Assembly (NCBI RefSeq): GCF_022984075.1 | Contig: NZ_JALAAD010000001.1 | Span: 1,406,455-1,470,454, forward strand | Source of the DNA: Synechococcus sp. C9 | GTDB lineage: Bacteria > Cyanobacteriota > Cyanobacteriia > Gloeomargaritales > Gloeomargaritaceae | DNA length: 64,000 bases | Reading direction: 5' to 3' | Made by a program: the position numbers and the translations under genes | Notes under the pieces: generated by a model | Told to the model about the DNA's origin: nothing | Databases searched by the model: none | What the model saw: only the letters and a program-made list of their open reading frames with translations | Shown here: one piece after another, positions 1 through 64,000 of the stretch | How positions within the stretch are numbered: the stretch's first letter is position 1 | Layout of the letters: the number at the start of each line of letters is the position of its first letter

Positions 1-96
1 AAACCTATTGGCAACCCGGGCAATTCCTGGAATGTAAAGGGGAAACCGGTGTGAGCTTGCGATAAAACATAGGGTTGCGGTAGAGGTGCCCTGCTG

Positions 97-1095
97 TTAA
101 AACAATTTGAAGTCAAATTCATCCTCCTCCGCCTGCCGTTGTCGCATCTTTTTGGGGTCAGGGGCAAAGGTCAACCACAACGGAAACTGTAACAAACCTA
201 CGGGCACCGTCCCATCCCCCTCATCCATGACAATAAAGGGCACCAAATCCTCCCGTTCCAACCGATCCGCCTTTTGCGCCAAAGCCTCTGGGGACTCAAA
301 CAGCAAAATCCCCCCGTCCGCCCCAAAGTCCGCCCGACTGATGCCTAGGCAGTCTTGTAAACCCCGTCGCCATTCCCCTAAACGTTCGGGGCCATTGGCG
401 AGTACTAATACCCGCAGGTCAATATCATACAGTTGCCGCAGGATAGAAATAATCGCCGCCGTGACCAAGATATTTTGCAACCGACTGCCCAAACTCCGCA
501 GGGCACCCCGGCCCCCCTGTTCCAAAAACCACCGGCGTACCCGTTCCTCATGCACCGGCTCAAAGGTACGGCGCAATTGCCACGCTGGCCCGTAGTAATC
601 CGGTTGGGTGCGGTATTGTTCCAGACATTCCTCGATCACCTCCACTTGGTCGGCATAGGTGGCGGCGGCCAATTTCAAGGGAGCGGCTTTGGCAGGCACC
701 GGGGAGGGGGGTTCCGGCTCCACCACCGGGGCAGAGGGAGGGGCAGGCAGGAGGGGCAATTCCTCCACACTGGCGACCAAATCCTGCAACGCCCCCCGCA
801 GGTAATCCTTGAACCCCTGCACCCGCACGGCAATATCCTGGGAAGCCCCGGCAAAGGTCGAGCGCATTTCCTTTTGGATACGTTCCTGCCGCCGTTCCAA
901 CTGTTCGATGCTAATTTGCAGTTTTTGCTTGCGCTCTTCTAACTCCCGCAGTGCCTGGGGCAACACCTGCTGGTACTGACTTTGCACCTGTTGGAGTTGG
1001 TTTTGCCAGTCCGCTTTTTCCGCCTGCAACCGGGCAATTTCCGCCTGCAATTCTTGAATTTGCGCTGTCAGCGCGGCGACATCCGAGGGTTCCAT
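97..1095 (-). CDS. DUF3086 family cyanobacterial protein
   Basis: About 332 residues. The first ~110 residues are a charged, Gln/Glu-rich coiled coil. A Pro-rich linker (about 115-145) leads to a globular C-terminal domain (about 150-310). I recognise the overall pattern as the cyanobacterial DUF3086 family, whose function is unknown; no catalytic motif is visible. The chosen start is the ATG that overlaps the stop of the upstream DUF3119 gene as TGATG. A TTG one codon earlier is the alternative. This points to translational coupling and a two-gene operon. The stop lies 5 bases from a 12-base remnant of a repeat end (81-92). Confidence 0.85.
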   Translation of the reverse strand: MEPSDVAALTAQIQELQAEIARLQAEKADWQNQLQQVQSQYQQVLPQALRELEERKQKLQISIEQLERRQERIQKEMRSTFAGASQDIAVRVQGFKDYLRGALQDLVASVEELPLLPAPPSAPVVEPEPPSPVPAKAAPLKLAAATYADQVEVIEECLEQYRTQPDYYGPAWQLRRTFEPVHEERVRRWFLEQGGRGALRSLGSRLQNILVTAAIISILRQLYDIDLRVLVLANGPERLGEWRRGLQDCLGISRADFGADGGILLFESPEALAQKADRLEREDLVPFIVMDEGDGTVPVGLLQFPLWLTFAPDPKKMRQRQAEEDEFDFKLF

Positions 1096-1487
1096 CAAGC
1101 GGTTTCTCTAGGGGGACAATAGTGGGCAAGATAACGGCGCAAAGCCACCGGGTCAAACAAAACCGGCACAAAATGAATGCGGTCATGCTCCCGAAAAAAT
1201 AAAATCACCGGCAGACCCGGCCAAAACAAATACCAATCCTGCCAGTCCTGGTAGGGAAATGCTCGCAGGGGTTGCCCGTTACGGGTCAAAACCACCGCCG
1301 TTTCCGTAAATGTCCAGCGCAATACCGTAGTTTGCCACCCCAAAAAGCCAGCGAGCACCCCTAGCCCCAAACCCGTCGGCCACGACCACACCGCTACGGT
1401 TGCACCCATCGCCGCCAACCCCATCGCTACCCGATAATCCGGGTCAAGGGTCAACGGCACCGTCAGGGTGGGGGAAGTAGTCTGCAT
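1095..1487 (-). CDS. DUF3119 family membrane protein
   Basis: 130 residues. Two closely spaced hydrophobic stretches (about residues 20-50) form a membrane hairpin. They are followed by a soluble domain rich in Trp and Phe (a run with WQDWYLFWPGLPVILFF at about 80-96). The pattern matches the cyanobacterial DUF3119 family, of unknown function. Its stop overlaps the start of the DUF3086 gene, and I recall the two families being neighbours in other cyanobacteria, so they probably act together at a membrane. The role is not known. Confidence 0.8.
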   Translation of the reverse strand: MQTTSPTLTVPLTLDPDYRVAMGLAAMGATVAVWSWPTGLGLGVLAGFLGWQTTVLRWTFTETAVVLTRNGQPLRAFPYQDWQDWYLFWPGLPVILFFREHDRIHFVPVLFDPVALRRYLAHYCPPRETA

Positions 1488-1613
1488 CGCTGAATGGGGG
1501 GATGTTTTATCTGCTTTATCTAATTGTAAAGAAAGTGTAGCCGAAACCGGCGTTGCCCCGCTTGCCCTCTACAATAAAGGCAACCCTGTGCGGCCGTTTG
1601 GCTGGGATTTACC

Positions 1614-2591
1614 ATGACGTTACCCCCCCAAGAAGCCCTAGCGGGCATTAAGGTATTAATTTTCATGGCGCGGGCCGACGGCATTTTTCGGGCGGAGGAG
1701 GAGCAAATTCTCCTGGAAACCTACGAAACCCTGGGGTTGCCCCCGGAAGTCTCACTTTTGGATTTGGTGCGGGAAGACATTGACCTGGAGGCGGAACTGG
1801 CGCACATTACCACCCCCGCCGCCCGAGAGCAGGTGTATGCGGCCGCTTTAGCCCTCGCCTGTGCTGACCGCAACCGCTCGCCGGAGGAACGGGAAGTGCT
1901 GGCACGGATCAAAAACGCCTTTGCCGTCGCTACTCCCAAAACTGACCTGTTGCAACGGTTTATGGACGACACCCGCAATACCCTGTTACCGGCGGAGATT
2001 GCCCCGATCAGCGACCCGGCGGAACGGGACAAAACGATTGAGCAAGTGATTCAAAACTACGCCATTTTTACCGCTGTGTTGGGGGCTTTTCCCATTCCCG
2101 GCGTGGCTTTGGTGGTGGATATTGCCATTCTCACGTTTCAGTTGAAAATGATTGAGGAAATTGGTCGCTACTGGGGCTACACTACCAACCGCAGAGATGC
2201 CGAACTCCTGCGGGACGGCATGGTGGGGGGCATGGGGGTGTCCCTGTTTCGCATCGCCATCAGTAATGCAGTGAAACTGATCCCCGGTTGGGGCAGTGTG
2301 GTGGGGGCTTCCCTCTCCTACGCTTCCACCTGGGCGTTTGGTAAAGTGGCGAATCAGTATTACGCTTCCGGGGGCAAATTGGATGCCCAAGCCCTGCAAG
2401 CCGCCTTCAAACAAGCCCGTAAGGAAGGAGAAAAGATATACGAACAAAACAAAGCCGAAATTGCCAAAAAACAAGAGGTTTACGCCAGCCAGATTACCGA
2501 ACTGAATGAACAATTGCAACAGGGCACCATCACCCAGGAACAATACCAAGCCAAACTCACTGAATTAGAGCAACAATTGGGGGCAAACTAA
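1614..2591 (+). CDS. TerB-like / DUF697-like three-part protein
   Basis: 325 residues. Residues about 5-105 are helical and acidic with two TerB-like repeats (ARADGIFRAEEEQ and ACADRNRSPEERE), a form linked to metal binding in tellurite-resistance-type proteins. Residues about 140-245 resemble DUF697: hydrophobic, glycine-rich helices (FPIPGVALVVDIAI, KLIPGWGSVVGA) that probably insert into a membrane. The tail (about 255-325) is a coiled coil ending in a SHOCT-like motif (LNEQLQQGTITQEQYQAKL). The domain readings are by eye. The function is unknown; a membrane-stress role is a guess from the parts. It stands alone, upstream of clpB on the same strand with a 144-base gap. Confidence 0.7.
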   Translation: MTLPPQEALAGIKVLIFMARADGIFRAEEEQILLETYETLGLPPEVSLLDLVREDIDLEAELAHITTPAAREQVYAAALALACADRNRSPEEREVLARIKNAFAVATPKTDLLQRFMDDTRNTLLPAEIAPISDPAERDKTIEQVIQNYAIFTAVLGAFPIPGVALVVDIAILTFQLKMIEEIGRYWGYTTNRRDAELLRDGMVGGMGVSLFRIAISNAVKLIPGWGSVVGASLSYASTWAFGKVANQYYASGGKLDAQALQAAFKQARKEGEKIYEQNKAEIAKKQEVYASQITELNEQLQQGTITQEQYQAKLTELEQQLGAN

Positions 2592-2735
2592 GTCGCAATG
2601 AACCTGAGAAATCTGGGGGCATAATGGTTCGGGAGTTCACCCTCAAACATACGGCTGACCGCACCTAAACCCACCGATGCCAGTTCTATACTGGTAAAAG
2701 ATTCCTGAAAAACCCCTGATTCCTGGTGATTTTCT

Positions 2736-5336
2736 ATGCAACCCAACGACCCGAATAAATTTACCGAAAGTGCCTGGAATGCCATCGTCCAAGCGGTGGA
2801 ACTGACCAAACAACAGCAACAGCAACAAATTGAATCCGAGCATTTATTATTGGCGCTCCTCAATGGGGAAGGGTTAGCCAATAGTATCCTGCAGAGGCTG
2901 AATATCAACCCCCAACAATTGCGGGACAAAGTGGAAGCCCTGGTGCGCCGCAACCCCAAAATTACCGGTGGGGATGGGCAGGTTTATATTGGCAATAGTT
3001 TAGATAAACTACTCGACCGGGCGGAACAATATCGGCAAGAATTAAAGGATGATTTTATTGCTGTTGAACATCTGGTTTTAGCCTATACTCAAGATGACCG
3101 GTGCGGCAAAAAATTGCTTCAGGAATTTGGGGTCAGCGGGGATCGCAAACTTAAGGAAATCATTCAACAAATTCGGGGGAGTCAAACCGTGAAAAGTCGC
3201 AATGCCGAAGCCAATTATGAAGCCCTAGAAAAATATGGTCGTGACCTGACCCGCCAAGCCGCCGAGGGGAAACTTGACCCGGTGATTGGTCGGGACGATG
3301 AAATTCGCCGTATGATCCAAATCCTCTCCCGGCGCACCAAAAATAACCCCGTCTTAATCGGTGAACCGGGGGTGGGGAAAACGGCGATTGTGGAAGGTTT
3401 AGCCCGGCGGGTGATCAGCGGGGATGTGCCCGAATCTTTGCAAAATCGGCGGGTGATTAGTTTAGATATGGGGGCGTTAATTGCCGGTGCCAAATATCGG
3501 GGGGAATTTGAAGACCGATTGAAAGCCGTCCTCAAAGAAGTGACCAGTTCCGAGGGGCAAATTATTCTATTTATTGATGAAATTCATACGGTGGTCGGGG
3601 CGGGTGCCACGGAAGGAGCGATGGATGCCGGGAATTTACTCAAACCCATGCTTGCCCGGGGAGAATTGCGCTGTATCGGGGCAACGACCCTAGACGAGTA
3701 CCGCAAATATATTGAAAAAGATGCCGCCTTAGAACGCCGGTTCCAGCAAATTTATGTGCAAGAACCCAGCGTAGAGGATACGATTTCCATTTTGCGGGGG
3801 TTAAAAGACCGCTACGAAACCCACCACAATGTAAAAATTTCCGATTCCGCCTTGATTGCCGCCGCCACCTTGTCCAATCGTTATATTAGCGACCGGTTTT
3901 TACCGGATAAAGCCATTGATTTGGTGGATGAAGCCGCCGCTAAATTAAAAATGGAAACCACCTCCAAACCGGAGGAATTAGACGAGATTGACCGGAAAAT
4001 TCTCCAGTTAGAAATGGAGCGTTTATCCCTGCAAAAAGATGAAAATCCCTCCGCCAAAGAACGTCTGCAAAAACTGGAGCGGGAACTGGCGGAATTGAAA
4101 GCCAAACAACAGGAATTAAATGCCCAATGGCAAGCGGAAAAAGAAATTCTTGACCAACGCAAAGCCATCAAAGAAGCCCTCGCCCAAATTGATGTGGAAA
4201 TTCAGCAGGCGGAACGGGAATACGACCTGAACCGGGCGGCGACCCTGAAGTATGGCAAACGGGCGGAATTGGAGAAAAAATTACAGGCTACGGAGCAAAA
4301 ATTCCAGGAATTGCAAACCTCCGGTGTGAATTTATTGCGGGAGGAAGTGACCGAGGCGGATATTGCCGAAATTATTGCCAAATGGACAGGGATTCCGGTG
4401 GCGAAATTGGTGGCTTCCGAAAAAGAACGGCTGTTGCACTTAGAAGAAGAATTACACCGGCGGATTGTGGGGCAAGAAGCGGCGGTGACGGCGGTAGCAG
4501 AGGCGATTCAGCGTTCCCGGGCGGGGCTTTCTGACCCCAATCGTCCCATTGCCAGTTTTATTTTCTTAGGACCAACCGGGGTGGGGAAAACCGAATTGGC
4601 TAAAGCCCTGGCTGAGTATTTATTTGATACCGAAAATGCCCTGGTGCGGATTGATATGTCGGAATATATGGAGCGGCATACGGTCGCCCGGTTGATTGGG
4701 GCACCACCGGGGTATGTGGGCTACGAAGAAGGGGGGCAATTGACAGAAGCGATTCGCCGTCGTCCCTATGCGGTGATCCTGTTTGATGAGATTGAAAAAG
4801 CCCACGAGGATGTGTTTAATATCATGTTGCAAATCCTAGATGATGGGCGGTTAACCGATTCCCAAGGGCGCACGGTGGACTTCAAAAATACGGTGATCAT
4901 TATGACCAGTAATTTGGGTTCCCAATACATTCTTGACCTGGCGGGACAACCGGAAAAAGATGAGGAATTACGCCAGCGGATGTTAGAGGTTTTACGGGAC
5001 AATTTCCGCCCGGAATTTCTCAACCGCATTGACGAAACCATCATCTTCCAAAGTTTAACCAAGACCCAATTGCGGCAGATTGTCACCCTGCAAGTGCAAC
5101 GACTGCAAAAACGCTTGGCGGAGCAAAAAATCAACCTCGAACTGACGACGGCGGCGGTGGATTTTCTCGCCGAGGTGGGCTACGACCCGGTGTACGGGGC
5201 ACGCCCGTTGAAACGCGCCATTCAACGGCATTTGGAAACCCTGATTGCCCGGGAATTGCTCAAAGGCACGTTCCAGGAGGGGGACACCATCCGGGTGGAC
5301 GTGGTGGCGGAGCGGTTAGCCTGCCAGCGAGTGTAA
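2736..5336 (+). CDS. clpB: ClpB disaggregase (AAA+ Hsp100)
   Basis: 866 residues, the usual ClpB length. An N-terminal Clp repeat domain (about 1-150) precedes AAA+ module 1, with Walker A GEPGVGKT near residue 209 and Walker B ILFIDEIH near 277. The long coiled-coil middle domain (about 405-530) separates ClpB from ClpC. Module 2 has Walker A GPTGVGKT near 611 and Walker [12 protein letters not shown] near 680. ClpB hexamers pull proteins out of aggregates with the DnaK system in the cytosol. Cyanobacteria often carry two clpB genes; I cannot tell which one this is. No CIRCE-type heat-shock operator was seen in the 144-base leader. Confidence 0.97.
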
Positions 5337-5411
5337 AGCTTTTTCACAGGTTTGTCCGCCCAGCCGGGCGAGATGGTAGGATGCCAACCAGTGATTAAGT
5401 GGGATACCCCT

Positions 5412-5831
5412 ATGACGCTAAATTTGGAAACGCCCGCCCCGATTTTTGGTGGCAGTACCGGCGGTCTGCTCCGCAAAGCTGAAGTTGAGGAAAAGTACGC
5501 CATTACCTGGACAAGCAAGAAAGAACAGGTGTTTGAGATGCCCACTGGTGGTGCCGCCACCATGCGGGAGGGGGACAATCTCCTGTACCTGGCGCGCAAG
5601 GAGCAATGTCTGGCTTTGGGCACGCAACTGCGGACAAAATTCAAAATTGATTACAAAATTTACCGCATCTATCCCAGCGGAGAAATCCAGTTTATCCATC
5701 CCGCCGATGGGGTGTACTCCGAGAAGGTGAATGCGGGTCGTCCCTACGTGGGCAAAAAAGACCGGCGGATTGGGGAAAACCCTGACCCTGCCAAGCTGAA
5801 ATTCTCCGGGCAAAACCCCTATGATGTTTAA
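5412..5831 (+). CDS. psaD: Photosystem I subunit II, PsaD
   Basis: 139 residues, the normal cyanobacterial length. PsaD is a stromal-side extrinsic subunit of photosystem I; with PsaC and PsaE it docks ferredoxin. The N-terminus [19 protein letters not shown] and the [22 protein letters not shown]-type region are family hallmarks, as is the basic patch ending in NPYDV. The reading frame runs 20 codons further upstream, but the ATG at 5412 gives the canonical N-terminus. A rho-independent terminator follows at 5884-5907, so it is probably a single-gene transcript. Confidence 0.97.
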
Positions 5832-5883
5832 CTTAATTGAGTTAAATTAAATCTCACCGTTCTTACTCTTCTTACTCTACCGG

Positions 5884-5907
5884 CCACCCGCAAGGGGTGG
5901 TTTTTTT
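5884..5907 (+). terminator. Rho-independent terminator of psaD
   Basis: An inverted repeat CCACCC / GGGTGG (5884-5889 and 5895-5900) with a 5-base loop is followed directly by seven T residues. It lies about 52 bases after the psaD stop on the same strand. Confidence 0.85.
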
Positions 5908-5961
5908 GTGATTTTTGTACAGTTATAATATACATCTGAATTGTGAGTAAAAATTTATACT

Positions 5962-6064
5962 TATAGCGATCCTACTTGATTAACAAACAAGAATTCTCCA
6001 GAACCAAGGACGGGGGCGGTGCCCCTGCGACCCCCCTGTTTCATTCTCATTTAGGATTGCTATA
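5962..6064. repeat. Mini-element type 1, complete copy
   Basis: Element of about 100 bases. The left end reads TATAGCGATCCTA and the right end, read inverted, TATAGCAATCCTA (one mismatch). The centre carries the family core AACCAAGGACGGGGGC, a 3-base loop, and GCCCCTGCGACC, which folds into a GC-rich hairpin. If the element is TAG...CTA (5964-6062), it is flanked by the dinucleotide TA on both sides. It has no coding capacity. Similar copies occur at about 13 other places here, always between genes. Confidence 0.85.
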
Positions 6065-6066
6065 TA

Positions 6067-6130
6067 AGTAACAAGGTGATGAAAACCCCGCCGGGGTACT
6101 GCCCTGCGACTCTTGATTTTCTAGGTCGTG
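6067..6130. repeat. Degenerate mini-element core
   Basis: The stretch around CCCCGCCGGGGTACTGCCCTGCGAC, followed by TCTTGATTTT, resembles an altered version of the repeat core. The copy at 17893-17950 has the same TTGATTTT flank read inverted. The ends are not clear. It sits between the complete copy at 5962-6064 and the IS element. Confidence 0.45.
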
Positions 6131-6475
6131 TTGATCTTTTACAGTCATTTCGGTTTAGAATGCGACACTAACTTGTGTAATAATTACGAATGACTTCGGT
6201 GGTGCCAGGGGGAGCGTACATCCTCAATTTTTTCAATTTTTTTAATGCGCTAAAGTCATGCTCAATATCATTGAGGTCTGGGGAATAAGTTGGTAAAAAT
6301 AATACGATATGCCCCGCCGCTTCCACTAATTCTCGAATGCGTTTCTTACGATGAATCGGTGCATTGTCCAAAATTAACACCGATAGTCTCGTCAATGCTG
6401 GTAATAAATGCACCTCTAACCATCGCTCAAAAGTCACCGCATCTAAACTGCCGTCAAATAGCATGGGAGCAATTA

Positions 6476-7432
6476 TAGTCATTTCGGTTTAGAATGCGAC
6501 ACTAACTTGCGCAATAATTACGAATGACTTCATCAATGGTGGTACCAGGGGGAGCGTACATCCTCAATTTTTTTAATGCGCTAAAGTCATGCTCAATGTC
6601 ATTGAGGTCTGGGGAATAAGTTGGCAAAAATAATACGATATGCCCCGCCGCTTCCACTAATTCTCGAATGCGTTTCTTACGATGAATCGGTGCGTTGTCC
6701 AAAATTAACACCGATAGTCTCGTCAATGCTGGTAATAAATGCACCTCTAACCATCGCTCAAAAGTCACCGCATCTAAACTGCCGTCAAATAGCATGGGAG
6801 CAATTAAATCCTTGCTATGTTTGCGCCGACCCGCTACGAGATTCTCTCGTTTATACCGCCGTCCCTGACGCTCTCCATAAATCTTTTTTCCCCGTTTAGC
6901 CCAACCATAAATCAGACTGACGAACCTCTCAAAGCCCGTCTCATCAATAAATAGCAGACTTTCTATCCCATACTTCTTGATTAATTCTCTCAATGTCCGG
7001 TAGTGTAATATTCTATCGGAATGATTTCTTTCTCGATAGCGAAACTGTTTTTTTTCTCGTGATATTTAGCCGCTTCAATTGATAATATATTGAGCTTGGC
7101 ACTACCCCAAACTCTTGTGCTCTTTGCTGAAGAGTCTTATCGGGGTATTTCTCCACATCTTGATTCAGTCTGGCAATATCGATTTTCCTCTTCCTTCTCA
7201 CTACTCTCGTGCGCTCCAGATTGGGTCTGTCTAGCCACCGGTACACGGTTGCTCGGTTGATGCCGAAGATTCGCGCCGCTTTCGTGATACTATTCCCGTT
7301 CTCAATGAAACTTATCACCTTTTTCCGTAAATCCAGACTGTAACACATCCTGATTCTTCTCCTTAATTCCTACTTCTCTTCTATCTTACACCCTCTTCTC
7401 ATAAAATGTTGCATTTTTATTAAAAATGACTA
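6476..7432 (-). mobile_element. Inner IS630/ISY100-like element, 957 bases
   Basis: This copy sits inside the outer one. The flanking outer sequence reads GCAAT-TA before it and TA-AATCC after it; joined, this restores the intact GCAATTAAATCC seen in the inner copy itself. The exact target is therefore TA, duplicated at 6474-6475 and 7433-7434. The ends are perfect 9-base inverted repeats, TAGTCATTT. It holds one transposase reading frame interrupted in a run of eight A residues (coding strand). Confidence 0.92.
6502..7348 (-). pseudogene. IS630/ISY100-like transposase, frameshifted
   Basis: Starts MCYSLDLRKKV with a helix-turn-helix domain (SITKAARIFGINRATVYRWL, about residues 18-37). The first frame ends at 7013 after 111 residues. 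The second frame holds the DDE catalytic domain: LLFIDETGF (first Asp), LILDNAPIH (second Asp) and YSPDLNDIEHDF (acidic third residue). At the junction this copy has eight A residues where the outer copy has seven. With seven the product would be a continuous 281 residues, the size I recall for ISY100-type transposases. It is either a dead copy or one that relies on slippage at the A-run. Confidence 0.85.
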
Positions 7433-8055
7433 TAAATCCTTGTTTGCGCCGAGCCGCTACGAGATTCTCTCGTTTATATCGCCGTCCCTGACGCTTTTCC
7501 CCGTTTAGCCCAACCATAAATCAGACTGACGAACCTCTCAAAGCCCGTCTCATCAATAAATAGCAGACTTTCTATCCCATACTTCTTAATTAATTCTCTC
7601 AATGTCCGATAGTGTAATTTTCTATCGGAATGATTTCTTTTTCGATACCGAAACTGTTTTTTTCTCGTGATATTTAACCGTTTCAATTGATAGTATATTG
7701 AGCTTGGCACCACCCCAAACTCTTGCGCTCTTTGCTGAAGAGTCTTATCGGGGTACTTCTCCACATCTTGATTCAGTCTGGTAATATCGATTTTCCTCTG
7801 CCTTCTCACTACTCTCGTGCGCTCCAGATTGGGTTTGTCTAGCCACCGGTACACGGTTGCTCGGTTGATGCCGAAGATTCGTGCCGCTTTGGTGATACTG
7901 TTGCCGTTCTCAATGAAACTTATCACCTTTTTCCGTAAATCCAGACTGTAACCCATTCTGATTCTTCTCCTCAATTCCTACTTGTCCTCTATCTTACACC
8001 CTCCTCTCATAAAATGTTGCATTTTTATTAAAAATGACTATATCAACCCAAGGGC

Positions 8056-8901
8056 TTAATCCGCCAGCACATCGGGGGCTAAGGTTCCCTGCGCCACTGC
8101 GGTCACCGGCCCGGTCATGGTGATGGCAAAATCCGGGGCAATCTGAATCGCCAATTCCCCCCCCGGCATCTCGACGGTAACTTCGGACGCACATAACCCC
8201 AACCGATGCACGACGGCGGCGGCGGCACTGCTACTGCTCCCGGAAGCCAGGGTGTAACCCGCCCCCCGTTCCCAAATCTCCAACCGCAGTCGTTCCGGGG
8301 ACAGCACCTGCACAAACTGCACATTGGTGCGCTGAGGGAAGAAGGGATGGGTTTCCAAGTCTGGTCCATAGGTCTGCGCCAAGTCCGGGGTCGTCTCCGG
8401 CACCACAATCACACAGTGGGGATTGCCAATGGTAGCCGCCGAGAAGGTAAACTCCCGCCCCTGCACCGCAATCGGCTCCTGGAGTACCTCCCGGTCTGCC
8501 CCGGTCACCGGAATCAACCGGCTCTGAAACGACACCCGCCCCATCGCCACCTGCACCTGCCGCCCGGACTGCTGTACCTGCGCCTGCACCCGCCCCCCCA
8601 GGGTTTGCACATAGAATGGTTGCTCGCCCACCTTGCCCTCGTCCCAGAGATAGCGGGCGAAAATCCGCAGACCATTGCCGCTTTTTTCCGCCTCCGAGCC
8701 GTCCGGGTTAAAAATCCGTAAGCCCAACTCTCCCCCCGGGGCGGGCAAAGGTCCCAGCAAAATCCCATCGCTCCCCACGCCAAAATGCCGGTGGCACAAC
8801 CGTTGGATCACCCCAGGATGCAGGGCAAACTCCAACCGCTCCGGGTCAAGCACCAGGTAATCATTCCCCAGGGCATGGTATTTCCAAAAAGGGGTCGCCA
8901 A
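8056..8901 (-). CDS. DapF-family epimerase-like protein, both catalytic Cys replaced by Ser
   Basis: 281 residues with the complete DapF fold signature: KYHALGNDYLVLD at the N-terminus, FNPDGSEAEKSGNG near residue 80, GNPHCV, and ERGAGYTLASGSSSSAAAA near 220. Canonical diaminopimelate epimerase inverts a carbon with two cysteines, one in CGNG and one in the A-C-G segment after ERGAG. Here both positions are serine. It may be a diverged member with another chemistry or substrate, a natural Ser variant, or inactive. Nothing else looks degraded. The ATG abuts the stop of the upstream PRC-barrel gene with no gap, so the two are probably co-translated. An IS lies 15 bases downstream. Confidence 0.85.
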   Translation of the reverse strand: MATPFWKYHALGNDYLVLDPERLEFALHPGVIQRLCHRHFGVGSDGILLGPLPAPGGELGLRIFNPDGSEAEKSGNGLRIFARYLWDEGKVGEQPFYVQTLGGRVQAQVQQSGRQVQVAMGRVSFQSRLIPVTGADREVLQEPIAVQGREFTFSAATIGNPHCVIVVPETTPDLAQTYGPDLETHPFFPQRTNVQFVQVLSPERLRLEIWERGAGYTLASGSSSSAAAAVVHRLGLCASEVTVEMPGGELAIQIAPDFAITMTGPVTAVAQGTLAPDVLAD

Positions 8902-9765
8902 CTAATTCGACTCCTCTTCGTACTGCCGTTGGGGCAAGTTGACCGGCGGTTGGTAGGGTTCCGCCTCCGCCCAGGCATCGCTTTCCAAATCCACCTCCAC
9001 TGGCTCCGGTTCCAAAGGCTCCACATACGCCGCCTCGACCCGCCGGGGGGCTTTGCGGGCAGGACGGGTAGCGGGTACCTCCGGTTCCGCCCAATCCTCT
9101 TCTGTGCGTGTCCGCCGCCGTTCACTGCTGGGGGGACTGCCACTGCCCAGGCGATTTTCATAGCTCACCGGGGTAGGGAGATAATTCGGGTCATCCTCCC
9201 GCTCCCAGGGGGGTTTGCCAATCCCCACCGCCTCCAGCCAACCCCGGGTGAGTTGGTTGAGCCGCTCCTCCGCCCCTTCAAAGACGATCAGTTTGTCCGC
9301 CCCCACGCTCACTACCTCGTCCACGGACAACTCATAGGTGCTGAGAAACCGGGCGGGAATCCGGGGCACCCCCAAGGAATCAATTACCAAATGGGAAATC
9401 CGCCCATCCGCCACCGCAAATTCAAAATCCCGCACCTTCCCCAAAAATTCCCCGGTTTCCGTCACCACCTCGCTCCCCACCAAGCGGGTGTAGGGGGTCA
9501 GGTCGAGTTCTTCCAATACCCGGTCATCCTCCACCAACACCACATCTCCAATCTGCCGCACGTGTTCCAGCCGCAGGGAATGGCTGGGTTCCCCCGGCAA
9601 ATAATTATTCACCAGGGAATCTTTAATATCTAAAGCCACCACCTGCCACGCATCCACATCGCACCAGACCTGGCTGACCACCCCCAATCGTCGCCCCCGG
9701 TCACGGGTAATCACTTGGCAATCAATCAGTGCCGAACGAAAACATACCTGGGTCGTCGCTTTCAT
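8902..9765 (-). CDS. PRC-barrel domain protein
   Basis: About 287 residues from the ATG at 9765 (KATTQVCFRSALIDCQVI); an ATG eight codons upstream is less likely. Two PRC-barrel-like units are visible: about 8-75 (CQVITRDRGRRLGVVSQVWCD) and about 80-165 (GSEVVTETGEFLGKVRDFEF). A long Pro/Glu/Arg-rich tail (about 185-287) looks disordered. PRC barrels are small beta domains found in RimM and in photosynthetic reaction centre H subunits, where they serve as binding modules. In cyanobacteria the role of such two-barrel proteins is not settled. It directly precedes the DapF-like gene. Confidence 0.85.
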   Translation of the reverse strand: MKATTQVCFRSALIDCQVITRDRGRRLGVVSQVWCDVDAWQVVALDIKDSLVNNYLPGEPSHSLRLEHVRQIGDVVLVEDDRVLEELDLTPYTRLVGSEVVTETGEFLGKVRDFEFAVADGRISHLVIDSLGVPRIPARFLSTYELSVDEVVSVGADKLIVFEGAEERLNQLTRGWLEAVGIGKPPWEREDDPNYLPTPVSYENRLGSGSPPSSERRRTRTEEDWAEPEVPATRPARKAPRRVEAAYVEPLEPEPVEVDLESDAWAEAEPYQPPVNLPQRQYEEESN

Positions 9766-9841
9766 AAAAGTAAGGTGCCGGTGAGACAATCCAGCCCAAA
9801 GGCTATCTGTCTATCTTAACGGGATTTGTTTTTATTGTTTG

Positions 9842-10360
9842 TTAAGAGCCGGTGGTCTGCATGGACAGCCGTTCTTTCAATTGCCGCAGTGCGTCTGCCC
9901 AGCGGGGGTCGGGTTCCGTCGCCTCGTAACTTGTGCTAGGCACCGGGGCACTGGTGGACTGGGCTGGGGCTTTGCGCCGGTTCTGTTGCCGCTGGCTGTT
10001 GCGGTTGGGGGCATCCCGCCGGGGGGTGGGGCGTTCCACCGGGGTCGTGGCTTTCACGGGTTTGGCGACGGGTTCGCTGACCGCTGGGGCTTCCGGTTCT
10101 GGGGTGTCCTTGGTGCGGGGCAGGGCTTTTTCCACCTTCAGGGCTTGCTCCCGAAAGGTCTGCCCGTTGAACCGGCTCACCAGGCTGTCCGCCTCCGCTT
10201 CCGTTTTCACCGTGATAAAGCCGAAACCCCGGCATTTATTGGTCTTGCGGTTGGTGATCAGCTTCAGGGATTGAATCTCCTGCGCCTCCCGGAACAGGGC
10301 ATCCAATTCCTGTTTGTCCACATCTTCGGGCAAATTACCCACATAAATCCGCACAGTCAT
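9842..10360 (-). CDS. RNA-binding protein, RRM type
   Basis: 172 residues. One RRM at about 1-82 has both RNP motifs: RNP2 IYVGNL at the N-terminus and RNP1 CRGFGFITV near residue 43. The linker (about 85-145) is rich in Pro, Ala and Arg and looks disordered. The C-terminus is a short helix (WADALRQLKERL). Cyanobacterial RRM proteins bind single-stranded RNA, and some are cold-induced or help localise mRNA. The 200-base leader upstream (10361-10561) could carry control elements, but I see no defined motif there. Confidence 0.93.
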   Translation of the reverse strand: MTVRIYVGNLPEDVDKQELDALFREAQEIQSLKLITNRKTNKCRGFGFITVKTEAEADSLVSRFNGQTFREQALKVEKALPRTKDTPEPEAPAVSEPVAKPVKATTPVERPTPRRDAPNRNSQRQQNRRKAPAQSTSAPVPSTSYEATEPDPRWADALRQLKERLSMQTTGS

Positions 10361-10561
10361 AGAACACCTCCTAAATTGGGTACACAGTGGGGAAACCTAA
10401 GCACATTTGGGGACATGGTAAATGGTTCACTGATAGGCAGGATTAGGCAAACAAAATTGTGACAAATCCTCGCAATCCGACGGTGCATTACCCTAAAAAA
10501 GACCAGCACCTTTATTAGGTTATCATACCCCACGGGTGATGGACACAATGATCCCCAGCCC

Positions 10562-11344
10562 CTAATAGCCTGTTGCCCGTGCATCCACAACCCATTGGCA
10601 CGGCACCCGGGTGACCCCGGTACGGAAAGTTCCCTGGGGGTCAAGTTCCAGCCAGCGGAAGCCAGGAAAGGCGGTATCCAAGGTAAATGCCTGGGCTTGG
10701 GGGGCAAATTGAATACAGGTGGACGGGCTACTCAAATAGGTCACCCCCCGCCGTTGCCACCGGCGTTCCTGATGGACGTGTCCACACAGTACCAGTTTGA
10801 CCTGGGGATGGGCATCGCAAATGTGCCAAAACTGCTCCGGGTTCGTCAACCGGCTGTCATCCAACCAGGGGGAACCCACCGGGAATAGGGGATGGTGCAG
10901 GGCGATCAGGGTCGGTTCCGAGGACTGGTGCAACGCCTCTTCCAGGTATGCCAGTTCCCCTGCCGTCAGGGTGCCGCCCACTGCCCCTGGTACTGGGGAA
11001 TGGAGCAGGATAAACCGCCAGCCCCCCTGGACAAATGTTTTTTCCGGGCGCAACCCCCCCGCCGTTAATTGCTGGGTTAGGGGTGCCATGTGGTCGTGAT
11101 TGCCCCCGATCCAGTAAATCGGGCAGGTCAAGGGGCGCAGTAAATCCACCAAGTTTTGGTAGGAGGCGGGGGTTTCATCCTGGGATAAATCCCCCGTCAA
11201 GAGCAGTACATCCGGTTGAAAAAACTGTACGTGCTCCAAAACTTTGACTAAGGTTACCCACGTCGGGCACCCCAGCAACACCTGATGCGGGTCGGCAAAC
11301 AGGTGGGTATCGGTGATCTGGACGACCCGCAGGGGTTGGTACAC
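10562..11344 (-). CDS. Metallophosphoesterase, CpdA-like
   Basis: 260 residues. The calcineurin-like motifs occur in order: QITDTHLF (metal Asp and His) near 10-17, LLTGDLSQD near 50, IGGNHDH near 82, ALHHPLF near 150 and LCGHVHQE near 190. This set, with DxH at the N-terminus and GHxH at the end, is typical of CpdA/Icc-type cyclic-nucleotide phosphodiesterases, so cAMP hydrolysis is likely; other phosphodiester substrates are possible. The start is a GTG. It follows CP12 on the same strand with a 10-base gap, so they may share a transcript. Confidence 0.87.
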   Translation of the reverse strand: MYQPLRVVQITDTHLFADPHQVLLGCPTWVTLVKVLEHVQFFQPDVLLLTGDLSQDETPASYQNLVDLLRPLTCPIYWIGGNHDHMAPLTQQLTAGGLRPEKTFVQGGWRFILLHSPVPGAVGGTLTAGELAYLEEALHQSSEPTLIALHHPLFPVGSPWLDDSRLTNPEQFWHICDAHPQVKLVLCGHVHQERRWQRRGVTYLSSPSTCIQFAPQAQAFTLDTAFPGFRWLELDPQGTFRTGVTRVPCQWVVDARATGY

Positions 11345-11354
11345 GACCTAAACG

Positions 11355-11579
11355 TTAGTCATCGTAAACCCGGCATTCGACGGCATCCGGGTTGGCATCA
11401 CAGTATTGCTCCAGGGAGCTTTTGGGTTTTGCCATTTCCCTTTGGTGGGCGGCTTCCGCTTGCAGTTCCTCCACCGTGTCCCAAGCCACGGCACATTCGG
11501 GGTCAGCCTCTCCCTTTTGGTCGCAGATGGCACGGGCGACCTCCCGTTCGGCTTGGATTTGGGCGTGTATATCGCTCAT
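11355..11579 (-). CDS. cp12: Calvin cycle regulator CP12
   Basis: 74 residues. CP12 is an intrinsically disordered redox switch that ties glyceraldehyde-3-phosphate dehydrogenase and phosphoribulokinase into an inactive complex in the dark. Both cysteine pairs are present: the N-terminal pair around AIC and DPECAVAWD, and the C-terminal pair in EQYCDANPDAVEC. The AWDTVEELQAE core is conserved. The ATG at 11579 gives the standard N-terminus SDIHAQIQ; the reading frame continues 23 codons upstream without family similarity. It lies between a phosphorylase-like gene and the phosphoesterase on the same strand. Confidence 0.95.
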   Translation of the reverse strand: MSDIHAQIQAEREVARAICDQKGEADPECAVAWDTVEELQAEAAHQREMAKPKSSLEQYCDANPDAVECRVYDD

Positions 11580-11607
11580 AAAATTACCAATCTCACTAGA
11601 GTACCAA

Positions 11608-12333
11608 TTACATCTGTATCCCAGATACGTCCGTAATACTGTTTTCATTGTACTTTTTTTCAGAATTCCCCGTCAGTTGTTGGGCAAGAACGGTTAATTG
11701 TTGCAAACCGATGCGTGCCCCCTGAATTAACGCCAGTGCCGCTTGGGGTTGCTTCAACATCGCCCAAGCCAAGGGTAGGGGGTGCAATGCCCCGGTCGCC
11801 TCATCCACTGCCGCCCCCAGATCGGGCAAAACCTGGTGCATCCCATCGCTGACCACCCGCACCATGCCCAACCGGGGGAGGTATGCCAACAGGGGGTAGC
11901 CCTCCATTTCCACCACCGCCGTGTCGAAGGTTTGCCCCAAGGTTTGCTTTTCCTGGGGCTGGGTGACGATCTGGGGCACGGTCACGCCCCGCACCACCGG
12001 CAACCCCAACCGCTGGGTCAACCATTGGGTCATTTCCGGGTCGTAGGGACGGGTCGCCCCGCTCACCGCATCGGTACAACTCTGGCAAATGACCCCATCG
12101 CCCACCCGCCATTTAGGTTGCGATCCCCCAGCCAAACCCAAAAGTACGGCACCTTTGCCCGCTAATTCCCCCTGATGTACCGCCCACCATTGGGGCAACC
12201 CCCGACCGCCCAAGGGCATCGCCAGCACCCGCCAAGCCGGGTCAGCCCCTCGCCGCACCGCCCGATATTCCGCCCCTTGGGGTGCCAACAGGGTCAGGCG
12301 GGGGAGACTTGGGTTTGTTTCTGGGGCAACCAT
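11608..12333 (-). CDS. Nucleoside-phosphorylase superfamily protein
   Basis: 241 residues. The fold signature is visible: LLAPQGAEYRAV at the N-terminus, VLLGLAGG near 63, a TFDTAVVEMEGYPLLAY segment (the MEG motif that contacts ribose) near 137, and VVSDGM near 160. Members cleave nucleosides such as methylthioadenosine or S-adenosylhomocysteine; hopanoid-linked relatives (HpnG) share this form. I cannot fix the substrate. The start overlaps the upstream ferritin-like gene by 40 bases, suggesting coupling. The last 20 residues look like an unconserved tail. Confidence 0.72.
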   Translation of the reverse strand: MVAPETNPSLPRLTLLAPQGAEYRAVRRGADPAWRVLAMPLGGRGLPQWWAVHQGELAGKGAVLLGLAGGSQPKWRVGDGVICQSCTDAVSGATRPYDPEMTQWLTQRLGLPVVRGVTVPQIVTQPQEKQTLGQTFDTAVVEMEGYPLLAYLPRLGMVRVVSDGMHQVLPDLGAAVDEATGALHPLPLAWAMLKQPQAALALIQGARIGLQQLTVLAQQLTGNSEKKYNENSITDVSGIQM

Positions 12334-13139
12334 TGCAGCACCCGCAGGAGGGTTTGAGACAGGCGCGGGAGTAGCCGGGGTTGGAGCAATGCCGGGTCAA
12401 AGGCGCGCATCCGGTAGGCATTTTCCGCCACGCAGGTCGCCAAAAAGCTCCGCAGGGTCAAATCCGGGGCAAACACCAACGCCCCCGCCGCCGTAAAGCC
12501 ACTCCCCGTGGTCGCCGCCCCCTGAAAGGAACCCACCAGATGGCTCAGGGCTTTGCCGTAGTTCCACAGGGTATTTACCGCCCGGTAGGGAGCCACCCCC
12601 CAACCCCGACGACTTTGTTCGTAAGCCAGCCAATTCACAAAAAACACGATATGGCGGGCTTCTTCCTCAATAATCGGGTCAAACAAAGTAAACAGCACCT
12701 CCGGAAAAAACCCCGACCGCTGGGCAATGCGGAAAAACCCGAAGGCAAAAAACGAATCCAAACATTCGCTAAACCCAAAATCCACAAACGCCTGGCGCAA
12801 GTTCCGGGGCGGGGTATAGTCCGGGTCAAGGTTCACGGGAATCTCATACCGTTGCACCAAACAAGTCAGCAACCGCCCATGTCGGGCTTCCTCCTCCCCT
12901 TGCAGTGCCACCGCTTGGCGGATCAGGGGGTCGTCAATTTCCTCAGCAAACGCCCGTGCCATGATCCCCGCCCGTTTTTCCGTCGCCAACGCCTCCTGCC
13001 AAAAGGGAATCCCCCGCAAAAAATCCAGGGTTTTCCCGTCCAACTCCGGCCAAGGGAAGGTGTCCGGGTCATAGTTTTGATGCGTTTCTAATAAACTGCG
13101 ACAGAACAAATCCCGATGGGCAGGACTTCCCAAGCGCAT
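12294..13139 (-). CDS. Ferritin-like (diiron) protein
   Basis: 281 residues from the ATG at 13139. Two Glu/His motifs in helices are typical of diiron four-helix bundles: [10 protein letters not shown] near 80 and [11 protein letters not shown] near 150, with more acidic helix residues (FAEEIDDP) before them. Such proteins oxidise or hydroxylate small molecules with O2. The specific reaction is unknown. It overlaps the downstream phosphorylase-like gene by 40 bases, so the two probably form an operon and may act in one pathway. Confidence 0.7.
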
Positions 13140-13261
13140 GGCGTTCCCTCCCGGCACACAACAAGACCGTTCCCACCTTACCAAATCCCACCGGTGAAAG
13201 AAACTCCCCCAGAGCCTCTGCCGGGTGTGGTAAAGTCGTACCGATGTCAGGGGATAGGCCC

Positions 13262-14740
13262 ATGTCCGTGATTCAACACCTGCAACAGCAACTGCGCCGG
13301 GGCGAAACCACCAGTGTGGCGTTGGTGGAGCAGTACCTGGAACGGATTCGCCAGCGGGAACCCCAGGTGCGGGGCTATCTCACGGTGACGGCAGAACAGG
13401 CGCTCGCCCAAGCCCAAGCCCTGGATGCCCGGCGTGCCCAGGGGGAAGACCTGGGATGGTTGATGGGAATTCCCATTGCCCTGAAGGATAATCTTTGCAC
13501 CCAAGGCATTCCCACCACCTGTGCCTCCCGAATCCTAGAGAATTATCAGCCTCCCTACAATGCTACGGTGGTCGAGCGGTTGACCCAAGCGGGGGCGGTG
13601 GTGCTGGGCAAAACCAACCTGGATGAATTTGCGATGGGCAGTTCCACCGAACATTCCGCCTACCAAATCACCACCAATCCCTGGGATACGAGCCGGGTGC
13701 CGGGGGGTTCCTCCGGGGGGTCGGGGGCGGTGGTGGCGGCGCAGGAATGTGTGGCGGCTTTGGGGTCGGACACGGGCGGCTCGATTCGGCTCCCGGCTTC
13801 CTTTTGCGGGGTGGTGGGGTTGAAACCTACCTATGGGCGGGTGTCCCGCTACGGTTTGGTCGCCTATGCCTCGTCCCTCGACCAGATTGGCCCTTTGGGA
13901 ACCACGGTGGCAGATGTGGCGATTATGTTAGGCAGAATTGCAGGGCATGACCCCAAAGACAGCACCAGCATTGATACGCCCGTACCGGATTATTTAGAAG
14001 CGTTGGGGCACCTACCGGCGACCCAACCCTTGGCGGGGCTGAATTTGGGGGTGATCCAGGAAACCTTGGGGGAGGGCTTGGACCCGGAGGTGGCACAGGC
14101 GTTTGACCAGGCGGTACAGCAATTGGAACAACTGGGTGCCAAAGTGATTCCCATCTCCTGTCCCACCTTTGCCACGGGCTTGGCGGCGTATTACATCCTG
14201 GCACCGGCGGAGGCTTCGGCGAATCTGGCTCGGTACGACGGGGTGCGCTACGGACTGCGGGTGGCGGCGGATGATCTGATAACCATGTACGGCAGAACCC
14301 GGGGGCAGGGCTTTGGTCGGGAGGTGAAACGGCGCATCATGCTGGGCACCTACACGCTTTCCCAGGGGTACTACGATGCCTACTACCTGCAAGCCCAGAA
14401 GGTACGGACGTTGATCCGGCGGGATTTTGACCAGGCGTTTACCCAGGTGCAGGCGTTGTTGTCTCCCACAGCCCCCGTGCCCGCCTTTGCCATCGGTAGC
14501 AAGGACAACGACCCTTTGAGTATGTATCTCACGGACTTGATGACCATTCCCGTGAATTTGGCGGGTCTGCCTGCCCTGAGTGTGCCCTGCGGGTTCACCG
14601 CCACCGGTTTGCCTATCGGGTTACAGGTGATTGGCTCGGTGTTGCAGGAGTCGTTAATTTTGCAAATTGCCCATGCCTACGAACAAAGTACCCCCTGGCA
14701 TGAGCAGGTGCCCCCCTTGGTACGGGATGGACATGGATAA
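13262..14740 (+). CDS. gatA: Asp/Glu-tRNA amidotransferase subunit A
   Basis: 492 residues. GatA supplies ammonia from glutamine in the GatCAB complex, turning Glu-tRNA(Gln) into Gln-tRNA(Gln); cyanobacteria need it because they lack a glutaminyl-tRNA synthetase. The amidase signature is intact: catalytic Lys in IALKDNLCT, cis-Ser in [10 protein letters not shown], and nucleophile Ser in [15 protein letters not shown]. The ATG at 13262 gives the usual [10 protein letters not shown] start; an in-frame ATG six codons upstream is less likely. The end overlaps the next gene by 14 bases. gatB and gatC are not in this window. Confidence 0.97.
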
Positions 14741-15266
14741 GGGTTGGTCGCTGGCGTTGGTGGGCGGCGTGGTGGGGGGGCTGGTCGCCCTGGGGGTGGC
14801 GGGTTTACTCCTGTGGCAGGGACGGCAAACCCCGGTGGAGCAAAGGGCAAACGTAAATACACCGGCATCACCTCAGGTAACTCGGCAACCCGCTGGGGCT
14901 GGGGGGGCACGGGTGGCGACCCCAACGGCGGTGAATCCCAACCAAGAGCAGGAAGCTATTGCCCTGATCAAAAGTTTGTACCAAGCCCTCTCGGAAAAAG
15001 ATTGGAATCAAGCCCGACTCGCCTACACACCGGCGATGCAAAACCAATTTGACCCCGCTTTTTTCGCCCAATTTGTGCGGGTAACGGTGCAGGATTTGCG
15101 GGTGAGCCAAAGTAGTTCCGGGCAGTGGCAATTGGTAGGAAAAAACACCTATTTCTATCCCAACGGGGACACCCAGGAAGAGGAACGCAGTTACACTGTT
15201 ATTTGGCAAAATGGGCAACCGTTGATCAGTGATTCCCAATTTTTGCGGGTCACAAAACCCCGTTAA
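14727..15266 (+). CDS. Membrane-anchored NTF2-like protein
   Basis: 179 residues. One N-terminal membrane helix (about 8-30, [21 protein letters not shown]) is followed by a Pro/Ala/Thr-rich linker and a C-terminal domain (about 85-179). That domain has the NTF2-like pattern: helix [17 protein letters not shown], then a beta-rich part with [13 protein letters not shown] and [14 protein letters not shown]. The domain probably faces the periplasm or lumen. No catalytic residues are evident and the function is unknown. The ATG overlaps the end of gatA by 14 bases; an alternative ATG is at 14733. Confidence 0.75.
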
Positions 15267-15267
15267 A

Positions 15268-15357
15268 TATAGCCATCCAACTCGATTAACGAACAGAAAT
15301 TTTCCAGAACCAAGTACGGGGGCGGTACCCCTGCGACCCATTTTTAGAAATGCCCTT
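15268..15357. repeat. Hybrid mini-element (type 1 left, type 2 right)
   Basis: Begins TATAGCCATCC just after the stop of the upstream gene, followed by the type 1 left arm (GATTAACGAACAGAAATT) and the core AACCAAGTACGGGGGC...CCCCTGCGACCC. The right arm is not type 1 but the type 2 end, TTTTTAGAAATGCCCT, as in the inverted copy at 20261. With the next copy it fills the 349-base gap before the phosphatase gene. Confidence 0.75.
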
Positions 15358-15430
15358 AATTCATTCATTTCCCGATCAAGGTAACCTACGCATTGAATAT
15401 CTCAATGACTCCTCAGTACCCAATTACTCA

Positions 15431-15573
15431 AGGGCACCTCTATGTTATTGGCATGACCATCAGGTTATCGCCCTGGAATACCCATACTCTACAAGTACTA
15501 TCAAGAGCCAAAATTGGGTGCCGTGTCCCTGCGACCCCGATTCTCAACGCTAAAGTCAGTTAGGATTACTATC
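15431..15573. repeat. Hybrid mini-element (type 2 left, type 1 right)
   Basis: Starts with the type 2 terminus AGGGCACCTCTA and its arm (TATTGGCATGACC...GGAATACCCATA). It passes through a decayed core (AGCCAAAATTGGGTGCCGTGTCCCTGCGACCC) and ends with the type 1 terminus TTAGGATTACTATC. It is the reciprocal arrangement of the copy at 15268-15357. Confidence 0.7.
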
Positions 15574-15615
15574 ATAAAGTCCCCCAGTCAACAGATTTTT
15601 CCCCAGGAGCCAGAA

Positions 15616-16227
15616 ATGCGTACCATCTGGATTGTCCGTCATATGCACCGGCAAGATACGGGCAACCCCCACTGGCGCACCCAGGCGACCTACCCGGACG
15701 ACCCCGACCTGTCCCCCCAAGGGCACGCCCAAGCCCAACGGTTGGGGCAATTTTTTGCCGATCACCCCCTCGACCACATCTTTTCTTCCCCCTTTTTGCG
15801 GGCGATCAGCACCGCCTGGCCCGTCGCCCAACGACAGCAATTACCCATCAAACTCGAAGACGGCCTGGGAGAATTTCTCAACATTGAAGCCTTTCCCACT
15901 CCCCCGCAACGCCACGACCGCACCACCATCGCCCAGCGCTTTCCCCTGATTGACCCGGACTACCAATCCCGTTTGACCCCAACATTTCCTGAAGAGGATT
16001 TAGCGGCCATCGCCCGAGCGAGCCAAGTGGCGGCCCAATTGGTTCAGGAATTTCCAGGCAATCTATTGATGGTTGGACATGGGGCTTCTGTGTGGGGGGC
16101 AACCTGGGGTATCTTACCCGACCACCCGGAAATTCAGTGTGACCTGGGAGCAATCATTGAAATCCGCCAAACCCCGACCGGCTGGGAGTTACTGCGTGCC
16201 GGGGATACAAGTTATCTCAGAAATTAG
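15616..16227 (+). CDS. Histidine phosphatase (phosphoglycerate-mutase-like)
   Basis: 203 residues. The N-terminal WIVRHMHRQD replaces the usual RHG with RHM but keeps the catalytic RH. Other superfamily features are LSPQGHAQAQRLGQFF near 38, IFSSPFLRAISTAW near 57 and LLMVGHGASVWG near 151 with the second catalytic His. Such enzymes transfer or remove phosphate through a phospho-His. The substrate is not known; the short length and lack of extra domains fit a general phosphatase. The ATG at 15616 follows an AGGAG site (15605-15609). Repeats flank it on both sides. Confidence 0.85.
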   Translation: MRTIWIVRHMHRQDTGNPHWRTQATYPDDPDLSPQGHAQAQRLGQFFADHPLDHIFSSPFLRAISTAWPVAQRQQLPIKLEDGLGEFLNIEAFPTPPQRHDRTTIAQRFPLIDPDYQSRLTPTFPEEDLAAIARASQVAAQLVQEFPGNLLMVGHGASVWGATWGILPDHPEIQCDLGAIIEIRQTPTGWELLRAGDTSYLRN

Positions 16228-16250
16228 GAAAAAATTAAAATTAACAAAAG

Positions 16251-16362
16251 AGTACCTCTATCAATTCAAAATTAGCGGTCGCAGCGCCCTTGGTTCTGGG
16301 TACTATGGGTATTCCCACGATGCGATTTTTAGTTGGTTCAAACTAACAGAGGTTCCCCAAAA
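16251..16362. repeat. Mini-element type 3, first tandem unit
   Basis: Starts AGTACCTCTATCAATTC, has a core AGCGGTCGCAGCGCCCTTGG (the family core read inverted, GGTCGCAG...TTGGTTCT), and ends near ACAGAGGTTCCCC, an imperfect inverted match to the start. It is followed at once by a nearly identical second unit, period 112 bases. The two occupy most of the 352-base gap after the phosphatase gene. Confidence 0.85.
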
Positions 16363-16474
16363 AGTACCTCTATCAATTCAAAATTAGCGGTCGCAGCGCC
16401 CTTGGTTCTGGGTACTATGGGTATTCCCACGATGCGATTTTTAGTTGGTTCAAATCAATAAAAGTGCCCCAAAA
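16363..16474. repeat. Mini-element type 3, second tandem unit
   Basis: Direct tandem copy of 16251-16362. About the first 92 bases look identical; the last ~20 bases differ (TCAATAAAAGTGCCCC instead of CTAACAGAGGTTCCCC). Such near-identity suggests a recent duplication, while the different ends hint at recombination between family members. Confidence 0.83.
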
Positions 16475-16524
16475 ACCAGGCGGTAAACACCGGATTAAGT
16501 GGAGAATGTCGGCACAAAACAAAT

Positions 16525-16548
16525 AGGGGCAGTGCATCCACCACCCCT
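16525..16548 (-). terminator. Probable terminator hairpin after the 65-residue gene
   Basis: AGGGG (16525-16529) pairs with CCCCT (16544-16548). On the minus strand the hairpin is followed by a T-rich tract (ATTTGTTTTG). It lies about 30 bases beyond the stop of the small minus-strand gene. A similar AGGGGCA...CCACCCCT hairpin lies at 32110-32138. Confidence 0.5.
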
Positions 16549-16579
16549 CAAATGAATGTTCATAAAGTCTCGGCAAAAG

Positions 16580-16777
16580 CTAGCTCAGGGCACTGGGACC
16601 GTGGTCGTAGTCAATCCGAAACGTGGGTTGCACTTTCCCCTGGATATGGCCGAAATAGCCATGCAGTTGGCTAATGCCCGCTTCCGCCGCCGCCCGACCC
16701 AACATCGCTTGTTGCCGATTCCGAATCTGGGCTGTCCGTTGCATCATCAGTAACCGGGCTTGTTGTTGCGTGTCCAT
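16580..16777 (-). CDS. Small conserved-looking hypothetical protein, 65 residues
   Basis: A helical, Gln/Arg-rich first half (QQQARLLMMQRTAQIRNRQQ) is followed by a Gly- and aromatic-containing tail (LHGYFGHIQGKVQPTFRIDY). No membrane segment or signal peptide. A perfect ribosome site AAGGAGGG ends 7 bases before the ATG, which with the well-behaved sequence argues that it is expressed. I do not recognise the family. It is transcribed away from DUF1825, with a 235-base gap that holds a strong hairpin. Confidence 0.65.
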   Translation of the reverse strand: MDTQQQARLLMMQRTAQIRNRQQAMLGRAAAEAGISQLHGYFGHIQGKVQPTFRIDYDHGPSALS

Positions 16778-16849
16778 GATCTCAACCCTCCTTATGACTT
16801 GGTGTGGTAGCCGCCAACCCAGGTATGCTGGGCAAACAATCTAACCTTT

Positions 16850-16875
16850 CTGTATCTAATGATACAGATTTTTTT
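16850..16875 (+). terminator. Orphan intrinsic-terminator-like hairpin
   Basis: A perfect 7-base stem CTGTATC / GATACAG with loop TAAT (16850-16867) is followed by ATTTTTTT on the plus strand. No plus-strand gene ends before it: it lies between two divergent genes, 138 bases before the DUF1825 start. It could end a small RNA, act as an attenuator in the DUF1825 leader, or be a dyad operator. Confidence 0.6.
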
Positions 16876-17012
16876 GGGCGATTGTCTATAGGTTGCTTCA
16901 AAAACTGTCACAAATTGCCGATCGGGGCGGGCAGTGACGGGTTTCCCCACTCCAAGCGGCGGTCTGGGAGGGATAAGGTGGAAGAAAGGACGCTTAACAC
17001 GGGTTATTAGCT

Positions 17013-17330
17013 ATGAGTTTTTTTGAGTCGGAGATTGTCCAGTCTGAAGCCAAGCAAATTTTTAGCGACTATCAGAACCTGATCCAACTGGGGAGCCGCT
17101 ACGGCAAGTTTGACCGGGAGGGAAAGCGGCTGTACATCGAACAGATGGAAACCCTGCTGGAGCGGTACCGGATATTTATGAAGCGGGTGGAGTTGTCGGA
17201 GGATTTTGTCGCCCAGATGACGATGAAGCAGTTGGAGACCTTTCTGGGGCAATTTGGTCTCACCCCCCATCAGATGTTTGACCAAATGGAGCAAACCCTG
17301 GAGCGGATGAAGCGAGAGCTTGAGTCATAG
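17013..17330 (+). CDS. DUF1825 family cyanobacterial protein
   Basis: 105 residues, fully helical. SFFESEIVQSEAKQIFSDYQNLIQLGSRYGKFDREGK at the N-terminus and YIEQMETLLERYRIFMKRVELSEDF in the middle are the recognisable DUF1825 pattern, conserved through cyanobacteria. Function unknown; no catalytic residues. The end overlaps the following SLOG-type gene by 11 bases, so the two are co-translated. Confidence 0.87.
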   Translation: MSFFESEIVQSEAKQIFSDYQNLIQLGSRYGKFDREGKRLYIEQMETLLERYRIFMKRVELSEDFVAQMTMKQLETFLGQFGLTPHQMFDQMEQTLERMKRELES

Positions 17331-17811
17331 GGTCATCATTGGGGTGATGGGACCGGGGGAGGGTGCCGACCCGGAAACCTGCGCTATTGCCTACGATTTG
17401 GGGGCACAGATTGCCCAGGCGGGTTGGGTTGTTTTAACCGGCGGGCGCAATGTGGGGGTGATGCGTTCTGCAACCCTGGGGGCAAAACAGGCGGGCGGCT
17501 TGACAGTAGGTATATTGCCGGAGGACACGGCGGTGGGGACAGTGCCGGAACTGGATGTGGTGATTCCCACCGGGTTGGGGCAGGCTCGCAATGTGGTCAA
17601 TGTCCTCGCCAGTCAGGTGGTGGTTGGCTGTGGTTGGGGCGCAGGGACAACGGCGGAGTTGGCGCTGGCGGTGAAATTTCACAAGCCGGTGATTGTGATC
17701 CAGATGCCCCCGGTGGCTGAGGACTTTTTCCGGCAGTTATCCCCCCAAGTGCGGGTGGCACACACGGTTACGGAGGCGATGGCGTATATTCGTGATGCTC
17801 TCAAAAGTTAG
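17320..17811 (+). CDS. TIGR00725-type SLOG/LOG-related protein
   Basis: 163 residues with a Rossmann-like fold: IIGVMGPGEGADP at the N-terminus, WVVLTGGRNVGVMRSA near 37, and VVGCGWGAGTTAELALAVKFHKPVI near 98-125. The TGG...G and GxGTxxEL motifs are those of the SLOG superfamily (DprA, LOG, TIGR00725), which bind nucleotides or nucleotide-like ligands. The lysine-decarboxylase-like name often given is misleading. The start is a TTG overlapping the DUF1825 stop; a later GTG (17344) would cut into the first strand. Confidence 0.75.
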   Translation: MSHRVIIGVMGPGEGADPETCAIAYDLGAQIAQAGWVVLTGGRNVGVMRSATLGAKQAGGLTVGILPEDTAVGTVPELDVVIPTGLGQARNVVNVLASQVVVGCGWGAGTTAELALAVKFHKPVIVIQMPPVAEDFFRQLSPQVRVAHTVTEAMAYIRDALKS

Positions 17812-17892
17812 GTAAGATGACAGCGATCCCCATACCTGGGACTTTACCCTCTCTGTAGGAATCACAATTGCGAGGAAATCATTGGATACATG

Positions 17893-17950
17893 ACAAAATC
17901 AAGGGTCGTAGGGTACTGCCCCGCCCTGGTTTTGGGAGCCTGGCTATCCC
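17893..17950. repeat. Degenerate mini-element core, inverted
   Basis: GACAAAATCAAGGGTCGTAG...CTGCCCCGCCCTGGTTTTGG resembles the inverted core GGTCGCAGGGGC...TTGGTTCT and shares the AAAATCAAG flank with the degenerate copy at 6067-6130. The ends cannot be fixed. Confidence 0.5.
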
Positions 17951-17962
17951 TAAGCAGATGCT

Positions 17963-18062
17963 CGTCAATCCTCACTGAGTTTAGAAGTAGGGGTCGCAGG
18001 GGCACTGTTCCCGTACTTGGTTTTGTAGAATTTCTGTTGGCTCATCGGGTAGGATTGCTATA
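17963..18062. repeat. Mini-element type 1, inverted copy
   Basis: Reading plus strand: TCAATCCTCACTGAG, core GGGGTCGCAGGGGCACTGTTCCCGTACTTGG, then AGAATTTCTGTTGGCTCATCGGGTAGGATTGCTATA. The right end matches the type 1 terminus exactly (inverted, TATAGCAATCCTA) and ends in TA; the left end is diverged. With the degenerate core at 17893 it fills much of the 336-base gap upstream of the HLIP gene. Confidence 0.8.
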
Positions 18063-18147
18063 GGTAAGAAAGTTAGGTCAAAAATTCACCTGTTTCGCAA
18101 ACACGATAAAATAGGATGACATAAAAAAACACGATCAGGCGTAACCG

Positions 18148-18324
18148 ATGACTCAAGTCCCTCAACCCAGCAAAACCCCCCAATTGGATGAGCCAAAATT
18201 GGGTTTTAATCTCTACAGCGAACGCCTCAACGGACGAGCCGCTATGGTGGGCTTTGTGGTGGCAATTGTCATTGAATTGGTCACCGGCAAAGGGGTACTG
18301 ACCTGGTTGGGCTTGATCCATTAG
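18148..18324 (+). CDS. High-light-inducible protein (HLIP, one-helix Chl-binding)
   Basis: 58 residues. The single membrane helix (about 28-52) begins with the chlorophyll-binding signature ERLNGRAAMVGF, the one-helix counterpart of plant LHC helices. It ends VTGKGVLTWLGLI, which is also typical. HLIPs bind chlorophyll and carotenoid in thylakoids and quench excess energy or protect photosystem II and chlorophyll-synthase assembly complexes; they are usually induced by high light. A type 1 repeat ends 85 bases upstream. The next gene follows 38 bases after the stop. Confidence 0.93.
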   Translation: MTQVPQPSKTPQLDEPKLGFNLYSERLNGRAAMVGFVVAIVIELVTGKGVLTWLGLIH

Positions 18325-18362
18325 GCTAAGATTGAGAGACACTCTTTATCCTGGGCGTGTCC

Positions 18363-18644
18363 ATGTCCCTCTCCCGGCGCATCCGTTCCTACTACAGTCG
18401 TTACCCGGTGGTCAGCGTGGTGGTCACGGCGGGGGTGATTGATATGGTCATTGGCGGTACAACCCCGGCTTGGTCGCTGTTTTGGCTGGGATTCATTGCC
18501 GCCACGGGTACCCTGGGCTGGCGGTGGTTGGCTTCCCGGCGGGACATTCCCCCGATGCCCGAACCGCCCCGGCGTTATTTGACCAGTGAATCCAGCGCCA
18601 GTTCCCTGCCCATGTTGCGGATAGACCGTCGCCAAAACCCATGA
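18363..18644 (+). CDS. Small membrane protein of unknown function
   Basis: 93 residues from the ATG at 18363 (a GTG two codons upstream is possible). Two hydrophobic segments, about 16-33 ([17 protein letters not shown]) and 38-56 ([17 protein letters not shown]), form a membrane hairpin between basic termini. The tail is Pro/Ser/Arg-rich. I do not recognise the family. Its TGA overlaps the ATG of prfC (ATGA), so prfC is probably translated by coupling from this gene. Confidence 0.65.
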
Positions 18645-20251
18645 CCGAAGTTCAGCCCATCGTGGCGGAAATCCAGCAGGCGGTACAAAAACGGCGGAAT
18701 TTTGCCATCATCTCCCACCCGGATGCGGGGAAAACCACCCTCACGGAAAAACTCCTGCTCTACGGGGGGGCGATTCAAGAGGCAGGGGCAGTGCGGGCAC
18801 GCCGGAACCAACGCCATGCCACCTCGGATTGGATGGAATTGGAAAAACAACGGGGGATTTCGATTACCTCGACCGTATTACTATTTGAGTATGATGGCTT
18901 TACAATCAATTTACTCGATACACCGGGTCACCAGGATTTTAGCGAGGATACCTATCGCACCCTGGCGGCGGCGGACAATGCGGTGATGTTGATTGATGTG
19001 GCGAAGGGGTTGGAACCCCAGACCCGCAAGTTGTTTGAGGTGTGCCGTCTGCGGCGGTTGCCGATTTTTACGTTTGTGAATAAGTTAGACCGTCCGGGGC
19101 GACCAGCTCTGGAACTTTTGGATGAAATTGAGCAGGAATTGGGGTTAACGCCCTGTGCGATCAATTGGCCGATTGGCATGGGGGATCAATTTCAGGGGGT
19201 TTATGACCGGCAGGCGCATCAAATTCATCTGTTTCAGCGGGGGGAACGGGGGCGAAAATCCGCAGGCGAATTAGTGATTGACCAGGGCGATCCCCAGGTG
19301 GAACAATACCTGGATCAATATCTTTATCATCAACTTAAGGATGATTTGGAATTGCTGGATGGGGTAGCACCCGCTTTTGATATTTCTGCCTTACAGCGGG
19401 GGGAAATGACCCCGGTTTTTTTTGGCAGTGCCATGACCAATTTTGGGGTGGAATTATTCCTGCGTTATTTCCTCAAATTTGCCGCTCCACCGGGGGGGCA
19501 TACCAGCACCCAAGGGGTGATTCCGCCCGATTACCCGGAGTTCAGTGGATTTGTCTTTAAGTTGCAGGCGAATATGGACCCCAAACATCGGGATCGGGTG
19601 GCGTTTATTCGGGTGTGTTCGGGGAAATTTGTCAAAGATATGACGGTACAGCATCCCAGGACGGGGAAAACCATCCGTTTAAGCCGCCCCCAAAAACTGT
19701 TTGCCCAGGAGCGGGAATCCCTAGAGGTTGCCTATCCGGGGGATGTGATTGGGTTAAATAATCCGGGGGTGTTTGCCATTGGGGATACGGTTTCCACCGG
19801 GGGTAAATTTCGGTTTCCGGGGATTCCTAGCTTTTCACCCGAGCTATTTGCCTACCTAAAAAATCCCAATCCCGCTAAGTCGAAATCTTTTCAAAAAGGG
19901 GTGACAGAATTAACGGAAGAAGGGGCGGTACAAATTCTTTATTCTACGGATGAAAGTCGCCGTGACCCGATTGTTGCCGCCGTGGGACAATTGCAGTTTG
20001 AAGTGGTGCAATTTCGCCTGCAAAACGAGTATGGGGTGGAAACGATTTTGGAACCATTGCCTTACAGTTTGGCTCGCTGGGTGGTGGGGGGTTGGTCAGC
20101 GTTGGAACGGGTGGGACGATTGTTTAATACGGTGGTGGTCAAAGATGGGCAGGAGCGTCCGGTTTTATTATTCAAAAATACGTGGAATTTGCAACAGGTG
20201 CAGGAAGACCATCCCGATTTGGAACTGAGTCCCGTATCGCCTTTGGATTAG
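18641..20251 (+). CDS. prfC: Peptide chain release factor 3
   Basis: 536 residues. RF3 is a translational GTPase that removes RF1/RF2 from the ribosome after termination. GTPase motifs: G1 SHPDAGKTT near 25-33, G2/G3 RGISITSTV and DTPGHQDF near 92, G4 NKLDRP near 146. The rest, with [25 protein letters not shown] near 310, is diagnostic for RF3 over EF-G. The ATG overlaps the stop of the small membrane protein gene. A type 2 repeat lies 9 bases after the stop. Confidence 0.96.
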
Positions 20252-20260
20252 TTTATTTTT

Positions 20261-20383
20261 AGGGCATTTCTAAACATGGGTCGCAGGGGTGTAGCCCCCG
20301 TCTGTGGTTCTCAATAATATCTCAATAATATGGGTATCTCAGCGAAATAATTTTCCAACGGTGACAATAAATAGAGGTGCCCT
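20261..20383. repeat. Mini-element type 2
   Basis: Terminal inverted repeats AGGGCATTTCTA (start) and TAGAGGTGCCCT (end; inverted AGGGCACCTCTA, two mismatches). Inside, GGGTCGCAGGGGTGTAGCCCCCGTCTGTGG is the inverted family core, followed by an arm with AATATGGGTATCTCAGCGA. The copy at 43511-43622 is closely similar. It lies between prfC and the antiporter gene. Confidence 0.83.
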
Positions 20384-20449
20384 GAAATGAATCCCTGGTT
20401 TTCCAGGTCAATTTAGGCTACACTCTCACCCAGTACTGTGTTCCAGGGG

Positions 20450-21802
20450 ATGACCATGCCGATTGTGGCGACTGTGCCGGTGTCAGCCGATCCGACGGCG
20501 GTTTTGATCGCTGTCCTGTTGAGTTTGGCGGTCATTTACCTGGCGAGTCGGTTGGGGGGGGGACTTTGCGCCCGGTTTGATTTGCCGCCGGTGTTGGGGG
20601 AATTGTTGGCGGGTGCGGTGGTGGGAGTTTCCATTTTGCATCTGCTGGTGTTTCCTGAAGGAGGGGCGACGGCGCAGGATTCCCTACTCATGCAGGCAGT
20701 ACAGCCTTTTTTGCACCTGTCCCCGGCGGTGTGGGAGGCCACCTTTGATGCCGAGGGGGAAGTGGTGTCGGTGCTGTCCGAGTTGGGGGTGATTATTCTC
20801 CTATTTGAGATTGGTTTGGAATCGAATCTCCAGGAACTCCTGCGGGTGGGGGCGCAGGCGGCGATTGTGGCGGTGATCGGGGTGACGGTGCCCTTTGTGG
20901 CGGGAACCCTGGGGTTGATTTATCTATTCCATGTGCCGACGATTGCGGCTATTTTTGCGGGGGCGGCTCTGACGGCGACCAGTATTGGCATCACGGCGAA
21001 GGTATTGGCGGAACTGCAACAGTTAAGTTCCTCGGAAGGGCAGGTGATCCTGGGGGCGGCGGTTTTGGATGACATTTTGGGGATTATTATCCTGGCGGTG
21101 GTGGCGAGTTTGGTGAAAACCGGGGAAGTGGAACTCAGCCGGGTGGGGTATTTGATTGTGGGTGCCGCCGTTTTTTTGGTGGGTTCGGTGCTGGTGGGGC
21201 GATTGCTCAGCCCTTGGTTTGTGGCGCTGGTGAATAATCTGAAAACCCGGGGCAGTTTGCTGATTTTGTCCCTCATCCTCATGCTGATCCTGGCGGTGAT
21301 TGGGGCGGCGATCCAGTTGGAGGCGATTTTGGGGGCGTTTACGGCGGGGTTGATTCTTTCGGAAACGGATAAACAGCAGGAATTGGAAGAACAGGTGATC
21401 CCGTTGGCGGATTTTTTTGTGCCAATTTTCTTTGTTTGTGTTGGGGCAAAAACGGATTTCAGTGTGTTCAACCCGGCGATCCCGGCGAATCGGGAGGGGC
21501 TGGTGCTGGCGGGGTTTTTGGTGGCGGTGGCGATTGTCGGTAAGGTGGCGAGTGGGTTGGGGGTGGGTTGGGGCGGTGAAAAGCTCAACCGGTTGGCGGT
21601 CGGGGTGGGGATGATCCCCCGGGGGGAAGTGGGGCTGGTGTTTGCGGCGGCAGGTTCCAGCAGTGGTGCCCTGAGTGAAGCCCTGGATGCGGGGATTGTG
21701 GTAATGGTGATTTTAACCACCTTCCTGGCACCCCCCCTCCTGCGGTTTGTGTTTCCCAGCCGCAGTGCCACCCCTGTCGCAACCCCGGAACCCCATGTTT
21801 AA
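20450..21802 (+). CDS. Cation/proton antiporter, CPA2 (KefB-like) membrane domain
   Basis: 450 residues, about 12 membrane segments. The N-terminal motif LAVIYLASRLGGGLCARFDLPPVLGELLAGAVVG and the later FEIGLESNLQELL and AVLDDILGIIILAV motifs (the Asp-Asp pair in the ion path) are typical of CPA2 Na+(K+)/H+ exchangers. There is no C-terminal TrkA-N domain. It probably exchanges Na+ or K+ for H+ in the cytoplasmic or thylakoid membrane. The start is uncertain: ATG at 20450 or 20456, or GTG at 20438. It overlaps the next gene by 8 bases. Confidence 0.9.
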   Translation: MTMPIVATVPVSADPTAVLIAVLLSLAVIYLASRLGGGLCARFDLPPVLGELLAGAVVGVSILHLLVFPEGGATAQDSLLMQAVQPFLHLSPAVWEATFDAEGEVVSVLSELGVIILLFEIGLESNLQELLRVGAQAAIVAVIGVTVPFVAGTLGLIYLFHVPTIAAIFAGAALTATSIGITAKVLAELQQLSSSEGQVILGAAVLDDILGIIILAVVASLVKTGEVELSRVGYLIVGAAVFLVGSVLVGRLLSPWFVALVNNLKTRGSLLILSLILMLILAVIGAAIQLEAILGAFTAGLILSETDKQQELEEQVIPLADFFVPIFFVCVGAKTDFSVFNPAIPANREGLVLAGFLVAVAIVGKVASGLGVGWGGEKLNRLAVGVGMIPRGEVGLVFAAAGSSSGALSEALDAGIVVMVILTTFLAPPLLRFVFPSRSATPVATPEPHV

Positions 21803-22307
21803 CGCCACCGAGTCCCACCGTTCCGAGTACGACCGCCTGAAACTCTGGTTGGTGCGGGTGACGCTTCTGTTGAGTTGGGGCACGTTTGCCCTCTGTTGGT
21901 GGGTGTACGGACTGAATGTGGCGGTGAGCTACCTGTTGGGGGCGATGGTCGGGCTGATTTACCTGCGGTTGTTGGCACGCAGTGTGGGGAATTTGGGTGT
22001 GGCTGGACGCACTCCCTTTGTTTCTTCCCGGCTGTTGTTGGTGGTGGCGTTATTTATCCTGGTGGTGCGCTGGCCGAGCTTGCAACTCCTGCCCGCCATC
22101 CTGGGTTTTTTGACCTACAAGCTAACCATTTTGCTGTACACCATCCAGACGACCCTAGGGGGGGGACAACAGCAGAGTGGGGGAAGTCCCATTCAGCACC
22201 AACCCCCGCAACCAGCGGCTGATCAACCGCTCACTCCAGCGGCGGGCAACGTACTGGGCGAATTGGCCCGTCTCCGGGCGGAACACCATCTGGGAGACGA
22301 GGGGTAA
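21795..22307 (+). CDS. AtpI-like (ATP synthase protein I) membrane protein
   Basis: 170 residues from the ATG at 21795, which overlaps the antiporter stop. Four membrane helices: about 16-38, 40-60, 76-92 and 94-117. The pattern, with VSYLLGAMVGLIYLRLLARSV and PAILGFLTYKLTILLYTIQ, fits the cyanobacterial ATP synthase subunit I family, which helps assemble the c-ring. In cyanobacteria atpI usually heads the atp operon, which is absent here. Residues after about 120 are Gln/Pro-rich, unlike the family. They are encoded by the 153 bases that overlap the 3' end of the convergent kinase gene, so the tail may be read-through. Confidence 0.7.
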   Translation: MFNATESHRSEYDRLKLWLVRVTLLLSWGTFALCWWVYGLNVAVSYLLGAMVGLIYLRLLARSVGNLGVAGRTPFVSSRLLLVVALFILVVRWPSLQLLPAILGFLTYKLTILLYTIQTTLGGGQQQSGGSPIQHQPPQPAADQPLTPAAGNVLGELARLRAEHHLGDEG

Positions 22308-24014
22308 AAACCGGCGGGGTTCAAATCCCGGCACGCCCTGCAAAATCCCCCACAGGGAACGCAAATGCTCCCAACTAGCGGGTACGGTGGCGGTGGGGTG
22401 ATGCCCATTGGGCAGGAATTGTTGCCAAACATTTTGTCCCCATTGGTCTAACCCCAAGACTAATTCTTCCGCCAATTTTTCCCGGATAAAACTGCCCCGC
22501 TCGGAAAAGAGAAAATCCCCCACCTGCACCATCACTTTTTCCAGGTCAAAATCCTCACTCTGGGCGGCATTTTTGATCAGATTTTCCAGGCGATTCCAGC
22601 GGAAGGTGCCGTCTTTGAAAAGTAAATCCTTGAGGGATTGACGCAATTCCGGGGCCGGGTCGGTGAGCAATCGTTTGGCCACGTAGGGATAGGCTAAATT
22701 TAATACCTTAAACTGGGGGTCAATGGTAATCGCAATCCCCTCCAAAGTCACCAAGGAACGAATGATTAACGCATAGTAAGCAGGCACTTGAAAAGGATAT
22801 TCATACATCATTTTCGAGAGCTTGTCGGTGATATTTTTAATATTCAATTGGGATACACTGGCGGACAAGGCTCCCGCTGGCCCTAAAATTTCCGTAAATA
22901 CCTGATTCAAGGCGGGTTTAATCGGAGTTAAATCCGTGTCCGGGGTGAGAAATCCCAACTCCACATAGTCCTGCGCCAGGGCTTCGTAATCCCGGTTGAC
23001 CATGTGAACAATAGCGGTAATTAACCCGTACCTCTGCTGGGGATTGACATAGCTCATCATGCCAAAATCCAGATAGGCTAACTGGCCGCTGGGCATGGCT
23101 AACAGATTGCCCGGGTGGGGGTCAGCGTGGAAAAACCCGTGTTCTAACAACTGCCGGAGCGAACATTGCACCCCAATGCCGACCATCTGTTTGGTATCCA
23201 AACCCGCCTGCGCCATTTTCTCCACATCCGTCAGTTTGATCCCCGTGATCCACTCCATCGTCAGCACCCGGCGCCCGGTGAAATTCCAGTAGATTTTCGG
23301 GATATAAATATCAGGAATGTGCCCGTACAATTGGGCAAACTTTTCGGCGTTTAACCCCTCCTGGGTGTAGTCCATTTCCTCGTACAACCGGGTGGCAAAT
23401 TCATCCAAAATGGCCACCAAATCACTGCGAATCCGCTTGAACCGCCCTTTTACCCAAGCCATCAAATGCCGCAGGATATAGATGTCTAAACTAATTTGCT
23501 CCACCAACCCGGGGCGTTGCACCTTCACCGCCACCCATTCCCCGCTGTGCAGTTGTCCCTTATAGACCTGCCCCAGGGACGCCGCCGCCACCGGCTGGGG
23601 GGACAATTCCGCAAAAATCTGTGCCGGGGGTCGCCCCAATTCCTCCTCGATAAACTGGTAGGCTACCGCATTCGGGAAAGCGGGCAGTTGGTCCTGCAAA
23701 AGCGTTAATTCCTCCAGATAGGTCGGTGGCACCAAATCGGGACGGGTGGACAGGGCTTGCCCAATTTTGATCGCCGCTGGCCCCAAATCCGTGAGCAGTT
23801 GGCGAAATTCCCGGGCCCGGCGGGCTTCATTCACCGCCAAACGCCCCGTCAATCGGTCGGTGACCAACCCCAGCACAAACAGCACCAGGGGCCAAAGAAT
23901 TGCCAGGGCACGCCGCCACACCCGCCCTGACTGGACATCATACATCCGGGCAATCGCCTGAGGGTCGTACTGTCCCGCCCCGACCACCGTCCCCGGTAAC
24001 CATGCAGTTTCCAT
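22155..24014 (-). CDS. ABC1/UbiB-family atypical kinase
   Basis: 619 residues. UbiB/ADCK hallmarks: the KxGQ motif in AAIKIGQALSTRPDLVP near 95, the Ala-rich loop AAASLGQVYKG near 155, EEMDYTQEGLNAEKF near 218, HADPHPGNLL near 280 and DFG in AYLDFGMMS near 300. The family acts as an ATPase or kinase-like partner in quinone and prenyl-lipid metabolism; in cyanobacteria plastoquinone or tocopherol homeostasis is likely, but the exact role is open. The C-terminal helices may touch the membrane. The 3' end overlaps the convergent AtpI-like gene by 153 bases. Confidence 0.92.
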   Translation of the reverse strand: METAWLPGTVVGAGQYDPQAIARMYDVQSGRVWRRALAILWPLVLFVLGLVTDRLTGRLAVNEARRAREFRQLLTDLGPAAIKIGQALSTRPDLVPPTYLEELTLLQDQLPAFPNAVAYQFIEEELGRPPAQIFAELSPQPVAAASLGQVYKGQLHSGEWVAVKVQRPGLVEQISLDIYILRHLMAWVKGRFKRIRSDLVAILDEFATRLYEEMDYTQEGLNAEKFAQLYGHIPDIYIPKIYWNFTGRRVLTMEWITGIKLTDVEKMAQAGLDTKQMVGIGVQCSLRQLLEHGFFHADPHPGNLLAMPSGQLAYLDFGMMSYVNPQQRYGLITAIVHMVNRDYEALAQDYVELGFLTPDTDLTPIKPALNQVFTEILGPAGALSASVSQLNIKNITDKLSKMMYEYPFQVPAYYALIIRSLVTLEGIAITIDPQFKVLNLAYPYVAKRLLTDPAPELRQSLKDLLFKDGTFRWNRLENLIKNAAQSEDFDLEKVMVQVGDFLFSERGSFIREKLAEELVLGLDQWGQNVWQQFLPNGHHPTATVPASWEHLRSLWGILQGVPGFEPRRFLPLVSQMVFRPETGQFAQYVARRWSERLISRWLRGLVLNGTSPTLLLSPP

Positions 24015-24127
24015 CCCTTACTCCCGAATTTGTAACGGATTGTAACAATCATAGCCTGTGGCAAGCCAGAATCGGCGGGATTGCCTTCTAACGGTACAAT
24101 AAAACCCGTTACCCCGAAGCAGGTGCT

Positions 24128-24685
24128 ATGATTTCCAGCAACGATTTTCGACCCGGTGTCACCATTGAACTCGACGGCAGTATCTGGCGGGTGGTGGAGT
24201 TTTTACACGTCAAACCCGGGAAGGGGTCAGCCTTTGTGCGTACCAAACTCAAAAATGTGCAAACGGGAGCGTCCCTCGAACGTACCTTCCGGGCGGGGGA
24301 AATGGTGCCCCAGGCGATTTTGGAAAAACGCACCATGCAACACACCTACAAAGAGGGTGACCAGTACATTTTCATGGATATGGAAACCTACGAAGAACGC
24401 CGGTGTTCGCCAAAGGAAGTGGGGGACCGGGCGAAATATTTGAAAGAAGAAATGGAAGTCAGCATCGTCACCTGGAATGACCAAATCCTGGAAATTGAAC
24501 TGCCCAATACGGTGGTGTTGACCGTCATTGAAACTGACCCCGGCGTGCGGGGGGATACGGCGACCGGCGGCACCAAACCCGCCATCCTGGAAACCGGTGC
24601 CCAAATTCAAGTCCCCCTATTCATCAACACCGGCGAACGCATCCGGGTGGATACCCGCACCGATAGCTATTTGGGACGGGAATAG
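24128..24685 (+). CDS. efp: Translation elongation factor P
   Basis: 185 residues, the standard length. EF-P enters the ribosomal E site and rescues stalling at consecutive prolines. The KOW-like domain I carries the tip loop [19 protein letters not shown] with the conserved Lys near 32. OB domains II and III follow, ending in the typical [17 protein letters not shown]. It is followed 2 bases later by accB, a gene order I recall as common in cyanobacteria, so they are co-transcribed. Confidence 0.98.
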
Positions 24686-24687
24686 CG

Positions 24688-25131
24688 GTGGAATTAACCT
24701 TCCAACAACTCCAGGAATTGCTCCTGGTGCTCCAGCAGACGAGCATTACTACGTTTCACTTAAAAAGTGATGCTTTTGAACTGACATTAGAGCAAGGGCA
24801 AACGGGGGTCATATCAGCGGTCAGCCCGTCTGTAACCCCGGTGGTTGCCCTCGGCGAAAGACCCACCCCAGAAGCCAAGGAAACCAAAAAAGGCATCGAA
24901 GTCACCTCCATGATGGTGGGCACCTTTTATGCGGCACCGGCACCGGGCGAACCCCCCTTTGTGCAGGTAGGGGACCGGGTACAGGCAGGACAAACCCTGG
25001 GCATTGTGGAAGCGATGAAAACCATGAACGAAATCGAGGCACCCGCCAGCGGGGAAATCATCGAAATTGGGGTGGAAAATGGTCAACCCATCGAGTTTGG
25101 GCAGGTGTTGATGCGTCTGCGCCCGGAGTAG
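24688..25131 (+). CDS. accB: Biotin carboxyl carrier protein of acetyl-CoA carboxylase
   Basis: 147 residues. BCCP carries biotin between biotin carboxylase and carboxyltransferase in the first step of fatty-acid synthesis. The biotinyl domain (about 75-147) has the acceptor lysine in EAMKTMNEIEAPASGEI; the usual residue after the lysine is Leu or Met, here Thr. The thumb-type segment TFYAAPAPGEPPFVQVGDRV is present. The start is GTG, 2 bases after the efp stop. The last 74 bases overlap the convergent phosphopantetheinyl transferase gene. accA lies at 41770. Confidence 0.95.
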   Translation: MELTFQQLQELLLVLQQTSITTFHLKSDAFELTLEQGQTGVISAVSPSVTPVVALGERPTPEAKETKKGIEVTSMMVGTFYAAPAPGEPPFVQVGDRVQAGQTLGIVEAMKTMNEIEAPASGEIIEIGVENGQPIEFGQVLMRLRPE

Positions 25132-25804
25132 CCCCCCAACACACGGCTCCCAGGTAGTCCTGCCCGATGCGAAAATGCCTCAGATGGGCAAGCCACCCCC
25201 CCGGTGGGGCAATGCGGTGCTGGTGCAGGGTGTGCAGGTTGGCGAATTCCCCCAACATCCCCGTTAGACCCGTTCCCAAGGCTTTGCTGTAGGCTTCCTT
25301 AGCGACCCACAGTTGCAAAAAATACCGTTCCCGTGCCTGGGGCGTGAGGGTTTGCCAGTGGGTTTGTTCCCCAGGACTGCCATAGCGTTGGATCAGGCGA
25401 TCAGGGCATTGCAACGGGCGCATCTGCTCCACATCTACCCCCACCGAGTAACCATCACCCAGGGCAAATACCAGGGCAGAACCACTGTGGCTTACGTTAA
25501 ATTGCAAAGCATAATTCGCCAGATATGGCTTACCCCAGGGATTAGTTTTGAACTGAAGTTTTGTGGGTTTAATTCCTAAAAAATGGCTTAATAATACCCG
25601 CAATAATCCCCGGCTTAAAATCAATCGCTCTTGGGTTTTGGGCTGGGATAAACGATTAATTATCCCCCAATCCTCAGGGGTTAACGCTTTACTCAATTCT
25701 TGAATAAATGCACAAGTTAAATTCCCCGTTTCCACCCGGTATAAATTAATTTCAGAGTCGTTGATGGGAATGGGAATAAAATTAGAAATTATATCGCCAT
25801 CCAT
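25058..25804 (-). CDS. 4'-phosphopantetheinyl transferase, Sfp/HetI type
   Basis: 248 residues from the ATG at 25804; a GTG at 25816 that overlaps the upstream pcxA stop is the alternative. The enzyme moves phosphopantetheine from CoA to a carrier-protein serine, making ACP active. Motifs: WGKPYL and FNVSHSGSALVFAL near 95-115, GVDVEQMRP near 122 (Mg-binding Asp and Glu), and WVAKEAYSKALGTGL near 165. It overlaps accB tail to tail by 74 bases, so two genes for fatty-acid synthesis converge. The last ~25 residues, in the overlap, do not look conserved. Confidence 0.92.
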   Translation of the reverse strand: MDGDIISNFIPIPINDSEINLYRVETGNLTCAFIQELSKALTPEDWGIINRLSQPKTQERLILSRGLLRVLLSHFLGIKPTKLQFKTNPWGKPYLANYALQFNVSHSGSALVFALGDGYSVGVDVEQMRPLQCPDRLIQRYGSPGEQTHWQTLTPQARERYFLQLWVAKEAYSKALGTGLTGMLGEFANLHTLHQHRIAPPGGWLAHLRHFRIGQDYLGAVCWGATPGADASTPAQTRWVDHFPPQFR

Positions 25805-25812
25805 GCAAGAGA

Positions 25813-27033
25813 TCACTGATTCATCTTTTCTAAAACCGCCACCGAAGAAGGAGACGAGCGGGACAGGTAATTAAAAATCCAGAATTTAATCGCCGAATCC
25901 AAAATCACCGGCACGGTAGCAATAAACGCATAAATTGCCGAGCGATTGGGGGTAAAGCCAAAATGTTCCGACAAGGTTTCTAGTAGCACCTCCCACCCTT
26001 CCGCCGAGTGAAACCCCACAAACAAATCCGTTACTAAAATAAAAATAAATACCTTCGTGGGGTCATTCAAACCCCGAAAAAACCGGTCAACAAATCCCCA
26101 TAAAACTGGGAACTGATTCTTACCGAATTGAGTTACGATCATAAAAGCGATAAACCCACTTATATCGGCACACAAGTTGGCTAAACCATCCACCGCCCGA
26201 TAGGCATTTTTCTTGAAAATTTCCAGAGCTTTTTCTTGCAATGCCTCCTCCCGTTTTGTAGAAAACTCTGGGTTGAGACCAATCAAGTGGGTAAATTCCA
26301 TCGCTTCTTTATAACGCACAAACTCATCAATCGCTTCTTGACGAATCTCATCCCGCAAAAAGGGACGGGCACGCTCAGGATTCACACTGATGAAACGGTC
26401 TAACACTGGCGTGAAAATAATATGTTTCGTGAGAATTTGGGTGAGCAGTGGCACGGTGAATAAAATTACCAGAAATCGGATCGCTGTTTTGCCCTGTTGT
26501 CGAAACAAACGGATTTCTTGAACAACCTGTTCTTCATAACCTGGTCGTAATTCCCGGCCAATTTCTTTCACGGTGGCGATGAATGAGCCATCTGCTTGGT
26601 TCGCCCGCCGGGATGGAGTGGCTTTGTTGGCGGGTACCTCCTCAGTGACATCATCAAAAAGTATGCTTTTCCTTGATTTTTTGGGGGTTTCCTGCTGACG
26701 ATAGCGCGCAACGACTTTTTCAATGAACGATAATTTCTGTAAAACTTCCTGCTCCGCTTCCCAGGGTAAGCCCTCGTAGTCTGCCAAAAAATTAAAGGTG
26801 TGAAATTGCATCATATTTATCCGAATAGTGAGGAGTTGCCGGTCTAAAATTCCCTGGATATAACGGGCTTGGGCTGGGTCAGCCGGGAGGGAGCGATGCA
26901 GGGGATGACCGTACCGTTCTTCTAAAGTTTTGAGACGCTGGGCGGCACGGTAGGCTCGTTTCAGGCTTTGGCACGCCCGGTCAATTAACCAACCCTGCCA
27001 GCCAGTCGCACCCCTTCTGGAGTAATCAGCCAT
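25813..27033 (-). CDS. pcxA: Proton extrusion protein PcxA (CemA/CotA family)
   Basis: 406 residues. This cyanobacterial inner-membrane protein is needed for light-induced Na+-dependent proton release and is related to chloroplast CemA. The N-terminal soluble part (about 1-190) has the SLKRAYRAAQRLKTLEERYG pattern. Membrane segments follow at about 195-215 (IRFLVILFTVPLLTQILTKHIIF), 285-305, 325-350 (DPTKVFIFILVTDLFVGFHS) and near the C-terminus. HSAEGWEVLLE is a family hallmark. It is followed closely by the phosphopantetheinyl transferase gene on the same strand. Confidence 0.93.
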   Translation of the reverse strand: MADYSRRGATGWQGWLIDRACQSLKRAYRAAQRLKTLEERYGHPLHRSLPADPAQARYIQGILDRQLLTIRINMMQFHTFNFLADYEGLPWEAEQEVLQKLSFIEKVVARYRQQETPKKSRKSILFDDVTEEVPANKATPSRRANQADGSFIATVKEIGRELRPGYEEQVVQEIRLFRQQGKTAIRFLVILFTVPLLTQILTKHIIFTPVLDRFISVNPERARPFLRDEIRQEAIDEFVRYKEAMEFTHLIGLNPEFSTKREEALQEKALEIFKKNAYRAVDGLANLCADISGFIAFMIVTQFGKNQFPVLWGFVDRFFRGLNDPTKVFIFILVTDLFVGFHSAEGWEVLLETLSEHFGFTPNRSAIYAFIATVPVILDSAIKFWIFNYLSRSSPSSVAVLEKMNQ

Positions 27034-27085
27034 TGCTTAGAAAATTCACGTTGCCGCTATTTTAGCTCACTGCCCCAAAAACCCG

Positions 27086-28495
27086 TTAGTCCTGCGCCCA
27101 TTTGCCGTGAAAACCAAAGGGAACAATTGCAGGTAAGCGCAGTTGGCAACAGGGACCATCGGTGAATTGTGCCGCCGGAAATATCCATAATTCGCTCTGT
27201 TCTTGATGACTATTAAAAATTAAATTGAGCAAATAATCCCCCTCGGAAACATACACCGGTTCCATACAGTAATACCCCACCCCACAATCAAATTCTTGCC
27301 AGGTTTGGGTCTGTTGGTCGTAGCAACCCATGACACTATCAATTTCCTTAACTACATTGGCTCCCGCCCGCTTCATCGAACAGTAGGTATAACGCCAGGA
27401 TTGCCCCACGTGGGTATCAGGAACTACCGGAAATTCGCAGTCCCGTTCCGTGAGTTGTGTTTCTCGCACCAAATGTCCTGTTTTTATATTCAATTCCATT
27501 TCCCACAAATGCCCTGGGGCTTCCGTGACGGGGTCACCAGTACTCACTTCCCGCAGGTATTCATTCGTAGCAAAATCCGCATAACGCACCAGTTGGCAAC
27601 GGATTAAATTTGGGCTAATCTCACAGCCATTGGCAAAGTGCCATTGAAACCAGGCGGGTGCCTCAGCTTGTTGAACAATTTCCAAATTCTCCCGGTCAAA
27701 GATTAACAGTTTTGTACCTAAATCCGGTTGCCATTCCAGGGCTTCGCTGTAACTTTTTAAGTTAAACATCAGGGGTAAAATATTCAATCGTACCGGCGGA
27801 ATCATAAATACCAAATACCGACCCGCCATCACAAAATCATGGATTAAGGGCAATCCCTCCAACGCCACATCCACCCGTTTTTTAATCACCCCATTGGGGG
27901 CACTGCGATAGAGATGTAAGGTGGCATGACGACCCAAACTCACGCCAAAATTATAAATTTCTCCCGTTTGCGGGTCCCGCTTGGGGTGGGCAGAATAGGG
28001 GGTGGTCGGGGTCAAATTCCCCAAGGTATCTAAACCCAAAGTCTGCAAAGATTGCCGGTCTAACTGGTGGGGTGCCCCTCCCTCCCACAGGGCGAGCAGT
28101 CGATCCGCCAAGGGCAAAATCGAGGTATTGGCGCAGTTTTTTACATTTTTACCAAACAGCCGCTCCCACAGAGGCCCCGGTGTGGTCATCCCGTAGTTGG
28201 GAAACAGATACCGCCCTGCCCGCTCTTCCGCCTGATAGCCTGCCGTTTGTACATAGCGCAGAAGTCCCTGGGCACTTCCGTCCTGAAAATGTACTGCTAA
28301 AATTGCCCCATCCCCATCAAACCAATGCCCGACCCGCTGATTGCCCCGTTGCAAACGCCCAGGTCCATTCCGGTAAAACGTACCCCGCAAACTCGCAGGG
28401 ATGGCACCTGTCAGCACCGTCAACGGCTCCGAGCCAAATTCAACAGCGGTGGTGAAAATCGCTTTCTGCCAGGGGTAACTTGGGGCGACAACCAT
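27086..28495 (-). CDS. Carotenoid oxygenase (RPE65/ACO family)
   Basis: About 469 residues from the ATG at 28495; a start 12 codons upstream is also open. These Fe(II) enzymes cleave carotenoids or apocarotenals. The seven-bladed propeller with four His ligands is recognisable: SAHPKRDPQTGEIYNFG, GLPLIHDFVMAGRYLVF, WFQWHFANGCEI and the C-terminal PFGFHGKW. FYRNGPGRLQRG near the N-terminus is a family hallmark. The nearest characterised relative is the Synechocystis apocarotenal oxygenase, which makes retinal; the substrate here is inferred only. It is divergent from the glycosyltransferase cluster. Confidence 0.93.
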   Translation of the reverse strand: MVVAPSYPWQKAIFTTAVEFGSEPLTVLTGAIPASLRGTFYRNGPGRLQRGNQRVGHWFDGDGAILAVHFQDGSAQGLLRYVQTAGYQAEERAGRYLFPNYGMTTPGPLWERLFGKNVKNCANTSILPLADRLLALWEGGAPHQLDRQSLQTLGLDTLGNLTPTTPYSAHPKRDPQTGEIYNFGVSLGRHATLHLYRSAPNGVIKKRVDVALEGLPLIHDFVMAGRYLVFMIPPVRLNILPLMFNLKSYSEALEWQPDLGTKLLIFDRENLEIVQQAEAPAWFQWHFANGCEISPNLIRCQLVRYADFATNEYLREVSTGDPVTEAPGHLWEMELNIKTGHLVRETQLTERDCEFPVVPDTHVGQSWRYTYCSMKRAGANVVKEIDSVMGCYDQQTQTWQEFDCGVGYYCMEPVYVSEGDYLLNLIFNSHQEQSELWIFPAAQFTDGPCCQLRLPAIVPFGFHGKWAQD

Positions 28496-28707
28496 TGCTC
28501 GGGTATCCACACAACTGTCCCAGCTTAACAAAATCTTTACAGGTTCTTCTATCGCAATCCTTTGACTTGAGAAATTGCCGGGATACAGGGGAGGTACCTG
28601 TGGTGGGTTCGCTCAAGGATTTTACCAACCGTGATAGGGGGTAAAATTGCCCTATGATGGTTCTGCAATACAGCATCGTTCCGTATTCATTATCATTTAA
28701 CCCTTTG

Positions 28708-29895
28708 ATGAGCGATTGCCACCAAGAGCCAAAAAACCTCAAAATCTGCTTCCTCGGCGGTGCCCGTTATACCTATCCGTTGAGTGTTACCTATCAAAAA
28801 AAATTTACTTTACTCAAAAATTTAGGCGCATTATTTGTCATCGGATTTTCTGTAGATTGGCGACCCCGTTTTTTTCACCAGTCCGCTAATTTTTATCTGT
28901 TAGCGAATTTACCTATTCCCCTATTACGATATATTCAGTTTTATGCGATTGCTCCTATCATTTTACTCTGGTTGGTTATCCGCCATAAAATTCACATTGT
29001 TATTACCCAAAGTCCCTACGAAGCCCTAGCGGCAGTCTGGGTAAAAAATTTAGTTAAATGGTGGGGTTATTCCCTATCCTTAGTGGTAGAAAGTCATGGG
29101 GATTTTGAAAACTACTTATTTCTCCAACGGCGGGTTTTACTGGCGAATTTATACAAAAAACTTATGCAAAGTGTTGCCTATACTACCCTTAACCAAGCCG
29201 ATGTTCTACGTTCGATTTCCCATGCGGTGCAAGCACAATTAAAACGATATGCCCCCGATACACCAATCGTCGAGTTTATGGCTTGGACAGATATAAGTTC
29301 CTTTTGGTCAGCGGGTTCCCAGGTGACAGCGAAACAATTAACCGTTGTGTATGTGGGGGTTTTAATTCCCCGCAAGGGATTAACCCATCTAATTACAGCG
29401 TTTGCTCAAGTGGTGGGTAGGGTGCCAGCAAGTGAATTACACATCATTGGTCGCCCGGAAAATCCCGATTATTTCCAATTCCTCAAACAGCAAGTTACAG
29501 AACAAGGGTTATCAGAAAAGGTGATTTTTTTACCGGAAATGCCGCAACAGGAACTCTGCTATAAAGTTGCCCAAAGTACGGTTTTAGTGCTTCCTTCCCT
29601 CTCAGAGGGTTTAGGACGGGTTTTGATTGAAGCGATGGCGGCAACTACCCCTGTAATTGGCACTACTGTTGGCGGTATCCCTGATATTATCCAAGACGGT
29701 CTAACGGGATTTTTGGTACCCCCTGGGGATGAAAATGCTCTAGCAGAAAAAATGATTTATTTGCTAGAAAATCCTGATGAAGTAGTGGCAATGGGTCAAC
29801 GGGGACGGGAGTTTGTCCAAAGTTATTTCAGCCCAGAAATTTATTATGAGGGTTACCAAAAGATTTGCCAGTTATGTATGCAATCTCAATCGTAG
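28708..29895 (+). CDS. Glycosyltransferase, GT4-like (first of three)
   Basis: 395 residues from the ATG at 28708; the frame is open to an ATG at 28654. GT-B fold: N-terminal LKICFLGGARYTYPL, C-terminal TVVYVGVLIPRKGLTHLI and the nucleotide-sugar binding EGLGRVLIEAMAATTPVIGTTVGGIPDII. Two hydrophobic stretches near 70-100 (RYIQFYAIAPIILLWLVI) suggest membrane attachment. The donor and acceptor are unknown. It starts a run of three same-strand glycosyltransferases with gaps of 9 and -8 bases, probably one operon for a surface polysaccharide or glycolipid. The region is visibly AT-richer than its neighbours. Confidence 0.87.
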   Translation: MSDCHQEPKNLKICFLGGARYTYPLSVTYQKKFTLLKNLGALFVIGFSVDWRPRFFHQSANFYLLANLPIPLLRYIQFYAIAPIILLWLVIRHKIHIVITQSPYEALAAVWVKNLVKWWGYSLSLVVESHGDFENYLFLQRRVLLANLYKKLMQSVAYTTLNQADVLRSISHAVQAQLKRYAPDTPIVEFMAWTDISSFWSAGSQVTAKQLTVVYVGVLIPRKGLTHLITAFAQVVGRVPASELHIIGRPENPDYFQFLKQQVTEQGLSEKVIFLPEMPQQELCYKVAQSTVLVLPSLSEGLGRVLIEAMAATTPVIGTTVGGIPDIIQDGLTGFLVPPGDENALAEKMIYLLENPDEVVAMGQRGREFVQSYFSPEIYYEGYQKICQLCMQSQS

Positions 29896-29904
29896 ATTAA
29901 ATTT

Positions 29905-31008
29905 ATGATGAATCTTTTAGTATTTAACTTGGCGACCGATGACCATGACCCGATTCTGGGGTTTACAACACTTTGGTTAAATAAACTGGCTGAAAAGGCA
30001 TCAACGATTCATGTAATTACCATGCGTTCCGGGGCATTAAAATTGCGGGAGAATATCACGGTCTATTCCCTAGGCAAGGAATGGGGCTATAGTGAACCCC
30101 GGCGAGCGATACGTTTTTACAGATTTTTATATCACATTCTGCGTTCTCAATCCATTGATTTATGTTTTTCACACATGACCCCAATTTTTACCAATTTAGC
30201 CGCCCCTATCTTAAAAATTTTAGGCATTCCTATCGTGACCTGGTACGCCCATCCCAGTTTAACCAATAATCTGAAACTAGCGCATCATTTTTCAACTCGC
30301 ATGGTGACCAGTATTCCCACTGCTTATCCCTATCGCTCTGATAAATTAGTTGTCGTTGGTCAGGGAATTGATACGGATTTATTTGCACCATTAAATAATG
30401 GTTTTATAGATAATACGACTGCTCATGATCTTAGTGATCAATGCTCCTTAATCTTAGCAGTTGGTCGTCTTTCACCAGTGAAGGATTATGGTACATTGAT
30501 TAGCGCAGTTGGGCATTTAATTTCCCAGACTTCTCAACCCATTAAATTACTCATTGTGGGGAATCCAACGAATGCTCAGGATGAAATTTATGTACAGTCC
30601 CTTTACACGCAAGTCCAGCAATTAAACTTAGCATCTGTAGTCACATTTCAACCAGCGGTTTCGATGTATGAATTACCAGAGATTTATCGCTGTTGTACGG
30701 TTTATGTAAATCTCACCCCAACGGGTTTTGGGGATAAGGTAGCCTTAGAAGCAATGGCTTGTGGCAAGGTCTGTTTGGCGGCAAATACCGGCTTTCGAGA
30801 AACCTTGGGCATCTATGCGGAGCAATTATTATTCACCCACGCCAACCCGCAGGATTTAGCACAGAAATTAACAGCGATTCTTTCCCTAGGGGATAAACAA
30901 CGGCAAATTATGGGTGACTATCTCCGGCAACAAATTATTAAATATCATAGTTTAGACCGGCTCATTCAGAATTTACTCCAATTATTTCAGCAATTGACCC
31001 ATGCTTAA
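29905..31008 (+). CDS. Glycosyltransferase, GT4-like (second of three)
   Basis: 367 residues. The GT-B C-terminal half has ILAVGRLSPVKDYGTLISAV near 192 and the GDKVALEAMACGKVCLAANTGF motif near 280, with the E-x7-E-type glutamate in the ALEAM position. The N-terminal half has TWYAHPSL and a VVGQGIDTDLF segment typical of GT4. Sugar specificity unknown. Nine bases separate it from the first transferase, and it overlaps the third by 8 bases. Confidence 0.87.
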   Translation: MMNLLVFNLATDDHDPILGFTTLWLNKLAEKASTIHVITMRSGALKLRENITVYSLGKEWGYSEPRRAIRFYRFLYHILRSQSIDLCFSHMTPIFTNLAAPILKILGIPIVTWYAHPSLTNNLKLAHHFSTRMVTSIPTAYPYRSDKLVVVGQGIDTDLFAPLNNGFIDNTTAHDLSDQCSLILAVGRLSPVKDYGTLISAVGHLISQTSQPIKLLIVGNPTNAQDEIYVQSLYTQVQQLNLASVVTFQPAVSMYELPEIYRCCTVYVNLTPTGFGDKVALEAMACGKVCLAANTGFRETLGIYAEQLLFTHANPQDLAQKLTAILSLGDKQRQIMGDYLRQQIIKYHSLDRLIQNLLQLFQQLTHA

Positions 31009-32107
31009 AGTCGCTCTAATTTGTCCCTTTGATTTAGCACGATTATCAGGAACACCGGTGCGGGCAAATATAACGGCTCAAGTGCTGAATAATCACTGTG
31101 AATTACTGGTCTGTGCTACGGGGGGCAGAGATGCTTATGTCAAAGTGATTCCTGAAGTTTGGCAACCCCGTCCCCACCGGCGACCTCGGTTTCGTTTAGA
31201 CCGTTTTACTGCACAGGTTTTACACGCCCTCCAGACATTTCAACCGGATGTGATTCACTTAGTTACTCCCACCGGGATTCTCAGTGCCCTACTTTATCAA
31301 ATGGGACATCCCCAGGTAAAAATGATTACGGAAATTCATGGCTTGACTTGTTACGAAATGACCCGTGGGAGTTGGTTGTCTCGGAATCTATTTCATTTTT
31401 TAGACTTTTTAAGTTTACGTTTTGCCCATCATATTATTGCGATGAGTTACAGTCAAAAAAAATTAATCATGCAATTGTTTGGGCAGAATTTGGAGAAAAA
31501 AATTTCGGTTCTTTGGGGGCCGGTGGACTTAAATGTAATTCAACCCATGCCCTGGCCTAGTGGTGAAACCCTGACCCTTGGTTACCTGGGAAATGGGAAT
31601 TTTTGGCAGGGAATTGATTTGATTCTCCAGGCGGTTGCAACGTTAAAAAATCACCCAAACATCCACTTTATTTTAGGGGGAATTCAACCCGATCTCTATA
31701 AAATTCAACTACCTGACCCTTTGCCTGACAATCTCACGGTAATTCCTAAGGTGCCTGTTGGTGAAGAAAATCATTTTTTTAGCCAATGTCAGGCTTTGAT
31801 TTCCAGTCGTATTGGGGGAGCCGTCACCGAGAGCCAATACCCCTATAAACTCTCCTATTATTTGGCCGCTGGACGACCGATTATTGCTTCTGATGTAAGT
31901 GACCAAAGGTTGATTATTGAACAGGCACAGTGCGGTTTGATTTTTGACCCCACCCGACCGGAAACTTTAGTAGCAAGCATCATAAAGTTAGCCAATTTCA
32001 GCCAAGCGGAACGACAAAGCCTGGGACAGAATGGCCGTCGGTTTGCAGAAAGCCATTTGAGTTTAGAAAAATTGGGGACAACGCTGTTAGAAATTTATCA
32101 AAAATAA
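31001..32107 (+). CDS. Glycosyltransferase, GT4-like (third of three)
   Basis: 368 residues. N-terminal VALICPFDLARLSGTPVRANI is a GT4-like nucleotide-fold start; the C-terminal half has LTLGYLGNGNFWQGIDLILQAV and a donor-site region SYYLAAGRPIIASDVSDQRLII. The usual E-x7-E is less clear: QYPYKLSYYLAAGRP has no matching second glutamate, which sets it apart from the other two. Substrate unknown. It overlaps the second transferase by 8 bases and is followed by a bidirectional-looking hairpin at 32110. Confidence 0.83.
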   Translation: MLKVALICPFDLARLSGTPVRANITAQVLNNHCELLVCATGGRDAYVKVIPEVWQPRPHRRPRFRLDRFTAQVLHALQTFQPDVIHLVTPTGILSALLYQMGHPQVKMITEIHGLTCYEMTRGSWLSRNLFHFLDFLSLRFAHHIIAMSYSQKKLIMQLFGQNLEKKISVLWGPVDLNVIQPMPWPSGETLTLGYLGNGNFWQGIDLILQAVATLKNHPNIHFILGGIQPDLYKIQLPDPLPDNLTVIPKVPVGEENHFFSQCQALISSRIGGAVTESQYPYKLSYYLAAGRPIIASDVSDQRLIIEQAQCGLIFDPTRPETLVASIIKLANFSQAERQSLGQNGRRFAESHLSLEKLGTTLLEIYQK

Positions 32108-32109
32108 AA

Positions 32110-32138
32110 TAGGGGCAACGCTGACTACGCCACCCCTA
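32110..32138. terminator. Hairpin between convergent glycosyltransferase and ftsH genes
   Basis: TAGGGG (32110-32115) pairs with CCCCTA (32133-32138) around a 17-base loop. It lies 3 bases after the third glycosyltransferase stop and 20 bases after the ftsH stop, so it could end both transcripts. A U-tract is poor on either side. The sequence AGGGGCA...GCCACCCCT resembles the hairpin at 16525-16548. Confidence 0.5.
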
Positions 32139-32157
32139 CTATTCCCAAGAAAGAGGA

Positions 32158-33993
32158 TTAAATCATGGGTGCCATCACCACCTCATGGCTGTCGAGCAGA
32201 TTTTGCAGTTCCTCCGCATCAACGGTTTCTTTTTCCACCAGCATTTGTGCCAGTTTGTCCAACAACGCCCGGTTGCTGGTCAGGACTTGCTTGGCTTGTT
32301 TGTAAGCCGCATCCACCAACAGGCGCACCTCCTCGTCAATCAGAGCCGCCGTTTCCTCGGAAAAGTCCCGCTCCATCGCAATTTCCCGCCCCAGGAACAT
32401 CCCGCCCTGACTGCGCCCCAGGGACACCTGCCCCACCCGGTCGCTCATGCCAAAGCGCATCACCATCTGCCGTGCCACCCGTGCCACCTGTTGCAGGTCG
32501 TTGGCCGCCCCGGTGGTGACTTCCTCCTCGCCAAAGACGATTTCTTCCGCCACCCGGCCGCCGAGGGCCACCGCCATCTGGCTTTGCAGATAACTGCGGC
32601 TGTACAAACCCGAATCCATGCGGTCCTCGTTAGGGGTGAACCAGGTCAGTCCCCCCGCCCGCCCCCGGGGAATGATGCTGATCTTCTGCACCGGGTCGTA
32701 ATCCGGCATCAAGGCTCCCACCAGGGCATGACCCGCTTCATGGTAAGCCACCAGGGTTTTGCGCCGCTCGCTCATCATCCGGTCTTTCTTCTCCGGCCCC
32801 GCCAGCACCCGGTCAATGGCATCGTTGATTTCGTCCATGGAAATTTCATTTAGGGAACGGCGAGCCGCTAAGATGGCCGCTTCATTGAGCAAATTGGACA
32901 AATCCGCCCCGGTAAACCCCGGCGTGCGCCGGGCAATTTTCTCCAAATCCACATCAGGAGCCAGCACCTTCCCCCGAGCGTGGACTTGCAAAATCTCCAA
33001 CCGCCCCTTGTAGTCGGGACGGTCCACCACCACCTGCCGGTCAAACCGCCCCGGCCGCAACAAGGCCGCATCCAACACATCCGGGCGATTGGTAGCCGCA
33101 ATGATGATAATCCCCGTATTGCCCTCAAAGCCGTCCATTTCCGTCAAAAGCTGGTTCAGGGTTTGCTCCCGCTCGTCGTTGCCACCCCCCAAACCGGCCC
33201 CCCGCTGGCGACCCACCGCATCAATTTCATCAATGAACACAATGCAGGGGGCATTTTGCTTGGCCTGCTCAAACAAATCCCGCACCCGGGAGGCACCCAC
33301 CCCGACAAACATCTCGACAAATTCGGAACCGGAAATGCTGAAAAACGGTACGCCCGCTTCTCCCGCCACCGCCCGTGCCAACAGGGTTTTCCCCGTCCCT
33401 GGTGGCCCAACTAGCAACACGCCTTTGGGAATTTTCGCCCCGACTGCCGTAAACCGGTCGGCATTTTTCAAAAAGTCCACTACTTCCGCCAATTCCAGCT
33501 TGGCCTGGTCAATCCCCGCCACATCCGCAAAGGTCACCTGGGTTTGGGGTTCCATGTGGACCCGGGCCCGGGACTTGCCAAAATTCATCGCCTGGGAACC
33601 CGGCCCCGCCTGCGCCCGCCGCAGTAAAAAGAATAACCCCACCAACAACAACACCGGCAGGAACAAACTGCTCACCGCCCGGAACCAAAACCCTTCCTCC
33701 CGCCGGGGGATCACGGAAATATCCACATTTTTGTCCGTGAGAATGTTGATCAAATCCGGGTCATTGGGCAGATTCACCATCACCCGTTCCCCGTTTTGGC
33801 GCACCACTTCCGCCTGCGTCCGGTCTGAGGTAATGCTCACCTTCGCCACCTGCCCCGCCTGCACCGCATCCACAAATTGGCTGTAACGCCACACCTCCAC
33901 CTGGGGACGACGGTCAAAAAAGGCAGTGCCCAAAGCCACCACCACAATCGCCAGCAACACATACAGCCCTACGTTGCGCCACCTCTTATTCAC
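32158..33993 (-). CDS. ftsH: FtsH membrane AAA+ zinc protease
   Basis: 611 residues from the GTG at 33993, which has an AAGGAG site 8 bases upstream and gives the [13 protein letters not shown] start; the TTG at 34065 is unlikely. Two membrane helices (about 7-25 and 105-125) flank a luminal or periplasmic domain. The AAA+ module has Walker A GPPGTGKT near 198, Walker [12 protein letters not shown] near 255 and the SRH region. The metalloprotease site HEAGH is near 421. FtsH removes damaged membrane proteins; in cyanobacteria FtsH complexes act in photosystem II repair or cell viability, depending on the paralogue, which I cannot fix. Confidence 0.96.
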
Positions 33994-34150
33994 CGGCTCG
34001 ACTCCTTTGCGAACGGAAAAAATGGTTTTTTTCCATAGTAACCTAATCTCAGGAATTATGAACAATTGTTACAAATCCTGAGAAGGGCTGGGTAGGGGGC
34101 ATTCCCCTGGGAAGCCTGTGGTCATTACGGATGCTCGGTTGTGAATAAAT

Positions 34151-34246
34151 AACAAGGCTAAATGGCTACCGACTCTCAGAACCAAGTGCGGGGGTAATGC
34201 CCCTGCAACCCCTGTTCTCAATTCAGGTAGGGTTAGGATTGCTATA
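34151..34246. repeat. Mini-element type 1, left end lost
   Basis: Core AGAACCAAGTGCGGGGGTAATGCCCCTGC, then CCCTGTTCTCAATTCAGG and the type 1 terminus TTAGGATTGCTATA. The left arm (around CTAAATGGCTACCGACTCTC) does not match the other copies. The right end is intact and ends in TA. Located between ftsH and the DUF1980-type gene. Confidence 0.78.
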
Positions 34247-34287
34247 GACTTGCCCAATGAATATAAATAGTTAAATTTAATACAAAA

Positions 34288-35010
34288 TTAATACAAATAG
34301 GGATTGGCTGGGGGTTTGATGGGCGTAATTTTATCCGCTTTGAGAATCAGTCGCCGTTGCCCTTTCACCTGCCCGGTTGCCATCTGCCCCTGAATTTCTA
34401 GCCAAGTATCTGCCTTGTAGGTTTGGGCGGTTCCCTCCCGCACATCCACCGGTAGCCCCACTGGGTAGGCATCAGCGGCACAACAGGTGACCACAAACCG
34501 AGCGATAAAAAACCGATTGACCGGGCTTTCCGGGGGATGCACCACAAACCCTTGCACCTTCGCCTTTTGCCCCTGGTAGGCATCCGGTTCCGGGTAAGTA
34601 TTCAGTAAACGCACCCAGTCCACCAGGGAACGCTCCTCCGGGCGGCTAGCCGGGCGAAATTGCTGGGGCAGGGTACGGGTCATATTCCACAATTCCCCAC
34701 TCTCCAGGGCAACTTGGCTGGTGAAGGGGCGGGGGGTGACAATCAAGCCCACCACCGCCGTACTGAGCAGGAGGAATCGCCCCCAGGAGCGGGGTAACAG
34801 TTGCCCCCCAGGTGCGACCGCTTGGGGCTGTCCCGGTTCTCGCCAGCGTACCCACCCCTGCCATACCGTCAACCCCACCAACAAAAAACCCGCCCCGACC
34901 GTCAACGGGAAATAATTGGGATGGATCAGGACGGCTAATTGCCCCGTGAGCCAGTACTTGAGGAGCAAAACCCCCCAGGCACCAATCGCCAATAGGTCCA
35001 GTCCATTCAT
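34288..35010 (-). CDS. DUF1980 / TIGR03943 (YcgQ-like) permease partner
   Basis: 240 residues. Three hydrophobic segments (about 6-24, 34-51 and 79-96) precede a soluble C-terminal domain with VQGFVVHPPESPVNRFFIARFVVTCCAADAYPVGLPV near 150-185. The CCAAD cluster is a hallmark of the YcgQ/TIGR03943 family. These proteins are normally encoded beside a UPF0718/YraQ permease, as here, and are thought to form a two-part exporter or importer; the substrate is unknown. The next gene upstream (35098-36093) is that permease, with an 87-base gap. Confidence 0.83.
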   Translation of the reverse strand: MNGLDLLAIGAWGVLLLKYWLTGQLAVLIHPNYFPLTVGAGFLLVGLTVWQGWVRWREPGQPQAVAPGGQLLPRSWGRFLLLSTAVVGLIVTPRPFTSQVALESGELWNMTRTLPQQFRPASRPEERSLVDWVRLLNTYPEPDAYQGQKAKVQGFVVHPPESPVNRFFIARFVVTCCAADAYPVGLPVDVREGTAQTYKADTWLEIQGQMATGQVKGQRRLILKADKITPIKPPANPYLY

Positions 35011-35097
35011 GGGAGGTGACGGGGGATAAATGGGTGCTTGATCAACATAAAATTTCCCAAATGTTTGCGAGAGAATTTCATAATTTTTTGATGATTT

Positions 35098-36093
35098 TCA
35101 TAGATATAAATTCATGGCTAAAGTCAAAACAAAGGTCAATAACCCTGCCAATAAAAACAGATACAACACGGCTCTAGGGCGAAACACCGTTAATAACAAA
35201 CTCACCCCCTTCAAATCCACCATCGGTCCAAACACCAAAAACGCCAACAATGCCCCCGCCGTAAAACTCCCCGCAAAGGACAGGGCAAAAAACGCATCCA
35301 CCGTCGAACAAATAGACACCACCGTGCCCAACACCAGCATCGCCACCACCGACGTTACCGGTCCCTGCCCCAACCCCAAAATCACCTCCCGGGGCGTGAA
35401 CACCTGAATCGCCGCCGCCACCGCCGTCCCCAGGATCAACACCCCCCCCAGTTCCCGCAATTCCGTCAGGGCATTCACCCACACCATCTGCCACCGTCCC
35501 CGCCGGGACAGCAACCGGGACGCATTCCACCCCGTCGTTTCCAAAGGCAGGGCTTTTCCCCCGGACAGGGCAAAAAAATTCCCCGTCGGCACCCCCGCCA
35601 GCATCGGTTCCCGCTGAGGTTGATTCATGGGGGGGGGCATCACCTGCGCCACTGCCGGTTGTAGAAACGGTCGCAAATCCTTTTGCACTGAAAACACCCA
35701 CCCCACCACCACCGCCACCAGCAGGGTCAACCCCACCCGCCCCCACACCATCAGCGGCTGGTCCCGAAACGCCACCCAGGTGGACCAAATCACAATCGGG
35801 TTAATCGTCGGTGCCCCCAGCAAAAACCCCACCGCTACCGAAGCGGGTATCCCCTGAGTCAACAACCGCCGCGCCACCGGCACATTCCCGCACTCACACA
35901 CCGGCAGGAGACAGCCCAGCACCGCCCCCGCTACCGCCCCCCCCAAAGGATGTCGGGGTAAAAGTTTCAGCAATTGCTCCGGTTCCACCCACAGCAACAG
36001 GATGCTGGAAAACAGCACCCCCAACACCAAAAAGGGAATCGCCTCCACCAACAAACTAAAAAATAAGGTCAATCCCTGTTGCAGTGCCGCCAT
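35098..36093 (-). CDS. UPF0718 (YraQ-type) permease
   Basis: 331 residues from the ATG at 36093 (GTG at 36102 is possible). About eight membrane helices. The family signature is clear: FLVLGVLFSSILLLWVEPEQLLKLLP near 20, LPVCECGNVPVARRLLTQGIPASVAVGFLLGAPTINPIVI near 63-100, and a second half-repeat with VVSICSTVDAFFALSFAGSFTAGALLAFLVFGPMVDLK. The CECGN and CSTVDAF cysteines are the conserved thiol sites of this permease class. Substrate unproven; metal or metalloid transport is suspected in the family. It pairs with the YcgQ-like gene. Confidence 0.87.
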   Translation of the reverse strand: MAALQQGLTLFFSLLVEAIPFLVLGVLFSSILLLWVEPEQLLKLLPRHPLGGAVAGAVLGCLLPVCECGNVPVARRLLTQGIPASVAVGFLLGAPTINPIVIWSTWVAFRDQPLMVWGRVGLTLLVAVVVGWVFSVQKDLRPFLQPAVAQVMPPPMNQPQREPMLAGVPTGNFFALSGGKALPLETTGWNASRLLSRRGRWQMVWVNALTELRELGGVLILGTAVAAAIQVFTPREVILGLGQGPVTSVVAMLVLGTVVSICSTVDAFFALSFAGSFTAGALLAFLVFGPMVDLKGVSLLLTVFRPRAVLYLFLLAGLLTFVLTLAMNLYL

Positions 36094-36177
36094 AGGACTC
36101 ACCCGTCAATGGAACTACAAATTGTTTGGATTGTACAACACCCCCACCGCTTTGAATATCATGCGCCGAGAAATGAA

Positions 36178-36254
36178 TATATAGCCATCCTATTTGATTA
36201 ACAAACAAAAATTCCTCAGAACCAAAGACGGGGGGAGTGCCCCTGCGACCCCTA
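36178..36254. repeat. Mini-element type 1, right half missing
   Basis: Starts TATAGCCATCCTATTTGATTAACAA, preceded by AA, followed by core AACCAAAGACGGGGGGAGTGCCCCTGCGACC. It stops at the rodA stop codon (36255-36257), so the right arm is absent or replaced. It lies in the 161-base gap between rodA and the permease gene. Confidence 0.78.
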
Positions 36255-37487
36255 CTAATAAAACGACTTACGCCGGTGATTCGCCACCGATTCTACCAAC
36301 CCCAGGGCAATAAAATTTGCCAACATTGCTGAACGCCCATAGCTCAAAAAGGGCAAGGGAATCCCCGTGATCGGTGCCAAACCCACGGTCATACCGATAT
36401 TGATCACCACCTGGAAAATCAACATACTCAACACCCCAATCGCTATCAGGGAACCAAATCCATCCCGGGCACTGCGGGCAATCAAAATCAACCGCAAACA
36501 AATCAGCCAGAATAGAAATAGCACGATCATTGACCCAATAAAACCCAATTCTTCCCCGATCACCGAAAAAATAAAATCCGTATTCTGTTCCGGGATAAAA
36601 CTCAACTGGGTTTGACTGCCCTGAAACAACCCCTGCCCCCACAACCCGCCAGAACCAATGGCAATCCGGGATTGAATCAAGTGATACCCACCCCCCAAGG
36701 GGTCCTGATTGGGGTCGAGAAATAAAATCAACCGCTCCCGTTGGTAATCCTTGAGCAACCCCCAAAACACCTGCCCCAACTGCCCGGAAACCAAATTCAC
36801 CACCAGAGCGGCTAACCCTCCAATTCGGGGCCAGGGCAATGAAAACCAGCCCACCACCGCCATCACCACCACCCACACCCCCCACAGGGGCAGGGACAGG
36901 GACAACACAATCGCCGACACCAGGGGCGAGAGCAACAACACAATCCACGCCAGGGGGATATTCGCCCAGTAGAGCATCCCCAGGGTAATCGCCACAAAAA
37001 TCAACGCCGTGCCCAAATTCGGCTGTAGAAACACCAACACCCAGGGCAAAGCCACCACCAACGCCGCCTGCCCAATCGTCCACAGTGCCGGTGCCCGGGA
37101 CTGCTCCAACACCGCCGCCAAGGTCACCACCAACGCCACCTTCGCCAACTCCGACGGCTGTAAATGGAACCCGCCGATATTGATCCACCGTTCCGCCCCC
37201 AGCGCTGAGGTGCCCACAAACATCACCGCCACCAACAGGGCATTCGCCAATCCATACACCCCCCAGTGCCACCGGCGCAACCATTGGTAGGGCAAGCGTG
37301 CCAAGAGCAACGCCACCCCCAGACCCAGCAGGGCAATTAGGGTTTGTTGCCACCAATCCCAGGTATTCTGCGCTAACCCGGCACTGCGAATCGCCGTCAC
37401 CCCAATCACCGTCAGGGTCAACACCGCCCCCAACAAGGTTAGGTCAATGTCATGCCAGGGTCGCCACCAGGTGGAACGATAACTCAT
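36255..37487 (-). CDS. rodA: RodA/FtsW-type peptidoglycan polymerase
   Basis: 410 residues, about ten membrane helices. SEDS hallmarks: NIGGFHLQPSELAKVALVV near 100, PNLGTALIFVAITL near 155, GLWGQGLFQGSQTQLSFIPEQNTDFIFSVIGEELGFIGS near 280, and the C-terminal GIPLPFLSYGRSAM. SEDS proteins polymerise glycan strands from lipid II. The GNF-type motif with FIPEQNTDFIF favours RodA (elongation) over FtsW. The long glycine-rich reading frame in another phase here is a shadow of this gene. Confidence 0.94.
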   Translation of the reverse strand: MSYRSTWWRPWHDIDLTLLGAVLTLTVIGVTAIRSAGLAQNTWDWWQQTLIALLGLGVALLLARLPYQWLRRWHWGVYGLANALLVAVMFVGTSALGAERWINIGGFHLQPSELAKVALVVTLAAVLEQSRAPALWTIGQAALVVALPWVLVFLQPNLGTALIFVAITLGMLYWANIPLAWIVLLLSPLVSAIVLSLSLPLWGVWVVVMAVVGWFSLPWPRIGGLAALVVNLVSGQLGQVFWGLLKDYQRERLILFLDPNQDPLGGGYHLIQSRIAIGSGGLWGQGLFQGSQTQLSFIPEQNTDFIFSVIGEELGFIGSMIVLFLFWLICLRLILIARSARDGFGSLIAIGVLSMLIFQVVINIGMTVGLAPITGIPLPFLSYGRSAMLANFIALGLVESVANHRRKSFY

Positions 37488-37520
37488 GGTTCGCCAATCG
37501 TTAAAAAATAGTTAAAAAAG

Positions 37521-39773
37521 TTACTCGACCGATTCCCCGCCCATTGTAGCCTGAACCACCCGCACCAGCCGTTCCCCCCCTGCCAAAGCCGTTCCCAACA
37601 TCACCCACCGCTGGCGATTCGTATAACCATAAACCGGGGCTGTCCCCGCCACCAACCCCACCCAAGGCTCCGCTACCGCCAGGACGCCTACTTCCCCCAC
37701 CGGCACCGTCGGTAATGCCTCCAAAGTCCCCACCGCCGTCACCGCTTGCACTGCCCCAGGTGTTACTACTGCCCCCACCAGGGATTCCCCCGCCGCCAAT
37801 GCCAGTAAGGGTTTCCCATAGCTCCGGCGAGAAGGTTTCCACCGCCCCACCCGCCCCTGGTTACTCGCCCACACCAGCATTTGCCCCGGTTGCCACACCC
37901 CCGCCGCCAACACCTCATCCCCCGCCGGAAACCCCCATTCCCCTTGCCACAGGTCATCCACCCCCATCACGCTCCCACAGCCGCCCCGACTCACCAGCCA
38001 CACCGCCGCCGTTTGCTCGGTCACCACCAAGGGCAGTACGCCCCCATCCCAAGCCAACGCCGCCAACTCCCCCACCTGCCCGCTCCAGGTCTGCACCCCC
38101 CCCCGGCGGTCAAACAGCACCACCTGTGCCCCGGACTGCCATTCCCCCCGCCAGACAATCGGGTCGCCCAATTCGCCCGCCGTCAAATCCAGGCACAATT
38201 GTTGGGTACGCCGCTGTTCCCCACTGCGCCATTGCCCTGCCACTGTCAATTCCAGCCGGATTTGGGGGATTTTTGGCTCTGGAACTTCCTGACTAATTCG
38301 GGTGCGCCGAGCATCCCCATACTGCTTTTGTAATTGCTTTAATTGTTTTTTCAATTCCCGCAAGCGTTCCCCCCGGTTCTGTTGCAATTGTTCTAAACGG
38401 GTACGGCGCTGGTCTAGGTGTGCCAATTGCTCCGTCACCGCCGCCGCCTCCAACCGAGTCAACCGCCGTAAAGGCGTAGATAAAACCGTTTCCGCCTGCT
38501 CTGCCGTTAGATTTAAGCGGGTCATCAACTCGGTTTTTGCCTGGTCAATGTCGGTACATCCCCTGAGAATGGTAAAGACAACGTCTAAATGAGTAATCGC
38601 CTGGTGCAACCCCTGTAAACGCTGGATTTGGTTGGTCACTTCCTGCCATTCGTGGGCATAACCCCGTTGGAGCGTCCGTTCCCGAAAGGTCAAAAATTCC
38701 TGTAAAAGCCGCCGCAGGGAGCAGTGCTGGGGTCGCCCGTCAATCAGGGCGAGAAAACTGGCATGGAATTGAATTTGCAAGGGGGTCTGTTCATACAACT
38801 GCTGGATCACTGCCGCCACCTCCTGCCCCGGTTTCAAGGTCACCACCACCCGTATCCCGTCCCGGTCGCTTTCATCCCGCAGGTCGCTAATGCCCGCCAA
38901 CCGCCCCTGGTGAATCAACTCCGCCGTGCGGCTCAACCAGTCCGCTTTCACCACCTGGTAGGGCAATTCCGTAATGACAATTGCTTCTTTGGCTCGCTTG
39001 CCCGTCCCCAGGGTTTCCCGATGCCAGACTCCCCGCAGGGTGATTGCCCCCCGCCCCGTGCGATACACCTGGGGAATGGTGTGGGGATGCACCAGTTCGC
39101 CGCCGGTGGGAAAATCCGGTCCCGGCACCAGGCGATACAGCCGTTCATCGCTCAGGTGGGGGTAGTCAATTAAATGAATTAACGCTTCAATCAGTTCCCC
39201 AGCGTGGTGGGGGGGAATTTGGGTCGCCATCCCCACCGCAATGCCGCTACAGCCATTGAGCAACAGCAGGGGCAACTGCGCCGGGAGCACCTGGGGTTCC
39301 GGTTCCGTACTGTCAAAATTGGGCTGAAAATCCACAATTGCCGGGTGCAAATCCGTAAATAAAATCTGGGTCGCCAGGGGGGACAAGCGGGCTTCCGTAT
39401 AGCGCATCGCCGCCGCCGGGTCATTGTCAATGGAACCGAAATTCCCCTGCCCCTCCACCAATGGATACCGGCAGTGAAAATCCTGTGCCAACCGCACCAA
39501 CGCCGCATACACCGATTGGTCCCCGTGCGGATGGTATTTCCCCAACACCTCGCCCACCACCCGGGCACTTTTGCGGTGGGGACGTTGCGCCGTCAACCCC
39601 ATCTGCCACAGGGCGTAGAGAATCCGCCGCTGCACCGGTTTCAAGCCATCCCGGGCATCCGGCAACGCCCGTCCCACCATCACACTCAAGGCATAGGCTA
39701 GGTAGGATTGGCGCAATTCCCCCTCCAGGGACGTGGGCACAATCCGGTCACGGGTAGGGCGGGGTTTCACCAT
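37521..39773 (-). CDS. DNA gyrase / topoisomerase IV subunit A
   Basis: 750 residues from the ATG at 39773. The type IIA A-subunit signature is clear: [33 protein letters not shown] near 25-57, [21 protein letters not shown] near 85, and the active tyrosine in [11 protein letters not shown] near 123. The C-terminal beta-propeller is short and diverged, and I see no clear GyrA box (QRRGGKG-like). Length and lack of the box favour the second, ParC-like A subunit that many cyanobacteria have beside the full-length GyrA. It diverges from rplU. Confidence 0.93.
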
Positions 39774-39803
39774 AGGTTTGAGTGTAATCCTGACAGTGCT
39801 ATC

Positions 39804-39833
39804 TTGACCTGTAGGCAAGCTAAAGGATATAAT
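39804..39833 (+). promoter_or_regulatory. Probable sigma-70-type promoter of rplU-rpmA
   Basis: TTGACC (39804-39809) and TATAAT (39828-39833) with an 18-base spacer, 42 bases before the rplU start. Good match to the cyanobacterial group 1 sigma consensus. It lies in the 102-base gap between the divergent gyrase-type gene and rplU. Confidence 0.65.
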
Positions 39834-39875
39834 TAGAACTTGTGTTGTTAAAATTCAACCGATAAAGTTACACAA

Positions 39876-40253
39876 ATGGAAACCAACTACGCCATTGTGG
39901 CGGTCGGCGGCAAACAGTTTTGGGTGGAACCCGGGCGGTTTTACGATGTGAATTCCCTGGGGTTAGAAGCGGGGGCGACGGTCACCTTAGATCAGGTATT
40001 GTTGGTGCATTGCGGCGGGCAAGTGCAAATCGGGCAACCTACTGTTCCCGAGGCGCGGGTGGAAGGAACCGTATTGGCGGCACGGCGGGGTCCCAAAATC
40101 ATCGTTTACAAAATGCGTCCCAAGAAAAAAACCCGCAAAAAAACCGGGCATCGCCAGGAATTGACCCGGGTGCTGGTGGAAAAAATTATTGTCGGCGACC
40201 AGGAATTTACCGCCCCTGGGGTTGGGGAAACGGCAGAAGCGGTGGCGGCTTAA
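39876..40253 (+). CDS. rplU: Ribosomal protein L21
   Basis: 125 residues. A 50S protein that binds 23S rRNA together with L20. NYAIVAVGGKQFWVEPGRFYDVNSL at the N-terminus and the basic MRPKKKTRKKTGHRQELTRVLVEKI region are diagnostic. The C-terminus has an extra ~20-residue acidic extension. Followed 38 bases later by rpmA, the usual order. Confidence 0.98.
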   Translation: METNYAIVAVGGKQFWVEPGRFYDVNSLGLEAGATVTLDQVLLVHCGGQVQIGQPTVPEARVEGTVLAARRGPKIIVYKMRPKKKTRKKTGHRQELTRVLVEKIIVGDQEFTAPGVGETAEAVAA

Positions 40254-40291
40254 GGGGTTACAGAGTACAGTGTTAACAGGAGAGGTGAACG

Positions 40292-40561
40292 ATGGCACAC
40301 AAGAAAGGGAGTGGTAGTACCCGCAACGGTCGGGATTCCAACGCCCAACGCCTGGGGGTCAAACGCTACGGCGGGCAGGTGGTGCGGGCGGGTAATATTT
40401 TGGTGCGGCAGCGGGGCACAGCGTTCCACCCGGGGGTGAATGTGGGTCTGGGCAAGGATTACACCCTGTTTGCCCTGGTGGATGGGGTGGTACGGTTCGA
40501 GCGCAAGGGGAAAACCCGGCAGAAAGTCAGCGTTTATCCCGTCAGTGAGTCCGCCGCCTAA
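40292..40561 (+). CDS. rpmA: Ribosomal protein L27
   Basis: 89 residues. It starts [28 protein letters not shown], the classic L27 N-terminus that reaches the peptidyl-transferase centre. There is no Firmicutes-type cleavable leader. A GGAGAGG site lies upstream of the ATG (40280-40286). The last 17 bases overlap the start of the downstream amidohydrolase. Confidence 0.98.
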
Positions 40562-41753
40562 ATCGGTCTCGGAAACGATCCGGGGCATTGCCACCAGCTT
40601 GGCACCCCGGTTAATTGAAATTCGCCGTCACATTCACGCCTTCCCAGAACTGAGCGGTCAGGAGTGGCAAACCTCCGCTTATGTGGCTGGGGTTTTGTCT
40701 TCCTGTGGGTTAACGGTGCGGGAAGCGGTGGGGAAAACTGGGGTGGTGGCGGATTGGGGCAAGGCGGATACGCCCTTTTTGGGGGTGCGGGCGGATTTGG
40801 ATGCCCTGCCGATTCAGGAAGCGGCGCCGGTAGAATACCATTCCCGGATTCCGGGGGTGATGCACGCCTGCGGGCACGATGTCCATACCACCGTGGCTTT
40901 GGGGACGGCGATGGTCTTGGCGGCTTTACCGGAACCTCTGCCGGGGCGGGTGCGGTTTTTGTTCCAACCGGCGGAAGAAACGGCGCAGGGTGCCCGCTGG
41001 ATGATTGAAGATGGGGCGTTGGAGCAGGTGATGGCGGTGCTGGGGCTACACGTTTGGCCCGCCCTGCCGGGGGGCACGATTGGCATCCGCTACGGAGCCT
41101 TGACCGCCGCCGCCGATGAATTAGACCTGACCATTCTGGGGGAATCCGGGCATGGGGCGCGCCCCCACGAAGCGATTGATGCGGTGTGGATTGCCGCCCA
41201 GGTGATTGCCAATTTGCAACAGGCGATCAGCCGCACCCAGAATCCCTTGCGCCCAGTGGTGCTGACCATTGGCAAAATCCAAGGCGGGCGGGCGCCGAAT
41301 GTGATTGCCGACCAGGTACGTCTGTGGGGGACGGTGCGGTCGCTCCACCCGGAAACCCGCGCCCAATTGCCCCAGTGGATTGAAGGGATTGTCCAAAACA
41401 CCTGCGCCACGTACCGTGCCCGTTACACCTTGCAGTACAAAACCGGCGTACCCGGGGTACACAATGACCCCCATCTGACCCAGTTGGTGGAGCAGTCGGC
41501 CCGCACCGCTTGGGGGGCAGAGCGGGTGCAGATTCTCACGGAACCCTCCTTGGGGGCGGAGGATTTTGCCCTGTATTTGGAGCGGGTGCCGGGGACGATG
41601 TTCCGCCTGGGTACGGGGATTCCCGGTCAACCCTACTACAGTTTGCACCATCCCAAATTTACAGTGGATGAAACGGCGATCCTCACGGGTGTGGTGACGA
41701 TGGCGACAACGGTCTGGAATTTTTGGCAACAAAAAATGGCACAATCATCCTAG
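40545..41753 (+). CDS. M20 family amidohydrolase (HipO/IAA-amino acid hydrolase type)
   Basis: 402 residues from the GTG at 40545, which lies inside the end of rpmA. The reading frame is open further upstream, but that part is a shadow of L27. Metal-site motifs: [13 protein letters not shown] near 90, [15 protein letters not shown] near 113, [16 protein letters not shown] near 150, and [14 protein letters not shown] near 170. The family hydrolyses N-acyl or N-carbamoyl amino acids. Substrate unknown; a housekeeping deacylase is most likely. The next gene, accA, begins 16 bases later on the same strand. Confidence 0.92.
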
Positions 41754-41769
41754 TGTTGGCACGCACCCT

Positions 41770-42741
41770 ATGAACTCGGAACGGAAAGCGGTCATTTTGG
41801 ATTTTGAACGCCCCCTGGTGGAAATGGAACAGCGGATTCGCCAAATTGAACAGATGGCGCAGGAAAGTGGGGTGGATGTGTCCGACCGGGTGAGTCAGTT
41901 GGTGAATAATTACCGCCAGTTGCGTCAAGAAATTTTCACTCGCCTCACGCCGGAACAACGGGTGAAGGTTGCCCGCCATCCCCGCCGTCCTACCACCTTG
42001 GATTACATTCAGGCGATGACCGATGAATGGCTGGAACTGCACGGGGATCGGGGGGGGAGCGATGACCCGGCGTTGGTGGGGGGCTTGGCGCGCCTGGGGG
42101 GACAACCGGTGCTGATTTTGGGGCATCAAAAGGGGCGGGATACCAAGGAAAATGTCGCCCGCAATTTTGGCATGGCCTCGCCGGGGGGGTACCGGAAAGC
42201 CCGGCGGTTGATGCACCACGCCCACCGCTTTGGACTGCCCATTATTACCCTGATTGATACGCCCGGTGCCTATCCGGGGGTGGAGGCGGAACGGTTGGGG
42301 CAGGGGGAGGCGATTGCGGTGAATTTGCAGGAAATGTTTGCCCTGGCGGTGCCGATTATCTGCGTGGTGATCGGGGAGGGGGGGTCCGGGGGGGCCCTGG
42401 GGATTGGGGTCGGCGACCGGATTTTGATGTTTGAACACGCCATCTATTCGGTGATTTCCCCCGAAGGCTGTGCGGCGATTTTGTGGAAAGACAGCACGCA
42501 GGCGGCAAAAGCGGCACAGGCGTTGAAACTCACCGCTCCCGATTTATTGGAATTGGGATTGATTGACCAGATTTTGCCGGAACCTCTAGGAGCCGCCCAC
42601 GCCGACCCGGTGCAGGCTACAGAAACCCTGAAGCGAGCCTTGCTGGACAATCTCGCCCGTCTGCGGGAATTGGATGGGGCGACCCTGATGCGCCAGCGTT
42701 ACGATAAATTTCGCCGGATGGGGGTGGTGCTGGATGGCTAA
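41770..42741 (+). CDS. accA: Acetyl-CoA carboxylase carboxyltransferase subunit alpha
   Basis: 323 residues. AccA and AccD form the carboxyltransferase that moves CO2 from biotin-BCCP to acetyl-CoA. Hallmarks: [19 protein letters not shown] at the N-terminus, [31 protein letters not shown] near 118, [27 protein letters not shown] near 160-185, and [19 protein letters not shown]. The ATG overlaps nothing; its stop overlaps the SDR start by 8 bases. The biotin carrier accB is at 24688. Confidence 0.97.
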
Positions 42742-43444
42742 CCGCTGTGCCGTGATTACGGGAGCGTCCCGGGGGATTGGCCGTCTGACCGCCCTGGAAC
42801 TGGCCAGGCATGGCTGGGATGTGGGGTTGATTGCCCGCTCCGAGCCAGAATTGACCACCCTGGCTGGGGAAATCCACGCCCTGGGACAACGAGCCTATAT
42901 ATACCCCCAGGACATGAGCGAGGTGACGCAATTGGTGCCCCTGATGCACCGGATTACCCAGGATTTGGGGGGCTGTGAGGTGCTGGTGAATAATGCCGGG
43001 GTTGCCCACCTCGCCAATCTCGCCGACACCCCCCTGGCGGAGTGGCAAAGGATTTTGGCGGTGAACCTGACGGCGGCGTTTCAGTGCATCCAAGGGATTT
43101 TGCCCACCATGCGCTCTGCCCAAAGGGGCACGATTATCAATGTGGTCTCCATTGCCGGTCAACAGGTATTTCCCCAGTGGGGGGCATACTGCGTGAGTAA
43201 ATACGGTTTATTGGCATTGTCCCACACCTTAGCCCAGGAGGAACGGCCCTACGGGATTCGGGTGTGTGCCCTGTGTCCGGGGGCGGTGGACACGCCGATT
43301 TGGGATGGCTTGCCGGTGAATTTTGACCGGGCGGGGATGTTGTCGGCGCAGACGGTGGCGCAAACCATTCGGCAGATTATTGACCTGCCTGCGGAAGCCA
43401 GCATTGAAACCCTGACCCTCATGCCCCAGGCGGGGGTTTTGTAG
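42734..43444 (+). CDS. Short-chain dehydrogenase/reductase (FabG-like)
   Basis: 236 residues. SDR motifs: [10 protein letters not shown] near 7 (NADP-binding glycine motif), [14 protein letters not shown] near 88, catalytic Ser in [11 protein letters not shown] near 137 and [11 protein letters not shown] near 154 with Tyr and Lys. The placement overlapping accA suggests a fatty-acid link, such as a 3-oxoacyl-ACP reductase, but many SDRs use other substrates. The last 47 bases of the gene, including the stop and two extra codons, are duplicated in tandem just downstream. Confidence 0.9.
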
Positions 43445-43493
43445 TTAGCATTGAAACCCTGACCCTCATGCCCCAGGCGGGGGTTTTGTAGTT
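43400..43493 (+). repeat. Tandem duplication of the SDR gene's 3' end
   Basis: Two adjacent identical 47-base units (43400-43446 and 43447-43493) beginning AGCATTGAAACCC. The first includes the last codons and the TAG stop of the SDR gene. The second repeats them as untranslated sequence. A short partial third unit (TTTTGTAGTT, 43495-43504) follows. Exact identity indicates a recent duplication. Confidence 0.95.
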
Positions 43494-43510
43494 ATTTTGT
43501 AGTTAACTTA

Positions 43511-43622
43511 TGGGCACTTCTAAAAATAGGTCGCAGGGGCGTAGCCCCCGTTTTTGGTTCTCAATCATATTGGCATTCCAGCGAGCTAACCTTCTGGTAA
43601 TGCAAATCAATAGAGGTGCCCT
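43511..43622. repeat. Mini-element type 2
   Basis: GGGCACTTCTA at the start and TAGAGGTGCCC at the end (one mismatch as inverted repeats). The core GGTCGCAGGGGCGTAGCCCCCGTTTTTGGTTCTCAAT is the inverted family core. The copy at 20261-20383 is clearly related along its length, though that one has an extra short direct repeat (AATATCTC). It lies between the SDR and NDH-2 genes. Confidence 0.87.
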
Positions 43623-43640
43623 TGTGTAATTAATTTGTAA

Positions 43641-44840
43641 TTAACGAGGATTGGTGGTCACGCTGGTCAGCCAATCCAACCAGGGGGTCATCATCCAATG
43701 CCAGCCCACCTGTAAACGGTGCTTGAGCGTGGGCAGTCGCCATAGGTACACCAACCGCCGTGCCACATAGGCCAAAGGGCCTTGCAACTGCATCCCCAAC
43801 CCGGACAGCGCCGCATCTTCCGTGCCCAGGGTGAGCATTTCCCCCAGATGAAAATACTTAAACGGCAGGAGGGGCCGCCCGGTGGCCAAAGCCCAGAGGT
43901 TCCAGGCCGCATAGTCCGCCTGTTGAAACGCCGCCTGCGCCGTACGGGGAATTGCCTGCCCCTGTTCATCCACACAGGCCGCCACGTCCCCCAAAGCCAG
44001 CACCTGGGGATAGTCAACCAATTGCAAAGTCGGGCGTACCACCAGCCGTCCCTGGTCATCGTGCTGGGCGGGTAAATTCTGAATCCAAGCGGGGGTGCGG
44101 GTGCCCGCCGTCCAGATTACTAGGTCCACCGGCAGGATGTCCAATTGGTCTTTGTAATTCAAGGTAATGCTATTGGCAGTAATTTCCGTCACGGTGGTCA
44201 TCAGGTTTAACCAGACCCCCCGCCGTTCCAGGGCATTTTGGGCAGTTTCCCGAGCGAAGGGGGAAAAGGTTTTGAGAATTTCTGACCCCCGGTCCACCAG
44301 GCGTATCCGCCCCCGGTTGCCCAACTGGTCCGCCAACTTGCAGGCTAACTCAATGCCACTGGGTCCCGCGCCCACAATCGCCACCCGCACCACGCCGGAG
44401 CCAGTCAAAAGGACACGCAACCGTTCCCTCAGCCGCTCCGCATCCGCCAAGGTACGAAATTCATAGGCATACTCCGGCAAGCCCGGAATGGGGGGTCTTT
44501 GGGTTTCCCCGCCCACCGCCAACACCAGGTAATCCCCCGTCAGGGACTCGCCCCCTATCTCGACCGACCGCTGGGCTAAATTCACCCACCGCACCTGCGC
44601 CTGCTGAAACCGCACCGGGGTATCGGCGAGCAATTCCTCGTAGGGGGGGGCAATTTCCCAACTTTGCATCTCCCCGGTAATCAATTCGTACAGCAGGGGT
44701 GAGAACAGAAAATGCCGCTCATCATTAATCAAAACAATTTCCGGGCGGGTGGCATCCGTCCAGGGAAACTGGCAAAGGTTTAGGGCGGTATAAAGTCCCC
44801 CAAAACCACCACCCACAATAATAATCCGGCTGTTGGTCAT
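43641..44840 (-). CDS. Type II NAD(P)H dehydrogenase (NDH-2)
   Basis: 399 residues from the ATG at 44840. A flavoprotein that passes electrons from NAD(P)H to quinone without pumping protons. FAD motif IIIVGGGFGGLYTAL at the N-terminus; second dinucleotide motif RVAIVGAGPSGIELACKLAD near 158; FAD ribityl motif VLALGDVAAC near 285 and TAQAAFQQADYAAWNL. The C-terminal ~60 residues contain amphipathic helices that would touch the membrane. Cyanobacteria have several NDH-2 copies and some may act as redox sensors. Alternative ATG at 44852. Confidence 0.93.
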   Translation of the reverse strand: MTNSRIIIVGGGFGGLYTALNLCQFPWTDATRPEIVLINDERHFLFSPLLYELITGEMQSWEIAPPYEELLADTPVRFQQAQVRWVNLAQRSVEIGGESLTGDYLVLAVGGETQRPPIPGLPEYAYEFRTLADAERLRERLRVLLTGSGVVRVAIVGAGPSGIELACKLADQLGNRGRIRLVDRGSEILKTFSPFARETAQNALERRGVWLNLMTTVTEITANSITLNYKDQLDILPVDLVIWTAGTRTPAWIQNLPAQHDDQGRLVVRPTLQLVDYPQVLALGDVAACVDEQGQAIPRTAQAAFQQADYAAWNLWALATGRPLLPFKYFHLGEMLTLGTEDAALSGLGMQLQGPLAYVARRLVYLWRLPTLKHRLQVGWHWMMTPWLDWLTSVTTNPR

Positions 44841-44955
44841 GCGCTTCGCCACAACTAGGGCTATGTTAACATTTGCTTCCCCAGACCGTAGCGGTGGTGT
44901 CCCAAGGATTCGCTAACGTTTCCTGTGAGACTGGCGAAAGGGTTGATACGCAAAG

Positions 44956-45237
44956 TTAGCGCACCATATCCACATCCAGAATCCTGCCGTCCGGGCTGAG
45001 TTCAACCTTTAAGTGAATCTCTTTGTAGCGTAACTTGACTTCAAATTCGGTGCGCCTGTCATCCGTATCCCGTTCCGCTGTGAGAATTTTAGCCCCGGGG
45101 AAATATTCCCGAACGGCACGGCTGACCGGTTGTGGTAAATCTTTAGCGGCTATGGGAACGCTCGCATCCACCAACCCCTGGCTCCCACCCAGAAGCATTG
45201 GGATGATGAACCACTGAAACAGAAGTTGAACTTTCAT
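44956..45237 (-). CDS. Secreted PepSY-like small protein
   Basis: 93 residues. A probable N-terminal signal peptide (about 1-26, KVQLLFQWFIIPMLLGGSQGLVDA) precedes a PepSY-like domain: LPQPVSRAVREYFPGAKILTAERD, then EVKLRYKEIHLKVELSPDGRILDVD. PepSY-like domains (DUF2874 type) occur in periplasmic proteins of unclear role, some linked to protease inhibition. No partner is obvious; it is divergent from psb27 across a 140-base gap. Confidence 0.7.
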   Translation of the reverse strand: MKVQLLFQWFIIPMLLGGSQGLVDASVPIAAKDLPQPVSRAVREYFPGAKILTAERDTDDRRTEFEVKLRYKEIHLKVELSPDGRILDVDMVR

Positions 45238-45377
45238 TTTTGGCTTGACACCCTAGCAAAATTTTAACCCCAGGCGAGGGGTTCGCCTCCCAGGTTCCCC
45301 AGCTTCACCGCTCTTGGTTGGCTAGTGTCCCCTTCTAGTGCAAAAATAAAAAAAATTTGATTGAGGCAAGCGGGGTC

Positions 45378-45776
45378 GTGAAACAATTGCGGGCGGTGGT
45401 GATCGGGTTGATGCTCACCTTGGTGGTGATGCTGACGGGCTGTAGCGGGTCAATGGGTACCCTTTCCGGGAATTACACCCAGGATACGTTGAGTTTGGTA
45501 CAGACCCTACGCCAGGCGGTCGCCCTCCCGGAGGATGACCCCCACAAGGCAGAATTTCAAACCGCCGCCCGGGAGCAGATCAACGACTTCGCCGCCCGGT
45601 ATCGGCGGGATGGGGGGATTTCCGGGCTGTTATCCTTTACCACGATGCGAACCGCCCTGAATGCGTTGGCGGGGCACTACAGTTCCTATCCGGGGCGACC
45701 GATTCCCGAAAAGCTGAAAAACCGGATCACGGAGCAGTTAGACCAGGTGGAACTTGCCCTCAAACGGGGGAATTAG
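45378..45776 (+). CDS. psb27: Photosystem II assembly protein Psb27
   Basis: 132 residues from the GTG at 45378. A lipoprotein signal (MLTLVVMLTGC; lipobox cysteine near 26) anchors it in the thylakoid lumen. The mature part is a four-helix bundle: LSGNYTQDTLSLVQTLRQAVALPEDDP then AREQINDFAARYRRDGG, clearly Psb27. It binds CP43 in unfinished or repaired photosystem II and keeps the Mn cluster site open. An upstream TTG (45357) is in frame but would not give a normal signal. The next gene, cofG, starts 5 bases after the stop. Confidence 0.93.
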   Translation: MKQLRAVVIGLMLTLVVMLTGCSGSMGTLSGNYTQDTLSLVQTLRQAVALPEDDPHKAEFQTAAREQINDFAARYRRDGGISGLLSFTTMRTALNALAGHYSSYPGRPIPEKLKNRITEQLDQVELALKRGN

Positions 45777-45781
45777 CGCCC

Positions 45782-46741
45782 ATGACCGAGGTCATCACCT
45801 ACAGTCCGGCGGTGACCCTGGTGCCGACCTACGAATGTTTTAATCGCTGTACCTACTGCAATTTTCGGGTTGCTCCCGGTCACAGCCCCTGGTTAACCCT
45901 AGAGCAGGCGGGTCAACGGTTGGCCACCATCCGCCGCCACAGCCCCCAGGTGACGGAAATTTTACTCCTGAGCGGGGAAGTCCATCCCCACAGCCCCCGC
46001 CGGTCGGAGTGGGTGACGCATTTAGAAAAACTGGCCCAACTGGCCTGGGACTGGGGGTTTTGGCCCCACACCAACTGCGGCCCCCTGACCGAACCGGAGA
46101 TGTGGCAATTGGGCAGGGTGAATGCCTCGATGGGGTTGATGCTGGAACAACTGCGCCCAGATTTACCCGTGCATCGCCATGCCCCCAGTAAAGACCCCGG
46201 TCTGCGGTTGGCGCAACTGGAACAGGCGGGACGGTTGGGGATTCCTTTTACCACCGGGTTACTGCTGGGGATTGGGGAGTCGCCCCAGGATTGGGAAGCT
46301 ACCTTGACCGCCATTGCCGCTTGCCATCGCCGTTGGGGACATATCCAGGAAGTGATTGTGCAACCCTACCGCCTGGGAACAGTGCAGGCTGACCCCTTGC
46401 CCGAATTTGACTTGAATCAATTACCGCTGGTGGTGGGGCTGGCCCGCCGGATTTTGCCCGCCGACATTACCCTGCAAATTCCCCCCAATTTGGTGCACTA
46501 TCCCCAAATTCTCCTGGATTGTTTGGCCGCTGGGGCCCGGGATTTGGGGGGGATTGGCCCCAAGGACGAGGTGAACCCGGATTATCCCTACCCCCAGGTC
46601 GCTACGTTAACCACCCTGTTGGCTTCCCAGGGTTATCGGTTGCAACCCCGATTGCCGATTTATCCCAAATGGTTGCATTCTGACTGGATTTTGCCCCAAT
46701 TTTCCTCCGTCTCAGTACCCAATCGCCAAAAATTAGTGTAA
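45782..46741 (+). CDS. cofG: CofG, 7,8-didemethyl-8-hydroxy-5-deazariboflavin synthase subunit
   Basis: 319 residues. A radical-SAM enzyme; with CofH it makes the deazaflavin Fo. The [4Fe-4S] motif CFNRCTYCNF is near residue 17-26, followed by LLLSGEVHP and, near the C-terminus, NLVHYPQILLDCLAAGARDLGGIGPKDEVNPDYPYP, all matching CofG. In cyanobacteria Fo serves as antenna chromophore of some photolyases; full F420 is not generally made. cofH is not in this window. The gene begins 5 bases after psb27, so the two are probably co-transcribed. Confidence 0.93.
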   Translation: MTEVITYSPAVTLVPTYECFNRCTYCNFRVAPGHSPWLTLEQAGQRLATIRRHSPQVTEILLLSGEVHPHSPRRSEWVTHLEKLAQLAWDWGFWPHTNCGPLTEPEMWQLGRVNASMGLMLEQLRPDLPVHRHAPSKDPGLRLAQLEQAGRLGIPFTTGLLLGIGESPQDWEATLTAIAACHRRWGHIQEVIVQPYRLGTVQADPLPEFDLNQLPLVVGLARRILPADITLQIPPNLVHYPQILLDCLAAGARDLGGIGPKDEVNPDYPYPQVATLTTLLASQGYRLQPRLPIYPKWLHSDWILPQFSSVSVPNRQKLV

Positions 46742-46810
46742 GGTATAAGGTGTTTGTTGGTGCAAATACCTACGGCTTGTTTGTCGTTATTCCCCAGTCG
46801 GGCAGGTTTT

Positions 46811-47110
46811 ATGTCGGAAACCTTACTCAATACTCACAGTGACGAAGCCCTCTCCCGGGAAAGCCGCATGGGTCAACTGCGTCTGCTGTTAGAAACCCTG
46901 CACACGGCGGATGCGGTCGCCAACCAGGGGTACTTCATCACCAGTGCGGAACTGGCCGCTTTGATGGATGTGAATGCCAGTGCGGTGACCAGTCGGGGGG
47001 AAACCTGGGCGTGGCGCAACTGGATCGTTTCACGGGTACGCCGGGAGGGGAACCAAATCCTGTGGCAGTTAGAACGGATTGACGGCCCCCTACCGGACGA
47101 AGAAGCGTAA
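46811..47110 (+). CDS. Small hypothetical protein with a helix-turn-helix-like core
   Basis: 99 residues from the ATG at 46811; the open frame begins earlier but the upstream part looks unconserved. Acidic N-terminal helix, then GYFITSAELAALMDVNASAVTSRGETWAWRNWIVSRVRREGNQILWQLERID. The ITSAELAALMDVNASAVTSR stretch reads like a helix-turn-helix, and I recall similar proteins in other cyanobacteria. DNA binding is plausible but unproven. It follows cofG by 69 bases and converges with the J-domain gene. Confidence 0.65.
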   Translation: MSETLLNTHSDEALSRESRMGQLRLLLETLHTADAVANQGYFITSAELAALMDVNASAVTSRGETWAWRNWIVSRVRREGNQILWQLERIDGPLPDEEA

Positions 47111-47123
47111 CCATAGAGGAGAT

Positions 47124-47750
47124 TCACCGGGAAAAACCCGCTTGGCGAGCCGACTGCCAGGCTCGTTGCCGTTGCTCCCCCGCCCGTCGAAACAGGGCTT
47201 CGCTGGTCTGGAGGTACTGCTCGCTGTAGCTTTGGGTGAACCAATGCAGGTCTTCCAGGGCATCGTGCAAATGGTTCAAACAGTGGTACAGCCCACTGGC
47301 AACCCCGGCGAGGGCAGGGGGATTGGCTTGACTGCGAAACAGGGCTTCCGCCTGCTGGAGGGTGTGGCGACAGGCGAGCAGATACCGGTTAAATTCCGCC
47401 ATACAGGCATCATCAAAGGGGTCAGCGGCTAACCGTTCCAACTGCTGGCGACGGGTGCCCAAAATCCGGTTTACCCGTTGATCCACTGGCTGAAACACCT
47501 CCCGCCACCAAAGCTGGGGCGCCGGGGGGGGCGGACAGGGAAGGCTGGTCGTCGTCTGTCGCTGGTCGTAGGCACGCCGTTGCACTGGGTCACCCAACAC
47601 TTCATAGGCGAGATTCAGGGCAATCATCCGCTCATGCCCCTGGGGATTGGTGTCGGGGTGGCAGAGCTTGACTAGGCGGCGGTAGGCGGCTTTGACCTGA
47701 GCATGGGTGGCATTGGGACGCAAGCCCAGGGTTTGGTAATGGTCACTCAT
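47124..47750 (-). CDS. J-domain protein (DnaJ-like)
   Basis: 208 residues. The N-terminal J domain (about 1-66) has the HPD motif in VKLCHPDTNPQGHERM, which stimulates Hsp70 ATPase. There is no Gly/Phe or zinc-finger region. The remaining part is helical with Cys and Trp residues (QALRYTLQQAE-like helices, LYHCLNHLHDALEDLHW) and unlike known client-binding domains. It overlaps pcyA by 4 bases (ATGA), so its translation is coupled to that of the bilin reductase. A role in phycobiliprotein or heme-linked chaperoning is possible. Confidence 0.87.
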   Translation of the reverse strand: MSDHYQTLGLRPNATHAQVKAAYRRLVKLCHPDTNPQGHERMIALNLAYEVLGDPVQRRAYDQRQTTTSLPCPPPPAPQLWWREVFQPVDQRVNRILGTRRQQLERLAADPFDDACMAEFNRYLLACRHTLQQAEALFRSQANPPALAGVASGLYHCLNHLHDALEDLHWFTQSYSEQYLQTSEALFRRAGEQRQRAWQSARQAGFSR

Positions 47751-48457
47751 GTCTGGGGCAGGTCAAACAACACCGTCGTCATATAGCGTTCCGTCCAGGT
47801 ATTGCCAAAGGCTCGCTCCAACACCCGCCGGGTTTTGTCATTCTGCTGTTGCTGGCGGCAGTAATAACTCTGCTGGGATTGGTGTTGCTGCGCCAAGGCG
47901 GGGGAAAGGGGCTGGCTCGCTAAAGCGTGTTGACAATGTAATTTTAATATCTGCCCCACATAATCCACAAATCGTTGCTGTTCCAATTCATCCACCGGGC
48001 GGACAAACAGACAAAATTCCGAAAAAATATCTCCCCAGGGCGGCAGGGGGCGGGGTTGCTGAAAGGGGTCAGGGGTCAGGGCGGTCAAGTCCCGCACATA
48101 GGCAGATGGCAGGGAATGATCCACTCGGGTGGGGGACAAATCCACAATCGCCGCACTCACCTGTCCCCGTCCCGCCACAATATCCGTGCCAAACACGGGC
48201 AGATCATAACAAGTGCGGGGGAACATCACACAGTGCAAAATGTCCAGATTATCCCCCACCTGCGCCAGTTCCAGATGCAGTTTGCGAAAATGGGGGGTTT
48301 GGTAACACAGATTGTGGATACGCACCCGTTCCCCTTCCAAATGCCCTTCCACGTAGCCCAAATCCGCCGGGAGGGGGTAGGGCTGGAGGGGCAAACTCCC
48401 CTCCCATATCTGGCGAATCACCTCACTCAACTGGGCAATCAACGGGTGTTGGATCAC
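47747..48457 (-). CDS. pcyA: Phycocyanobilin:ferredoxin oxidoreductase
   Basis: 236 residues from the GTG at 48457; the frame is open 16 codons further. PcyA reduces biliverdin IX-alpha to phycocyanobilin, the phycobilisome and phytochrome chromophore, with electrons from ferredoxin. Matches to known PcyA: DLGYVEGHLEGE with the catalytic Glu, CYQTPHFRKLHLELAQVG with the His, NLDILHCVMFPR with the Asp, PPWGDIFSEFCLFVRP and NDKTRRVLERAFG. All three catalytic residues appear intact. It overlaps the J-domain gene by 4 bases. Confidence 0.95.
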   Translation of the reverse strand: MIQHPLIAQLSEVIRQIWEGSLPLQPYPLPADLGYVEGHLEGERVRIHNLCYQTPHFRKLHLELAQVGDNLDILHCVMFPRTCYDLPVFGTDIVAGRGQVSAAIVDLSPTRVDHSLPSAYVRDLTALTPDPFQQPRPLPPWGDIFSEFCLFVRPVDELEQQRFVDYVGQILKLHCQHALASQPLSPALAQQHQSQQSYYCRQQQQNDKTRRVLERAFGNTWTERYMTTVLFDLPQT

Positions 48458-48565
48458 GGCAACCGCAGGAAACCTCCACTTTCTAGGATAACCAGCCCAG
48501 CCCACAGTTTATGATCGGAATGAATCCCCTGACCGAGGGTGCCGTCCCATCATTGCTAACTTTGG

Positions 48566-49807
48566 GTGGAATTGCTTGTGTCCTTGCCCCTGAACCTGAT
48601 GTTACCCCCCATCCTGGGCACGCTGATTGGTTATTTCACCAATGATATTGCCATTCGGATGCTCTTTCGTCCCTACCGCCCCTGGTATGTGGGTCGCTAC
48701 CGGCTCCCCTTTACCCCCGGTCTGATCCCCAGCAACCAAGGACGACTTGCTTCCCGGATTGCCGATACGATCACCCGCTCCCTACTCACCCCGGAAGAGT
48801 TGCAAAATATCGCCCGCAGGCTGTTGCAATTGGAACGCACCCAAGCGGCAATTTATTGGTTACTCCAAACTGCCCTCAATCAAGTCAAACTGGAGGAATA
48901 CAAAGCCCGCACCGCCAAAATTTTAGCCGGAATTTTACACGATTTCCTCGGGCAATCGTTACCCAGACTCTTGCGAATTTTAGCCCGCCAGGAAGACTTT
49001 TTAGCTGAGCAAATCAACCAAATTTTTGACCGCTTTTTACTGGAATTTCGTCTTTCTGCGACTCAAGCAGAACAGGTGGCGGATTGGCTCTTGGAATTGG
49101 TATTAACCCCTGATCTGCTGCGGCGAGCCTTGGTGGATTTTTTAACCGATGAAACCATTGATGTGATTGACCAGGATTTACGGGAACAAACCACCGGCAC
49201 CTACTGGGTCGTGGCGAACTTTTTTGGGGTGCGGAATGGCTTGATGCGTCTGCGGCGGTTTTGTATCGAAGAACCGGAAACTGCCAATCAACGGCTGGCG
49301 GAATTGATGCAATCCCTGGGGTTAAAATCCCGCCTTACTGAGCTAATCCAAGAATTATCCCTGCAAAATTTGCCCGTACTCACCATGCACAAACTCCGCA
49401 AACAACTGCGGGAACTGGTGCGGGAATATCTACAAACCGATGGTCCAGCCTTGATTCGAAACCTGAGTAACTCCCTCAACTGGGATGAAATTGCCCATTT
49501 GATTCTCACCCGTTTACGCAGTTCATCTATTATGAATAGTTCCCTGAGTTTAATCAGCGAAGAATTAGCGTTAATTATTGAGCGTTACTTAGAAAAAGAC
49601 CTGGAACAAGTGATTGCCCAAGTGATCCCTATTTTAGATATTGACCAGGCGATTATTGACCGGGTCAATGCCACATCCCCAGCGGATTTAGAAGCCGGGA
49701 TTCAGGGCATTGTACGCAGTGAATTACAGGCGATTGTCAACCTGGGGGGCATCCTGGGGCTGTTGGTGGGGTTGGGGCAGTCCCTCTGGCTCTGGGGGCA
49801 AACCTGA
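48566..49807 (+). CDS. DUF445 family membrane protein
   Basis: 413 residues. N-terminal membrane helix with [26 protein letters not shown] near 12-37, followed by [31 protein letters not shown]; these are DUF445 hallmarks. A long helical middle (about 70-370) precedes a C-terminal membrane helix (about 388-410, [17 protein letters not shown]). Function unknown; the topology suggests a protein that ties the membrane to another layer. The start is GTG (48566). It is divergent from pcyA. Confidence 0.87.
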
Positions 49808-49845
49808 TATAGTGACAGGGAGACGAACCCGCATTTTTCGCCACC

Positions 49846-50685
49846 ATGCTGATTCCTGACGTGCGCTTGCTGGTGCTTGACCTAGATGGTACGGTCGTGG
49901 GTGATGACAATTGCATTACCCCGGCGGTGAAATCTGCGGTGGCATTGGTGCGACAAAGGGGGATTAAAGTGGCGATTGCCACCGGACGGATGTACCGTTC
50001 TGCCCTGCGATTTTATCGGGAATTGGACTTAACTTTACCCCTCTTGAGCTACCAGGGGGCGTGGATTCAGGACCCCCACACCGGGGAACGACATCGCCAT
50101 TGCCCGATTGACCCCCAACGGGCGTTGGAACTGTTGGATTATTTTGAACAGGCGGATTTGAGTCCCCATTTGTCCATCCATTTTTATCTCAATGACCAGT
50201 TGTATGTGCAGGAAATGCGTCCCGATACGGATCAGTACGCCAAACGCACGTTGATTCAGCCAATTTTGGTGGATGATTTGCGCCTAACCCTGGCGGCAGT
50301 GGGCATTGCTCCCACCAAAGTCCTCGCCGTGAGTGAAGACCCCCGGATTGTGGATCAGATGATTGATACCTTACAAAAGCGGTACGATAAAAGTGAATTG
50401 TACTTAACCCGTTCCGCCCCCATTTACTTTGAAGCCGCCAATCCCCAGGTCAACAAAGGGGTAGCAGTGCAGTACTTGGCAGAGGAATTATTGGGTATTA
50501 CCCGGGCGCAGGTGGTGGCGATTGGGGACAATTACAATGACCTAGAAATGTTGGAGTACGCTGGCGTGGGGATTGCGATGGGGAATGCGCCCTTAGAAGT
50601 ACAACAGCAGGCAGATTGGGTAGCACCAACAGTCGAAGAGGACGGGGTGGTGACGGCGATCAAAACCTGGGTTTTGGGGGAATGA
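49846..50685 (+). CDS. HAD-superfamily hydrolase, Cof type
   Basis: 279 residues. HAD motifs: DLDGTVVGDD near 9-18 with the nucleophile Asp, VAIATGRMYRSA near 45, Lys in NKGVAVQYLAEELLG near 205 and GDNYNDLEMLEYAGVGIAMGNA near 227. A type C2B cap lies between motifs 1/2 and 3. Cof-type enzymes dephosphorylate sugar or flavin phosphates; the substrate is unknown. The stop overlaps the ATG of the methyltransferase gene (ATGA), starting a run of three coupled genes. Confidence 0.92.
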   Translation: MLIPDVRLLVLDLDGTVVGDDNCITPAVKSAVALVRQRGIKVAIATGRMYRSALRFYRELDLTLPLLSYQGAWIQDPHTGERHRHCPIDPQRALELLDYFEQADLSPHLSIHFYLNDQLYVQEMRPDTDQYAKRTLIQPILVDDLRLTLAAVGIAPTKVLAVSEDPRIVDQMIDTLQKRYDKSELYLTRSAPIYFEAANPQVNKGVAVQYLAEELLGITRAQVVAIGDNYNDLEMLEYAGVGIAMGNAPLEVQQQADWVAPTVEEDGVVTAIKTWVLGE

Positions 50686-51725
50686 AGCCGCAGTATTGTA
50701 CCAGTACATTTATCCGATGGTCGGGCGCAAGTACCGAGGCGGTGTTTGGCTGGAGTCAACGGTCTGCGGTGCCCCTAACGCCCAGGCAATGTGCCATTTT
50801 AGAGTGTTTTGTGCATCCCCAAACCCGAGAATCGGGTTACAAGATTTATCAAGAGTTCCAAGCGCAATTTCCAGGTATTCAGTTAACAGAATTGGGCGAT
50901 GATATCTTAATTAAAATCATGCAACAGGAAATCGTTTATCTAACCCAAGGATTTGCCAGTTATTTAGAACCGTATGAACAGGTGAATTTAACTGCTAAAA
51001 TCCCCCTGTTTTCTCCCTATCCAGAAATAGAGTTTTGGGAATTTGAGAGGGAATTTCAAGAACTTTATACTCTAGGGTTAATTGTCCCGGCGGTCGGGCA
51101 GGTGAATTGGGGGGATTTGCGCCGGAGTGTTCCTTTGTGTGGGATTACGGGATTTTCCCGGGGGACACCCATTGACCGCTATTACCAAAAGCAATTTTTG
51201 CAAGCGGTTGGGGATAAAATCATGGGTAATGTTTTAGAAATTGGGGGGGTTGCCAAAGACCGGGAATTTTATGAATTAGATGTGTCAAAAATCACGTCCT
51301 ATCATTGTATGAATATTGCGCCGGGGGCGGGGGTAGATTTTGTGGGGGATGCCCATGATCCTGAAGTAATCCCAGCGGCTTCTGTAGATACGATTTTAAT
51401 TTTTAACGTGCTGGAACATTGTTACGATCCGGGGCTGGTGATCCGCAATATCCACCAGTGGCTGAAACCGGGGGGCTGGTGTCTGGCTTTGGTGCCAACG
51501 GCGCAGAGATTGCACGACCGACCAGCGGACTATTGGCGGTTATTACCTGATGGCTTAAATTATTTATTTCGCAACTATGCCCAATGTCATTTATATACCT
51601 ATGGAAATACATTAACCGTTTTGGCAACCTTTTTAGGGATAGCGGCGGAAGAATTAACCCCAGTAGAATTGGATATGAAACACCCGGATTACCCAGTGAT
51701 TGCTTGTGTGGCGGCGCAGAAATGA
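50682..51725 (+). CDS. SAM-dependent methyltransferase-like protein
   Basis: 347 residues from the ATG at 50682. The C-terminal half has a class I pattern: GNVLEIGGVAKD near 183, VDFVGDAHDPEVIPAASVDTILIFNVLEHCYDPGLVIRNIHQWLKPGGWCLALVP near 218-270, followed by DRPADYWRLLPDGLNYLF. The N-terminal ~170 residues are not recognised. The first glycine-rich motif is unusual (EIGGV rather than ExGxGxG), so SAM binding is likely but not certain. Coupled on both sides by ATGA overlaps to the HAD and solute-binding genes. Confidence 0.82.
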   Translation: MKPQYCTSTFIRWSGASTEAVFGWSQRSAVPLTPRQCAILECFVHPQTRESGYKIYQEFQAQFPGIQLTELGDDILIKIMQQEIVYLTQGFASYLEPYEQVNLTAKIPLFSPYPEIEFWEFEREFQELYTLGLIVPAVGQVNWGDLRRSVPLCGITGFSRGTPIDRYYQKQFLQAVGDKIMGNVLEIGGVAKDREFYELDVSKITSYHCMNIAPGAGVDFVGDAHDPEVIPAASVDTILIFNVLEHCYDPGLVIRNIHQWLKPGGWCLALVPTAQRLHDRPADYWRLLPDGLNYLFRNYAQCHLYTYGNTLTVLATFLGIAAEELTPVELDMKHPDYPVIACVAAQK

Positions 51726-52969
51726 AACGGCTATTGGTAAGTTTATTACTCAGTATTCTACTCTTAGGTTGTCAAGGCTCTGGTTCCTCAGATATTACTC
51801 CATTAACCTTAACCCTATGGCATGGCATTAATCCCCCTAGCAATCGGGTGATTTTCGAGCAATTGGTCGCCCAATTTAATGCCCAACAAACCGATATACA
51901 GGTGCAACCCATTTATGTGGGACAGGCGGATCAACAGTTTCCGAAAATTCTCACCGCTATTGTGGGGAATAGCCCCCCGGATTTGCTTTGGTTTGACAGT
52001 TTATTGACGGGTAGATTAGTAGATTTACAGGGCATTGTCCCTTTGACGGATTGGTTAAATCAAGGGGGTCGGCTTGCCAATTTAGACCCATCGTTGATCC
52101 CCGGTATGACTTTTGAAGGGGAATTGTGGTCGGTGCCGTTTACGACCAGTAATTTAGGCATTTTTTATCGTCCTGACCTGTTTGCGGCGGCGGGGATTAC
52201 CCAATTGCCCCGGACGTGGGAGGAATTGGCGCAGGTGGCACAGAAATTAACCCAGGATCGGAATGGGGATGGTCGTCCCGACCAGTACGGTTTGCTGTTG
52301 CCTTTGGGCAAGGGGGAATGGACGGTGTTTTCCTGGTTGCCCTTTTGGTTTAGTGCCGGGGGGGAGGTGGTGAATGGCACGGTGCCGTTGTTGACCGAGG
52401 CGAGTCTGGGTGCATTACATTTTTGGCAAAAATTACTGCACATGGGGGTGGCGCTACTCTCCGCACCGGAGCGGGGCTATGAGCAGGAGGGGTTTATCCA
52501 GGGGCGGGTGGCGATGCAGATTACGGGACCTTGGACGTTGGGGTATCTGAGTCAAACGGGGGTGCCGTTTAGCGTCATGCCCATCCCCCAGGCGGTACGA
52601 CCGGCGACGATTGTGGGGGGTGCGAATGTATTTTTGATGCGGACCAATCCCCGGCGAGAACAGGCGGCACTGCGGTTTTTGGATTACATTTTGGGGGATG
52701 AATTTCAAGTGGCTTGGGCACGCCAAACCGGGGCATTACCCGTGACCCAATCCGCCCGCCAAGACCCGGAATACCAGGCTTTTTTGGCTGACCATCCCCT
52801 TTTGCAGGTGTTTTTGACCCAGACCCAAGTTGCCTATTCCCGCCCGAATGGAGCGGATTACAACCGGTTGTCGAACTGTTTGGGGCGGACGATTGAGGCG
52901 ACGTTGTTGGGACAAACCCCGGAGCGGGCGGTGGCACAAAATCGGCAGAGGTGTCCAGCGGCATCGTAA
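51722..52969 (+). CDS. ABC sugar-type solute-binding lipoprotein
   Basis: 415 residues from the ATG at 51722, which gives a clean lipoprotein signal (KRLLVSLLLSILLLGCQG; lipobox Cys near 18). The mature part belongs to the family 1 extracellular binding proteins (UgpB/MalE-like): LTLWHGINPPSNRVIFEQLVAQFNAQ, PDLLWFDSLLTGRLVDLQGIVPLTDWL, SVPFTTSNLGIFYRPDLFAAAGI and GRVAMQITGPWTLGY. The ligand is unknown; sugars or glycerol phosphate are typical. No permease or ATPase genes are beside it, so it may share a transporter encoded elsewhere. Confidence 0.93.
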   Translation: MKRLLVSLLLSILLLGCQGSGSSDITPLTLTLWHGINPPSNRVIFEQLVAQFNAQQTDIQVQPIYVGQADQQFPKILTAIVGNSPPDLLWFDSLLTGRLVDLQGIVPLTDWLNQGGRLANLDPSLIPGMTFEGELWSVPFTTSNLGIFYRPDLFAAAGITQLPRTWEELAQVAQKLTQDRNGDGRPDQYGLLLPLGKGEWTVFSWLPFWFSAGGEVVNGTVPLLTEASLGALHFWQKLLHMGVALLSAPERGYEQEGFIQGRVAMQITGPWTLGYLSQTGVPFSVMPIPQAVRPATIVGGANVFLMRTNPRREQAALRFLDYILGDEFQVAWARQTGALPVTQSARQDPEYQAFLADHPLLQVFLTQTQVAYSRPNGADYNRLSNCLGRTIEATLLGQTPERAVAQNRQRCPAAS

Positions 52970-53000
52970 CCACATCCCCTGCCTTTCTTCCAACACCAAA

Positions 53001-53348
53001 TTATTTAGCCTGATTTTGAAATTCTTCCATCGCTTCAACGGCATAGCTGGCATACATGAGGGCAGGTCCACCCCCCATCGCAATCGCCACACTCAGGGTT
53101 TCCATGATTTCCTCAGAGCTTGCGCCAGCGTGAAGAGCGGCACGGGTATGAAATGCAATACAACCCTGGCAGTGGCTGGTAACGCCGATTGCTAAAGCCA
53201 TTAATTCTTTCGTTTTGGTGTCTAAAGCACCTGCGGTTGAAGAGGAACGGCTCAGGGCATAAAAAGCCCGCATGGTTTCGGGGATTGCCTGAGCAATTTT
53301 ACTGGTGTAGGTCTTGATATGGTCAATTTCTTGTTGGTAGGAAGTCAT
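53001..53348 (-). CDS. Carboxymuconolactone decarboxylase / AhpD-family protein
   Basis: 115 residues from the ATG at 53348. All-helical CMD fold with LDTKTKELMALAIGVTSHCQGCIAFHTRAALHAGASSEEIMETL; the CxxC plus His three residues on is the AhpD-type redox centre. Such proteins reduce peroxide-linked disulfides or act in detoxification; some are only related by fold. The C-terminus (GGPALMYASYAVEAMEEF) is also typical. The open frame upstream (to 53402) is unlikely to be translated. Confidence 0.88.
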   Translation of the reverse strand: MTSYQQEIDHIKTYTSKIAQAIPETMRAFYALSRSSSTAGALDTKTKELMALAIGVTSHCQGCIAFHTRAALHAGASSEEIMETLSVAIAMGGGPALMYASYAVEAMEEFQNQAK

Positions 53349-53473
53349 TGCCCTAGCCCCGAGATTTTTTTTGTTAACTACGTTGCTAATTAAATCATAC
53401 AACGTGAATTACTGTACCATTAAATCACATCATTAAAAAGTCCCCCCCACTAGGAAATCCTATAGGCTAGAAA

Positions 53474-53547
53474 TATAGCAGTCCTAAAAACCAAAGACGG
53501 GGGCGGTGCCCCTGCGACCGCTAACTTTGAATTTGTAAAGGTACCCC
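53474..53547. repeat. Hybrid mini-element (type 1 left, type 3 right)
   Basis: Starts TATAGCAGTCCTA, then directly the core AAACCAAAGACGGGGGCGGTGCCCCTGCGACC without the usual type 1 left arm. The right arm is type 3: GCTAACTTTGAATTTGTAAAGGTACCCC matches the inverted type 3 end GCTAATTTTGAATTGATAGAGGTACTC of 16251. It lies between the CMD-family gene and sufR. Confidence 0.78.
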
Positions 53548-53608
53548 TAAATTAACAATTAAATTAACAATTAAGAAATTAAGAAATAAACGTGTCAGGT
53601 ACTGCACC

Positions 53609-54241
53609 TTAGGAGCGGGGGCGTACTAAATAACCGCATTGGTGTTCGCCATCCACAATCCAGTGGGTGCGCTCGACGGTGCAATCGGGGAGGGCGGTGG
53701 CAAAAAGTTCTAGCTCATGGTCACATACCCTCGGAAAAGTCTCGGCAACGGCGGCAATCGCACAGGTATGCTCCGTGACCACAAACCCCTTGGGCGTGAC
53801 CTGGGACTCCGCCATGTACCCCTCGGAACGGCGTAACTGCACCAACCGTTCGATCCGACTGGCTAAATCCCCCTGCCCTAGGGCTTCCCGGTAAGCCATT
53901 GCTTTCGATTGCCATTGGTGCGCCAAAATTTGCCCCAACTGCTCCCGCCCTAGGGTTTTGTGCAAGGTCGCCAACAAATCCACCGCAAATTCGCCGTAGC
54001 GATTGGGAAATTGCGCCCGTCCCTGGCGACTGAGGGTGTACTGGTGTTGGGGTCGTCCCATGCTCCCCCCCTGCACCACGTGCTGAATCAAACCTTCCTG
54101 TTCCAAATCCTTCAAGTGTCGGCGAATCGCCTGGGGCGTTACCTGCAAAACATCCGCCAACTCCTGAGCCGTGGCTTGCCCCCGCCGCAACAATTGCACT
54201 AAAATGTCATATTTAGTGGACGCTTGCTCAATCCGAACCAC
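53609..54241 (-). CDS. sufR: SufR, iron-sulfur-sensing repressor of the suf operon
   Basis: 210 residues. DeoR/MarR-like winged helix at the N-terminus (ATAQELADVLQVTPQAIRRHLKDLEQEGLIQ near 23-53). The C-terminal cluster-binding region has EHTCAIAAVAETFPRVCDHE and DGEHQCGY; the spaced cysteines bind a [4Fe-4S] cluster that controls DNA binding. SufR represses sufBCDS and itself when clusters are plentiful. It starts with GTG and is divergent from sufB over 143 bases that hold two dyads fitting SufR operators. Confidence 0.95.
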   Translation of the reverse strand: MVRIEQASTKYDILVQLLRRGQATAQELADVLQVTPQAIRRHLKDLEQEGLIQHVVQGGSMGRPQHQYTLSRQGRAQFPNRYGEFAVDLLATLHKTLGREQLGQILAHQWQSKAMAYREALGQGDLASRIERLVQLRRSEGYMAESQVTPKGFVVTEHTCAIAAVAETFPRVCDHELELFATALPDCTVERTHWIVDGEHQCGYLVRPRS

Positions 54242-54293
54242 AGGATCACCCCCGGCTGAAGTATAAAACGGGGAAACTAATTTTATTCTAAAG

Positions 54294-54316
54294 CAACTTT
54301 GACAAGGCGCAAGTTG
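54294..54316. promoter_or_regulatory. Candidate SufR operator 1 (CAACTT-N11-AAGTTG)
   Basis: Perfect 6-base inverted repeat, CAACTT at 54294-54299 and AAGTTG at 54311-54316, in the sufR-sufB gap. It overlaps a TTGACA (54299-54304) and lies upstream of a TATAAT (54328-54333), placing it across the sufB promoter region. The spacing of 23 bases between those two boxes is long, so the exact promoter is unsure. Confidence 0.6.
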
Positions 54317-54344
54317 TAAAACTATTCTATAATCAGAACTAAAG

Positions 54345-54358
54345 CAACACCAACGTTG
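54345..54358. promoter_or_regulatory. Candidate SufR operator 2 (CAAC-N6-GTTG)
   Basis: CAAC (54345-54348), six bases, GTTG (54355-54358). This is the form I recall for the SufR-binding site in Synechocystis. It lies just downstream of the TATAAT at 54328-54333 and 26 bases before the sufB ATG, a place where a bound repressor would block transcription. Confidence 0.75.
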
Positions 54359-54384
54359 CGAAACTCCTGAGTTGAAGAGAGCTT

Positions 54385-55845
54385 ATGGTATCTACGCCCC
54401 TGACAGCCAAGGAATCCGCCCTGGATCAATTGGTCAGCCGCCCTTATCAGTATGGTTTTGTGACCCCCATCGAAGCGGATGTGATTCCCCGGGGGCTGAA
54501 TGAGGATGTGATCCGGTTGATTTCCGCCAAAAAACGGGAGCCGGAATTTATGTTGGAGTTTCGCCTGCGTGCCTATCGCCATTGGTTGACCATGCCAGTA
54601 CCGACGTGGGCACAGGTATCTTACCCACCGATTGATTACCAAAATATCATTTATTATTCCGCTCCGAAACCGAAAAAAAAGCTGGCAAGTTTGGAGGAGG
54701 TTGACCCGGAATTGCTGGAAACTTTTGAAAAGTTGGGTATTCCCCTGACGGAGCAAAAACGCCTGAGTAATGTGGCGGTGGATGCCATTTTTGACAGCGT
54801 TTCTGTGGCTACCACTTTCAAGAAAGATTTAGCCAAATATGGGGTGATTTTTTGCTCCATGTCGGAAGCCCTGCAAGAACACCCGGAACTGGTGAGAAAA
54901 TACCTGGGTTCGGTGGTGCCGATTGGGGATAATTATTATGCGGCATTAAACTCTGCCGTATTTAGTGATGGGTCGTTTGTTTATATTCCGCCGGGGGTGC
55001 GCTGTCCTTTGGAATTGTCCACCTATTTTCGGATTAACAATGGGGAATCCGGGCAGTTTGAACGCACCTTAATTGTGGCGGATCGGGACAGTTATGTGAG
55101 CTATTTGGAAGGCTGTACTGCCCCCATGTACGACACCAATCAACTGCACGCCGCGGTGGTGGAATTGGTGGCTTTGGATAATGCGGAAATTAAATACTCC
55201 ACGGTGCAAAATTGGTACGCTGGAGATAAGGACGGCAAGGGTGGCATTTACAATTTTGTCACCAAGCGGGGGTTGTGTCAGGGTCATCATGCCAAAATTT
55301 CTTGGACACAGGTGGAAACCGGTTCAGCGATTACTTGGAAATATCCGAGTTGTGTGTTGGTGGGGGATCATTCGATTGGGGAATTTTACTCCGTGGCTTT
55401 GACCAACCATTACCAACAGGCGGATACGGGGAGCAAGATGGTGCACGTGGGTCGGCATACCCGCTCCCGAATTGTTTCCAAGGGGATTTCGGCGGGGCAT
55501 TCCCAGAATACCTACCGGGGGTTGGTGCGGGTGAACCCGAAGGCGCAGGATGCCCGTAATTACACCCAATGCGATTCCCTGCTGATTGGTCATCATTCTC
55601 AGGCGAATACGGTGCCGGTGATTCAGGTGCAAAATCCCACCGCCCGGGTGGAACATGAAGCCTCAACGTCCAAAATTGGGGAAGAACAATTGTTCTACTG
55701 CCAACAACGGGGTTTGGGCATGGAAGAGGCGGTGGCAATGATGATCAGCGGCTTCTGTCGGGATGTGTTTAACCAACTGCCGATGGAATTTGCGGTGGAA
55801 GCGGATCGCCTGTTGAGCCTCAAACTCGAAGGCACGGTGGGGTAA
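54385..55845 (+). CDS. sufB: Fe-S cluster assembly scaffold SufB
   Basis: 486 residues. Part of the SufBCD complex that builds iron-sulfur clusters, vital for photosystem I. N-terminal [52 protein letters not shown] and the beta-helix core with [26 protein letters not shown] and the [50 protein letters not shown] segment are diagnostic, including the cysteine in TQCDSL. sufC, D and S are not downstream; a repeat and the opposite-strand recG follow. Confidence 0.97.
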
Positions 55846-55885
55846 TCGGTTGCTTGATTACCCTGTGTTCAATTTCGCTGGAATA

Positions 55886-55984
55886 TATAGCAATCCTACT
55901 TGATTAGTGAACAGAGATTCCCTAGAACCAAATGTGGGGCGGTGCCCTGCGACCCCTGTTCTATTTTCATTTAGGATTGCTATC
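55886..55984. repeat. Mini-element type 1, nearly complete copy
   Basis: Left end TATAGCAATCCTACTTGATTAG preceded by AA; core AACCAAATGTGGGGCGGTGCCCTGCGACCCC with a shortened stem; right end TTAGGATTGCTATC. Inverted, the right end reads GATAGCAATCCTAA, so the two terminal sequences match over 11 of 13 bases. Located in the 156-base gap between convergent sufB and recG. Confidence 0.85.
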
Positions 55985-56001
55985 GCTGAATTTCGCTCAG
56001 G

Positions 56002-58395
56002 TTAACTCAACACCACTCGCCCGGTGAGTCGTTCCAGCCGTTGCTGTAATTCCCGTTGTAATTGCGGATAATCGCTTAATTCGGGGTTCTTTTCCATTAA
56101 CTGTTCTGCCGCTTGCCGAGCGGTTTCTAAAATGTCTTGGTCTTCGATTAAACTGGCTAGGGCTAGGTCAGGTAATCCCGCTTGGCGAGTGCCTAGAATT
56201 TCCCCGGGTCCCCGCAAACGTAAATCCATTTCGGCAATGAAAAATCCATCTTGGGATTGGGTTAAAACATTCAATCGCTGTTGGGTATCTTCCCCTTTCC
56301 CCTGGGTGACGAGTAAACAATAGGATGGATGAGTGCCCCGCCCCACCCGACCCCGCAGTTGATGGAGTTGGGCGAGACCAAACCGTTCCGCATTTTCGAT
56401 CAACATCACCGTTGCATTGGGGACATCCACCCCCACTTCCACCACGGTTGTGGAGACTAAAATTTGGGTTTCCCCATCCCGAAATGCTCGCAAAGCCGCA
56501 TCTTTTTCCGCCGCCGATTGTCGCCCGTGCAGGAGTCCCAACCGACAGCCTTTGAAGGTCATTTCTTGCAGTTTTTGATATTCTGCAATGGCGGCTTTGG
56601 CTTCTAATTTTTCTGACTCTTCAATCAGGGGCAAAATGATATAGGCTTGTCGTCCTTGCACAATTTCCCGCCGGATTAAATCGTAGGCAAAATGTCGTTG
56701 ACTGGCTGGAATTACGGTGGTTTGAATGGCTTGTCGTCCTGGGGGGAGTTCATCAATTTGACTCACATCTAAATCCCCGTGAATGGTTAACGCTAGGGTG
56801 CGGGGAATGGGAGTTGCTGTCATGGTTAAAACGTGGGGTTCCATCCCCTTTTGCTGTAAAAGAGAACGCTGATTCACCCCGAAACGATGCTGTTCATCAA
56901 TGACCACCAAACCCAAATGCTGGAAATTCACATCCTCTTGAATCAGGGCATGGGTGCCCACTACTAAAGACACTTCACCCGTAGATAATTGGGCTAAAAT
57001 TTGCCGCCGTTGGCTAGTTTTCGTTGCACCCGTGAGTAATTCCACCGGAATATGCAAGGGCGTGAGCCAGTGAAGCAATTTTTGATAATGTTGCTCAGCC
57101 AGGACTTCCGTGGGAGCCATCAACGCCGCCTGGTACCCCGCCTCAATCGCCGCCAGCATTGCCATTACCGCCACTACAGTTTTACCGGAACCCACATCCC
57201 CCTGTACCAGCCGTTGCATGGGTTGAGGCTGTTGCAAATCATGCAGAATTTCCTGCACCACCCGTTCCTGGGCACCCGTGAGTTGAAAGGGCAGTTGCGC
57301 CCGAAACGCTTGCAGTAATTTGCCCTCGGCGCACACCACCGGGCTGGTATGACGGCGATTTTGATAGCGACGTTGTAAAAAACTTAGTTGCAAATAGAAC
57401 AATTCATCAAACACCAAACGGGTGCGGGCACGTTTTAATTCCTCACTATATTGGGGGGCGTGAATCCCCCGATAGGCAGTTCCCAAATCCACGAGATGGT
57501 GTCGTTTTTTTAAGGCTTCTGGTAAGGGGTCATGCCAGGATTTCACCAGGGGCAAAACCCCATGAATTGCTTGCCGTACCCAACTGGCTTTCAGGTCACT
57601 TTTGAGGGCATAAACGGGGATAATTTTTCCCCCGGATTCTGATTCTTCATCAATAATTTGAATAGATGGCTCGGTTAAGGTTTTACTAAATTTAGTTTCC
57701 TTTACCAGCCCGGAGATTGCCACTAAAGCCCCGGTTGGATAATTTTTTCTTTGCTGTTCTTGCCAGGCTTTATTCGCATAGCGTTTGCCCATGTAGTAAC
57801 GATTGATTTTCATGCGTCCAGACCGGTCTGCCACCCACCATTCGGCAATGGTTAACTGGGGATTTTTGGGGCTGGTAAAACAGCGAAAACTGCGGATGGT
57901 GGCAATCACTGTCACCGTGCTACCGGGTTGCAAATCTTTGATCAGTAATCGTTGGGAATAATCCACATAACTGCGGGGGTAGTAACGCAAAACATCCCCC
58001 AGGGTATTTAACCCTAATTGGTATAAAACTTTTTTCTGCTGGGGTTTGAGAATTTCCAACTCCCGAATGGGGGTCGCTTCCGTAGGGGGGGGCGGCGGGG
58101 TTTCCTGCACCCGAGGGGACGGGGTTCCGGGGGGGCGCACTTGGGGGACGAGGGTGGCAATCCGCTGCACCAGGGCTTCCCGTTGGTCATGGGTCAACTG
58201 GGGGTAGTGGCGCAATTCCGCCAAGAGAACCTGCCACTGATTGATTGCTGGCTTGGGCAACCAATCCAAGGACACCAAGCTCATCTGCTCCAGGAGAAAT
58301 TCATAAAAAAAGCAATGCTGACCCTGGAGGTTGGGATAACCCTCATCCCGCTCCCACGCCAATGCCTTGCCGACCCGTACTGCATCCCATGTCAT
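56002..58395 (-). CDS. recG: ATP-dependent DNA helicase RecG
   Basis: 797 residues. RecG remodels stalled replication forks and Holliday junctions. The wedge (OB) domain at about 140-240 has LGDVLRYYPRSYVDYSQR. Helicase motifs: GDVGSGKTVVA near 400 (I), DEQHRFGV near 497 (II), TATPIPRTL near 520 (III), and the C-terminal VEVGVDVPNATVMLIENAERFGLAQLHQLRGRVGRG near 680 (V-VI). About 100 extra residues at the N-terminus are common in cyanobacterial and plant RecG. Divergent from yidC. Confidence 0.97.
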   Translation of the reverse strand: MTWDAVRVGKALAWERDEGYPNLQGQHCFFYEFLLEQMSLVSLDWLPKPAINQWQVLLAELRHYPQLTHDQREALVQRIATLVPQVRPPGTPSPRVQETPPPPPTEATPIRELEILKPQQKKVLYQLGLNTLGDVLRYYPRSYVDYSQRLLIKDLQPGSTVTVIATIRSFRCFTSPKNPQLTIAEWWVADRSGRMKINRYYMGKRYANKAWQEQQRKNYPTGALVAISGLVKETKFSKTLTEPSIQIIDEESESGGKIIPVYALKSDLKASWVRQAIHGVLPLVKSWHDPLPEALKKRHHLVDLGTAYRGIHAPQYSEELKRARTRLVFDELFYLQLSFLQRRYQNRRHTSPVVCAEGKLLQAFRAQLPFQLTGAQERVVQEILHDLQQPQPMQRLVQGDVGSGKTVVAVMAMLAAIEAGYQAALMAPTEVLAEQHYQKLLHWLTPLHIPVELLTGATKTSQRRQILAQLSTGEVSLVVGTHALIQEDVNFQHLGLVVIDEQHRFGVNQRSLLQQKGMEPHVLTMTATPIPRTLALTIHGDLDVSQIDELPPGRQAIQTTVIPASQRHFAYDLIRREIVQGRQAYIILPLIEESEKLEAKAAIAEYQKLQEMTFKGCRLGLLHGRQSAAEKDAALRAFRDGETQILVSTTVVEVGVDVPNATVMLIENAERFGLAQLHQLRGRVGRGTHPSYCLLVTQGKGEDTQQRLNVLTQSQDGFFIAEMDLRLRGPGEILGTRQAGLPDLALASLIEDQDILETARQAAEQLMEKNPELSDYPQLQRELQQRLERLTGRVVLS

Positions 58396-58466
58396 AGTTC
58401 CAGTTTAGCCACCAAAGGCGGGCAACACAGGCTAATATCAGAAGGAAGCCATTGGGACGTTGACGT

Positions 58467-59609
58467 ATGGACTTGTTCGGCACGAACTTTCTTTCTAATA
58501 ATCTGATGCTCCCCATCCTGGATTTTTTCTACGGGGTGGTGCCGAGCTACGGGCTGGCGATTGTTGCCCTCACCCTGGTCGTGCGGGCGGCTTTGGCTCC
58601 CGTCAGTGCCGGACAAATTCGCAATATGCGCCAAATGAAGGTCGCTCAACCAGTGATGCAAAAGCGGGTCAAAGAAATTCAGGAACGCTACAAAAATGAC
58701 CCGGCAAAACAACAGGAAGAAATGGCGAAAGTCTATCAGGAATTTGGGAATCCCCTCGCCGGTTGTTTACCGTTAATTTTGCAATTACCCATCCTGTTTG
58801 CCCTATTTGCCACCCTGCGGGGTTCACCATTTGCGGACGTTTCTTACCCGGTGGAATTGGAAATTGTGCCTCGGGATCAGGTGGTGCAATCCCAACCGAT
58901 TAACGCTCAAACCCACAATATCTATGTGCAACCGGGGTTACATTACGCCATTAGTGCGGTGAGTACGGCGGGGAATAAATTGCATGAGGGGGATGAAACC
59001 GTTCTGGATTTTCGCACCCCAGATGGACGCAGTTTAGGGAGCATTTTGCAAGAGGTGAATAATCCCAATGTCACGCCCCATTGGACGGTGAAAAGTGGGT
59101 CGGAATTGGTGGAATTAATTACAGAAAATGGGGAAACTAAGCTCAAAGCCCTGCATACCGGTAAGGTTTCGCTCACGGGCGTGGTACCGGGTTTAGCCGC
59201 CAATGAAGGGTTTTTATTCATCTCTGCCCTGGGGCGGGTAGGAGCGATGGACAGCAACGGCATGATCCATTGGGATACGGTGATTTTGGTGTTGATTTTC
59301 GCCGCCAGTACCTACGCCAGCCAAATGATTACCAACCAGGGGGATACGGCTAAAAATCCCCAACAGGATCAGGTGAATAAATCCTTGCCGTTGGTGTTTG
59401 CGGTGATGTTTTTGTTCTTTCCTTTGCCCGCCGGGGTGTTGATGTACATGGTGATTGCCAACGTATTTCAAACGGCGCAGACTTTTATCTTATCTCGGGA
59501 ACCGCTACCAGAAAATCTGCAAAAGATTCTGGATGCCCAGCAAAAAACGGTGACGACCCAGGCGGAAACCCTACCGTTTGAACGCAATCGCCCTAAGAAG
59601 AAAGCCTAA
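58467..59609 (+). CDS. yidC: Membrane protein insertase YidC/Alb3
   Basis: 380 residues. Inserts and folds membrane proteins, in cyanobacteria including photosystem subunits. Hallmarks: YGVVPSYGLAIVALTLVVRAALAPVSAGQIRNMRQM near 22, NPLAGCLPLILQLPILFALFATLRG near 92-116, and the C-terminal LVFAVMFLFFPLPAGVLMYMVIANVFQTAQ. Between the second and third membrane segments is an insert (about 120-255) with an Ig-like pattern (TVKSGSELVELITENGETKLKALHTGKVSLTGVVPG), a feature I recall for cyanobacterial members. It overlaps the convergent glycosyltransferase by 17 bases. Confidence 0.94.
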   Translation: MDLFGTNFLSNNLMLPILDFFYGVVPSYGLAIVALTLVVRAALAPVSAGQIRNMRQMKVAQPVMQKRVKEIQERYKNDPAKQQEEMAKVYQEFGNPLAGCLPLILQLPILFALFATLRGSPFADVSYPVELEIVPRDQVVQSQPINAQTHNIYVQPGLHYAISAVSTAGNKLHEGDETVLDFRTPDGRSLGSILQEVNNPNVTPHWTVKSGSELVELITENGETKLKALHTGKVSLTGVVPGLAANEGFLFISALGRVGAMDSNGMIHWDTVILVLIFAASTYASQMITNQGDTAKNPQQDQVNKSLPLVFAVMFLFFPLPAGVLMYMVIANVFQTAQTFILSREPLPENLQKILDAQQKTVTTQAETLPFERNRPKKKA

Positions 59610-60846
59610 CCTGATGCTTTTCCGTAAGGGATTGATACAGTTCTAAATGCTGTTGCACTACAACCGGCAGACTGAAGCACCGCTCCACCTTCTGACGCGC
59701 GTGATGTCCCAGTTCTGCACCCTGGCGCAACACCCACCCAATCCCTGCCGCTAAATCCTGTGGGTCAAAGGGTTGGGCGAGATACCCATTCACCTGATGA
59801 TCCACAATGTCCTGCACCCCTGTCCCGGCAAAAGCCACCACCGGCGTACCACAAGCCATTGCTTCACTCGCCACCTGCCCAAAAGCTTCCTGACGGGAGG
59901 GCACAACCATGACATCGGCGCAACTGTAGGCTAATGCCAGCGCCACATCATCGGTGAGGGAACCCAGGCAGTGTACGGGTAATCCCGCAAATCCGGGGGC
60001 TTGCTCTTGACCAAAAATTACCCAGAGAATCTCATTTTTATCATCTTTATCATCCTGATCCTGCAATATCTGGGCGGTTTTGCAGAGCAAATCCCAACCC
60101 TTATGCGGTTCTTTGAGAAAACTCACCCCGCCCGCCAAAACAATTTTTTTCTCCGGTGGTAATTGCCAAATTTGCCGAGCGATTGGTTTAGGAATGGCTT
60201 GGTAACGGTGGGTATCCAATCCATTCGGGATAACTTTAATATCACAATGCCCCAATAGAGGACTACTTTTAACTGCGTTGGCTAACCAAGTACTAGGGGT
60301 AATAATTGTGGGGTGAAAATTACGCCACGCTCTTTGTTTACGTTGCCAAACCTGGTGGGATAGGTCGTTTTTTTGCGAACTGTGGAGTTGAGGGCAAAAA
60401 CCACATTGGGTCATAAATAAATCACAACCTTGGGTATAGTGACAGCCGCCAGTAATTGCCCACATATCCTGAAGCGTCCAGACTACTGGTTTCGCAGTAA
60501 TTTTGGGTAATACTTCCGGAATTAAAAGCCGATTGATCCAATGAATGTGTAAAATATCAAACTGGAAATTTTTGATTTTTGCTGGAACGAAATTGGGCAC
60601 CCAATGAGCAGAAAAGGCACGCTCTCGTTGGGGATAAGCATTTAATGACCATTGATCGGCGATGGCTCGCACACGTTTCACCAGCCGGGGTTCTTGATAG
60701 ACATGAATCGTAGGGTCTTGGCTACTTTTTTGTAAGACTAATTGTTGGGAATTGACCCCAGATTTAAGTAACCCTTGATGTAAACGATAACTCGCCCGTG
60801 CGGCTCCCCCAGCAGTGTCATAAGTATTCAAGTGAAGAACATTCAT
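59593..60846 (-). CDS. Glycosyltransferase, GT4-like
   Basis: 417 residues. GT-B type: VLHLNTYDTAGGAARASYRLHQGLL at the N-terminus, QFDILHIHWINRLL and TLQDMWAITGGCHYTQGCDLF near 105-150 (a GT4 subset with CHY and C-x-C residues), and C-terminal EAFGQVASEAMACGTPVVAFAGTGVQDIV with the E-x7-E donor site. Probable role in a surface glycan; substrate unknown. It lies 26 bases after bciB on the same strand and may share a transcript. Related in type to the three transferases at 28.7-32.1 kb but not close to any. Confidence 0.9.
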   Translation of the reverse strand: MNVLHLNTYDTAGGAARASYRLHQGLLKSGVNSQQLVLQKSSQDPTIHVYQEPRLVKRVRAIADQWSLNAYPQRERAFSAHWVPNFVPAKIKNFQFDILHIHWINRLLIPEVLPKITAKPVVWTLQDMWAITGGCHYTQGCDLFMTQCGFCPQLHSSQKNDLSHQVWQRKQRAWRNFHPTIITPSTWLANAVKSSPLLGHCDIKVIPNGLDTHRYQAIPKPIARQIWQLPPEKKIVLAGGVSFLKEPHKGWDLLCKTAQILQDQDDKDDKNEILWVIFGQEQAPGFAGLPVHCLGSLTDDVALALAYSCADVMVVPSRQEAFGQVASEAMACGTPVVAFAGTGVQDIVDHQVNGYLAQPFDPQDLAAGIGWVLRQGAELGHHARQKVERCFSLPVVVQQHLELYQSLTEKHQVRLSS

Positions 60847-60872
60847 ATCAATTGCTAGAAATTTTGGTTTTT

Positions 60873-62060
60873 TTAATCCTTGGGCAAGCGATATTGACTG
60901 ACAATTTTTTTGGCAAATTCGGGGATATGACTGGCTAATTTTTGGGGATAATGACGCTGGACATAGAGATAGTTGCGGGTGAAATGGGAATCAATGGAAA
61001 AACGGGCGTATTCTAAACCCTTAGGACCAAATTTTTCAATCACCACCCCCATTAAACGAGCTGCCCACATGGGTAACGTTGCCCCTCGGTCATAGGCAGG
61101 AATGCTTTGCTGAACCGCCTGATGCCGTTGCCCTTGGCTCATCACCGGTTGGATTTCTAATTCATCCCGAACTAAATCGAGCATCGCCTGTCCCCGCTCA
61201 TTGCGTACCACCAACCATTGCCAACCCAAAGGCGCACCCATATAGCCAACCACCAAATCCGCCAACCCATTCACATAATCAAAACAACTCAAACAGGAGG
61301 GGGCGAAAATATCTTTTAATTCCCGGGTATTCAACCCAAAAAACGGGACTTTTTCAATGGAACCATCCTCATGTTTGAAATGCACTTGATAATCCTGCAT
61401 AAATTCATAGTGAACCACCGTTTCAGGTGAACGACTCGTAGTTTCCAAAAACTTTTGTAATCCCGCACGGGGCACATTATCCACACAGGGGGTACCCAAA
61501 ACATAGAGTTTTTCTAAACCCAAATGTTTTTCCACTGCCCGCAAGGCTTGAATTTGACATCCCACCCCAATGACCAATAATCGCCGCATTCCAGACCGTT
61601 CAATTTCATCCAGGACACTCAAATTGGGAGACAACGTGGGTTTATTCACCCGGGCGGCGAATACTTCTGCTGGCGTGCGGGCTAATACCGGTTGCGGTTG
61701 CCAACGATCAGACGGGGAATTTTGCACACAAACGACCCCTTCCACCCACCCAGCCTTAAGCATTTGCGTGGCAATGGTGGTAACAATACCTGTCCATTGG
61801 GCACCCGGAATGGGTTGTTTTTTCCGGGCACTTAACATCGTTTGATGCACCCCAAAATAACATTCATCCTCCTGGTTAATATCCCTTTTTCGCCCATGAG
61901 TTTGCGTTTCGAGGGTATCAAATTGTTGATGCAAAAAAGCACAGGCGGATTTGACGTAGTGAATATAGGAAGTGTCGCATAATCCACACTCACTACACAG
62001 GGCTTTAGCCGGTTTTGGACTGGTCGGCTTCAGGGGACGAGCTTTATGATGAGCCGCCAT
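60873..62060 (-). CDS. bciB: BciB, ferredoxin-dependent 3,8-divinyl chlorophyllide 8-vinyl reductase
   Basis: 395 residues of the FrhB/FpoF family. The enzyme reduces the 8-vinyl group so that monovinyl chlorophyll is made. N-terminal Fe-S binding CSECGLCDTSYI and ECYFGVHQTML; central WTGIVTTIATQMLKAGWVEGVVCV, IGVGCQIQALRAVEKHLGLEKLYVLGTPCVDN; C-terminal CLSCFDYVNGLADLVVGYMGAPLGWQW. This matches the cyanobacterial BciB (slr1923) type over F420-linked dehydrogenases. Starts at ATG 62060. The glycosyltransferase gene follows. Confidence 0.92.
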   Translation of the reverse strand: MAAHHKARPLKPTSPKPAKALCSECGLCDTSYIHYVKSACAFLHQQFDTLETQTHGRKRDINQEDECYFGVHQTMLSARKKQPIPGAQWTGIVTTIATQMLKAGWVEGVVCVQNSPSDRWQPQPVLARTPAEVFAARVNKPTLSPNLSVLDEIERSGMRRLLVIGVGCQIQALRAVEKHLGLEKLYVLGTPCVDNVPRAGLQKFLETTSRSPETVVHYEFMQDYQVHFKHEDGSIEKVPFFGLNTRELKDIFAPSCLSCFDYVNGLADLVVGYMGAPLGWQWLVVRNERGQAMLDLVRDELEIQPVMSQGQRHQAVQQSIPAYDRGATLPMWAARLMGVVIEKFGPKGLEYARFSIDSHFTRNYLYVQRHYPQKLASHIPEFAKKIVSQYRLPKD

Positions 62061-62238
62061 AGACTCTCGATGGAACCACTTTCCATACTGTAACGGTAAA
62101 ACGCCCCAGATGCCAGCAACCGTGACGGGAACTTGGCTGTGATATACTTAGTCATACGCTTGGATGCTAAATTTGTAAATCTTTGATATGCGCTGACCTC
62201 ACATAACATCAATTTCGTCATTATTGAGGTTCCAGCCC

Positions 62239-63006
62239 ATGAAATACACCCATCTATTGTTAGCTTTAGGCATCGGCATGATCCCCCATTTATTCAAACC
62301 GGATGTAACGTGGGCGGGGGGATTTACTCAGCCGGAGGGTGCCGCTTTTGTGAGTACCACTTTTCGCACTTTAGAAAGTCGTACTTTTGAAAAATTAGAA
62401 GTAGAAGCCTATGCAGAATATGGCTTAAAAGATAATCTCACGCTCATTTTCAAAGTACCGTACCAATGGATTAGCGACGATCAATTTAATCCTAAACGCA
62501 CCAACAGTGGTTTTTTTGATGGTGAAATCGGCATTCGTTGGCGGTTTACCCAAGACCCCCTACTGGCGGCATCTTTGCAAGTGACACCCATTATTCCCTT
62601 GGGTTATGACCCCAATGCTCCTCTGCCCTTGTCCCGAGGCGGTGTTGGTTTGGATATTCGGGTGCCGGTGAGCCGCTCCTTTCCGGTGGGGAATCGCTGG
62701 GGATATTGGACAGTAGAAGTAGCTTATCGCCCCTATTTTAGTGAACGTTCTGATGAATTTCGTACTTTTGCCGAAGTGGCAATTCCGGTTACCGACCGGC
62801 TCGATATGGCGGCGCAAATTGATAGCATCATCGGCACCCAAGACCCAGAGGCAAATTTCACCAAAGTGGTGGGTCAATTTCGCATCAAAGCAACGGATTT
62901 GATCCGAGTTGTTCCCGGAGCCTATAAACAAATTGATGGACCAGGTTATGGATTTGAATTAGGTTTGTGGTTTACTTTTGGCGGTGCTGTAGCAACAGGA
63001 AAATAA
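62239..63006 (+). CDS. Outer-membrane beta-barrel-type protein
   Basis: 255 residues from the ATG at 62239; a TTG five codons upstream (62224) is the alternative. Signal peptide about 1-26, cut before GGFTQPEGA. The mature part is a run of alternating, aromatic-rich beta strands: AAFVSTTFRTLESRTFEKLEVEAYAEYGLKDNLTLIFKVPYQW, then IGIRWRFTQDPLLAASLQVTP, WTVEVAYRPYFS, and a final strand YGFELGLWFTFGG ending in aromatic residues. This fits a transporter or porin-like barrel. Its stop and the next start share the A of TAATG, so it is coupled to the mannanase-like gene; a joint role in handling a mannan-type polysaccharide is possible. Confidence 0.75.
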   Translation: MKYTHLLLALGIGMIPHLFKPDVTWAGGFTQPEGAAFVSTTFRTLESRTFEKLEVEAYAEYGLKDNLTLIFKVPYQWISDDQFNPKRTNSGFFDGEIGIRWRFTQDPLLAASLQVTPIIPLGYDPNAPLPLSRGGVGLDIRVPVSRSFPVGNRWGYWTVEVAYRPYFSERSDEFRTFAEVAIPVTDRLDMAAQIDSIIGTQDPEANFTKVVGQFRIKATDLIRVVPGAYKQIDGPGYGFELGLWFTFGGAVATGK

Positions 63007-64000
63007 TGCGTATTCCAATTTCACGAAGGGCTTTATTATCAGGGGCAATTTCCCTATCTGTAACGGCACAATTATCCCCCAAAGTGCGGGCGCAATTTCC
63101 ACGATTGTATGGCATTAATGCCTATTACCTGCTGGTAGAAAGCTATCGTAAGGTACAACAGCAACCACAACGCCCTGTTCAAGATGTGGTTAGGGACTAC
63201 TTAACCCAGGATTTACAGTTACCCGAATTACGCCGTCGCAGTCAGATCAATGCCATCCGTTTTTGGGCATTTAATGACTATCCTGTGTCGGCTCCTGGCG
63301 TACCAGACGGAAGTTTTGATGCAGCTCTTTGGTCAGCACCGAACCAGGTCGTTCAGCCTGTTTTGAATATCCTAAATATCTTAGTTGAGCAGTTAAGTGA
63401 ACTGGATTTTTATTTAATTCCTACCCTGGGAAATTATTGGCTATCCTATGGGGGCATTTTGCGCTATTTAGAGTGGGTCAAAGCCATACCAGCGGGAACT
63501 TGGTTAAATGCTTTTATGACCCTCCAAGACCAGGATAAATATCTAAAATATGGGGCGAATTTCTATTTGAATCCCCAGGTTGAGCAGTTGTTCCAAAATC
63601 ATACCAGACAAGTTCTCAATGTGTTAAATAAATATCCTAAAGTTATTGCAATTGATATTCTCAACGAACCCAGGGGCAAGGGTGTCTATGCCCAGGAAAA
63701 TCGCCCCGTTAAACCCAATGTCCCGATGCAAAAAATTGTTGCCGATTGGCTAGACCGTCAAGCGATATTTATCCGTAAAAATATGAGTAATTCAGTTCAT
63801 ATTACTTCTGGGGAAGAAGGCTGGCTCGCCCAACCTCCTAAACTGGCTTTAACCTACTTAAAATCTGATCCGCAAACTCATGAGGGAATTGACTTAGCTA
63901 CCAATATGACCCGTCCAAATTTAACGATGGGAACCATTCACATGTACACCCATCCCGCCGCTGAATTGCAAAAAACCAGTCTAGCGGGTTTACCGTTTAC
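63006..64000 (+). CDS. GH5-type endo-beta-mannanase-like protein, Tat-exported (3' end outside window)
   Basis: 331 codons visible, no stop before the window edge. The N-terminus RIPISRRALLSGAISLSVTA has a twin-arginine export signal. The mature part matches GH5_7-type mannanases: PTLGNYWLSYGGILRYLEW, NPQVEQLFQNHTRQVLNVLNKY, the catalytic acid/base in IDILNEPRG near 219, GEEGW, and TIHMYTH near 316-321. The nucleophile Glu would lie beyond the edge. It probably cleaves mannan-like polysaccharide outside the cytoplasmic membrane. Coupled by TAATG to the beta-barrel gene. Confidence 0.72.
   Translation, partial: MRIPISRRALLSGAISLSVTAQLSPKVRAQFPRLYGINAYYLLVESYRKVQQQPQRPVQDVVRDYLTQDLQLPELRRRSQINAIRFWAFNDYPVSAPGVPDGSFDAALWSAPNQVVQPVLNILNILVEQLSELDFYLIPTLGNYWLSYGGILRYLEWVKAIPAGTWLNAFMTLQDQDKYLKYGANFYLNPQVEQLFQNHTRQVLNVLNKYPKVIAIDILNEPRGKGVYAQENRPVKPNVPMQKIVADWLDRQAIFIRKNMSNSVHITSGEEGWLAQPPKLALTYLKSDPQTHEGIDLATNMTRPNLTMGTIHMYTHPAAELQKTSLAGLPF

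Follow-up and report, generated by a model that had tools for sequence, protein, structure and literature searches.

The locus and its gene neighborhood

The window, i.e. the whole stretch of 64,000 nucleotides of the cyanobacterium Synechococcus sp. C9 that was analysed, contains a gene for a DapF (diaminopimelate epimerase)-family protein with serines in place of both catalytic cysteines (Table 1). DapF inverts a single carbon of diaminopimelate (DAP), a step on the way to lysine and the cell wall. It is encoded on the minus strand, a point on which the sequence-only reading was silent, and its TTG start codon directly follows the stop codon of an upstream ORF. The region directly downstream of dapF (6168-7974) is occupied by fragmented, near-duplicate transposase-like ORFs, by eye of the IS630 type. 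A conserved lysine-gene operon around the Gloeomargarita dapF was rejected, its neighbors being the upstream 295-aa ORF and the IS fragments.

Table 1. Coordinates in the window of the Ser/Ser DapF-family gene, its key codons and the adjoining ORF
Feature	Position	Strand	Remarks
Ser/Ser DapF-family gene	8056..8901	minus	Starts with TTG at 8901 and encodes 281 aa; the only DapF of the genome
Ser74 codon AGC	8680..8682	minus	Equivalent to Cys75 (catalytic) of Anabaena DapF; model helix 75-87 follows directly
Ser220 codon TCC	8242..8244	minus	Equivalent to Cys224 (catalytic) of Anabaena DapF; model helix 221-233 follows directly
Lys73 codon	8683..8685	minus	Always Lys in the Ser branch; 95% of the aligned Cys-type proteins have Met here
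Ser223 codon	8233..8235	minus	Always Ser in the Ser branch and always Gly in the Cys type (Anabaena Gly227, amide near the second thiolate)
Upstream ORF, 295 aa	8902..9789	minus	Stop abuts the dapF start; same layout in congener locus L037

Family assignment and predicted fold

The protein matches the NCBIfam DapF profile TIGR00652 over residues 5-274 with 233.8 bits (cut-off 114.65), i.e. at full length as a canonical DapF does, and scores 194.8 bits with the Pfam profile PF01678. The latter was the only family recovered in a Pfam scan of the protein, which gave no membership in the proline racemase superfamily by sequence. Alignment with solved DapFs places its KSGNG motif on xCGNG and its TLASGSSSS motif on TLACGTGAC, with Ser74 and Ser220 falling at both catalytic cysteine positions. 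The AF2 model (pLDDT 94.3) shows the two-domain DapF fold, with the two serines where helices 2 (75-87) and 4 (221-233) begin, and its best PDB neighbor is itself a DapF (8qzy; VIA-align Z 37.2, rmsd 1.8 A over 273 residues). The initial observation that both catalytic cysteines are replaced by serine in an otherwise intact signature is confirmed. The protein is not a canonical DapF by strict membership, because the cysteine pair is absent; on the sequence evidence, the best reading is nonetheless that it works like one.

Extent, phylogeny and selection of the Ser/Ser branch

The suspicion that such proteins form a subgroup found in other genomes was correct: among 198 aligned DapFs, 107 are Ser/Ser and 91 Cys/Cys, and mixed Ser/Cys intermediates are entirely absent (0/198). 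In a scan of species genomes, all 80 of the nearest loci were Ser/Ser, with the near-invariant motifs PDGSEAEKSGNGLR and EIWERGAGYTLASGSSSSAAAA. Their record titles span Cyanobacteriota, Verrucomicrobiota, Desulfobacterales/Deltaproteobacteria, Planctomycetota, Chloroflexi, KSB1 and one Gammaproteobacterium; many are metagenome-assembled genomes, and individual titles may be wrong. One contig titled Akkermansia muciniphila (L075), for instance, has a locus layout nearly identical to that of L066, titled Pedosphaera, and is probably misassigned. Across these phyla the Ser branch retains about 60% identity, with nearly invariant active-site motifs. We found no report of such a branch in the literature searched.

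In a tree from a short search without bootstrap, the Ser/Ser set forms one side of a single branch with an SH-aLRT support of 100; an artefact of the motif itself was rejected, as the support remains 100 once the motif columns are removed. Within this branch the Gloeomargarita sequences sit apart from those of Nostocales, the latter being close to a Verrucomicrobiota group, and this separation suggests, at the level of sequence relationships, that the two cyanobacterial lineages acquired the Ser type separately. The Ser74 codons of 106 relatives are of both kinds (AGY in 73, TCN in 33), and these two codon sets are more than one step apart, while dN/dS within the genus is 0.10-0.16. Judged by these comparisons, the Ser/Ser pair is strictly conserved and the gene is under purifying selection. 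Plain serine codons of both kinds, the uniformity of the nearest loci and the low dN/dS together exclude a sequencing error, recoding or a chance change.

General avoidance of cysteine was likewise rejected: the Ser branch keeps Cys36 and Cys163 without exception. This weighs against protection from oxidation as the reason for the swap, as does the occurrence of some carriers in anaerobic groups (Desulfobacteraceae). In its favor, the DapF of Corynebacterium glutamicum is redox-inactivated through a disulphide between its catalytic cysteines (PMC5296763), which a Ser/Ser enzyme could not form. Such a motive, which would be compatible with the function proposed below, we consider unlikely.

Copy number and pathway context

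A Pfam search of the source genome (a Gloeomargarita-type cyanobacterium; 2.96 Mb in 4 contigs, 99.98% complete) recovered a single DapF gene over the cut-off; a second dapF was rejected, since PF01678 at E-values up to 1 gave only sub-cut-off matches of 12.3 and 11.6 bits. The same holds throughout the genus, with one DapF per genome in the source and all six congeners (7/7; 229-248 bits). The residues were read as Ser/Ser in the source genome, in four congeners (G001, G003, G004 and G005) and in the Gloeomargarita-type records L035-L037, whereas congener G006 was assigned by score only. Among named relatives, a Gloeomargaritales isolate comes closest, with 95% identity. In contrast, the sister genus has a canonical DapF (311 bits) with the residues Cys/Cys (L247). 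Among the matches listed for 291 sampled Cyanobacteriota genomes, a clear Ser-branch match was seen in two Gloeomargarita genomes and one other. Several nearly complete genomes of the phylum are without any DapF match (G048, and G159, G200, G205, G230, G310 and G374 of genus g114).

The remaining pathway genes of the source genome point to a need for the canonical reaction. It encodes a LysA over the cut-off, a MurE with the DNPR motif and an LL-DAP aminotransferase (617 bits, cut-off 507) of another type than that of the sister genus, and none of the 20 genomes searched has a DAP dehydrogenase match over the cut-off, by which a bypass through that enzyme was rejected. LysA is the meso-DAP decarboxylase, so that an LL-to-meso epimerase is needed. 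A lysine-type peptidoglycan was also rejected, as the DNPR motif of MurE is of the meso-DAP type, although sequence alone is no proof of specificity. Thus, the combination of LysA, a meso-DAP-type MurE and an LL-DAP aminotransferase with no DAP dehydrogenase requires the LL-to-meso step, and the sole DapF-family gene of the genome is found alongside lysA, murE and the aminotransferase. The genus (G000-G006, compared with G007; L211) also lacks the plant-type DapL of the sister genus, having the other LL-DAP aminotransferase type instead; two successive steps of the pathway hence appear to have been swapped in it.

Elsewhere, the Ser-type gene occurs within lysine operons, the genes being identified by homology. 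In one genome, titled candidate division KSB1 (L101/L212), the order is lysC-dapB-dapA-dapF(Ser)-dapL-lysA, with no other dapF present; here lysC, dapB, dapA, dapF and dapL were named by NCBIfam over the curated cut-off, while lysA scored 245.5 bits, below its cut-off of 297.9. Five Verrucomicrobiota-type loci share the order dapF(Ser)-dapA-dapB-folK, and dapL lies downstream of dapF(Ser) in two further loci. Overall, lysine/DAP gene linkage is seen in 10 of 99 Ser-type stretches, some of them from one genome, the rest being unlinked.

These observations bear directly on the sequence-only reading, which took the loss of both catalytic cysteines to mean that the reaction may differ or be lost, and the protein to be probably a specialised paralog, should a second dapF exist. 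A second dapF exists neither in the source genome nor in the genus, and the low dN/dS and the conservation of the family and its active-site motifs across phyla are not those of a decaying gene; we regard a specialised paralog, or a decayed enzyme that has lost the DAP reaction, as extremely improbable. That reading had itself named, as speaking against a lost or altered reaction, a gene that is the only dapF of its genome and essential for DAP: the first half of this is what we found.

Replacement of the Cys type in other lineages

The Ser type also stands in for the Cys type in other lineages. It is the only type in 51 of 61 Opitutaceae-type genomes; seven have a low-identity DapF without the Ser type (reading Cys/Cys in all seven), none both, and three no match; as these genomes are related to one another, the counts are given without a p-value. 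Similarly, 16 of 96 Verrucomicrobiota genomes carry the Ser type, none of the 16 with a second DapF, while all 29 of the DapFs that were read among the other 72 genomes are Cys/Cys. By this sequence-based count, the Ser type exchanges one-for-one with the Cys type in Opitutaceae. One Opitutaceae-type genome (G496; L266, L267) has two Ser/Ser dapF copies. Another member of this family, the single-contig genome G488, has a Ser/Ser protein as its sole DapF, and by inference corresponds to Opitutus terrae PB90-1, which thus appears to have a Ser-type DapF only. DAP has been detected in this strain by GC/MS, for which no separation of meso- from LL-DAP is reported (PMC5303756).

On the other hand, both types are present together in Nostocales and several Desulfobacteria, where the Ser form is a second copy that may have a specialised role. 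In ten Nostocales loci (within L046-L070, e.g. L056:742-2343) the Ser-type dapF has on its upstream side a gene that by eye resembles isopropylmalate/citramalate synthase.

This coexistence, needless for a purely redundant enzyme, counts against an epimerase and for a different reaction, with DAP or a similar compound as substrate and meso-DAP coming from a non-homologous epimerase. So does the behavior of engineered relatives with little activity: Cys-to-Ser changes greatly reduce the turnover of a histidine racemase (PMC11602996), and Cys-to-Ala changes nearly abolish the activity of the C. glutamicum DapF (PMC5296763); these mutants are without the companion residues of the Ser branch. Against a different reaction, the Ser-type gene takes the operon position of dapF, exchanges one-for-one with the Cys type, and has been left as the sole type across a whole genus, such that an extra epimerase would be required in every Ser-only lineage. 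We therefore hold a different reaction to be improbable.

The proposal that we prefer is that this cyanobacterium converts LL-DAP to meso-DAP with the product of this gene, a functional epimerase from a distinct Ser/Ser DapF branch that displaced the Cys/Cys enzyme in the genus; the persistence of the Cys type in the sister genus, while the genus itself has Ser only, counts for this. From the sole copy, the branch, the gene context, the retained binding residues and the predicted fold we infer the reaction itself, and with these as its basis we consider this identification quite probable. The earlier expectation of a changed or lost reaction finds no support in the sole dapF, the complete lysine/DAP operon elsewhere and the exchange in Opitutaceae.

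Active site and a proposed mechanism

DapF is the textbook case of a cysteine thiolate that takes a proton from an unactivated alpha carbon, and its cysteine pair is treated as indispensable. The pKa of that carbon is about 29 (PMC12039745). In the Anabaena enzyme, Asn66, Asn164, Asn197, Glu215 and Arg216 bind the distal amino acid of DAP, and Gly76, Asn77, Gly225 and Thr226 the reacting carboxylate; the thiols lie where helices 2 and 4 begin, near the amides of Gly76 and Gly227 (PMC12039745). All the DAP-binding positions (N13, N66, N164, N197, E215, R216, G76, N77, G225 and T226) are kept in our protein, Thr226 as Ser222, which retains the hydroxyl; the other exception at the site in the Ser branch is Gly227, replaced by Ser223. 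Conserved, branch-specific residues near the site include Tyr15, Lys73, Ile80, Gln195, Tyr216 and Ser223, of which Ile80 replaces an invariant Cys of the Cys type.

By analogy, the distal end of DAP would be held by Asn65, Asn160, Asn193, Glu211 and Arg212 as in DapF, while the N-termini of two helices, at 75-76 and 221-222, would bind the reacting carboxylate. The proton would then be transferred between Ser74 and Ser220, at the helix starts in the usual place of the thiols, with the branch-specific neighbors Ser223, three residues after Ser220, and Lys73, just before Ser74, potentially assisting. The least certain part of this scheme is that the serine oxygens themselves serve as the bases, to which we give an even chance. 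Serine as a proton-transfer residue has, by analogy, a precedent in the same fold, namely Ser93/Cys236 in a hydroxyproline epimerase and Ser90/Thr256 in a dehydratase (PMC4113996); these have one serine rather than two, which counts against the epimerase reading, and no precedent for two catalytic serines was found in the literature searched.

Alternatively, the protein could be a DAP epimerase whose bases are not the serines but Lys73, Tyr15 or a prosthetic group formed from Ala219-Ser220-Gly221. Ala-Ser-Gly is the triplet from which the MIO group of ammonia lyases arises. Its presence here, and the invariance of Lys73, Tyr15, Ser223 and Gln195 in the Ser branch only, would fit such a chemistry; the new lysine beside Ser74 stands out, as the 4 A around the catalytic sulphurs of canonical DapF are free of basic residues (PMC12039745). 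However, in every aligned Cys-type protein, too, the second catalytic residue stands between Ala and Gly, so that the triplet arises from the Cys-to-Ser change alone; Lys73 probably points away from the site, because Glu72 and Ser74 should face it; and the residue at positions 74 and 220 is invariably Ser, not merely non-Cys. We see another base as possible though rather unlikely, and, being a variant of the last step of the scheme above, it does not compete with the identification as an epimerase.

Implications and comparison with known systems

A large natural branch without either cysteine, and apparently functional, would make the real contribution of the thiol experimentally addressable. 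At balanced chances of being right or wrong, it would amount to a naturally evolved thiol-free, cofactor-free amino-acid epimerase, relaying the alpha proton from one serine hydroxyl to the other in the central metabolism of whole bacterial families. In practical terms, thiol-directed DapF inhibitors, e.g. aziridine forms of DAP that alkylate the cysteines, may fail on Ser/Ser organisms, and such dapF genes would be misjudged by annotation rules that look for the cysteines.

Of the known systems, the closest is DapF itself (TIGR00652; PDB 9mro of Anabaena, 8qzy of P. aeruginosa and 4ijz of E. coli), which shares the full-length fold, the DAP-binding residues and the lysine/DAP gene context, at 29-39% identity to the solved enzymes in structural alignment; it differs in being Cys/Cys rather than Ser/Ser, with Lys73, Ile80, Ser223, Tyr15 and Gln195 peculiar to the Ser branch. 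The O-ureidoserine racemase (7vdy) and the histidine racemases CntK/HisR have the same fold and are likewise cofactor-independent, but act on other substrates, HisR with a Cys pair (PMC11602996). The hydroxyproline enzymes of the proline racemase superfamily, 4-hydroxyproline 2-epimerases and 3-hydroxyproline dehydratases with Ser (PMC4113996), also have a serine at a catalytic position of this fold, but only one (Ser/Cys or Ser/Thr), act on hydroxyproline substrates, and show 12-17% identity in structural alignment. Their Ser90 is positioned by a residue three further on, Asn93, the same spacing as between Ser220 and Ser223 here, and by this analogy Ser220 may be positioned by Ser223. Taken together, as far as sequences indicate, the Ser/Ser DapF probably does the standard job of DapF in a non-standard way.
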